A DNA stretch of 36,100 nt from Deltaproteobacteria bacterium (GTDB lineage: Bacteria; Desulfobacterota; DSM-4660; Desulfatiglandales; B25-G16): contig JAFDDT010000038.1 of the NCBI GenBank assembly GCA_019310725.1, positions 1 to 36,100 on the forward strand, in the 5' to 3' direction. This document shows, piece after piece, positions 1 through 36,100 of this stretch. Position 1 is the stretch's first letter. The number at the start of each line of letters is the position of its first letter. The position numbers were made by a program, and so were the translations under genes. The notes beneath the pieces are model-generated. The model searched no databases. It had not been told where the DNA came from and was given only the letters and a program-made list of their open reading frames with translations.

Positions 1-101
1 ACAGGGTTCACGTACAGGGGACTTGACTTCGACGAGCCCTTCGGCTTGAGCTCAGGCCGAAAGGTCAGTCGAGTCGCACCCCATAAGTTCACGCCCATGC
101 C

Positions 102-158
102 GGGCGTACACAAAATATCCAGCCGACCGCTAACGCGGCGGCTGATTTAGGCGTTAGA
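102..158 (+). other. attC-like cassette recombination site
   Basis: CAGCCGACCGC-TAAC-GCGGCGGCTG stem followed by GGCGTTAGAT (R'-like core); lies directly upstream of a cassette ORF. Confidence 0.6.
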
Positions 159-166
159 TACAGATC

Positions 167-1009
167 ATGAAAAAGTCAGATTGCCAAGCTATTGCCAAAA
201 GCACTCAAAAGCAATGTTCAAAGAAAGCGCTCCTCGGCACAAATTATTGCTGGATACACTATCCCAAAAAGGGTCCTATTTTGTTCCTGGTTATTGGTGC
301 TTTATTAAGCACAATTTTTCAAGTTTCATATGACGCTTTTACGGTATCAGACGAGGAGCAACAAATTATTGGTCTGTCTGAAAGTCTTAAACCTTTCGAG
401 GAATTAGCTACTAAATTTTACCCTGATATTGAGCAAAAAACTGCACTAACCAATTTGAAAAATGATTTTGAAAACCTAAGAAAGCAATTTCAGGCTGAAA
501 AAAATACGTTAAAAGAGTTTGAGGCAAAACTCAAAATTACATTCTCTGGTAAGTGGAAAAAATCTCCTGCCTCAATAGTACCAGTTTCTCTGGGAACCCC
601 ACCACCTCGTTATATCGAGTTCCTCAAAACTGATTTCGAGAAGGAAAAACCCATAAAGTTCATAGCCACGCAATTATATTCTCGAAAATCAGTTGCTTAT
701 AATCGCGTTGTATTTGAATCTAGACAAGCTGTTCCTGAAGGTAATTTTCCATTGGGCAAAAATATTGATGAGTTGTCAAAATACGACAAAATTAGGATCT
801 ATATGCCTCTTAATTTGAGAGCTCAAAATTTTGAAGGTGAAAGAATATTGATAGAACGCTTGGAAATAAGTTTTTTCATTAACAATAGAGAGCATAAAAA
901 GATTGATCTTCAAAAGATGATTCCATTCGAGGTGCCAGTGAAGAATAGATGGGCGATCTTTGATTACAAGACTGAAAGTAATTTATATACAGTAATCGTA
1001 AATATCTAA
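167..1009 (+). CDS. Hypothetical membrane protein with N-terminal Cys/His cluster
   Basis: 280-aa ORF; N-terminus CQAIAKSTQKQCSKKALLGTNYCWIHY (C-x8-C...C-x3-H metal-binding-like), then one TM segment. Confidence 0.8.
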   Translation: MKKSDCQAIAKSTQKQCSKKALLGTNYCWIHYPKKGPILFLVIGALLSTIFQVSYDAFTVSDEEQQIIGLSESLKPFEELATKFYPDIEQKTALTNLKNDFENLRKQFQAEKNTLKEFEAKLKITFSGKWKKSPASIVPVSLGTPPPRYIEFLKTDFEKEKPIKFIATQLYSRKSVAYNRVVFESRQAVPEGNFPLGKNIDELSKYDKIRIYMPLNLRAQNFEGERILIERLEISFFINNREHKKIDLQKMIPFEVPVKNRWAIFDYKTESNLYTVIVNI

Positions 1010-1075
1010 CATTTTTCTTCACCTGACAGGTGTTACGCTACCGCTTCACAGCTGCAGGTGAGAAATGCGTTAGGC
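1005..1075 (+). other. attC site
   Basis: TCTAACATTTTTCTTCACCTG ... CAGGTGAGAAATGCGTTAGGC; imperfect inverted repeat with RYYYAAC/GTTRRRY-type ends. Confidence 0.75.
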
Positions 1076-1112
1076 GTATGGAAAATACCTTGAAGACAGG
1101 AAGGACTTGCTG

Positions 1113-3047
1113 ATGGCTTGGGATGCCCATCTCACTGGCGTTCATTTTGAGATTGCAGGTGATCCTCGATCACCTCTACATGTTTTCGCTGGTCCGGGTA
1201 CTGGCAAGACATTCGCAATGATACGACGTCTTGCACGTCTTCTAGAACAAGGTACTGATCCACAGGGCATCCTCGCTGTCACATTTACTCGCACTGCCGC
1301 AAGGGATCTGGAAGAGCAAATCGATTCCTTGGGTATTGTCCAGCAGATCGAGGTCAGAGCTAGCACACTACATTCACTCTGCTTTTCGGTTCTTTCAAAG
1401 GAATCTGTATTCAATCTCACCCATAGGTCCCCACGTCCACTACTTTCACATGAACGGGCAGCACTAGTAAACGACTTAGCCGCGAATTTTGGCGGCAAGC
1501 GGCTCGTTAAAAGACTTCTTAAAGCATACGAGGCCGCCTGGGCACGACTCCAAACCGATATTCCTGGTGGGCCAACTGAACAAATCGACATGGACTTCCA
1601 CGGCGCAATACTGGCCTGGCTCACTTATCATCGCAGCATGCTCATTGGCGAACTCGTACCTCTAACGCTGGGTTTTCTTCAGCAGAATCCGGCTGTTCAC
1701 GTACTCCCAGCGTTTGAACACGTTCTCGTTGACGAGTATCAGGATCTTAATCGAGCGGATCAGGCACTGGTTGACCTATTGGCCGAAAATGGCTCATTGG
1801 TTGTTATTGGCGATGACAGTCAGTCCATTTACAGTTTCAGACACGCCAATCCTGAGGGAATCCGGACATTTCCTGATACTCATCCTAACACAATCCGCTA
1901 CACCATCGAGGAATGCAGACGTTGTCCGCCTAATGTTGTGGGAATGAGCAATGCCGTGATTGCACACGATCCCTTCCGCGCCCGCGCAGTTCCTTTAAGC
2001 CCGATGAGGGGACGCGCAGATGCTAGTGTATACCTTGTGCAACATTCCACTCTGACCGACGAAATCGAGGCATGCGCTGATTTCGTACTTAACTATCTAG
2101 GTAATCATGATGGTTTACCGGCCGGTCAGATTCTCGTCTTGACACCCCGACGTTTAATTGGGAATCAGATTCGTGACGCCCTGATACAGCGTGGATTAAA
2201 CTCTTTGAGCTACTTCTCTGAGGACCCACTTCAAGAGGATGCTGCCGCCGAGGGTTTCTGCCTATTCACGTTACTTGTTAATCCAGACGATCGTGCAGCA
2301 CTTCGTGCTTGGCTTGGTATGGGCAGTTCAAATGGACTAGTTGGAAGCTACCGCAGGCTTAGGGCTTACGCACAGGCAAATCACTTAGATCCGGCCAGCA
2401 CTCTGCGGGGCATCGTAGAAGGACACGAAGCCGTTCCACACTCCGATCGATTGGTTGCACGTTGGAATCTGCTTCAAGATCGACTTGAAACTCTCGATGG
2501 CCTTACCGGGCTCGGACTTGTGCGCGCACTCTGGCCTCCCGATGTTGGGGCCGTAGACGACATCCGACTCATCGCAGAGAATCTGGCACTTGACTTGCCT
2601 GATCCGGCAAGGCTGCTGAATGAGTTAACCCGAGAGATCACGCAACCTCACCTACCAGACTCCCAGAGTGACATTATTCGGGTCATGTCATTGCACAAGT
2701 CGAAGGGGCTCACTGCTTCCGTCGTCGTGCTTGCTGGTTGCGTGTCTGGAGCATTGCCACATATTGATTCAAAACTTCTGCTTGCTGAGCAGGACGCCGA
2801 GTGTGCAGAGCAAAGAAGACTGTTCTACGTCGCAATTACTAGGGCGACTGATACTCTGGTAATTAGTTCGGCCGCAAGCATGCCTCTCGCTGATGCGCTA
2901 AGTAGTAACGTTGACGTAGTAAGTGTGCATGGGCGTGGAGAAACAGCGGTCGCGATGACCGCAGCAAGTCCATTCATAGCAGATCTCGGACCCACTGCAC
3001 CGCCTACACTAACGACACAGCGCTGGAGGAGTATTGCTGACTTTTAG
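1113..3047 (+). CDS. UvrD/PcrA-like ATP-dependent DNA helicase (superfamily I)
   Basis: Walker A GPGTGKT, VDEYQDLN (motif II), GDDSQSIYSFRHA (motif III), VMSLHKSKGL (motif V), FYVAITRA (motif VI); possible TTG start at 1107. Confidence 0.93.
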   Translation: MAWDAHLTGVHFEIAGDPRSPLHVFAGPGTGKTFAMIRRLARLLEQGTDPQGILAVTFTRTAARDLEEQIDSLGIVQQIEVRASTLHSLCFSVLSKESVFNLTHRSPRPLLSHERAALVNDLAANFGGKRLVKRLLKAYEAAWARLQTDIPGGPTEQIDMDFHGAILAWLTYHRSMLIGELVPLTLGFLQQNPAVHVLPAFEHVLVDEYQDLNRADQALVDLLAENGSLVVIGDDSQSIYSFRHANPEGIRTFPDTHPNTIRYTIEECRRCPPNVVGMSNAVIAHDPFRARAVPLSPMRGRADASVYLVQHSTLTDEIEACADFVLNYLGNHDGLPAGQILVLTPRRLIGNQIRDALIQRGLNSLSYFSEDPLQEDAAAEGFCLFTLLVNPDDRAALRAWLGMGSSNGLVGSYRRLRAYAQANHLDPASTLRGIVEGHEAVPHSDRLVARWNLLQDRLETLDGLTGLGLVRALWPPDVGAVDDIRLIAENLALDLPDPARLLNELTREITQPHLPDSQSDIIRVMSLHKSKGLTASVVVLAGCVSGALPHIDSKLLLAEQDAECAEQRRLFYVAITRATDTLVISSAASMPLADALSSNVDVVSVHGRGETAVAMTAASPFIADLGPTAPPTLTTQRWRSIADF

Positions 3048-3060
3048 ATCACGAGACAAC

Positions 3061-3120
3061 GCCTAACAGGCCGATAACCTGTTGGCCGCCTACTGCGGCC
3101 ACAGGTTATCGGCAACGGCT
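3061..3120 (+). other. attC-like site
   Basis: GCCTAAC + AGGCCGATAACCTG...CAGGTTATCGGC long stem; degenerate right core AACGGCT. Confidence 0.65.
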
Positions 3121-3151
3121 GGATGAAATTAATATTATCACATCATTTGTC

Positions 3152-3569
3152 GAAATTGCCAAGACTGGCAAATCCGGCAAATAGCGATTTATCAAGAGGG
3201 TTTTCGGATGTCCACAGGAGAGGATTTCAAGGAGGTTACGGGAAAATAGAGACATTATTTGAGATCATTTGGGGGAAATGCCACAATTAGCAAAATCCCC
3301 AAATAGCTATTTGTAAAGGCATTAAATTTTTCAACTGCAAGCATTTAGCAAAAATGGCACTCCTGCCAAATTTGCTAAATGGCAATTTATTGGGAAGCAT
3401 TATCGATACCAAGCGCTTAAGGTCATAGGTATGTGGCGGAAATGCCAACATTGGCAAATCCGCTAAATAGCGATTTATTTTGAGAATCTACAGTTTTCCG
3501 GGTTGCAGTAAAACCTCCTGACAGTTCGCTATTTAGCCAAAATGCTAATGCTGGCATTTTGGCTAAATA
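3152..3569. repeat. Cluster of five related hairpin repeats (noncoding)
   Basis: Units at 3152-3192, 3275-3312, 3341-3391, 3436-3480 and 3530-3569 share TGCCAANATTGGCA and GCTAAATAGCGATTTA words; 3530-3545/3554-3569 is a perfect 16-bp inverted repeat with an 8-nt loop. Confidence 0.75.
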
Positions 3570-3872
3570 CTGTAATAAGGGCCGTTGATTCAAAAACAAC
3601 TTGAGGGCACCATTGCATTCAGTTGACCGCCGATCAGCGCGCTTTCAATATTTTTTCTGTTTCCTTTTGTGAGGTTATCTGTAATCAACAGTCATCAGGC
3701 GGCGGCAACTGATCCAGATCGAGCAACAAAGGGAGACAGTGATGCCTCACTGCATCTTTACACAGGCATTCCCACAAACCTTGAACACAGGAGAAAACAA
3801 CACAAAAGGAGACTACGATGTAGTCTATAGAACGAACCTAATTAAACCAAAAAGAAAGAGGAGGAGGTTACA

Positions 3873-4229
3873 ATGTTAGAGGATCCAAAAATATTTCTGG
3901 AAAGTTTGCAAAGCGCGGTTGAAGGGTTTTCCAAGGTCGACAGAGAGACCCTGAAAGCATTTGGAAACCTCAATGAAACTGCTCTCAAACCAGGAACTCT
4001 GGACCGGAAGACTAAGACGCTAATGTGTATTGCTATCGCAATAGCCACTCGCTGCGAATACTGTATTTCTGCCCGTACTGCGCAAGCTATTCAAGCTGGC
4101 GCCACGCGTGAAGAGCTTATAGAAACTGCATCGGTTGGTCTTCTGATGGGAGGTAGCCTGGCAATGGGCCCCATTGTGACACTATTCGTAGACACGATCA
4201 ATATGCTTGCTCAAGAGTCCGGTAAGTAG
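3873..4229 (+). CDS. Carboxymuconolactone decarboxylase / AhpD-like family protein
   Basis: 118 aa with CEYCISARTAQAIQAGATREELIE (CxxC AhpD-like motif); strong RBS GAGGAGG. Confidence 0.9.
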   Translation: MLEDPKIFLESLQSAVEGFSKVDRETLKAFGNLNETALKPGTLDRKTKTLMCIAIAIATRCEYCISARTAQAIQAGATREELIETASVGLLMGGSLAMGPIVTLFVDTINMLAQESGK

Positions 4230-4260
4230 TAAAGGGCAAAAGAGGTTCTTGTAGATTGTG

Positions 4261-4477
4261 AAAGGGGGACGGGGCTAAATAACTAATCAAAAAGCTGGAA
4301 AAGGATAAAACGGAAACACGGGGCCTATGTTGTTATCGGGCCGTAAGAGAGCGCCACGGCTTGGAATGAGTCAACCGGGGGAAGTGTACGCAGTAAGAAG
4401 GGGCGAGCGCATAGCAAACGAAAAAGGTATGAAATTTACACACTGATTTATTTATCTGCTTAGCCCCGTCCCCTTTT
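4261..4477. mobile_element. MITE-like element, copy 1
   Basis: Ends AAAGGGGGACGGGGCTAA / TTAGCCCCGTCCCCTTT inverted; interior nearly identical to 6620-6820. Confidence 0.75.
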
Positions 4478-4870
4478 ATCCTCTTGGCAGCTGCTTAGGA
4501 GGTTAAACAGCCGGGCAGCTCCTCAAGGGCTGTCTTTTGAGTAATGTGGTCAAATCTACTCTTGACTCTTGCTCAATCCATTGTTGAGGTCCTTAACCGT
4601 ATCCTTCAGCCTTGGATCCTGACTGATCAGCCCTTTCATCCTATCAATCGGATGCGTAGTCGGCTCAAGGGGGTAAAAACTCAAGTAACAATGGGTAAGA
4701 AACAGTAAGATTATCAAGTAATTTCAAATAAATAAATGCCATTCCTCGATCCGTTGATTTTCACCAAATTTACCCATTTTTCCCCATGTTTTTTGGATTC
4801 ATGGCAAAATTATGGCAAAACCTTTTGGGTGATAAGGAAGTATCATAAGTGTCGGCTCGCGCCTACACAC

Positions 4871-5081
4871 CTATCGTTTCATTTTTGATGAAACGATAGT
4901 GACGAAATGGCTAGTAAAACCATTATATCAAATGGTTAAACGTTTCATACCTGGCACCTTTAGTTGCAAACGGCCTGTGGAGGCTATCATTTCAAAAACC
5001 ATGAAACGATATCTTGACAAGCTGGAAATACCTTTATATTATAAGAACATATTCATTTCACAGCTTTGAAAAATCGTTTCA
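4871..5081. promoter_or_regulatory. Promoter and repeated ATCGTTTCAT operator upstream of the Fic gene
   Basis: Perfect 12-bp inverted repeat CTATCGTTTCAT-TTTTG-ATGAAACGATAG (4871-4899); further copies at 4941-4948, 5001-5010 and 5072-5081; TTGACA (5014-5019)-17-TATTAT (5037-5042). Confidence 0.7.
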
Positions 5082-6368
5082 ATGATGCTTTCTAACCAGG
5101 CTATCCTTGACTACATTGCGGCCCATCCCGGCGCTCGCCGGGAGGATATCCGCCGCCAGGTCGTCCCCGAGGTGAGTGAAACGACCGTTTGGCGCACTCT
5201 GAAGCGGCTCGTGGACGAAGGCGAACTAGAGGTTTCAGGCAAAGGCCCGGCCACGGGCTACAGCCTCGCGGGCGCTGCCGTGGTCCGCGCCCATTTGCAG
5301 ACGCCTTACAACCGCCGCAGGCCGGCGAGCTATAAAAAGGAATTCCTGGACCGCTATATTCCGAACAAGACATTCTACCTCGCCGAGGCTGATCGGCAGC
5401 GCCTGCGTGAAGCCGGTACGCCTACAGCCTCGCCGCTACCGGCGGGAACCTACGCGCGCCGCATTCTTGAACGACTCCTAATTGATCTCTCTTGGGCGTC
5501 ATCTCGCATGGAAGGGAACACGTACAACCTTCTCGAAACCGAGCGCCTGATCCGATTCGGGCAGGAGGCCTCGGGAAAGGATCGCAAGGAAGCGGTGATG
5601 ATCCTTAACCACAAGGAAGCAATTCAGTACGTCGTGGAATATCTTGCTGCCATCACGATCAGCCGGGCGGACCTGTTCAACATCCACGCTTTGCTCGCAG
5701 ACGGCCTTCTGGCCGATCCCGCCATGGCTGGGCGGCTGCGGCGCATGCCCGTAGGTATTACCCATTCAAGCTTCAGACCCCTTGGCGACCAGTTCGCGAT
5801 CGAAGAAGAATTCGATATACTGATCGAAAAGGCGGCGGTCATTAATGATCCGTTTGAACGGTCTTTCTTTCTTCTCGTTCATATCCCTTATTTGCAGGCT
5901 TTCGACGACATCAACAAAAGAACCTCGCGGGTCGCCTCCAACATTCCTTTGCTGAAGGCCGATCTCGCGCCGATGTCGTTTCTTACCATGGACGACAGCG
6001 CCTATATTGACGGCCTTATTGGAATCTATGAGCTGAACAATGTTTCCCTGCTGCGCGAGGTGTATATCGAGGCATACATGACTTCGGCTGAGAACTACAG
6101 GACGTTGCGTGCGGAGGTCGAAACCCCGGAAAAGGCCGCGCTGGTTTATCGCGATTTCGTTCGTGAGGCCGTGCGCCGCAGCGTGATCGACTGGAAGGCA
6201 TTCCGGCCCGAGCTCATCATGGCCATGGCCGCCGAGGCTGATATCCCCGAAGCGGACCGCGAGGAGGTAGTCAACTATATAGGAAACGAGTTTCGTGGCC
6301 TGCATGAGGGCAATGTCATTCGCTACCGGCTGCACCCGAAGGACCTTGCGGGCATCAGCCGGGATTAG
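5082..6368 (+). CDS. Fic family protein with N-terminal winged-helix domain
   Basis: Fic-type motif HIPYLQAFDDINKRTSRVASNIPL and SSRMEGN (S/TxxxEG/N inhibitory-type motif); N-terminal HTH-like region. Confidence 0.9.
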   Translation: MMLSNQAILDYIAAHPGARREDIRRQVVPEVSETTVWRTLKRLVDEGELEVSGKGPATGYSLAGAAVVRAHLQTPYNRRRPASYKKEFLDRYIPNKTFYLAEADRQRLREAGTPTASPLPAGTYARRILERLLIDLSWASSRMEGNTYNLLETERLIRFGQEASGKDRKEAVMILNHKEAIQYVVEYLAAITISRADLFNIHALLADGLLADPAMAGRLRRMPVGITHSSFRPLGDQFAIEEEFDILIEKAAVINDPFERSFFLLVHIPYLQAFDDINKRTSRVASNIPLLKADLAPMSFLTMDDSAYIDGLIGIYELNNVSLLREVYIEAYMTSAENYRTLRAEVETPEKAALVYRDFVREAVRRSVIDWKAFRPELIMAMAAEADIPEADREEVVNYIGNEFRGLHEGNVIRYRLHPKDLAGISRD

Positions 6369-6444
6369 CCGAAAGAAGTGGATGACATGCCCATGAAGAT
6401 GGAGCCGGCAAAACATCAAAAGACGGTTGATAAATCGCGGTAAC

Positions 6445-6581
6445 TGGGATCAGCTTAGAGATACTTTTTGGCCTAAGGGAACAATCTCTTTATTATGGTT
6501 TGACGGACCGTTCGAACAATTTGAAAAACAAGGAAGCGGGACATCGTGCAGAAATTGCTTTACGGCGTGTGATTTTAGTTA
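6445..6581 (+). pseudogene. Possible 3' remnant of a Cys-rich protein gene
   Basis: Open frame without start: WDQLRDTFWPKGTISLLWFDGPFEQFEKQGSGTSCRNCFTACDFS*. Confidence 0.3.
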
Positions 6582-6619
6582 AAGACTCCATTTGTTGCAA
6601 ATGCATGAAAGGGTGCATG

Positions 6620-6820
6620 AAAGGGGGACGGGGCTAAATAATTAATCAAAAAGCGGAAACACGCGGTTTATCTTGTTATTGGGCCGTAAGAGAGCGCCAG
6701 GGCTTGGAATGAGTCAACTGGGGGGGAGTGTACGCAGTAAGAAAAGGACAGCGCATAGCAACCGAAAAAGGTATGAAATTTACAGACTGATTTATTTATC
6801 TGCTTAGCCCCGTCCCCTTT
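6620..6820. mobile_element. MITE-like element, copy 2
   Basis: Same terminal inverted repeats and interior as copy 1. Confidence 0.75.
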
Positions 6821-6884
6821 TCATCCTGGAAAATAATACATGATATAAAGACAATATAAATAAAATTTTCAATATATCTTAACC

Positions 6885-7112
6885 GATAGGGCGGACCGCT
6901 CGCTGCTGCTCGCCCGGCCTAAGGCCGTCCGCCCGATCGGGCTGCGAGATGTGCCGATTGAGTTTCATAGGCTCCGCTCACGCTCCGCCTATCAAACTCA
7001 ATCGAGCCGACCCCCTTCGGGCTTTGCCCCGCTCGGTCAGTTGGCACGGAAAATTGCATAAATGCAATTTCCGCCCCCAACCGACGGCGGCTCATCTCGC
7101 AGCCCGTTAGGC
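6885..7112 (+). other. Very long branched attC-like structure
   Basis: Perfect outer arms CGGGCTGCGAGATG (6938-6951)/CATCTCGCAGCCCG (7093-7106) followed by GTTAGGC; nested hairpins 6955-7004 and 7047-7073; preceding GGGCGGAC/GTCCGCCC hairpin 6889-6934. Confidence 0.6.
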
Positions 7113-7122
7113 TGGTTGGAAT

Positions 7123-7821
7123 ATGGAATACACGATTCTAAAGGCGTCCGATGATTTCGCGACTCTTTCCAACAGCGTGGGAAGATACAAGGAAAAGCTA
7201 TGCAAAAAGCTGCGCCTTGTTTTCAGATCACAGGACTTTAGACTTGTCTTCCTGGATACGATTCAACAGTACCTTTTATCATTGACTTCGTATATTAGGG
7301 CATTTGTCGGACTGCAGCAGAAGGTTTCGCCAGACGAGTTCCTGAAGATTCTCAACATTGGAATATTAACCGTGCAGGAATACGAGGAATCCGGGATCAT
7401 CTACAAATTCCCCATTGAGTCGCTCGTGACCATGGTACACTTCCAGATCGACTCGTTCTTCGGAGAAATATGCAGGCAGAAGGAAAGTCCACGCACGGGA
7501 TTCTACAACAGGATGAAAGAGGTCCTGGATGGTACCGACATAGGAAGTAAGGAAAAGGACGACTACCAGAACACGTTACAGTGCTTGGCATTCTTTCGAA
7601 ACTCCTTTCACAACAGGGGTCTTCATTCTATTCAGAAAGTGAAATGGAATGATGGAGCTGAGCCACCGGCGGGTGATGTGGACAGAGTTTTCTCCAAACA
7701 GGAATGCAAGATTGAGTTCAGACACAACGAAGTAATAACGTACAATTGGAGAAGCACCTTTTTACTCATTGAAGAATCGATAGAGGTCGTCAAGTCCCTC
7801 ATTACGGCTATCGTCGGATAG
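7123..7821 (+). CDS. Hypothetical cassette protein
   Basis: 232-aa ORF between two attC-like sites. Confidence 0.75.
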   Translation: MEYTILKASDDFATLSNSVGRYKEKLCKKLRLVFRSQDFRLVFLDTIQQYLLSLTSYIRAFVGLQQKVSPDEFLKILNIGILTVQEYEESGIIYKFPIESLVTMVHFQIDSFFGEICRQKESPRTGFYNRMKEVLDGTDIGSKEKDDYQNTLQCLAFFRNSFHNRGLHSIQKVKWNDGAEPPAGDVDRVFSKQECKIEFRHNEVITYNWRSTFLLIEESIEVVKSLITAIVG

Positions 7822-7885
7822 CGGATCGCATGTATGTATATGCGTCAGAATGGTGAGCCATTCTCTTCGGCAGCAAGCTGGAAAG

Positions 7886-7944
7886 TGATAACATCGGGTT
7901 GGAGGAGACTCGCTAAAGCGCTCGCTCCTCATCCCACGCGTTAT
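7886..7944 (+). other. attC-like site
   Basis: ATAACATCGGGTTGGAGGAG...CTCCTCATCCCACGCGTTAT. Confidence 0.65.
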
Positions 7945-7968
7945 TTTTAAATCATAGGAGGTGATATT

Positions 7969-8277
7969 TTGACCATTATGAGATTGTGGCACGGCAAGGT
8001 TGATATCGAAAAGGCTGATGAATATGAGAAGTTTATGATTGAAAGAGCAGTACCAGATTATAGTTCTGTTGATGGGTTGCTAAAATTGTATTTCCAGCGG
8101 AGAAACGAAAAAACTACAGCGCATTTTCTTCTTATAACCATTTGGGATTCGTTAGAGTCAGTTAAAAAGTTTGCAGGCACCGAACCTGAACTTGCAAAGT
8201 ACTATCCAGAAGATGATTACTTTCTGCTGGAAAAAGAAAAATACACATCCCTATATCAAATATTTTATGAGAAATGA
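7969..8277 (+). CDS. Antibiotic biosynthesis monooxygenase-like (dimeric alpha-beta barrel) protein
   Basis: 102 aa; W(H)GKVDIEKADEYEKF...WDSLESVKKFAG pattern. Confidence 0.6.
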   Translation: MTIMRLWHGKVDIEKADEYEKFMIERAVPDYSSVDGLLKLYFQRRNEKTTAHFLLITIWDSLESVKKFAGTEPELAKYYPEDDYFLLEKEKYTSLYQIFYEK

Positions 8278-8287
8278 CATAAACACC

Positions 8288-8695
8288 ATGGAAATTGAAA
8301 TCAAAAAATCACGGGAGATACCCAAAGATCAACTCCTTGAGATTTACCGGCTCAACAACTGGTCCTCTCCAGAAAAATCAGAATTACTTTACAAAGCCCT
8401 AACCAATTCACACACCTTGATTTCAGCCTGGGTAAACGGCAAAATGGTTGGCGTTGCCAACGCTATTTCCGACGGATATTTGGTCGTCTATTATCCCCAC
8501 ATGCTAGTCCACCCAGACTATCAGGGAAAAGGCATTGGAACCAAAATGTTGGAGGCCATGCAAAATATATATGGCGACTATCATCAGCAGATGGTCGTTG
8601 CCGATGGCAAGGCAATTGAATTTTACAAAAAATGCGGTTTTGAGAAAGCCGGTAAAACGGCATCCATGTGGATTTGCCAAGGAATTGACCATTAA
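8288..8695 (+). CDS. GNAT family N-acetyltransferase
   Basis: YPHMLVHPDYQGKGIGTKMLEAM (acetyl-CoA binding) and AIEFYKKCGFEKAG; ATG inside the longer ORF 8171-8695. Confidence 0.88.
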   Translation: MEIEIKKSREIPKDQLLEIYRLNNWSSPEKSELLYKALTNSHTLISAWVNGKMVGVANAISDGYLVVYYPHMLVHPDYQGKGIGTKMLEAMQNIYGDYHQQMVVADGKAIEFYKKCGFEKAGKTASMWICQGIDH

Positions 8696-8714
8696 TATCA
8701 GACAGATAAATCAT

Positions 8715-8845
8715 ATAACAAAGGGGTCAAGCTGGCCGCCAACAGCGCGGCGATTTATCAAAGTTGCTGCCCGCGCACACAGTCTTGTGGTGTTTCAAGG
8801 TTGATTGCTCTGCATGTTGGCGGCAGCTTACCCCTGGCGTTGGTG
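8715..8845 (+). other. attC-like site
   Basis: ATAACAAAGGGGTCAAGCTGGCCGCCAAC...GTTGGCGGCAGCTTACCCCTGGCGTTGG. Confidence 0.65.
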
Positions 8846-8930
8846 TACCCATATCATACCAGCATCCAAATAAACGCTTGCCTTATAAAGCAATTGGTGG
8901 TACATACAAAAGTACAATAGGAGGTATACA

Positions 8931-9212
8931 ATGGGAAAACTTTTAAATATCCTTCCGGTAAGCGATTTGAGGCAGGACGCTGCCAAGGTCCTGAAAAAAT
9001 TACGAGACAACAAGGAACCCATTATCATTACACAAAGGGGACGGGCAGCTGCTGTCATAATCGGTGTCGAGGCGTATGAGAAATCCGAACACGATAAAGA
9101 GATCCTCCGGCTTTTGGCTAAGGGAGATAAGGAAATAGAAATTGGCAAGGGTTATGATCTAGATACTGTTCTTGCTGAAGCTGATTTAATCCTATCTCAG
9201 GAGCCATCGTGA
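8931..9212 (+). CDS. Phd/YefM family antitoxin
   Basis: ILPVSDLRQDAAKVLKKLRDNKEPIIITQRGRAAAVIIGVEAYE. Confidence 0.9.
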   Translation: MGKLLNILPVSDLRQDAAKVLKKLRDNKEPIIITQRGRAAAVIIGVEAYEKSEHDKEILRLLAKGDKEIEIGKGYDLDTVLAEADLILSQEPS

Positions 9213-9499
9213 GAGTCCGGTTCACACCTTCTGCCAGAGCCCATTTTCTGTCTGCTCTCGCATATATTCGGCAGGATAAACCTTCTGCAGCAACCACTTT
9301 TCGAGAGCATTCCGAAACAGTTTTGCGAAGGCTCGAGGACTTTCCTGAATCCGGAAGAATTATACCAGAATTTCCAGAGCTTCCCTATAGGGAGGTGATC
9401 ATATCGCCATACCGTTTTTTTTATAAAATCAAAGGCGATGTCGTTTGGATAGTTGCAGTTTGGCATCGGGCGCAGATTCCAAAGCAACCAAGCTATTAA
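9209..9499 (+). CDS. RelE/ParE family toxin
   Basis: RFTPSARAHFLSALAYIRQDKPSAA...LPYREVIISPYRFFYKIKGDVVWIVAVWH; 4-nt overlap with the antitoxin. Confidence 0.9.
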   Translation: MRVRFTPSARAHFLSALAYIRQDKPSAATTFREHSETVLRRLEDFPESGRIIPEFPELPYREVIISPYRFFYKIKGDVVWIVAVWHRAQIPKQPSY

Positions 9500-9640
9500 G
9501 CGCCAACCCTGCGCTTGAGAGGGACCGGGAAAAGCCGTGCCGTTTTTTGAAGGCATCAGCAAATCATAGTTTTTGGTTCCTTCATAGTATTTTGGTCATC
9601 GTTTCCCGGCCCATCAGCTTTGCGTTGGGGCGTTTAGGCA
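9500..9640 (+). other. attC-like site
   Basis: GCGCCAACCCTGCG...GGGACCGGGAAAAGC...GTTTCCCGGCCC...TGCGTTGGGGCG. Confidence 0.6.
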
Positions 9641-9646
9641 TTTGAA

Positions 9647-10036
9647 ATGGAATTTACGCTTTTATACCAAGGGCCTTTAAAGTCGAGAGGTTCTGCAAAA
9701 CAGAAACAGGAAATTCGCCGTGTTTTTCATCCTCAATTGAAATTGCTCTGGTCACAGCAACCGCTCAATGGATTTAATGAATTTCTTCAAGAAAATCCGG
9801 ACAAAGGGAAAACATCCATTCTTCAAAAAATTGGTCAATTCGTATATGCGCCCCTTATTAATGATAAATTGAAGGTAATAGCTGAGTTAGGCGACCTTAT
9901 TTGTCTTCTGTCCACACATTTTTTGCTTGATATTCCCTTCCTTTCTGATCATCCTAATTTAAACCAACAAACAAGAAGAATCAGAAAGGAGACAAGAAAT
10001 GACCATCCAAGAAGCCGTATTCGATATTTTGAATGA
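9647..10036 (+). CDS. Hypothetical protein
   Basis: 129-aa ORF directly after an attC-like site; overlaps the next ORF. Confidence 0.65.
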   Translation: MEFTLLYQGPLKSRGSAKQKQEIRRVFHPQLKLLWSQQPLNGFNEFLQENPDKGKTSILQKIGQFVYAPLINDKLKVIAELGDLICLLSTHFLLDIPFLSDHPNLNQQTRRIRKETRNDHPRSRIRYFE

Positions 10037-10241
10037 AGTGGGAAGACCTCTTAGTTCAAGGGAATTAGCGAAAATTGCATTAGACCGTGGTATGGTCACA
10101 AGCTACGCTAAAGATCCTGTGCAGTCTCATGCTCAAACGATAGAGAAAAACATAAGGGATGATGTCTACAATAGGCCTAAATTAATTTTTATACCTACTG
10201 CACAGGGAAGGCTAATTGGAAACCCACGTGGGATAACATAG
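9999..10241 (+). CDS. HARE-HTH-like (winged-helix) domain protein
   Basis: 80 aa: MTIQEAVFDILNEVGRPLSSRELAKIALDRGM... HB1/ASXL-type pattern. Confidence 0.65.
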   Translation: MTIQEAVFDILNEVGRPLSSRELAKIALDRGMVTSYAKDPVQSHAQTIEKNIRDDVYNRPKLIFIPTAQGRLIGNPRGIT

Positions 10242-10563
10242 AAAAGATGATAACGATCCGAAATTCGACTACATTAAAAGAGCTCAAGGCAAAATTACCT
10301 ATTGGGTATTTGAATAAATTCGGTTGGCAGAACAAGCAAAGCTCGCCAAAGACTTTGATGAAACGGTTACGCTACTGTTAAAGAAAGGGCTGTCAGCAGT
10401 CGCTCCGGATATCAAGAAGGGGCTGATTCAACAGCTTAATGAATTTGAGAGGCTGTAAAGTCTCAGATTGAAAGCTTACCTTCGGATGGTGCTGATTGTG
10501 TAAGTGGACGAGCAATTTCCGACAAAACGGTACTGGGTTATAATATACATAAGGAGGTATTAA

Positions 10564-10746
10564 ATGGCTGTTAAAGATATTGCCAAAAAAGTAATTGACA
10601 CCTTGCCAGATGAAGCGACTATGGATGACATTATCCATGCCCTTTACATCAAAACAAAGTTTGAACATGGTGAGCGAGAAATCCGAGAGGGGAAAGGGAT
10701 TTCGCACGAAGAGGCCAAACAGAGGCTGCAAAAATGGGTAAAGTGA
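10564..10746 (+). CDS. Small antitoxin of a ParE-type TA system
   Basis: 60 aa, LPDEATMDDIIHALYIKTKFEHGEREIREGKGISHEEAKQRLQKW; overlaps the downstream toxin. Confidence 0.85.
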   Translation: MAVKDIAKKVIDTLPDEATMDDIIHALYIKTKFEHGEREIREGKGISHEEAKQRLQKWVK

Positions 10747-11012
10747 TTTGGGCTCCATCTGCATTGGACGATATCGATGCGATCGCTAAATATATTGCAA
10801 GAGATTCCGTATATAGGGCATCCCTTTTTGTAAGCCGAATAATTGAAGCAACAGATCGTCTGCGAGAATTCCCCATGTCGGGGCGTGTAATACCTGAAAT
10901 TGGTGAGCAATCTTGCAGGGAAATACTTTATGTATCTTATCGTATTATGTACCGGGTTGAGGGCAATAATGTATGGATCACTGGAGTTGTTCATGGTGCG
11001 AGAGATTGGTGA
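10734..11012 (+). CDS. RelE/ParE family toxin
   Basis: VIWAPSALDDIDAIAKYIARDS...CREILYVSYRIMYRVEGNNVWITGVVHGARD. Confidence 0.9.
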   Translation: MGKVIWAPSALDDIDAIAKYIARDSVYRASLFVSRIIEATDRLREFPMSGRVIPEIGEQSCREILYVSYRIMYRVEGNNVWITGVVHGARDW

Positions 11013-11022
11013 GCACATTGAT

Positions 11023-11082
11023 CACCTAACAAGGCAAATGCAGCCGACAGCTTATAGCTGCAGCTGATTTGAAGCGTTCTAC
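11023..11082 (+). other. attC site
   Basis: CACCTAACAAGGCAAATGCAGCCGACAGC...GCAGCTGATTTGAAGCGTTCTAC; same class as 16901-16960 and 28070-28128. Confidence 0.75.
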
Positions 11083-11092
11083 CTCTTGACAC

Positions 11093-11120
11093 TTGACAAA
11101 TAAATTAGCTATTGTACAAT
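11093..11120 (+). promoter_or_regulatory. Sigma70-like promoter of the PIN toxin operon
   Basis: TTGACA (11093-11098)-16-TACAAT (11115-11120); -10 lies in the palindrome ATTGTACAAT. Confidence 0.6.
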
Positions 11121-11149
11121 TGTCATAAATACATATTCTGGAGGGAAGT

Positions 11150-11542
11150 ATGGATGTTGTAATTGATACATCTGCATTGATTGGAGTTATTGTTGGCGAA
11201 CCTGAACGTAGTAGGATTGTTGAATTTACTACTGGAAATACACTTATTGGACCTGGCTCTATTCCCTGGGAAATTGGCAATGCCTTTTCTGCCATGTTTA
11301 AACAGAACAGGCTAACACTTGATGAAGCCCGGAAGGGCCTTGTGATTTTCGATAGTATCCCTATCCGGTACATCAAATCAGATTTTGTTAATACCTTAAA
11401 AATATCCAAACAAGCCAACATGTATGCATACGATGCCTATTTCTTGGATTGTGCTATTAGACATAAAGCACCGCTATTGACGTTGGATCGAAAGCTAAAG
11501 ACAGCTGCTCAAAATCTTAACATCGAAACCATGGAGGTCTAG
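11150..11542 (+). CDS. PIN domain nuclease toxin (VapC-like)
   Basis: MDVVIDTSALIGVIVGEPE...YDAYFLDCAIRHKAPLLTLDRKL; PIN acidic residues present. Confidence 0.88.
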   Translation: MDVVIDTSALIGVIVGEPERSRIVEFTTGNTLIGPGSIPWEIGNAFSAMFKQNRLTLDEARKGLVIFDSIPIRYIKSDFVNTLKISKQANMYAYDAYFLDCAIRHKAPLLTLDRKLKTAAQNLNIETMEV

Positions 11543-11543
11543 A

Positions 11544-11762
11544 ATGCAAGTTTATACATATTCAGAAGCTCGACAAAAATTCGCAAAAGTATTAGAGCAG
11601 GCTGAACATACAGGAAAAGTCCTAATTCGAAGGAAAGACGGAAGAACTTTCGCCCTAGTTCCGGAAAAGATCGTTTCTTCGCCTTTGAATGTCCCATCAA
11701 TTAAAGCAAATATAACGACGCAAGAAATAGTAGATATTGTTCGAGAAGGAAGAGAAAGGTAG
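11544..11762 (+). CDS. Phd/YefM-like antitoxin
   Basis: YTYSEARQKFAKVLEQAEHTGKVLIRRKDGRTFALVPE; immediately downstream of the PIN gene. Confidence 0.85.
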   Translation: MQVYTYSEARQKFAKVLEQAEHTGKVLIRRKDGRTFALVPEKIVSSPLNVPSIKANITTQEIVDIVREGRER

Positions 11763-11865
11763 AACAAACGGATGAACCAGACGGGAATAACTTGCGGATT
11801 TTATCGTAAAGGCTGTGCAGGCTTGAAAGCTTGCAAGCCCGCTGGTTATCCTTCACGTTCGGATT
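11759..11865 (+). other. attC-like site
   Basis: GAACAAACGGATGAACCAGACGGG...CCCGCTGGTTATCCTTCACGTTCGGA. Confidence 0.55.
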
Positions 11866-11910
11866 AAAATTACATCTTGACATCTATCCGTTTATAAATA
11901 CAATGTACAT

Positions 11911-12204
11911 ATGATTGAATTAAGGTTCGAATGGGATAAACGGAAGGAAAAAACTAATATAAGAAAGCATGGCGTTTCTTTCGATGAAGCACGTACAGCT
12001 TTTTATGATGAAAATGCGCTACAATTTTTTGACCCCGACCATTCAAAAGAGGAAGACCGTTTCATCTTGCTTGGGATAAGTTTTAAGCTTTGGATAGTAG
12101 TTGTCTGCCACTGTTTTCGAAAAAGTGAGACGGTAGTTAGAATTATATCTGCCAGGAAGGCGGATAAAGATGAAGAAAATGAGTATTGGAGGTCTAGACG
12201 ATGA
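11911..12204 (+). CDS. brnT: BrnT family toxin
   Basis: FEWDKRKEKTNIRKHGVSFDEARTAFYDENALQFFDPDHSKEEDRFILLGIS...VRIISARKADKDE. Confidence 0.93.
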   Translation: MIELRFEWDKRKEKTNIRKHGVSFDEARTAFYDENALQFFDPDHSKEEDRFILLGISFKLWIVVVCHCFRKSETVVRIISARKADKDEENEYWRSRR

Positions 12205-12476
12205 GAGAACATTACGATTTCTCAAAAATGAAAGGGCGTAAAAACCCTTACACCAAGTATTTAAAACAACCGGTAACTATGCGACTGGACCGTGACACCG
12301 TTTCCTATTTTAAGTCCCTGGCGGAAGAAACAGGTATTCCTTATCAGAGCCTGATTAATCTTTATCTTCGTGACTGCGCGGTTCACCACCGAAAACTACA
12401 CATGAAATGGCATCCTGAAATCAACAAGGTGCCTGATCGTGCCAAGGTAAACCCGAAACCTTGGGATTCCACGTAA
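12201..12476 (+). CDS. brnA: BrnA family antitoxin
   Basis: MREHYDFSKMKGRKNPYTKYLKQPVTMRLDRDTVSYFKSLAEETGIPYQSLINLYLRDC; 4-nt overlap with brnT. Confidence 0.92.
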   Translation: MREHYDFSKMKGRKNPYTKYLKQPVTMRLDRDTVSYFKSLAEETGIPYQSLINLYLRDCAVHHRKLHMKWHPEINKVPDRAKVNPKPWDST

Positions 12477-12505
12477 ATCGGGATGAAATTGGTTATTGTT
12501 GCCCA

Positions 12506-13880
12506 GTGGGTGATCGCATACCGTGATAGTCCCACCTGGCCAAAGATTAGCCACCAGGTCAGTAGTGAAATGCAGGTGCAAACCCTGTAACGGGAGTACG
12601 GAGCTGGATGGATCAAGGGTACAGGCTCTGTATTGAGCCCCGATAAATGTATAGCTGTGGTCATTGGATAATCCTGCGTTGCAGGAGAAAGCCGACGCTT
12701 TTCAGCATGTCGGAAGGCAGCAGTCCTGGTTGCGCTATGGCAAGCGGCAGGGCCACCACCGGGGTCTTAGACCAGGGCATGTTCTCAAAGGGGTAGCTCG
12801 GGAACTGGGGAGAGCCGACTGTCTCCTTGTGAGAGAGCCCGGAAGATGAGGGGTACCGGCAGATCAAGAGCCCTGGCGCTGTCGAACAGCCTTTGAGCAA
12901 CAGCGAGTCCGGCACTCATAGTATTGAGTGGTGGAGACACAAACGAGCGGAGGCACGCAAGGTATCGGGTGAGGATAGCAAAGAGCGAACGAACCCGAGA
13001 CGGGCATTTGGCAGTTTTAGTGGATCATAGTACCGATGGTCGTGCGTGAAGCAAGACCTGAGAAGGTGGGGAAGTGAGGCCCAAGCGACCCACTTAAGGG
13101 AAGGTGAAGCCGGGTACGACGTTCTATTGAAGGGAAAGATGGGAGATACTTCGAGATCGCAAACCGTGTCAACGAGACTTCAACAGATTGCGAAACAGGC
13201 AGAGGACTATCCGCAGATGGTCTTCACGACCCTGGCGCATTACATCGATGTTGATCTTCTTCGAGAAGCCTACCGACATACGCGCAAGAACAGTTCCCCT
13301 GGAGTTGACGGCATAACTGCAAAACAGTACGGGGAAGACCTTGAGGCAAGCCTTATTGATCTCCACGAGCGACTCAAAAGTGGGCGATACAAGGCACCTC
13401 CGGTATTGCGAGCATGGCTGGAGAAGGACAATGGGAAAAAGCGACCCATAGGCAAGCCAACGTTCGGGGACAAGATTGTCCAAAGGGCAGGGATGATGCT
13501 TCTTGAGCCGATAGGAGAGCAGTACAAAGTGCTATGTTCCAAGCTCAGAGGCTTCTACCAGTATTATGGAGTCAGAAGCAATTACAAGGCTTTGGAGGTG
13601 GTATTTGAATACACACAGAAGGCGTGGCGACGCTGGCTGAGCCGAAGGAGTCACAAAGGAAAAGTGCTCTTTGAGGAGATCTTCGAAAGAAGTATCCCTT
13701 ACCCCTGCCGAGGATAGTCCATAGTATTTAAAGCCACAAGGGCAGCAAAGTCGTGCGCCACTTGGGGTGTCGCCTGAGTGGTTGAAGGTTTGGTAAAAGA
13801 ACCTGAATCGAGGAACCGGATGAGGGAAATCTTCAAGTCCGGGTCTGTGGGGAGGGCGCCGGGCAACCGGTGCCTTTACC
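12506..13880 (+). mobile_element. Group II intron with internally deleted RT/maturase ORF
   Basis: Structured ~540-bp 5' region, LtrA-like ORF, domain V-like GAACCGGATGAGGGAAATCTTCAAGTCCGGGTC (13813-13845) and a domain VI-like hairpin; boundaries approximate. Confidence 0.75.
13046..13717 (+). pseudogene. Group II intron reverse transcriptase/maturase with central RT domain missing
   Basis: N-terminal NSSPGVDGITAKQY...KRPIGKPTFGDKIVQRAGMMLLEPIGEQY joined directly to C-terminal KLRGFYQYYGVRSNYKALEVVFEYTQKAWRRWLSRRSHKG; no YADD. Confidence 0.85.
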
Positions 13881-13935
13881 TGGAAGATGGACTGGCAAAT
13901 CCGCTGGCGCTTCACAGGCGCCACTGAGCGTGGGC

Positions 13936-13969
13936 GATAGGGCGGACCGCTCGCTGCTGCTCGCCCGGC
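13936..13969 (+). repeat. 34-bp exact repeat of 6885-6918
   Basis: GATAGGGCGGACCGCTCGCTGCTGCTCGCCCGGC identical at both places. Confidence 0.9.
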
Positions 13970-14000
13970 AGATAAATATAATGGAAACGAGGAACAATTA

Positions 14001-14282
14001 ATGCTAATATTCGAATGGGATCTTGAAAAGGCAAAAACTAATCTGAAAAAACATGGTGTCTCTTTTGAGGAAGCGAGCACCGCTTTTAAAGATCCTTTGT
14101 CATTAACCATAGATGATCCTTTACATTCAAGCGATGAAGAAAGATTGATCCTTATTGGAATATCATATAATAATCGCATGTTGGTTATCGTTCATACTGA
14201 AATAGGGGACAATATAAGGATTATCAGTTCCAGAAAAGCCACCAAGAAAGAAAGGAACTATTATGAAGCCGATGTCCAATGA
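14001..14282 (+). CDS. brnT: BrnT family toxin (second module)
   Basis: FEWDLEKAKTNLKKHGVSFEEASTAFKDPLSLTIDDPLHSSDEERLILIGIS...IRIISSRKATKKE. Confidence 0.93.
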   Translation: MLIFEWDLEKAKTNLKKHGVSFEEASTAFKDPLSLTIDDPLHSSDEERLILIGISYNNRMLVIVHTEIGDNIRIISSRKATKKERNYYEADVQ

Positions 14283-14487
14283 TCCAGATATGTTGGAAGA
14301 ATATAATTTTAGCAAGGGGATAAGGGGTAAATACGCAGAAAGATATTCAAAAGGAACAAATGTTGTAATCATTGACCCGGACGTAGCCGAGTTTTTCCCA
14401 GATGAGAACTCTGTCAATGACGCATTAAGATCGTTAATCCCTATTATTAAAAAGAGAGAAAAGCGGGCTGCCGAACAAGGGCATTGA
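14263..14487 (+). CDS. BrnT-partner antitoxin
   Basis: MLEEYNFSKGIRGKYAERYSKGTNVVIIDPDVAEFFPDENSVNDALRSLIPI; overlaps brnT. Confidence 0.85.
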   Translation: MKPMSNDPDMLEEYNFSKGIRGKYAERYSKGTNVVIIDPDVAEFFPDENSVNDALRSLIPIIKKREKRAAEQGH

Positions 14488-14600
14488 GATGGACTGGGAA
14501 AAGCTGGTGCGCTTTTACCCTTTCCGGATATCTTCAAAAATCTCCTCCTTTTCAAAGCCCTTCTTCTCTTTTCCCAGCGCACTCATTCCTGGTGTTATGC
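14471..14600 (+). other. attC-like site
   Basis: CCGAACAAGG...GGACTGGGAAAAG...CTTTTCCCAGCGCACTC...GGTGTTATGC. Confidence 0.5.
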
Positions 14601-14673
14601 TTCTACAAATAGAAATTCTCCACAACATTTAAGTTAATTGATGGAGGCTTAGAGGTAAGGGGGGTGGTCAGGA

Positions 14674-16788
14674 ATGCGAAGATTATGGAACAGGTATCCT
14701 AAACTTTCTATTTTAGTTTGGCTTTTGCCGGTTATATCAACGGGCTTTCTTGTGCAATGCGCGGGACTTCCGAAGATACCGAGCTTAGAAGGCATTCTTG
14801 AAGGCGAGCCGCCTATTACCACCAGTCTTTCAGATGCTGTCACTGAAGTCCCCTTCCTGGATGATTTCGATCCCAGACACTTTGTTTCAATGACGGTATT
14901 GCCCCGTGACCCGAAAGGCGGCTTCTTGCTGCGTCCAGGCCTATTCAGATTTAACGCTGAGAGCTATTGCTTGCATGCAGGGAAATACGTTCCAGGTGGA
15001 GGAGACGGGTATCTGTATGCGCCGCTGAAAGGACCCCGGTCAGATATTATAGGCAACATTCTTCAAAGATCAGTGGACCATCCTGAGGTTCCACAAAGGG
15101 ATATTCAGACGCTTTTATGGGCCATCCTCACCCGCACTAAGATTAGTGATATGTCCCATGAGATACAGCTGACCGCCGCAGAGCTTTTAACACCTGAGGA
15201 GATTTTTGAGATCAACGGAGGAGCAATGGGGCTAATCCCGGAGGAACTGCTCGAGAAAGCCCTCGCCAAGCTGCCGCCCCAGGTGCGTCAAGTACTGGAG
15301 GCCGAGGCTCGTTTGCGGGAGATGCTGACTGAAGCCAAGGCAACATATGAGGAACTGGAGCGTGTTGCGGTGCGGTTCGGAGATGCTCCCCTTGGAGAGG
15401 GGAGTCGCGAGATTCCTATCGGGCGATGGTCTTACCACTCTGATGGATATTTCATACGCTATTTTCCGTCAGGCTACAGCAGTATCCTGATCCAGGTCTA
15501 CGTTCCTGAACTCTTCCAGATCGAGCGAGATGAGCTTGGGCGGATCACACGGATTGCTGACGGAAAAGGTAACCAGATCGAAACCAAGTACGACGACACA
15601 ATTGGACTATTAACGGTTCCCGGCGATCCAGCCATGCAGGGTTACGCATTTCGTTCAATTCGTTTTGTGTGCCGCAAGATAATCCCGCCAGAGGTGGTGT
15701 TAGACTTAGAAGCCACATGGGACGCTGTTGGGTGGACCCTAGTCGGCGTACCTTCTGGAAAAGGATGCAGTGAACCGTCTTCGGAGCGTTTCGCCGATCT
15801 GAAAGATCGCTATGAATGGGCCAACACACACAAGAATCAGTTAAACAAGTTGAATGAACAGTTCGCTCCAAAAGGCAGCATTCGGGATATCGTTGATCTT
15901 GGTCACTACGCGGTTGCCCTGGCAAAGGCTATTAGCGGTGACCACACTAGAGAGATCAAATGGGCTAGCAACCATATCGATCTGGTCAAGAAGGCTTGGC
16001 AGTATGCAGTGTGCAAGCGAGAGGGTGGTTGTAACACGGAAGGTGCATCATTTGGGTCACTCAACAGAAAATCTAAGGAATTTTCAGATTCGCGAATGCT
16101 TTTAGCATCCTCCCAGAGCACGAAGGTGTACGCAGAGATCGGAAGTAATGAAAAGGGAAGCAAGGACAGCTATCGCAAATATGACCCTGCTGGTAACGAT
16201 GCCGTGCCGGGCAATACGTCTCGACAACGTCTCGGAATATCGCCACGTTCGTCCGATGACAAGGATGAAGTAGACGAGGCTTGCCAAACAATAAATGATC
16301 ACTTGCTGTTTCAAGCCCTGATGTTGAAAGCCTTTCAGGATCAAGGGCTGTACGATGCCATAAAGGATATGGGATTGGGCTGGGAGCATTATCAAGAGGC
16401 AGTGAAAAACCTTGCCAAAAAGGCATGGGATTCAGAACAGTGGACTTCCTTTGATAACTTAAGTAACGCGGAAAAAGCAGAAATTCTCAAGTCACACTGG
16501 CCACCGGCAGGGGAAAGTCCAATGCACACAGATTGCGATTGCAACATCGTGGAAAACTGGGATTTGGATAGATTCATAGAGGAAGATGGCGAACTTGCAG
16601 GGAAGGCTCTCTACCGGGCGGCCAGGACTCATGAACAAGTGCACCGAAGCACATGCATGCGCGCAACTCCCAGGTTTTTCTGCCTGCAGTTTGAAGATAT
16701 CGAATTTGGGCGCAATGATGAGATTAAAGCCTATAATGCTGGGATAGACGAAAAGGAGAAATCGTTGAAAGAACTAGGTTGCAAATAG
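14674..16788 (+). CDS. Secreted/lipoprotein-like protein with YD-repeat-like segment and C-terminal HExxH motif
   Basis: 704 aa; N-terminal signal-like segment ending LVQCAG; ERDELGRITRIADGKGNQIETKYDD; C-terminal RTHEQVHRSTC...FGRNDEIKAYNAG. Confidence 0.75.
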   Translation: MRRLWNRYPKLSILVWLLPVISTGFLVQCAGLPKIPSLEGILEGEPPITTSLSDAVTEVPFLDDFDPRHFVSMTVLPRDPKGGFLLRPGLFRFNAESYCLHAGKYVPGGGDGYLYAPLKGPRSDIIGNILQRSVDHPEVPQRDIQTLLWAILTRTKISDMSHEIQLTAAELLTPEEIFEINGGAMGLIPEELLEKALAKLPPQVRQVLEAEARLREMLTEAKATYEELERVAVRFGDAPLGEGSREIPIGRWSYHSDGYFIRYFPSGYSSILIQVYVPELFQIERDELGRITRIADGKGNQIETKYDDTIGLLTVPGDPAMQGYAFRSIRFVCRKIIPPEVVLDLEATWDAVGWTLVGVPSGKGCSEPSSERFADLKDRYEWANTHKNQLNKLNEQFAPKGSIRDIVDLGHYAVALAKAISGDHTREIKWASNHIDLVKKAWQYAVCKREGGCNTEGASFGSLNRKSKEFSDSRMLLASSQSTKVYAEIGSNEKGSKDSYRKYDPAGNDAVPGNTSRQRLGISPRSSDDKDEVDEACQTINDHLLFQALMLKAFQDQGLYDAIKDMGLGWEHYQEAVKNLAKKAWDSEQWTSFDNLSNAEKAEILKSHWPPAGESPMHTDCDCNIVENWDLDRFIEEDGELAGKALYRAARTHEQVHRSTCMRATPRFFCLQFEDIEFGRNDEIKAYNAGIDEKEKSLKELGCK

Positions 16789-16900
16789 AATAGTCAGCCT
16801 ATTGTAGTTTTATAGAGATTCTGAGAGGGACTCATGGAACGTTTTAAAACAATTGATTGAATATGGACAGGAGGTATGTGGCCAACTATGGGAACGATAA

Positions 16901-16960
16901 GCATAACAAGCCAAATGCAACCGACCGCCTTCGTCGGCGGCTGATTTGCGACGTAGGGCG
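16901..16960 (+). other. attC site
   Basis: CATAACAAGCCAAATGCAACCGACCGCC-TTCGTC-GGCGGCTGATTTGCGACGTAGGGC. Confidence 0.75.
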
Positions 16961-16992
16961 GATTAATCTAAAATGCAGTGAGATACTAACTA

Positions 16993-17475
16993 ATGAATAA
17001 AAGAGCCTTGTTGATAAATGTATTCGCTTTTGCTTGTTTACTTATTTCTTTAATAAGGAATAAGGAGAAAACGAAGCAATCACTGATAGGAGCGGTAAAA
17101 TCTTTCTTCCGCATCCTTCCAATGGTTTTTATTGTCATCATCGTCATAGGCCTGCTTTTAGGTTTCGTGCCCCCGGCCAAGATTTCTGACATTGTCGGCG
17201 AGCAAGCGGGTTTTGGCGGATTAATTCTTATCGCCTTTTTAGGGACGACTCTGCATATTCCAGCACTTATCTCCTTCCCTTTGGTGGCGTCACTTCTTAA
17301 GGGTGGGGCATCAGTTACTGCCGTTGCCGCTTTCATAACAACGTTGACAATGGTTGGAATAGTTACTTTGCCTCTGGAGATAAAAGAACTGGGAAAGAAA
17401 ATTACCCTGCTGAGAAATGGCATAAGTTTCATCTTCGCAATTATTATTGCTCTCATAATAGGGGCAATATTATGA
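16993..17475 (+). CDS. Permease half-protein (ArsP/UPF0718-like)
   Basis: 160 aa, multiple TM segments; SFFRILPMVFIVIIVIGLLLGFVPPAKISDIVG, LGTTLHIPALISFPLVASLLKGGA. Confidence 0.8.
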   Translation: MNKRALLINVFAFACLLISLIRNKEKTKQSLIGAVKSFFRILPMVFIVIIVIGLLLGFVPPAKISDIVGEQAGFGGLILIAFLGTTLHIPALISFPLVASLLKGGASVTAVAAFITTLTMVGIVTLPLEIKELGKKITLLRNGISFIFAIIIALIIGAIL

Positions 17476-18008
17476 AAAAAGACACGGCGGTAAAGGGAGC
17501 GATACGAGATGTGATTCTTCTGGGTATCACTTTGAGTATCGCGATAATTTTGCTATCAATTTTCCCTGATAGACGAGATATTGTTTTTACAACATCATGG
17601 GAGTTCTTTGTTGAAATGATCTGGATATTACCTGCCGTGATGATATTGATGGGTCTTTTTATGGTGTGGGTGTCAAAAGACATGGTTGTAAAATATTTAG
17701 GGAGAACTTCGGGAATAAAAGGCTTTTTTCTGGCCCTGGTCTTTGGCGCTCTGCCAACAGGTCCCCTTTATGTGGCTTTCCCAATGGCCGCGGCTTTAAT
17801 TAAAAAAGGCGCGCGCATTTCCAACGTCATTATTTTCCTTAACGCATGGGCGTGTATAAAGCTTCCTCAAGAAATGGTAGAACTCCAATTTTTAGGACCT
17901 AAATTTATGGCGTTGAGACTGATTTTAACTATTATATTTGCCGTCGTCATGGCAACGTCAATCGAACGGTTGATTGAATGGAGCAATAATAAAAACGGCG
18001 TGTCATAG
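17472..18008 (+). CDS. Permease half-protein (ArsP/UPF0718-like)
   Basis: 178 aa; KYLGRTSGIKGFFLALVFGALPTGPLYVAFPMAAALIKKGA; 4-nt overlap with the upstream half. Confidence 0.8.
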   Translation: MKKDTAVKGAIRDVILLGITLSIAIILLSIFPDRRDIVFTTSWEFFVEMIWILPAVMILMGLFMVWVSKDMVVKYLGRTSGIKGFFLALVFGALPTGPLYVAFPMAAALIKKGARISNVIIFLNAWACIKLPQEMVELQFLGPKFMALRLILTIIFAVVMATSIERLIEWSNNKNGVS

Positions 18009-18141
18009 GAGCATAGGAGGTAAAAATGATGCAAGTATTTGATGTTAAAACCATGACGTCCTATCCGTACCAGGAAAGGGATAAAAATGTTTTGTCGTTA
18101 ATGGGATGGCAGAAGTAAGGGTCAATCAAGAAATAGTTAAT

Positions 18142-19151
18142 GGGGGTATGCACTTGACTCTTGTAACCACAAGATGTAGTATATTGGTGTGGAAGACTAT
18201 CCGAGGACAATTCTTGAGTTTGAACAGCGTTTCGCCACTGAAGAAGCCTGCAGAGAATATGTTGTTCAGCTACGTTGGCCTGAAGGTTTCTGTTGTCCTC
18301 GATGCGGTCATAGAGAAGGCTGGATCATGAAAAGGGGAGTGTATTGGTGCCGCCAGTGTGACTATCAGGTTTCTGTCACAGCAGGCACGATCTTTCAAGA
18401 TAGCAGAAAGTCATTACGGCTGTGGTTTCGAGCTATCTGGTACGTGGTTAATCAAAAACAAGGGGTCAGCGCACTGGGGTTACAACGAGTCTTGGGGCTT
18501 GGTAGCTATTGAACAGCTTGGACATGGCTGCATAAATTGCGTTGTGCAATGGTACGCCCTGGCCGCGACCGATTACGAGGAACTGTTGAGGTGGATGAAA
18601 CATATATTGGAGGCAAAAAGCCAGGCAAGCGAGGTCGCGGTGCGGCTGGCAAGACATTAGTCGTGGTAGCGGTTGAAGATAAGGAAAACCGAATTGGTGG
18701 CATTCGCCTTCGTCGTGTGGCAGATGCATCAGCAGCGAGCCTGATACCGGCTGTTCAAGACAGTGTGGAGGATGGTGCCTTGGTGCGTACCGATGGGTGG
18801 ATTAGCTACGATCAATTATCTTCCAAGGGGTATGAGCACACTGTAGTGCGTAAAGATGCGAGTGTCGGAGACAACCTTTTGCCTCTGGTAAACCGAGTGG
18901 TTGCATTGCTAAAGAAGTGGCTACAAGGAACTCATCAAGGGGCAGTACGGCCATCCCATCTGGATTACTACTTAGACGAATTCACGTTTCGCTTCAACCG
19001 GAGGACATCCCGATCGCGTGGCAAGCTTTTCTACCGATTAGTTCAACAATCAGTAGCAATCTCTCCGATTACCGGCAACAATATTCGCGGCGGTCGGTCA
19101 CTTTCGTGAACCACAATATATAGGGGTCACAAGAGTCAAGTGCATACCCCC
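18142..19151 (+). mobile_element. IS1595-family insertion sequence
   Basis: 27-bp terminal inverted repeats GGGGGTATGCACTTGACTCTTGTRACC (26/27 identical); transposase with zinc ribbon and DETYIGGK core. Confidence 0.88.
18189..19109 (+). pseudogene. IS1595-family transposase interrupted by in-frame TGA
   Basis: ORFs 18189-18512 and 18537-19109 share one frame; TGA at 18510-18512 within GLGSY*TAWTWLHKLRCAM. Confidence 0.88.
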
Positions 19152-19234
19152 ATATTAAAAAACCATTGAAGGGGCAAGCTAAAATATTTATTTTTCTTTC
19201 TACTGTCTGGATCACAAGCGGCAGAAATGATGGC

Positions 19235-19262
19235 TTGACATCATTTCAAAATATGTTATGAT
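19235..19262 (+). promoter_or_regulatory. Promoter of the vapBC-like operon
   Basis: TTGACA-16-TATGAT; ATG begins 7 nt after the -10. Confidence 0.6.
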
Positions 19263-19268
19263 GTTTAT

Positions 19269-19514
19269 ATGAGAACCACATTGACACTCGATCACGACGT
19301 GGCGGACAAAACCAGAGTGCTGGCGCGTAGACTGGGTAAACCTTTCAAAGCTGTGGTCAACGAAGCCCTGCGATTGGGACTCGAACAGGTTGAGAAGCCA
19401 ATGAAGCAACAACCCTACAAGACACAATCCCACGCAATGGGCCTTCGCCAGGGCTACAGCCTCGACAATATTCAGGAATTGCTTGCCCAAGTCGAGGGAG
19501 AAGATTTCCGGTGA
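19269..19514 (+). CDS. VapB-like antitoxin
   Basis: MRTTLTLDHDVADKTRVLARRLGKPFKAVVNEALRLGL RHH-type pattern. Confidence 0.88.
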   Translation: MRTTLTLDHDVADKTRVLARRLGKPFKAVVNEALRLGLEQVEKPMKQQPYKTQSHAMGLRQGYSLDNIQELLAQVEGEDFR

Positions 19515-19942
19515 TTCTAGTGGACGCTAACGTGCTTCTGTATGCAGAAGACAGCCTCAGTCCCTATCACGACACAGCACGGCAGTGGTGGGATGCCCAG
19601 CTTTCCGGAAGATCTCCAGTATGTCTGTGCTGGACGGTGCTCACAGCCTTCATTCGGATCGGCACAAACAGACGGGTGTTTGAGCGCCCACTTTCACTCA
19701 AGGAGGCCATCCACCGTGTTCAGAGCTGGGTTGACCAACCGTGCACCCGGCTAATCTACCCTACGGAACAACATTGGCAGGTCCTTCAAGAACTGCTTGA
19801 GCAGGGACAGGCAGTAGGAAACCTGGTCACTGATGCACACCTCGCAGCACTCGCCATTGAGCATGGCTGCCAACTGCACTCCACTGATTCCGATTTCGCG
19901 CGCTTCCCCAAACTCAAGTGGAGCAATCCACTGAAGGGCTGA
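19511..19942 (+). CDS. PIN domain toxin (VapC-like)
   Basis: MILVDANVLLYAEDSLSPYHDTARQWWDAQL...NLVTDAHLAALAIEHGCQLHSTDSDFARFPKLKW. Confidence 0.93.
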   Translation: MILVDANVLLYAEDSLSPYHDTARQWWDAQLSGRSPVCLCWTVLTAFIRIGTNRRVFERPLSLKEAIHRVQSWVDQPCTRLIYPTEQHWQVLQELLEQGQAVGNLVTDAHLAALAIEHGCQLHSTDSDFARFPKLKWSNPLKG

Positions 19943-20046
19943 GGCAGGCGTTCATATCGTAAGCCTGTTGCTGTCGAACCATTCACTGGAGACCGACACG
20001 GCAAAGCCGCGCGGCTCAGCTCTATGTTCGCTTCTTAAATTACTCC

Positions 20047-20075
20047 TTGACGTTGAGACGTTATAACGTTATAAT
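20047..20075 (+). promoter_or_regulatory. Promoter with palindromic operator
   Basis: TTGACG-17-TATAAT; perfect palindrome ACGTTATAACGT (20058-20069) in the spacer. Confidence 0.6.
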
Positions 20076-20102
20076 GTCCACAAAATATATGGAGGTGGCA
20101 TT

Positions 20103-20336
20103 ATGGCAACACCAGCTAAACGAGCTACGATTTATCTGAACCCTGTCGTCCATAAGGCGTTGAAACTAAAAGCACTTGAGACATCTCGATCTGTATCCGA
20201 TCTTGTCAATGCGGCCGTCAGAGAAGCTCTTGCCGAGGACGCGGAGGATCTTGCTGCGTTCGAAGAAAGGGCAACAGAACCTCTGCTCACTTATGATGAA
20301 ATGGTGAAGAGTCTCAAAAAAGATGGCCGGATATAG
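20103..20336 (+). CDS. RHH (CopG-like) antitoxin
   Basis: RATIYLNPVVHKALKLKALETSRSVSDLVNAAVREAL. Confidence 0.9.
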   Translation: MATPAKRATIYLNPVVHKALKLKALETSRSVSDLVNAAVREALAEDAEDLAAFEERATEPLLTYDEMVKSLKKDGRI

Positions 20337-20580
20337 GCTTTTTTTCAGGAAGTCCGTGGAAAAGGATTTTGGAAGCATCCCAAAAAAAGATGTGAAAAAA
20401 ATTCTCAATCGCATTGAGACGCTTGAAAAAAATCCCCGCCCGCAAGGCTGCGAAAAGTTGACCGGCCAAGAAAGATATCGGCTGCGACAGGGACGATACC
20501 GGATTGTCTATTCAATCCAGGATGATGAACTTTCCGTATGGATCGTTAAAGTTGGTCACCGAAAAGGCATTTATCGCTGA
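20323..20580 (+). CDS. RelE family toxin
   Basis: YRLFFRKSVEKDFGSIPKKDVKKILNRIETL...YRLRQGRYRIVYSIQDDELSVWIVKVGHRKGIYR. Confidence 0.93.
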   Translation: MAGYRLFFRKSVEKDFGSIPKKDVKKILNRIETLEKNPRPQGCEKLTGQERYRLRQGRYRIVYSIQDDELSVWIVKVGHRKGIYR

Positions 20581-20581
20581 A

Positions 20582-20640
20582 GTGAACATGGCGCTTCAGC
20601 AGACCTCGTAAACTCGGCGGTTGAGCTTAGCGTTGGCGAC
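20582..20640 (+). other. attC-like site
   Basis: GTGAACATGGCGCTTCAGCAGACCTCG-TAAA-CTCGGCGGTTGAGCTTAGCGTTGGCG. Confidence 0.55.
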
Positions 20641-20871
20641 ACCTTAATATTCAATTGTTATGGAACTGACCAAACAAGAACGCAGGTTTGGATAGCGTCC
20701 ATCAATAAATAATTTCCTTAGCCTCGCCCCTCTTTTCAACATGATATCAGTTACATATCATCATATCATGGAAAATAATACATGATAAGCACAATATAAA
20801 TAAAATTTTCGATATATTTTAACTGTTATGTTTTTTTATTGATAAATATCTCAATATGCGATAGATTTTAT

Positions 20872-21153
20872 ATGCGCACATAATTACTCGAAAGCGCCTA
20901 CTCGAATTTGAAAAAAAGCATCCTGATTGTTCTTCCCCTCTTGATTCTTGGTATAGGATCGTCAAACGTACTGATTTCAATTCATTTGCCGAACTTCGAA
21001 AGACTTTTCCGGGTGCTGATAAAGTCGGCAATTCAACGGTTTTTTAATATTGGTGGAAATAGGGCCCGTTTGATTGCAACCATACACTATAACACTCATC
21101 GGGTTTATATTCGCCATGTTTTTACCCATAAAGAATATGATCGAGGATCTTAG
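20872..21153 (+). pseudogene. HigB-type toxin remnant, frameshifted
   Basis: Conceptual RKRLLEFEKKHPDCSSPLDSWYRIVKRTDFNSFAELRKTFPGADKVGNSTVF / NIGGNRARLIATIHYNTHRVYIRHVFTHKEYD with a shift at a T6 run. Confidence 0.8.
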
Positions 21154-21161
21154 AGGGAATT

Positions 21162-21563
21162 ATGAATACCCAACTTAAAGAACTTGCTAAAGTTTGGCCG
21201 GATATCCAGACCATATTTTCTGTGCCACATAATGAAAAAGACTACGATAAATTGGTCAATCTCCTTGATAGCCTTATTGATGAAGTGGGCAATAATGAGA
21301 ACCATGCCCTATCTTCGTTGATGGAGACAATCGGGAGCCTAATTGGAACATATGAATCCCGGTATATTCCCGAATTAGAGGGCAACCCGCTGGATACCCT
21401 AAAAGCTTTAATGGAAGAACATGGTCTGAAACAATCAGATCTGACTGAAATAGGGAGCCAGGGAGTTGTATCGGAAATCCTATCTGGCAAACGTCAGCTA
21501 AATGTTCGCCAAATAAAGCTTTTAGGCAAACGCTTCAAGGTATCTCCCTCAGTGTTTGTGTGA
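21162..21563 (+). CDS. HigA-type HTH antitoxin
   Basis: NPLDTLKALMEEHGLKQSDLTEIGSQGVVSEILSGKRQLNVRQIKLLGKRFKVSPSVF. Confidence 0.9.
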   Translation: MNTQLKELAKVWPDIQTIFSVPHNEKDYDKLVNLLDSLIDEVGNNENHALSSLMETIGSLIGTYESRYIPELEGNPLDTLKALMEEHGLKQSDLTEIGSQGVVSEILSGKRQLNVRQIKLLGKRFKVSPSVFV

Positions 21564-21646
21564 ATTAATGTTTCAAAAATGTAACCTTGCCCTTGCAGCC
21601 GACAGCCAATCGTTGCGCTCAACCCATCGGGTTAAGAGCGCCGCTG

Positions 21647-22395
21647 CATGGCCAAGTACCCACTTTGGTGCTTACACTGGTCCAGATAGTCATTGGCGAA
21701 AACAGGAGCATAACGTATGCAGTGAATCAATTTTCAGTTTGGTTGGCTGAATCTGTGGATACTTGCGTTGATATTCTTCGCCACACCAGTTCTGTTAAAC
21801 CGCATTAGAGGGAAAAACGGCAAGGCAGGCCTGGCACGCGCTACCACAATTCCACCAATGGTCGAGGGTAAAGCTTATCTCGCGGGTAATTAGGCAGACA
21901 ATCGAGGTGCTGCAATGTACGATGAGAGAATCCAGTATGCGTTGAAAACATTTCCCACAGAGATTACAGATGAATTTCCCACATCCTTACCTTTGCTTGG
22001 CAGCTTTCGCCAAGCACATTGGAGAAAAACGACTCTTTCGCGGATTTGGAAGTGCTCCTGATTCAGCATAATCTAGGGCCTTTTCTGCTTCGCTTGGAAG
22101 CACTCTTCGAGGAAGGCTTTTGACCTGAGAGGACCTGGCTGGTGGATATCCCTTACTCAACCAACGAGCGCGTACGCAAAGAGATCCCAAAGCGGTTTGG
22201 GGTTCCAGACCTTCAGATTGCATCACCCTTCCGAGACCCGATTGCGCCTTACTCCACCATACAGTTGCGCCGCGTAGAAGATATTGTCCACTATCTTGCC
22301 AACCGGGTATCCCAATCTCGCTTGCTCGTGGTCGATGATGGCGCTTGCTTTGTCCGGGCATTAAAGAACATTGAGGATTTTGACCCTGCTTTCTC
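21647..22395 (+). pseudogene. Degraded copy A of the methyltransferase/SAH-hydrolase-like gene pair
   Basis: Nucleotide-level match to 32843-33056 and 33629-34155, with loss of ~575 bp, frameshift, in-frame TGA and 3' truncation. Confidence 0.88.
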
Positions 22396-22435
22396 AAGCT
22401 TTACCTAGATTCCAATCCAAGAGGAGGTTTGGACG

Positions 22436-22951
22436 ATGACTGGACGCTCCCTAAACGAGATATTCTTGCCAGGCAACACCTGTTTCGGATGTGGTCTGGC
22501 CAACCCAATGGGCCTCGGGGCAAAATTCTTCCGGGATCAGAAGAGTTCTGACCGCATCTTGGGGACGTTCGACGTACCCCCACACGCTACCGGTCTGCCG
22601 GGCTTTGCCCATGGAGGGGCCGTCTACACCGCGCTGGACTGCCTCGCCGCCTGGGTGACGTTCATCTTGCGTTCCAACCGCAAGTTTATTCCGGTAGGGC
22701 AAAGCTCCACCATTACCTATCACAAGCCGGCCCGTGCTGGGCAGCGCCTAACATTGGTAGGAACAATCGCCAGAGAAGGTCCGAAGCAGGGCGATCCTGT
22801 GGTCGTGCATGGTGAAATCCGGGATAGCAATGGAGTTCTGCTTGCTGAGGGAGATTTCACTCTCCTTCTTCTCCCTGTCACAAAGTTCAAGAAGGTGGCG
22901 GGCATTGACCAGCTCCCGGAAGACTTTGCCAGGCATTTTGACCAAACATAG
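22436..22951 (+). CDS. PaaI-like hotdog-fold thioesterase
   Basis: NTCFGCGLANPMGLGAKF...HATGLPGFAHGGAVYTALDCLAAW. Confidence 0.9.
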   Translation: MTGRSLNEIFLPGNTCFGCGLANPMGLGAKFFRDQKSSDRILGTFDVPPHATGLPGFAHGGAVYTALDCLAAWVTFILRSNRKFIPVGQSSTITYHKPARAGQRLTLVGTIAREGPKQGDPVVVHGEIRDSNGVLLAEGDFTLLLLPVTKFKKVAGIDQLPEDFARHFDQT

Positions 22952-23031
22952 TATCCATTCGCGACGTGACCAAGGGTGACTAACTATGAATCAAACATAG
23001 AGTTCACCCTAACTATGGGGGAGATGACCAA

Positions 23032-23142
23032 ATGCGGGTTTGGAGAATTTTCTCTGGTAAAAGCCCCGAAGAATACGGGCAAAGGGGAGATGCTCTTTTC
23101 GAAACCGCAGAATATGGACTTGCAAAGATCGTAACAGTTTAG
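23032..23142 (+). pseudogene. 5' fragment of a TPR-type protein gene, cut by an IS66-family element
   Basis: MRVWRIFSGKSPEEYGQRGDALFETAEYGLAKI then runs into the TIR at 23131. Confidence 0.55.
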
Positions 23143-23234
23143 CTCTTTGAAAAAAAATTGCAAAAACTTAAGAAAAAGCTGGCGTCGCATCAAAATCTGG
23201 TGTATGCAGTTTCTCTAACACAAAGGGGAACTGC

Positions 23235-24113
23235 ATGGAATCTATTCTTTTCAGATACCGTTCTCGGCAACTTAATGCAGATGACATACCCTTCATCAGG
23301 AGTGTTATTACCCGGAACTATACGAAGGGAAGGACCTATATCTCGCAGGTTTTATGTAAGGCTTGGGCCTGGGTACAGCCTAATGGTAAGCTTAAGGAAT
23401 ATGCAGCCCGGGACCTCCTGCTACGTTTGGAAGAAAACGGTCTCATTGAACTTCCCCCTCGCATAAAACGGAACAATAATCTCAAACCCAAATCTTTTGA
23501 TCAAACACCATTTTTCATCAAGCTGCCGCTTGGTGGATCGGTTGACGATTATCCAAAACCAGCCATCCGAGTGGCAGGCGCTCAAGATAGTTACTTATGG
23601 GATTATCTGGTCCACCACTACCACTATCTTGGGTTCCCAAAGCTTGTTGGCGCTCATTTAAAACATTTGGTCTCTATCGATGCCCAGGTCGTTGCTTGTC
23701 TGGGCTGGGCCAGTGCTGCCTGGAAGGTTAAAGACCGGGACACATTCATTGGCTGGGATGAGGCGACCAGGCGCAACAACCTTTATCTGGTTGCCAATAA
23801 TGTACGGTTTTTGATTGTGCCCTGGGTTCAGGTCAAGTATCTTGCTTCCAGGGTACTATCCTTAAGCCTCAGGCGCCTGTGCAACGACTGGCAACAACTC
23901 TATGGTCATCCCATTTATCTGGCCGAGACCTTTGTTGATAATGCCCGTTTTAAAGGTACCTGCTACCAGGCGGCCAATTGGCATTATGTGGGCCAAACCA
24001 GGGGCAGTGCCAAAAGAGGCAACGCCTATAGCTATCACGGTCACACAAAGGCTATATACCTTTATCCCTTACATTGTCATTTCAGGAGGTTGCTTTGCGA
24101 TGACCAGGGATGA
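23235..24113 (+). CDS. DUF4338 family protein (Druantia DruA-like)
   Basis: 292 aa; YLWDYLVHHYHYLGFPKLVGAHLKHLVSIDAQVVACLGWASAAWKVKDRDTFIGWDEATRRNNLYLVANNVRFLI...ETFVDNARFKGTCYQAANWHYVGQTRG. Confidence 0.85.
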   Translation: MESILFRYRSRQLNADDIPFIRSVITRNYTKGRTYISQVLCKAWAWVQPNGKLKEYAARDLLLRLEENGLIELPPRIKRNNNLKPKSFDQTPFFIKLPLGGSVDDYPKPAIRVAGAQDSYLWDYLVHHYHYLGFPKLVGAHLKHLVSIDAQVVACLGWASAAWKVKDRDTFIGWDEATRRNNLYLVANNVRFLIVPWVQVKYLASRVLSLSLRRLCNDWQQLYGHPIYLAETFVDNARFKGTCYQAANWHYVGQTRGSAKRGNAYSYHGHTKAIYLYPLHCHFRRLLCDDQG

Positions 24114-25470
24114 AGCTGTAGCCATTCTGGAGAGGCCAAGAGATCAAGCTATCGATATTATTCTGGCTCTTGCCGAAAAAGCGGAAAACTATGACCGGAT
24201 GTGTGGTGATGTCAGTCCCACAACCCCCTCCGGAATGACTCCCGTATATCTAAAGTCGAGTCATGGTAAGCGCAAAAAGCGGCCAGGCAGAAACAAAGGG
24301 CATGAAGGGGTCTCGCGCAAACGATCTGAGAAGGTGGATCATTTCAAAGAGCATATTCTGGATCGTTGCCCTGCCTGCCAGACACCTGTGAAAGATCCGA
24401 TTCAAAGCTATCAACGCTATACAGAAGATATTCCACCGGTTAAGCCAGAGGTGACAGAGCATACGGTCTATGGATATTGGTGTTCTAAATGCAAAAAAAT
24501 CGTTTATCCCAAACTCACAGATGCGTTGCCAAATTCCATGATCGGCCTCAGAGCAGTTTTCTTCACTGCCTGGCTTCATTACCTGATCGGTGTTAGTGTC
24601 AATAATATTGTCAAGATGCTTTCGGTCTTTACGAATTTCAATGTTACTACCGGTGGCTTGACACAGGCATGGAACAATCTGGCTTCCGCCCTGGAGTCGA
24701 TTTACAACGATATTGGGCAAATGGTTGCAACAAGCGCCGTGTTAAACGCAGATGAGACGGGATGGAGAATCAACGGTGTAACCCACTGGCTATGGTGCTT
24801 TGCAACCCAAACATTTTGTTATTATGTCATTGATAAAAGTCGAGGATCTCCTGTAGTGAAAAAAGTCTTTGGCGCCATATTCAAGGGAATATTGATCTGT
24901 GACTTCTGGGGCGCTTACAATAAGATAAGCGCTTTGGCCAAGCAGAGGTGTTTCTATCATCTGTTCACAGAACTCGTTAAAGTGGACAAACGCAACTCAT
25001 CTGATAGCTGGAAAGCCTTTCGTAAGAAACTATCCCGTTTGCTCATGGATGCCATCCGGTTGTCAAACAAGATAGATCAGGTTAAATCCAAAGATTATGA
25101 ACGTCTCAAAGAAAGGCTTTACGCAAGGCTTGACCAATTAATAGAGACATCCTCTGACGACAAAGATGTCACAAGACTTATCAAGCGATTAAAACGACAC
25201 AGGGAAGAACTTTTTACTTTCCTGGAATACAAAGCTGTAAGCCCGTATAACAATCACGCTGAACAGCAGATGCGAAAGCCGGTCATCACAAGGAAGATAT
25301 CGCAACAGAACAGATCAGATCAGGGAGCAAAAACTCAAGCGATCTTTATGACCTTGTTCAGATCAGCCGAACTCCAGGGACGTAATCCTGTGGAAACCAT
25401 AATGGCCGCCGCCCAAAATGCCATAGCTGATAAGGCAGTGGCTGAAAATGATTTGAAATTAACAGTATAG
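24100..25470 (+). CDS. IS66 family transposase
   Basis: CPACQTPV zinc-finger region, NADETGWRINGVTHWLWCF, GILICDFWGAYNKI, NHAEQQMRKPVITRKIS; RBS AGGAGG. Confidence 0.93.
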   Translation: MTRDEAVAILERPRDQAIDIILALAEKAENYDRMCGDVSPTTPSGMTPVYLKSSHGKRKKRPGRNKGHEGVSRKRSEKVDHFKEHILDRCPACQTPVKDPIQSYQRYTEDIPPVKPEVTEHTVYGYWCSKCKKIVYPKLTDALPNSMIGLRAVFFTAWLHYLIGVSVNNIVKMLSVFTNFNVTTGGLTQAWNNLASALESIYNDIGQMVATSAVLNADETGWRINGVTHWLWCFATQTFCYYVIDKSRGSPVVKKVFGAIFKGILICDFWGAYNKISALAKQRCFYHLFTELVKVDKRNSSDSWKAFRKKLSRLLMDAIRLSNKIDQVKSKDYERLKERLYARLDQLIETSSDDKDVTRLIKRLKRHREELFTFLEYKAVSPYNNHAEQQMRKPVITRKISQQNRSDQGAKTQAIFMTLFRSAELQGRNPVETIMAAAQNAIADKAVAENDLKLTV

Positions 25471-25495
25471 TTTTTCAAAGAGCTAAAGTGTTACG

Positions 25496-25651
25496 AGTTT
25501 ATCTTGTTATTGGGCCACAAGAGAGCGCCACGGCTTGGAATGAGTCAACCGGGGGAAGTGCACGCAGTAAGAAGGCGAGAGCGCGTAGCAAACGAAAGGG
25601 CTATCGAATTTACCCACTGATTTATTTATTTTCTTAGCCCCGTCCCCCTTT
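25496..25651. mobile_element. MITE-like element, copy 3 (left end missing)
   Basis: Interior and right TIR match copies 1 and 2; starts directly after the IS66 right TIR. Confidence 0.75.
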
Positions 25652-25688
25652 TTTTCCATAATATTCTTCAAAATAAGGAATATTTAAC

Positions 25689-26081
25689 ATGCTTACACCC
25701 GATCAATTTCGCGTTAATGAAGCTTGGATTGCTGTCAGGGTTAATGATGCCTCCTTGTTTGTAAAGGATGAACCTTATGATATCTACGTTCTTATGGATG
25801 CCGCTAGTTGTTATGCATTTGGGCATGTACTATCAAGGGTAACAGATGAAGCCCCTCGTGACAAAGATGTAGAAGCTCTTTTCAAAAATGCATGGAAGGC
25901 GAAGAATCAATGGGCTGAAAAGTTAATACTGACGGAAAATTCTATTGCCGAGGATGTATTTAGAAAGCAAGCAGAAAAAAACGGTCTTTCCGTTAAGGTA
26001 GTTCCTTTATCTGACTTGGAGCCAATTGTAGGCCCCATAAGGGAATCATTTGCATCAGGTTTTATTGGAAACACTATATAA
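25689..26081 (+). CDS. Hypothetical protein
   Basis: 130-aa ORF. Confidence 0.7.
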   Translation: MLTPDQFRVNEAWIAVRVNDASLFVKDEPYDIYVLMDAASCYAFGHVLSRVTDEAPRDKDVEALFKNAWKAKNQWAEKLILTENSIAEDVFRKQAEKNGLSVKVVPLSDLEPIVGPIRESFASGFIGNTI

Positions 26082-26181
26082 CACCAGCTTCCAGCACACC
26101 GCCAGGGCCGTGCCACTTTTGAAAGGCGTTGTTTATTGTATGCTCTTACGTTCTTGGAAATAATCAGCCTAGAGCTGGTGG

Positions 26182-27030
26182 TTGCTGAAGCTGAGCCGTC
26201 TGGGCGTTATGCCAATCGACGAAATAGATATGTTAGAGGGGAAGAAGGAGATGGATTATGAAAAGTATTCCGAAATTATCATGAAAATGGTAATGCCACA
26301 ATCATTTCCCATCGGCATAAAAATCCTCAGAAAGGGTGATCCTTTTCCTGATGGGGTAGTTAGGCCTGGCAAATTTGCAATCAAGGTCGCCCTGTGCCAG
26401 TGGACTAACCTGGCCAGAAGGTGAGGTTGGGTAGTGGGTGCGATGGCAGAAGATATCAATTGCATTCCATGCTTGGTTGGTTTCAAGAAACTAAAGAACA
26501 AATCCGATTTTGCCCAATTTGCTCTGGACATGGGGTACTTCGATTCCCTTGAGCCGGCTGCTGACCTGGTAGAACAATTGGAACTTTTGAAACTCGGAGA
26601 GGTAAAAGGGATTGTAGCATTTCCCCTGGCCAAGGCGCCAGTTAGCCCTGATCTTCTTGTAATCTATGGGACACCAGCACAGATGAGTCGACTTACTTAT
26701 GCATATACCTATAGCCATTCACGTGTAATCCATTCCAGGACGACTTTCGGTCTCTCCTGTGTCCCCACGGTTATGCCTTTCTGGAAGGAGGAACCGGCCT
26801 TAGTCCATCCGGGACGAGGGGAAAGTACGTTGGCAGGGATTGATGACAGCGAGATGCTCTTCTCCACGCCGGTAAGTCACTTGGAAGCCCTGGTAGATGG
26901 CCTGGAAAAGACACATAAATCAGGATTGAGTTATCCAATCCAGGGATATGTCCTGTATGAACCTCCTCTTATTCCTCCCATGAAGGCATTTTGGATGCCC
27001 CCAGATGGGAGCATTGATGAAAGATTGTAA
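26182..27030 (+). pseudogene. DUF169 family protein with in-frame TGA
   Basis: ORFs 26182-26424 and 26434-27030 are in one frame: ...ALCQWTNLARR*GWVVGAMAEDINCIPCLVGF... Confidence 0.8.
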
Positions 27031-27050
27031 TAATATAGAGAGGTGACAAG

Positions 27051-27587
27051 ATGAAAAGAATAGCACAAGACTCATGGATAATAACCTCGGTCATAATATT
27101 GTGTGCTTTTGCTATCGGGCTTTGGAGTTATCAAAAGCCAGCTTTTACTTTAGAAGTAAATGAAAGTGTGGCAAAAAGGAGTATCAAAATAGTGGCCGAA
27201 GGGGATGTTCTTCATTACCAAGAAACTCTGTTCTGGGATGAAACAAAATTTTCTGAGATTTTGTTGGATGAATCTGAGTTTTTTTCCCACCAGATTGAGA
27301 AATTTATGAAAACCTATGAAGTGAATGCTGACAATTTTGGCGTTGAATTTGTAAAGGACAAAAATTCGACATTACTAAAATCTGATGTTCACGGTGAATT
27401 TACTGGAAACCGGTATGATTTCCATTGGTTTCTAAATCCTTTGCGTCTGGATTTCCTTGACAGTCCCTTTGATAAATCTGAAAGAGCACTCTCTTGGAAA
27501 GGGCTTATTGGCGGGATTTCAACCAGCATTGTTTTGGAATTTCCCTTTTCCATCAGTAACTGTCATGCCCATGTTTGGCCAAAGTGA
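27051..27587 (+). CDS. Hypothetical membrane-anchored protein
   Basis: 178 aa; N-terminal TM IITSVIILCAFAIGLWSY. Confidence 0.75.
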   Translation: MKRIAQDSWIITSVIILCAFAIGLWSYQKPAFTLEVNESVAKRSIKIVAEGDVLHYQETLFWDETKFSEILLDESEFFSHQIEKFMKTYEVNADNFGVEFVKDKNSTLLKSDVHGEFTGNRYDFHWFLNPLRLDFLDSPFDKSERALSWKGLIGGISTSIVLEFPFSISNCHAHVWPK

Positions 27588-27827
27588 GGTAAAAATCGAG
27601 TCTGGCCTTGACATGGGACATCTTCAACTACCGGGTGGATGCTGATCCCGATACCCACCTGTCAGCGGGACCGAGGTTGCTTATTGGAATCCTTTAATAG
27701 AAGAAGGATCTTTTGTATACGAATGAATCGGCTTACATGGTCAAAGTAGGAAAAGGCGGTTGCCAAACGAGCGTTTGAAGCCGCCCATGAAAAGGAGTGC
27801 ACCGAACTCTTCAGTGAAGTTCGAGAA

Positions 27828-28043
27828 ATGGCGAATAAGGCCAAGGACCCGGACGACTTGTGGAGGCGCCACGATCTCCCAATTGAGAAAAGGAGGGAAA
27901 TTGATGACAAATATGATTACCAGTACTCAATACTGATTCTCGTGTTCGCCAGACTGATCAAAGAAGGATGGATAGACATGGATGACCTGCAATGCTTGCG
28001 CGAGGAAAAGATCGAGAGAATTCTGGATGTGGCGAATATATAA
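27828..28043 (+). CDS. Hypothetical protein (frame open upstream to ~27750 without a start codon)
   Basis: 71-aa ORF; upstream in-frame EKAVAKRAFEAAHEKECTELFSEVRE suggests 5' truncation. Confidence 0.55.
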   Translation: MANKAKDPDDLWRRHDLPIEKRREIDDKYDYQYSILILVFARLIKEGWIDMDDLQCLREEKIERILDVANI

Positions 28044-28069
28044 CATTTCAATCGCAGTGACTGAGCACA

Positions 28070-28128
28070 TCGAACCAGGCAAATGCAGCCAACAGCAAAT
28101 CGCATCGGCTGATTTGCAGAGTTAGCTC
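28070..28128 (+). other. attC site
   Basis: CGAACCAGGCAAATGCAGCCAACAGC...CATCGGCTGATTTGCAGAGTTAGCTC. Confidence 0.7.
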
Positions 28129-28141
28129 AAAAGGAGAAGAC

Positions 28142-28882
28142 ATGTCCAACGGAAATATTGAAAAATTGGCGGTACTGATAGACGCAGATAACGCCCAGCC
28201 ATCTATTGTTGAAGGACTTCTCGCGGAAATCGCAAAGTATGGGACTGCTAATGTGAAAAGGATTTACGGCGACTGGACGGTGCCAGACCTAAAAGGGTGG
28301 AAGGAAATTCTGTTGCAGTATTCAATTCAACCCATACAACAGTTTCGATATACCGCGGGGAAAAATGCTACCGATAGTGCGATGATAATTGACGCAATGG
28401 ATTTGCTTTACACCGGAAAATTTGGTGGATTCTGTATCGTATCGAGCGATAGTGATTTTACAAAGCTGGCGTCAAGGATAAGAGAGGCCGGTCTTTTTGT
28501 TTATGGATTTGGCGAGAGAAAAACTCCTGAACCATTCGTTTCGGCCTGTGACAAGTTCATATTCACTGAAGTGCTACGATCCAAGGATGAAAATGGCGGG
28601 ATGATGAGGCGCAAAACAATCAACGAGCTCAAGCAAGACACAAAGCTTGTTACTTTATTAAGAAACTCTGTTGAGGCATCTTCTAACGATAGTGGGTGGG
28701 CTCATCTCGCACCAGTAGGCAGCAACATCGCCAAACAGGCACCAGAGTTCGATCCACGAAACTATGGTTACAAAAAATTAGGGGATCTGGTGGCAGCAAC
28801 AAGGCTTTTTGAGATCCAAGAAAGATCATTAGGAGATGGCCACTCAACTGAACTTTATCTAAAGGACAAGAGGAAGAAATAA
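28142..28882 (+). CDS. NYN domain RNase-like protein with C-terminal OST-HTH/LOTUS-like domain
   Basis: LAVLIDADNAQPSIVEGLLAEIAKYG...GKNATDSAMIIDAMDLLYTGKFGGFCIVSSDSDFTKLASRIREAG...; C-terminal GWAHLAPVGSNIAKQAPEFDPRNYGYKKLGDLV. Confidence 0.92.
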   Translation: MSNGNIEKLAVLIDADNAQPSIVEGLLAEIAKYGTANVKRIYGDWTVPDLKGWKEILLQYSIQPIQQFRYTAGKNATDSAMIIDAMDLLYTGKFGGFCIVSSDSDFTKLASRIREAGLFVYGFGERKTPEPFVSACDKFIFTEVLRSKDENGGMMRRKTINELKQDTKLVTLLRNSVEASSNDSGWAHLAPVGSNIAKQAPEFDPRNYGYKKLGDLVAATRLFEIQERSLGDGHSTELYLKDKRKK

Positions 28883-28962
28883 AGAGATGAGCTTTTAGCC
28901 ATTGAGTTGACGCTTGTTTCACTGCATGCACCTCATCGGCAACATTATTCGTGGAAGGAACA

Positions 28963-29469
28963 ATGATTATCCGTCTGGAAAAGCCAGAAGACCAAATTGG
29001 AATAAGGCATATCAACACTGAAGCTTTTGATACTGATGCTGAAGCAAAACTTATTGATGCATTGAGGAAAAGTGGTATTCCCTTGATTTCTCTAGTAGCA
29101 GAGCAAAATGGTGAACTAGTCGGTCATATACTTTTTAGTCCTGTTACTTTGGAGGCCGACAACTGCAGTATTTCTATCGCAGGTCTAGCCCCAATGGCGG
29201 TGGCACCAGAATTTCAAAAAAGGGAAATAGGTTCAATGCTCGTAGAGGAAGGCCTAAGGCATTGTGAAAATGGGGGTTATGCTGCTGTTGTCGTATTGGG
29301 TCATCCGGATTACTACCCACGGTTTGGTTTTAACCCATCCGTGAACTACGGAATCAAATCGGAATTTGACGTTCCTGCTGAGGTATTTATGGCCAAAGAG
29401 TTAAGAAAGGGGGCACTGGCCGACTGTAACGGCATTGTAAAATACCACAAAGTTTTTAATCAGCTGTAG
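28963..29469 (+). CDS. GNAT family N-acetyltransferase (YhbS-like)
   Basis: VAPEFQKREIGSMLVEEGLRHCENGGYAAVVVLGHPDYYPRFGFNPS. Confidence 0.9.
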   Translation: MIIRLEKPEDQIGIRHINTEAFDTDAEAKLIDALRKSGIPLISLVAEQNGELVGHILFSPVTLEADNCSISIAGLAPMAVAPEFQKREIGSMLVEEGLRHCENGGYAAVVVLGHPDYYPRFGFNPSVNYGIKSEFDVPAEVFMAKELRKGALADCNGIVKYHKVFNQL

Positions 29470-29470
29470 G

Positions 29471-29620
29471 CGTATAACAAACAGGTTGGAGCAGACCCGG
29501 CTTCGTTAGTTCAGCCGTCGTAGCCGTTGACTACGCGCCATCGCCATAGCGGCTTTGGCGCGTCGGCAGCTATGGCGCGGTGAACCAGGAAGAACACGGC
29601 TGGTTTTACGTTAAGGCCTC
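29471..29620 (+). other. Possible long attC-like site
   Basis: GCGTATAACAAACAGG at the left, TTTTACGTTAAGGC at the right, with internal GCGCCAT...CTATGGCGC hairpin. Confidence 0.45.
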
Positions 29621-29791
29621 AGGTTCTCGAAGATTATTGGTCTGCAGCTCATCCCGAAACGTTACGCGCGCCCCTGTGGCAAAGTGAATTGCTTAAAGGA
29701 CAACATGATTTGTTTCAGATAAGGAAGTGCTTGGGTATGCAAGGGAACGGCAGGCACGCCCTTGAGCCATTGAACAGAGAAAGGAGGTTGC

Positions 29792-30601
29792 GTGCTAAGA
29801 AACGAAGGCCACAGGTTGACACGTGTTGTGGTCTGCACACCCAGAGAGGAGTACTATCGCGCAAGTGATCTTAAAAATCACAACATTACTCAGCTCGCAG
29901 ATCGCAATCTGGCGATCCAACAGCATGATACGTTGAAATCAAAGATCATGGAATTTGGAAGCGAAGTGATTGATATTCCAGAACTTGCCAACCACCCAAA
30001 CTCTGTTTTCACCCGCGATACAGCACTATGTACCCCCAATGGCTATATCAAACTGAGATTGGGATTAGATACCAGACAAGGTGAAGAGGAATGGATGTCA
30101 CAGGTCTTAGACTCGATAGGCGAACCCTGTGTCGGCGAAATCAAAGCGCCGGGAACAGTTGAAGGCGGAGATGTCATTTTGGCGGGTACAGTTGCCTTTG
30201 TCGGGCACTCTATTAGGACAAATGATGAGGGAGTGAAGCAGCTTTCTGCCTTTCTAAACGCTATGAACTACGAAGTACGAGTCATACGGCTCCCTGATTC
30301 CATATTGCATTTAGATAAAGCTATGATGGTTGTTGGGCCGGACCGGATACTCTACTGTGGTGGATTGATCCCTGATGACGAGCTAAAAGGTTTTGATACC
30401 ATTGAGGTTTCTTGTGATGGGCCTGCCACGGCCAACATCATCTGTTTGGGCGAAAATGAATTGATCGTTGAACGTTTAAATCGTGAGGTGACAAAACGGC
30501 TTGAAGCTAATGGTCTGATCGCCCATGATCTTGATTTGTCCGAGTTTGCAAAAGGAACGGGTGGCCCCAATTGCCTTATCATGCCTGTTGAGCGTAAGTA
30601 G
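29792..30601 (+). CDS. Amidinotransferase / dimethylargininase-like (guanidine-modifying) enzyme
   Basis: NSVFTRDTALC, VEGGDVIL, LHLDKAMMVVG, GTGGPNCLIMPV (catalytic Cys); GTG start with AAAGGAGG RBS. Confidence 0.9.
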   Translation: MLRNEGHRLTRVVVCTPREEYYRASDLKNHNITQLADRNLAIQQHDTLKSKIMEFGSEVIDIPELANHPNSVFTRDTALCTPNGYIKLRLGLDTRQGEEEWMSQVLDSIGEPCVGEIKAPGTVEGGDVILAGTVAFVGHSIRTNDEGVKQLSAFLNAMNYEVRVIRLPDSILHLDKAMMVVGPDRILYCGGLIPDDELKGFDTIEVSCDGPATANIICLGENELIVERLNREVTKRLEANGLIAHDLDLSEFAKGTGGPNCLIMPVERK

Positions 30602-30607
30602 ACGACA

Positions 30608-30698
30608 CGGCGAATAACAGTATGTTTGCAGTTATCTTGCCAAGATGGTAGCATCCAAATGCCTTCAGTGCTGTGCAAACCCGCAGAACGTTATGCCA
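30608..30698 (+). other. attC-like site
   Basis: GGCGAATAACAGTATGTTTGCAG...CTGTGCAAACCCGCAGAACGTTATGCC. Confidence 0.65.
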
Positions 30699-30885
30699 TC
30701 ACTAAATAGGGCATCAGATTCAGGACAAAGGGCGCCTAATCCATTGCGCCCGCACCCTGCGGGCCGCGGGATGCGATCTGATCGCTCAAGTCGGTAGCCC
30801 CTTTGCATGGGCATGCGCCCTGTCAGAAAAGGAGGCGCGCGATAGATGTGACGCAATAGCGGATGCAGCAGGTATACCTGCCTTA

Positions 30886-31320
30886 ATGATGGGCCTGGCC
30901 ATTGTGGATGGTCTCAGAGCGCTCTGTGCACGGCGAGTTGCGGTAGCATGCACATATTACGAGGCTGATTGGCGTGACGGGTTTGCAAACTTCATTCGGC
31001 TTTGTGGCTTTGAAACGATCCATGTTGCAACGCTTGCTGATCAGCGGTTAATCCCTGCCTCTGCGACCATGGAAGACTACGGCTGGTCTATGACACCTGA
31101 ATTAACCCGCAAGTCGGTTGGCTTTGCAGCCGACGCCGCGCCTGATGCAGAGGCAATCGTAGTAACCGGGGCGGGAACACGCACTATAGAGCTGTTGGTT
31201 GAGTTGGAGGCGAATACCGGTCGACCAATTGTTGCGGCGGATACAGTACTCTATTGGGCAATTGCACGTGAGTTGCGCTTGTCTTTGCGCCCCATTCTTG
31301 GAGCTCTTTCTAAGACGTGA
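30886..31320 (+). CDS. Maleate isomerase/AMDase-like (Asp/Glu racemase superfamily) protein, probably 5'-truncated
   Basis: GFETIHVATLADQRLIPASATMEDYGWS...EAIVVTGAGTRTIELLVELEANTGRPIVAADTVLYWAIAREL; coding similarity extends upstream to ~30720 with no ATG. Confidence 0.7.
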   Translation: MMGLAIVDGLRALCARRVAVACTYYEADWRDGFANFIRLCGFETIHVATLADQRLIPASATMEDYGWSMTPELTRKSVGFAADAAPDAEAIVVTGAGTRTIELLVELEANTGRPIVAADTVLYWAIARELRLSLRPILGALSKT

Positions 31321-31382
31321 CCACACTTAGGCACCGCCCGACAAACGGGATGGAGCTGACGCGATAGACCGCGAGGAACTGT

Positions 31383-32084
31383 ATGTCAGCTACCAAAAAA
31401 GGAGGGGATTCACCAGTGAAAACTAATGTGAAGTCGATCCAAAATGATAACAACTATTATTTCCTGAAGAAGAAAATTACCGGTATTGGCGCCAGTCCGA
31501 GAAAAAACGGGAATTCAGATGTTCTTTTGAAGCATATCCTAGAAGGGGCTAAGAAGAATAACATCGCTGTGGAAAATGTTCAGCTACGGGACTATCAGTT
31601 TCAACCGTGTATAGGATGTGAAAGATGCAGAAAGGACAAGATCTGTACCGGTCTTAACGATGGGATGCAACTCTTGTATCCGAAAATACTGGGATCTCAG
31701 GGTTTGATTCTCATATCCCCTACCCACAACTATAATGTCACCGCATGGATGAAAGCCTTTATAGACCGTCTTTATTGCTTCTATGACTTTGAGGACAACC
31801 GAGCGAGTGGTTGGTCGAGCCGTTTATCCGGGCAGGCTCGGAAAGCAGTCCTGGCGGCGGTTTGTGAACAGCAATCAAAGAAAGACATGGGATTTACCCT
31901 TGAGGCGATGCGTCTTCCACTCGAAGCGTTAGGATACGAAATAATAGGAGAGTTAGCTGTACTCGCAGTCTTTAACAGGGGAAAAGTGAAAGAGAAAAAG
32001 GAAATATTGGCCAAAGCATCAACACTTGGAGCGAATCTGGCAAAATCTTGCGCTTATACAAGCACGTTGGCTTTGAGGTGGTAA
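31383..32084 (+). CDS. Flavodoxin / NADPH-dependent FMN reductase-like protein
   Basis: KITGIGASPRKNGNSDVLLKHILEGAKK...CIGCERCRKDKICTGLNDGMQLLYPKILGSQGLILISPTHNYNVTAWMKAFIDR. Confidence 0.9.
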   Translation: MSATKKGGDSPVKTNVKSIQNDNNYYFLKKKITGIGASPRKNGNSDVLLKHILEGAKKNNIAVENVQLRDYQFQPCIGCERCRKDKICTGLNDGMQLLYPKILGSQGLILISPTHNYNVTAWMKAFIDRLYCFYDFEDNRASGWSSRLSGQARKAVLAAVCEQQSKKDMGFTLEAMRLPLEALGYEIIGELAVLAVFNRGKVKEKKEILAKASTLGANLAKSCAYTSTLALRW

Positions 32085-32133
32085 AGGAAGTAGAATTAGG
32101 GCCGAATGAATTCATTTCACACGAAAACGGTTG
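32041..32133 (+). pseudogene. 3' remnant of a GNAT acetyltransferase gene
   Basis: Alternate-frame KILRLYKHVGFEVVKEVELGPNEFISHENG*. Confidence 0.5.
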
Positions 32134-32156
32134 ATTACTGCTGAAATTTAACATCT

Positions 32157-32215
32157 CCACAACAGCATGAACTGGGTGGCTAGACAATTCGCTGGCGCTC
32201 ATTGCCAGCCTGTTA
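32157..32215 (+). other. attC-like site
   Basis: CCACAACAGCATGAAC...GCTGGCGCTCATTGCCAGC...CTGTTATGC. Confidence 0.5.
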
Positions 32216-32259
32216 TGCTTGGGGTTAGCTGGATCGAAACCGAGGTCAAGAAAAAGACT

Positions 32260-32760
32260 ATGGAAAGTAATCTAGTTAAAAAAGATTTCAAGATAAGAAA
32301 TGGTAAACCATCCGATCATGCAAGAATTGTTTCGGTTATGCAAAATTGGTGGAATGGCCGCGACCTGACTGCAATGTTACCAAAGCTGTTCCTTATTCAT
32401 TTTCGCGAAACCACCTTCATTGTTGAGAGAGGAAACGAATTGATCGGGTTTTTGGTCGGATTCCTCTCTCAATCACGTAGAAATGAGGGATATATTCATT
32501 TTGTAGGAGTGCATCCGGGGTTTCGAAACGACGGCATAGGAACTTTTTTATACGAGCGTTTTTTTGAGCTATGCCGTAAACAAAGCCGAACAATTATCCG
32601 TGCTTGTACATCACCGGTGAATAAAGGATCAATTGAATTCCACATAAAAATGGGATTTCAAATTGAGCCGGGAAATGGTGAGATGGATGGTTTTTTCGTT
32701 ATGCTCGATTATAACCGTCCGGGTGATCCAAAGGTATTATTTACAAGAATCCTGTCATAA
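32260..32760 (+). CDS. GNAT family N-acetyltransferase
   Basis: IHFVGVHPGFRNDGIGTFLYERFFELCRKQ...VNKGSIEFHIKMGFQIE. Confidence 0.9.
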   Translation: MESNLVKKDFKIRNGKPSDHARIVSVMQNWWNGRDLTAMLPKLFLIHFRETTFIVERGNELIGFLVGFLSQSRRNEGYIHFVGVHPGFRNDGIGTFLYERFFELCRKQSRTIIRACTSPVNKGSIEFHIKMGFQIEPGNGEMDGFFVMLDYNRPGDPKVLFTRILS

Positions 32761-32762
32761 CC

Positions 32763-32840
32763 AGCTAACACACCGGCTGAACCTGTCCCGCTACACACCT
32801 CGTGGCGTCCAGCGGGACAGGTTATCCGAACGTTAGCGAG
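32763..32840 (+). other. attC site
   Basis: GCTAACACACCGGCTGAACCTGTCCCGCT...AGCGGGACAGGTTATCCGAACGTTAGCG; 13-bp perfect stem. Confidence 0.75.
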
Positions 32841-32911
32841 CTGTATGGTCAAGTAGCCACTTTGGTGCTTACACTGGTCCAGATAGTCATTAGCGAAAAG
32901 GCACATAACGT

Positions 32912-33478
32912 ATGCAGTGGTTCCACTTTCAGTTTGGTTGGTTGAATCTGTGGATACTTGCGTTGATAATCTTCGCCACACCAGTTCTGTTGAACCTCAT
33001 TAGAGGGAAAAAAGGCAAGGCAGGCCTTTCACGTGCTACCACAATTCCGCCAATGTCGAGAGGTGAGCGTTTAGTCTATATCCTTGTAATGGCACCCCAG
33101 TTCTTGCTACCTCTATATGCGATTTTCGTACCCTTCACCGCACATGCAATTCTACTGGGTTTGGCCTTGCTGCTGTTTATGGTGGGGCAAGTATTCCGAT
33201 TGAAAAGTATCTGGGATTATACAGCCGGCCCACCTGGCGAACTGATCACCCATGGTGTATACCAGATTTCGCGCAATCCCGGCTATTTTGGCGCAACCCT
33301 GGTCTATCTTGGTATGGGCATCGCTGGCGGTTCCTGGCTCATCGTGGCGGTGTCGATCTATTGGTTCCTTGGCTATCAGTGGGTTGCTACGGTGGAGGAC
33401 CGCTTCTGTACGGAACACTGGCCAGACACCTTCCCCGAATACAAACGCGCGGTTGCCAAGAATCTGCTGTTTTTCTAG
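32912..33478 (+). CDS. Isoprenylcysteine carboxyl methyltransferase-family membrane methyltransferase
   Basis: 188 aa; GPPGELITHGVYQISRNPGYFGATLVYLGMGIAGGSW...VEDRFCTEHWPDTFPEYKRAV. Confidence 0.88.
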   Translation: MQWFHFQFGWLNLWILALIIFATPVLLNLIRGKKGKAGLSRATTIPPMSRGERLVYILVMAPQFLLPLYAIFVPFTAHAILLGLALLLFMVGQVFRLKSIWDYTAGPPGELITHGVYQISRNPGYFGATLVYLGMGIAGGSWLIVAVSIYWFLGYQWVATVEDRFCTEHWPDTFPEYKRAVAKNLLFF

Positions 33479-33688
33479 GCCTGCTTGTGCAATGGGTTGG
33501 TGTATAAGACATATGGGGACTGACGGTACAACCTTCAGCGGTTTTTTCACAATGGCGCGGCGCGCTAGCCCGTCACTGACGTTCGCTTCGCGCTGCGCTT
33601 GGCTTGCCCTCTTGGTTGGGAAAAATGATGGTCGAGGGTAAAGCTTATTTATTTCGCGGGTAGTTAGGCAGACAATCGAGGTGCTGCA

Positions 33689-35011
33689 ATGTACGAAGAG
33701 AGAATCCAGTATGCGTTGAAAACATTTCCCACAGAGATTGCGGATGAATTTCCCACATCCTTGCCCTTACTTGACAGCTTTCGCCAAGCGCATAGGAGAA
33801 AAAACGACTCTTTCGCAGATTTGGAAGTGCTCCTGATTCAGCATAATTTAGGGCCTTTTCTGCTTCGCTTGGAAGCGCTCTTCGAGGAAGGCCTTAGACC
33901 CGAGAGGACCTGGCTGGTGGATATTCCTTACTCAACCAATGAGCGCGTACGCAAAGAGATCCCAAAGCGGTTTGGGATTCCAGACCTTCAGATTGCACCT
34001 CCCTTCCGAGACCCTATTGCGCCATACTCCACCATACAGTTGCGCCGCGTAGAAGATATTGTCTATTACCTTGCCAACCGGGTATCTCGATCTCGCTTGC
34101 TGGTGGTTGATGATGGCGCTTACTTCGTCCGGGCATTAAAGAACATTGAGGATTTTGAACCTGGTTTCACTAATGCTTTCAGACGAAGAACTGCCATCGT
34201 TGAGCAAACAACCCGCGGCCATCGATACCTGGAACAAAAAGAATACAGGCGGCTGGTTGAGGATGCTCTTGACGCCCCTGTGGTCAGTATTGCTCGCTGC
34301 AGCACGAAGGTGGAGTTCGAAGCCCCTTTTATTGGCGTAGCCGCTTCAAGGGCTGTGGTCAACATCTTCGCCCGCGAAGGAATCGAAATAGACAATCTTG
34401 GCCGCGTAGCAATCATTGGGTTTGGCCCAGTCGGTCAAGCCGTTTTTCACGCCTTGAAGGACTTCGGTCATGCTGGTTCCATAAAGGTAGTGGACACGGA
34501 CGAGACTAAACATCAAAGAATCGCGGAACTAGGCGGTGAGCCGCACACCTCTTTGCCAAAGGAGAAGAACTTCGATCTAGTAGTAGGCTGTACGGGTTAT
34601 ACTTCCTTTGGTTTCAAAGACTGGGAGTGCCTTTCGAGTGACGCATATCTTGTTAGCACTTCGTCCGCAGCTGTCGAGTTCAATCGGAAACAATTCGTGG
34701 ATCTGGCTGAACTCTATCCAGAAGACGAAATTGAGATTGTGAATAAAGAAGACGCCAGAAAGAGCGGAATCCGTGCTACGCTGAAGATCAGAGATGCACA
34801 GAGACAGAGGCAGGTGGCATTTATCCATGCCTCCTTCCCAGTGAATTTTGATGGTCGAATGGAGTGCCTGCCCACACGGATCATCCAGGCCACACATACG
34901 CTGCTTTACGCAGCCGGATACCAAGCGCTCGAGGCGAACAGGCCGGGGATGAAATGGCTTGATCCGAAAATCGATGGTGAGATTAAGAGCAGAGCCTTGG
35001 AGTACATTTGA
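33689..35011 (+). CDS. S-adenosylhomocysteine hydrolase-like NAD-binding protein (divergent)
   Basis: 440 aa; VAIIGFGPVGQAVFHALKDFGHAGSIKVVDTDETKHQRIAELGG...FDLVVGCTGYTSFGFKDWECLSSDAYLVSTSSAAVEFN. Confidence 0.7.
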   Translation: MYEERIQYALKTFPTEIADEFPTSLPLLDSFRQAHRRKNDSFADLEVLLIQHNLGPFLLRLEALFEEGLRPERTWLVDIPYSTNERVRKEIPKRFGIPDLQIAPPFRDPIAPYSTIQLRRVEDIVYYLANRVSRSRLLVVDDGAYFVRALKNIEDFEPGFTNAFRRRTAIVEQTTRGHRYLEQKEYRRLVEDALDAPVVSIARCSTKVEFEAPFIGVAASRAVVNIFAREGIEIDNLGRVAIIGFGPVGQAVFHALKDFGHAGSIKVVDTDETKHQRIAELGGEPHTSLPKEKNFDLVVGCTGYTSFGFKDWECLSSDAYLVSTSSAAVEFNRKQFVDLAELYPEDEIEIVNKEDARKSGIRATLKIRDAQRQRQVAFIHASFPVNFDGRMECLPTRIIQATHTLLYAAGYQALEANRPGMKWLDPKIDGEIKSRALEYI

Positions 35012-35108
35012 AACAAGAAGCGATAGTGCATCGGGGGTCAGGATCTGACAGGCTGCTGCCGAAATCCCTTTGAGCAACAGCCTGTTTAGAGCTAACCCCG
35101 ATATTCAC

Positions 35109-35495
35109 ATGAACAAAGAATCGATCATGCTATCATACTTAGATGCTCTGCATCGGGGCGCAACCGAAGAGATCATCGCTCTCTTTGCTCCAGACGGCAT
35201 CGTGGAATCACCTCTGTACGGAACCGTTGGGGCATCTCGCTTTTATCGAGAAGTAGCTTCAGACACTATTAATTCAGAACTGGAGCTTAAGAATCTGTTT
35301 TTAAGCCATGATGATTCTGCCTCAGGGGCCATACAATTTCTTTACCGGTGGACGATGAAATCAGGGGCAATCGTGGCTTTTAATTGCATTGATGTATTTG
35401 AGTTTGAGGGTGAGCCACCGCGCATTAAGAAGCTGACGATTGTCTATGATACCTACCCATTGCGTGAAAGCTTTTCCGCGCTGAAGAAAGCCTGA
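35109..35495 (+). CDS. SnoaL-like / NTF2-fold protein
   Basis: MLSYLDALHRGATEEIIALFAPDGIVESPLYGTVGASRFYRE...FNCIDVFEFEGEPPRIKKLTIVYD. Confidence 0.85.
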   Translation: MNKESIMLSYLDALHRGATEEIIALFAPDGIVESPLYGTVGASRFYREVASDTINSELELKNLFLSHDDSASGAIQFLYRWTMKSGAIVAFNCIDVFEFEGEPPRIKKLTIVYDTYPLRESFSALKKA

Positions 35496-35556
35496 CAACC
35501 GCATCTAGTCGGCCACTTAAGCTGGCCGTTAGCTGCCTGAGATTTCGGAGACTAGT

Positions 35557-35922
35557 ATGAAATATTCGGCACTTAACCTTGAAGAAAAATTCGCCAGGTT
35601 TTCCGATCATTGGTCACCAAAAATAATTGCCCAGATGAATGATTACCATTTCAAATTGGTTAAGCTCCAAGGCGACTTTGTCTGGCACAGTCACGCTGAT
35701 ACCGACGAGGTTTTCATAACTCTGGATGGAGAAATGAGCATCGAACTCCGTGACGGCAAAGTTGACCTGCAAGCAGGCGAGATGTTTGTCGTCCCGAGGG
35801 GGGTGGAGCACAAACCATTCGCCGAAAAGGAATGCAAGATAATGCTTATCGAACCTGCAGGTACGATAAATACTGGTGACGCTGGCGGTGATTTCACGGC
35901 AGAAGACGACGTTTGGGTATAG
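35557..35922 (+). CDS. Cupin domain protein
   Basis: [65 protein letters not shown]. Confidence 0.93.
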
Positions 35923-35990
35923 GCCGCAGCTGACATGGCGGGACAGGTGAGCTTTGCGAATATACTTCACCCGCATCGGGGGGCGTCTTC

Positions 35991-36100
35991 ATGATAAAAT
36001 CAGAAGAGAGGAGCTACCCTCAGTCTCCAGATCACTATGATTCGACGCTGTCTATTGATTATGTTCAGAGATTCTACAGTCCAGCAAAAGAGTGGATCTG
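35991..36100 (+). CDS. Partial ORF running off the window end
   Basis: ATG at 35991, open to the end: MIKSEERSYPQSPDHYDSTLSIDYVQRFYSPAKEWI. Confidence 0.4.
   Translation, partial: MIKSEERSYPQSPDHYDSTLSIDYVQRFYSPAKEWI

Follow-up and report, generated by a model that had tools for sequence, protein, structure and literature searches.

The window (the whole stretch of 36,100 nucleotides that was analysed) encodes a 440-aa protein (33689-35011, forward strand; SAHHL, subfamily A) which is a genuine variant, apparently without a name so far, of the S-adenosylhomocysteine hydrolase (SAHH) superfamily. SAHH removes a by-product of methylation, and proteins with its fold are usually taken for SAH hydrolases. 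The explanation that we favour, with confidence evenly divided for and against it, is that the protein would be an NAD-dependent enzyme of this superfamily whose substrate is nucleoside-like but not SAH, and that the membrane methyltransferase gene lying before it would be a coincidental neighbour. Judging from its active-site residues, the protein probably makes or breaks such a nucleoside-like molecule.

Fold and relatives of the SAHH-like protein

Both genes of the pair reported at 32843-35011 in the preliminary description are real (ORFs of 188 and 440 aa), and the SAHH-like Rossmann motif quoted there is found in the second. The 440-aa protein gave nothing above cut-off in Pfam, weak matches in NCBIfam (the best being shikimate dehydrogenase at 7e-4 and adenosylhomocysteinase at 8e-4) and, in a single-sequence search of the PDB, SAHH at E=0.15 only. 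A profile of 18 members (A3) matched the SAHH structures of the PDB at E=1e-22, and a 6-member profile (A2) had matches in 289 of the 395 genomes of the host's phylum; those inspected were canonical SAHHs, aligned from about position 26 of the 427 of the model, N-terminal half included. None of the scanned members passed the cut-offs of the curated SAHH profiles. The comparison of a predicted structure with SAHH, suggested earlier as a check, was based on an AlphaFold2 model (pLDDT 88.1, pTM 0.88); when Foldseek compared it with the PDB, each of the best 50 matches was an SAHH (424-489 columns, TM 0.58-0.69 by query length). According to this model, the protein is an SAHH fold from end to end, with both domains. 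The N-terminal half had been described as different, which is wrong because the SAHH homology spans the whole length; the profile alignment and the fold show a diverged SAHH N-terminal domain.

The relatives were gathered by tblastn on plasmids and by an alignment-driven scan of GTDB genomes, giving 23 loci in three subfamilies from Actinomycetota, Chlamydiota, Chloroflexota, Gemmatimonadota and others, with some archaea. Briefly, subfamily A (about 440 aa) contains the window protein and those of a genome of the same genus (G013), of Anaerolineales (L015, 46%) and of Gemmatimonadota (L030, 48%), together with a Thermoplasmatales fragment (L035). Subfamily B (about 500 aa, with an extra N-terminus) groups proteins of Streptomyces, Kitasatospora and one further actinobacterial MAG, and subfamily C (about 380 aa) those of Chlamydiota, Verrucomicrobia, Acidobacteria, Saccharimonadia and one Pacearchaeota. 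In the tree, the canonical SAHHs form their own clade (100/100) on a long branch, with the SAHH-like members outside. The latter come together in 82% of the bootstrap trees, with weak SH-aLRT values (84/31) and long-branch warnings, so that this tree unites the three subfamilies only weakly as one set. At least one distant relative carries the database annotation adenosylhomocysteinase; others are labelled NAD(P)-dependent oxidoreductase or hypothetical protein. Searches of the open-access literature led to AgmF (discussed below) and to nothing that describes these relatives as a set. An SAHH NAD domain is present in most related genomes. The host itself carries a canonical SAHH (G000:C275:402-1703, PF05221, 215 bits), in agreement with the earlier remark that another canonical SAHH would be redundant.

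Two plasmids (L097:7698-8819, annotated adenosylhomocysteinase, and L098:3602-4831) carry a further, more distant SAHH-like group with EDTENG/EGTENG instead of EETTTG. The Verrucomicrobia MAG L018 has divergent SAHH-like genes (5219-6358 and 7971-9170) on either side of an MFS transporter. At L035:7400-10320 (Thermoplasmatales), the C-terminal part of a subfamily-A gene, with in-frame stops upstream, adjoins a PLP decarboxylase and a phosphoribosyltransferase. Viral or phage carriage was rejected, no relatives being found in IMG/VR scans and phage records. An anti-phage role was rejected as well: PADLOC matches neither window gene, and SIR2 neighbours occur in L015 alone (4849-7228), where two SIR2_2-domain genes lie downstream of the SAHH-like gene, one of them with a weak ThsA match.

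Active-site residues and candidate substrate

For the comparison of residues, 18 members were aligned together with 36 canonical SAHHs and numbered as in the human protein, the key positions of which were verified by number. K186, N346, E155, T157 and the GxGxxG glycines are kept in all members, H55 and D131 in 16 of 17 each, and an acidic residue at 243 is also retained in this census of 18. E156Q, D190E and N191S/A occur in every member (18/18) and in no canonical SAHH (0/36), while N181A and H301S are found in 17 of the 18. The SAHH residues T57, H353, M358 and F362 are present in no member, E59 is retained in no listed member and T60 in 6 only. The window protein retains H52, D142, K207 and N386 (SAHH H55, D131, K186 and N346); its Q173, A202, E211, A212 and S326 stand for SAHH E156, N181, D190, N191 and H301, leaving just H55, D131 and K186 from the catalytic and ribose-binding set (H55, D131, E156, K186, D190, N191, H301). 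Its NAD motif is present (GxGxxG at G244, G246 and G249, plus the acidic D269). The preliminary description had made its reading depend in part on a conserved SAHH active-site geometry; the residues H55, D131 and K186 persist, and E156, N181, D190, N191 and H301 are replaced.

With SAHH (adenosylhomocysteinase, EC 3.13.2.1; PF05221/PF00670, TIGR00936), the protein has in common the whole-chain fold, the NAD motif and H55/D131/K186/N346, but it differs by E156Q, N181A, D190E, N191S/A and H301S and by the loss of the adenine-pocket residues. Because adenine and ribose contacts are replaced, a substrate other than SAH is predicted, and the residues argue for NAD chemistry retained on another substrate. 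The earlier suggestion of a modified SAH-like or other nucleoside product fits this census, which makes a changed substrate likely. The E156Q + D190E signature splits the relatives from real SAHHs and would provide a simple rule against misannotation.

Two known systems help to situate the protein. The HxTxE(Q) motif has been tied to SAH preference and HxExK to SIH preference (PMC10978960); positions 52-56 of the window protein read HNLGP, i.e. HxLxP, so that both fingerprints are absent. The SIHHs (e.g. PDB 7r3a), members of the SAHH superfamily that take a base other than adenine, are matched by the A3 profile at E=8e-16 but differ by this HxExK motif. AgmF, from angustmycin A biosynthesis, is annotated as an SAH hydrolase, yet it does not use SAH, binds NAD+ tightly and dehydrates a nucleoside; its cluster encodes a PRPP synthetase, a PRTase and a phosphatase, and its essential residues are H56, D129, K184, D188 and H299 (PMC8599513). 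The SAHH-like protein would likewise represent an SAHH fold outside SAH metabolism, and the AgmF cluster resembles the Streptomyces operon of its relatives. However, AgmF has D188 and H299 where the SAHH-like members have E and S, and the window gene is without such an operon. Because of D190E and H301S, the protein is not of AgmF type by the residue test, and the precedent is therefore an analogy only.

By this analogy, NAD+ would transiently oxidise a sugar hydroxyl of the nucleoside-like substrate, a base-assisted elimination or addition would follow at the next carbon, and re-reduction would close the SAHH-type reaction; NAD use, chemistry and substrate class are what we infer here, whereas the fold, the residue census, the gene neighbourhoods and the decay of a second copy of the gene pair (copy A, below) are observations.

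Changes at catalytic positions would equally fit lost activity, that is an NAD-binding pseudoenzyme or regulator in which the fold is retained and catalysis is gone. Such a loss with a kept fold is proposed for some eukaryotic AHCY-like proteins, and E156Q and H301S do take away catalytic groups. We nevertheless hold this to be unlikely: Q173, E211 and K207 are invariant (18/18) and H55 and D131 are kept in 16 of 17, across phyla, and the invariance of the replacements over phylum-wide distances suggests that the active site is under selection and has not simply decayed. A divergent true SAH hydrolase, supplied with a methyltransferase for local SAH clearance, would agree with the SAHH fold, the retention of H55/D131/K186 and the methyltransferases near several members; it becomes improbable in view of the HxLxP that replaces the HxTxE(Q) of SAH users (PMC10978960), of the replacement of E156, N181, D190, N191, H301 and H353 in all or nearly all members, of the canonical SAHH already in the host and of a PEMT-type gene that is unlinked elsewhere. 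It is very doubtful that the protein is instead an NAD(P)-dependent amino- or hydroxy-acid dehydrogenase (dipicolinate-synthase A or PylD-like) sharing the Rossmann layout only. Weak NCBIfam matches point that way (spore_dpaA at 3e-5 and 1e-5 for Streptomyces members, PylD at 9e-4 for L015), but SAHH models reach much higher scores (up to 92 bits), with matches that extend over the N-terminal domain as well, and the best 50 fold matches are all SAHH.

The methyltransferase and other gene neighbourhoods

The gene preceding the SAHH-like gene (32912-33478, forward strand) encodes an integral-membrane protein of 188 aa. It had been assigned to the ICMT family; it is a membrane methyltransferase, but of PEMT type, scoring 47.3 bits against Pfam PEMT (PF04191, cut-off 25) and 16.9 bits against ICMT (PF04140), under the cut-off of 24. 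All NCBIfam models stay under cut-off, without equivalog match. The two genes are separated by 210 bp (33479-33688, forward strand), around which promoter- or terminator-like matches were not more numerous than in shuffled sequence. Downstream, on the same strand, are encoded a SnoaL_2-like protein (35109-35495, same order in G013), and a Cupin_2 protein (35557-35922). Next comes a class I methyltransferase, which the contig end interrupts in the window and which is whole in the G013 locus (L013). At 30886-31320, an arylmalonate-decarboxylase-like ORF covers only profile positions 96-218 of 228 (the C-terminal part) and is probably truncated.

A PEMT profile made from the window gene and its relatives (a small seed, with limited sensitivity) was applied to every ORF at the SAHH-like loci, some of which end at contig edges (L014, and L015 upstream of the gene). 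It found no clear member at the 26 other SAHH-like loci, with a weak match (E=0.02) about 5 kb off in L033. Considering the two closest relatives outside the host genus, L030 has no PEMT gene on either side and the L015 contig begins just upstream of the SAHH-like gene. In G013, a PEMT gene lies further downstream of the SAHH-like gene and is 23% identical to that of the window. The neighbourhood analysis proposed earlier thus speaks against a PEMT/SAHH-like pair that travels as a module: as no PEMT-type gene was found near the 26 other members, the two genes do not make up a conserved module; this candidate was rejected, and the pairing in the window is probably incidental. Class I methyltransferases adjoin some relatives, in the Streptomyces operon, in L021 (where the methyltransferase overlaps the start of the SAHH-like gene) and in L031 (UbiA, then methyltransferase), so that a looser link between SAHH-like proteins and methylation may exist; no enrichment is claimed.

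The operon of Streptomyces and Kitasatospora has the order GNAT, SAHH-like protein, 155-aa unknown protein, class I methyltransferase, 650-aa phosphoribosyltransferase and HAD. This order holds in every subfamily-B operon locus that is long enough (L010:4757-11059, L020:6767-15287 and equivalents), most often with a B12-binding radical SAM protein encoded next, and the operon looks like an undescribed nucleoside-type pathway. In Actinomycetota, the phosphoribosyltransferase and the HAD phosphatase encoded nearby would probably make the substrate from PRPP, with methylation as the next step. We propose, tentatively and with somewhat more doubt than belief, that this unrecognised branch of the superfamily, which occurs in several bacterial phyla and in some archaea, would perform an NAD-dependent step in an undescribed pathway for a nucleoside-like metabolite (in Streptomyces with PRTase, HAD, methyltransferase and B12-radical-SAM protein). 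The operon of Streptomyces offers a concrete candidate pathway, either to a nucleoside natural product or for nucleoside modification. The phosphoribosyltransferase operon is absent from subfamilies A and C, window included, and the function may therefore differ between subfamilies; the substrate of the window protein, whose gene is without the operon, may be imported or made elsewhere.

Other arrangements were also observed. A more distant Streptomyces member (L034) is without the subfamily-B operon: at L034:7596-11154, the SAHH-like gene is followed by a cupin (DUF985)/polyketide-cyclase (SRPBCC) fusion and then by a PRPP synthetase, with a cytochrome P450 upstream. At Simkania-type loci, the SAHH-like gene is accompanied by SDR and/or EamA transporters.

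The attC-like site and the decayed second copy

The pair had been described as carried behind an attC site, and an attC-like hairpin does lie directly upstream (32763-32838, forward strand), at the 3' end of a GNAT acetyltransferase gene (32239-32760, same strand). This long imperfect hairpin has the R''/L''/L'/R' architecture (R'' AGCTAAC, R' GTTAGCG). It was the sole convincing site in a scan of the window, the remaining candidates being weak, with none in the gap between the two genes or beyond them downstream, and it has no close DNA relative elsewhere in the host genome. As regards the features of an integron cassette, the upstream attC is present, and no attC was found 3' of either gene. 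An integron integrase (TIGR02249) is encoded on another contig of the host (G000:C233:3800-4746, L095) and is read in two frames, which reflects a frameshift or an assembly error. A cassette-array reading was rejected, on account of the single attC-like site in the window and its lack of a relative in the genome.

The claim that the pair was duplicated as a unit (21647-22395) is correct as to the existence of a second copy (copy A, 21643-22393, forward strand), but DNA comparison and reading frames show a decayed remnant, truncated at residue ~160. Copy A matches the pair described above (copy B) at 32840-33060 and 33628-34168, with DNA identities of 90% and 93%; about 570 bp between the matching blocks are missing, with the joint at the short shared word ATG-TCGAG. 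The N-terminal PEMT fragment has a stop at codon 3, and the SAHH-like part has a 1-bp deletion (a missing A) causing a frameshift, contains a TGA in frame and breaks off at about residue 160. Copy A is a dead pseudogene remnant of the pair, although there were thus, at one time, two copies of a longer unit. The sequence shared by the two begins directly after the attC-like site of copy B and includes both genes.

This last feature, together with the PEMT gene that G013 too has near its SAHH-like gene, favours one integron cassette that would hold the two genes as a joint functional unit restricted to this genus. We give this reading little credence, given the 210-bp gap, the lack of a second attC in the window, an attC-like site that is unique in the genome, an integron integrase split by a frameshift, and a PEMT gene in G013 that lies downstream and is just 23% identical. 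Under the coincidental pairing that we prefer, the PEMT gene would have been brought in with or next to the SAHH-like gene, the pair would have been inserted behind the attC-like site, and the older copy would have decayed.

The SAHH-like gene of G013 is 91% identical to that of the window, and its contig stops at residue 159, about the endpoint of copy A; one cause might be that the assembly broke at a repeat. Copy A adjoins a region (23020-25470) containing the remnant of a gene that is intact in G013 (L013:6603-7850), followed by transposase-like ORFs, which suggests transposon-driven breakage there.
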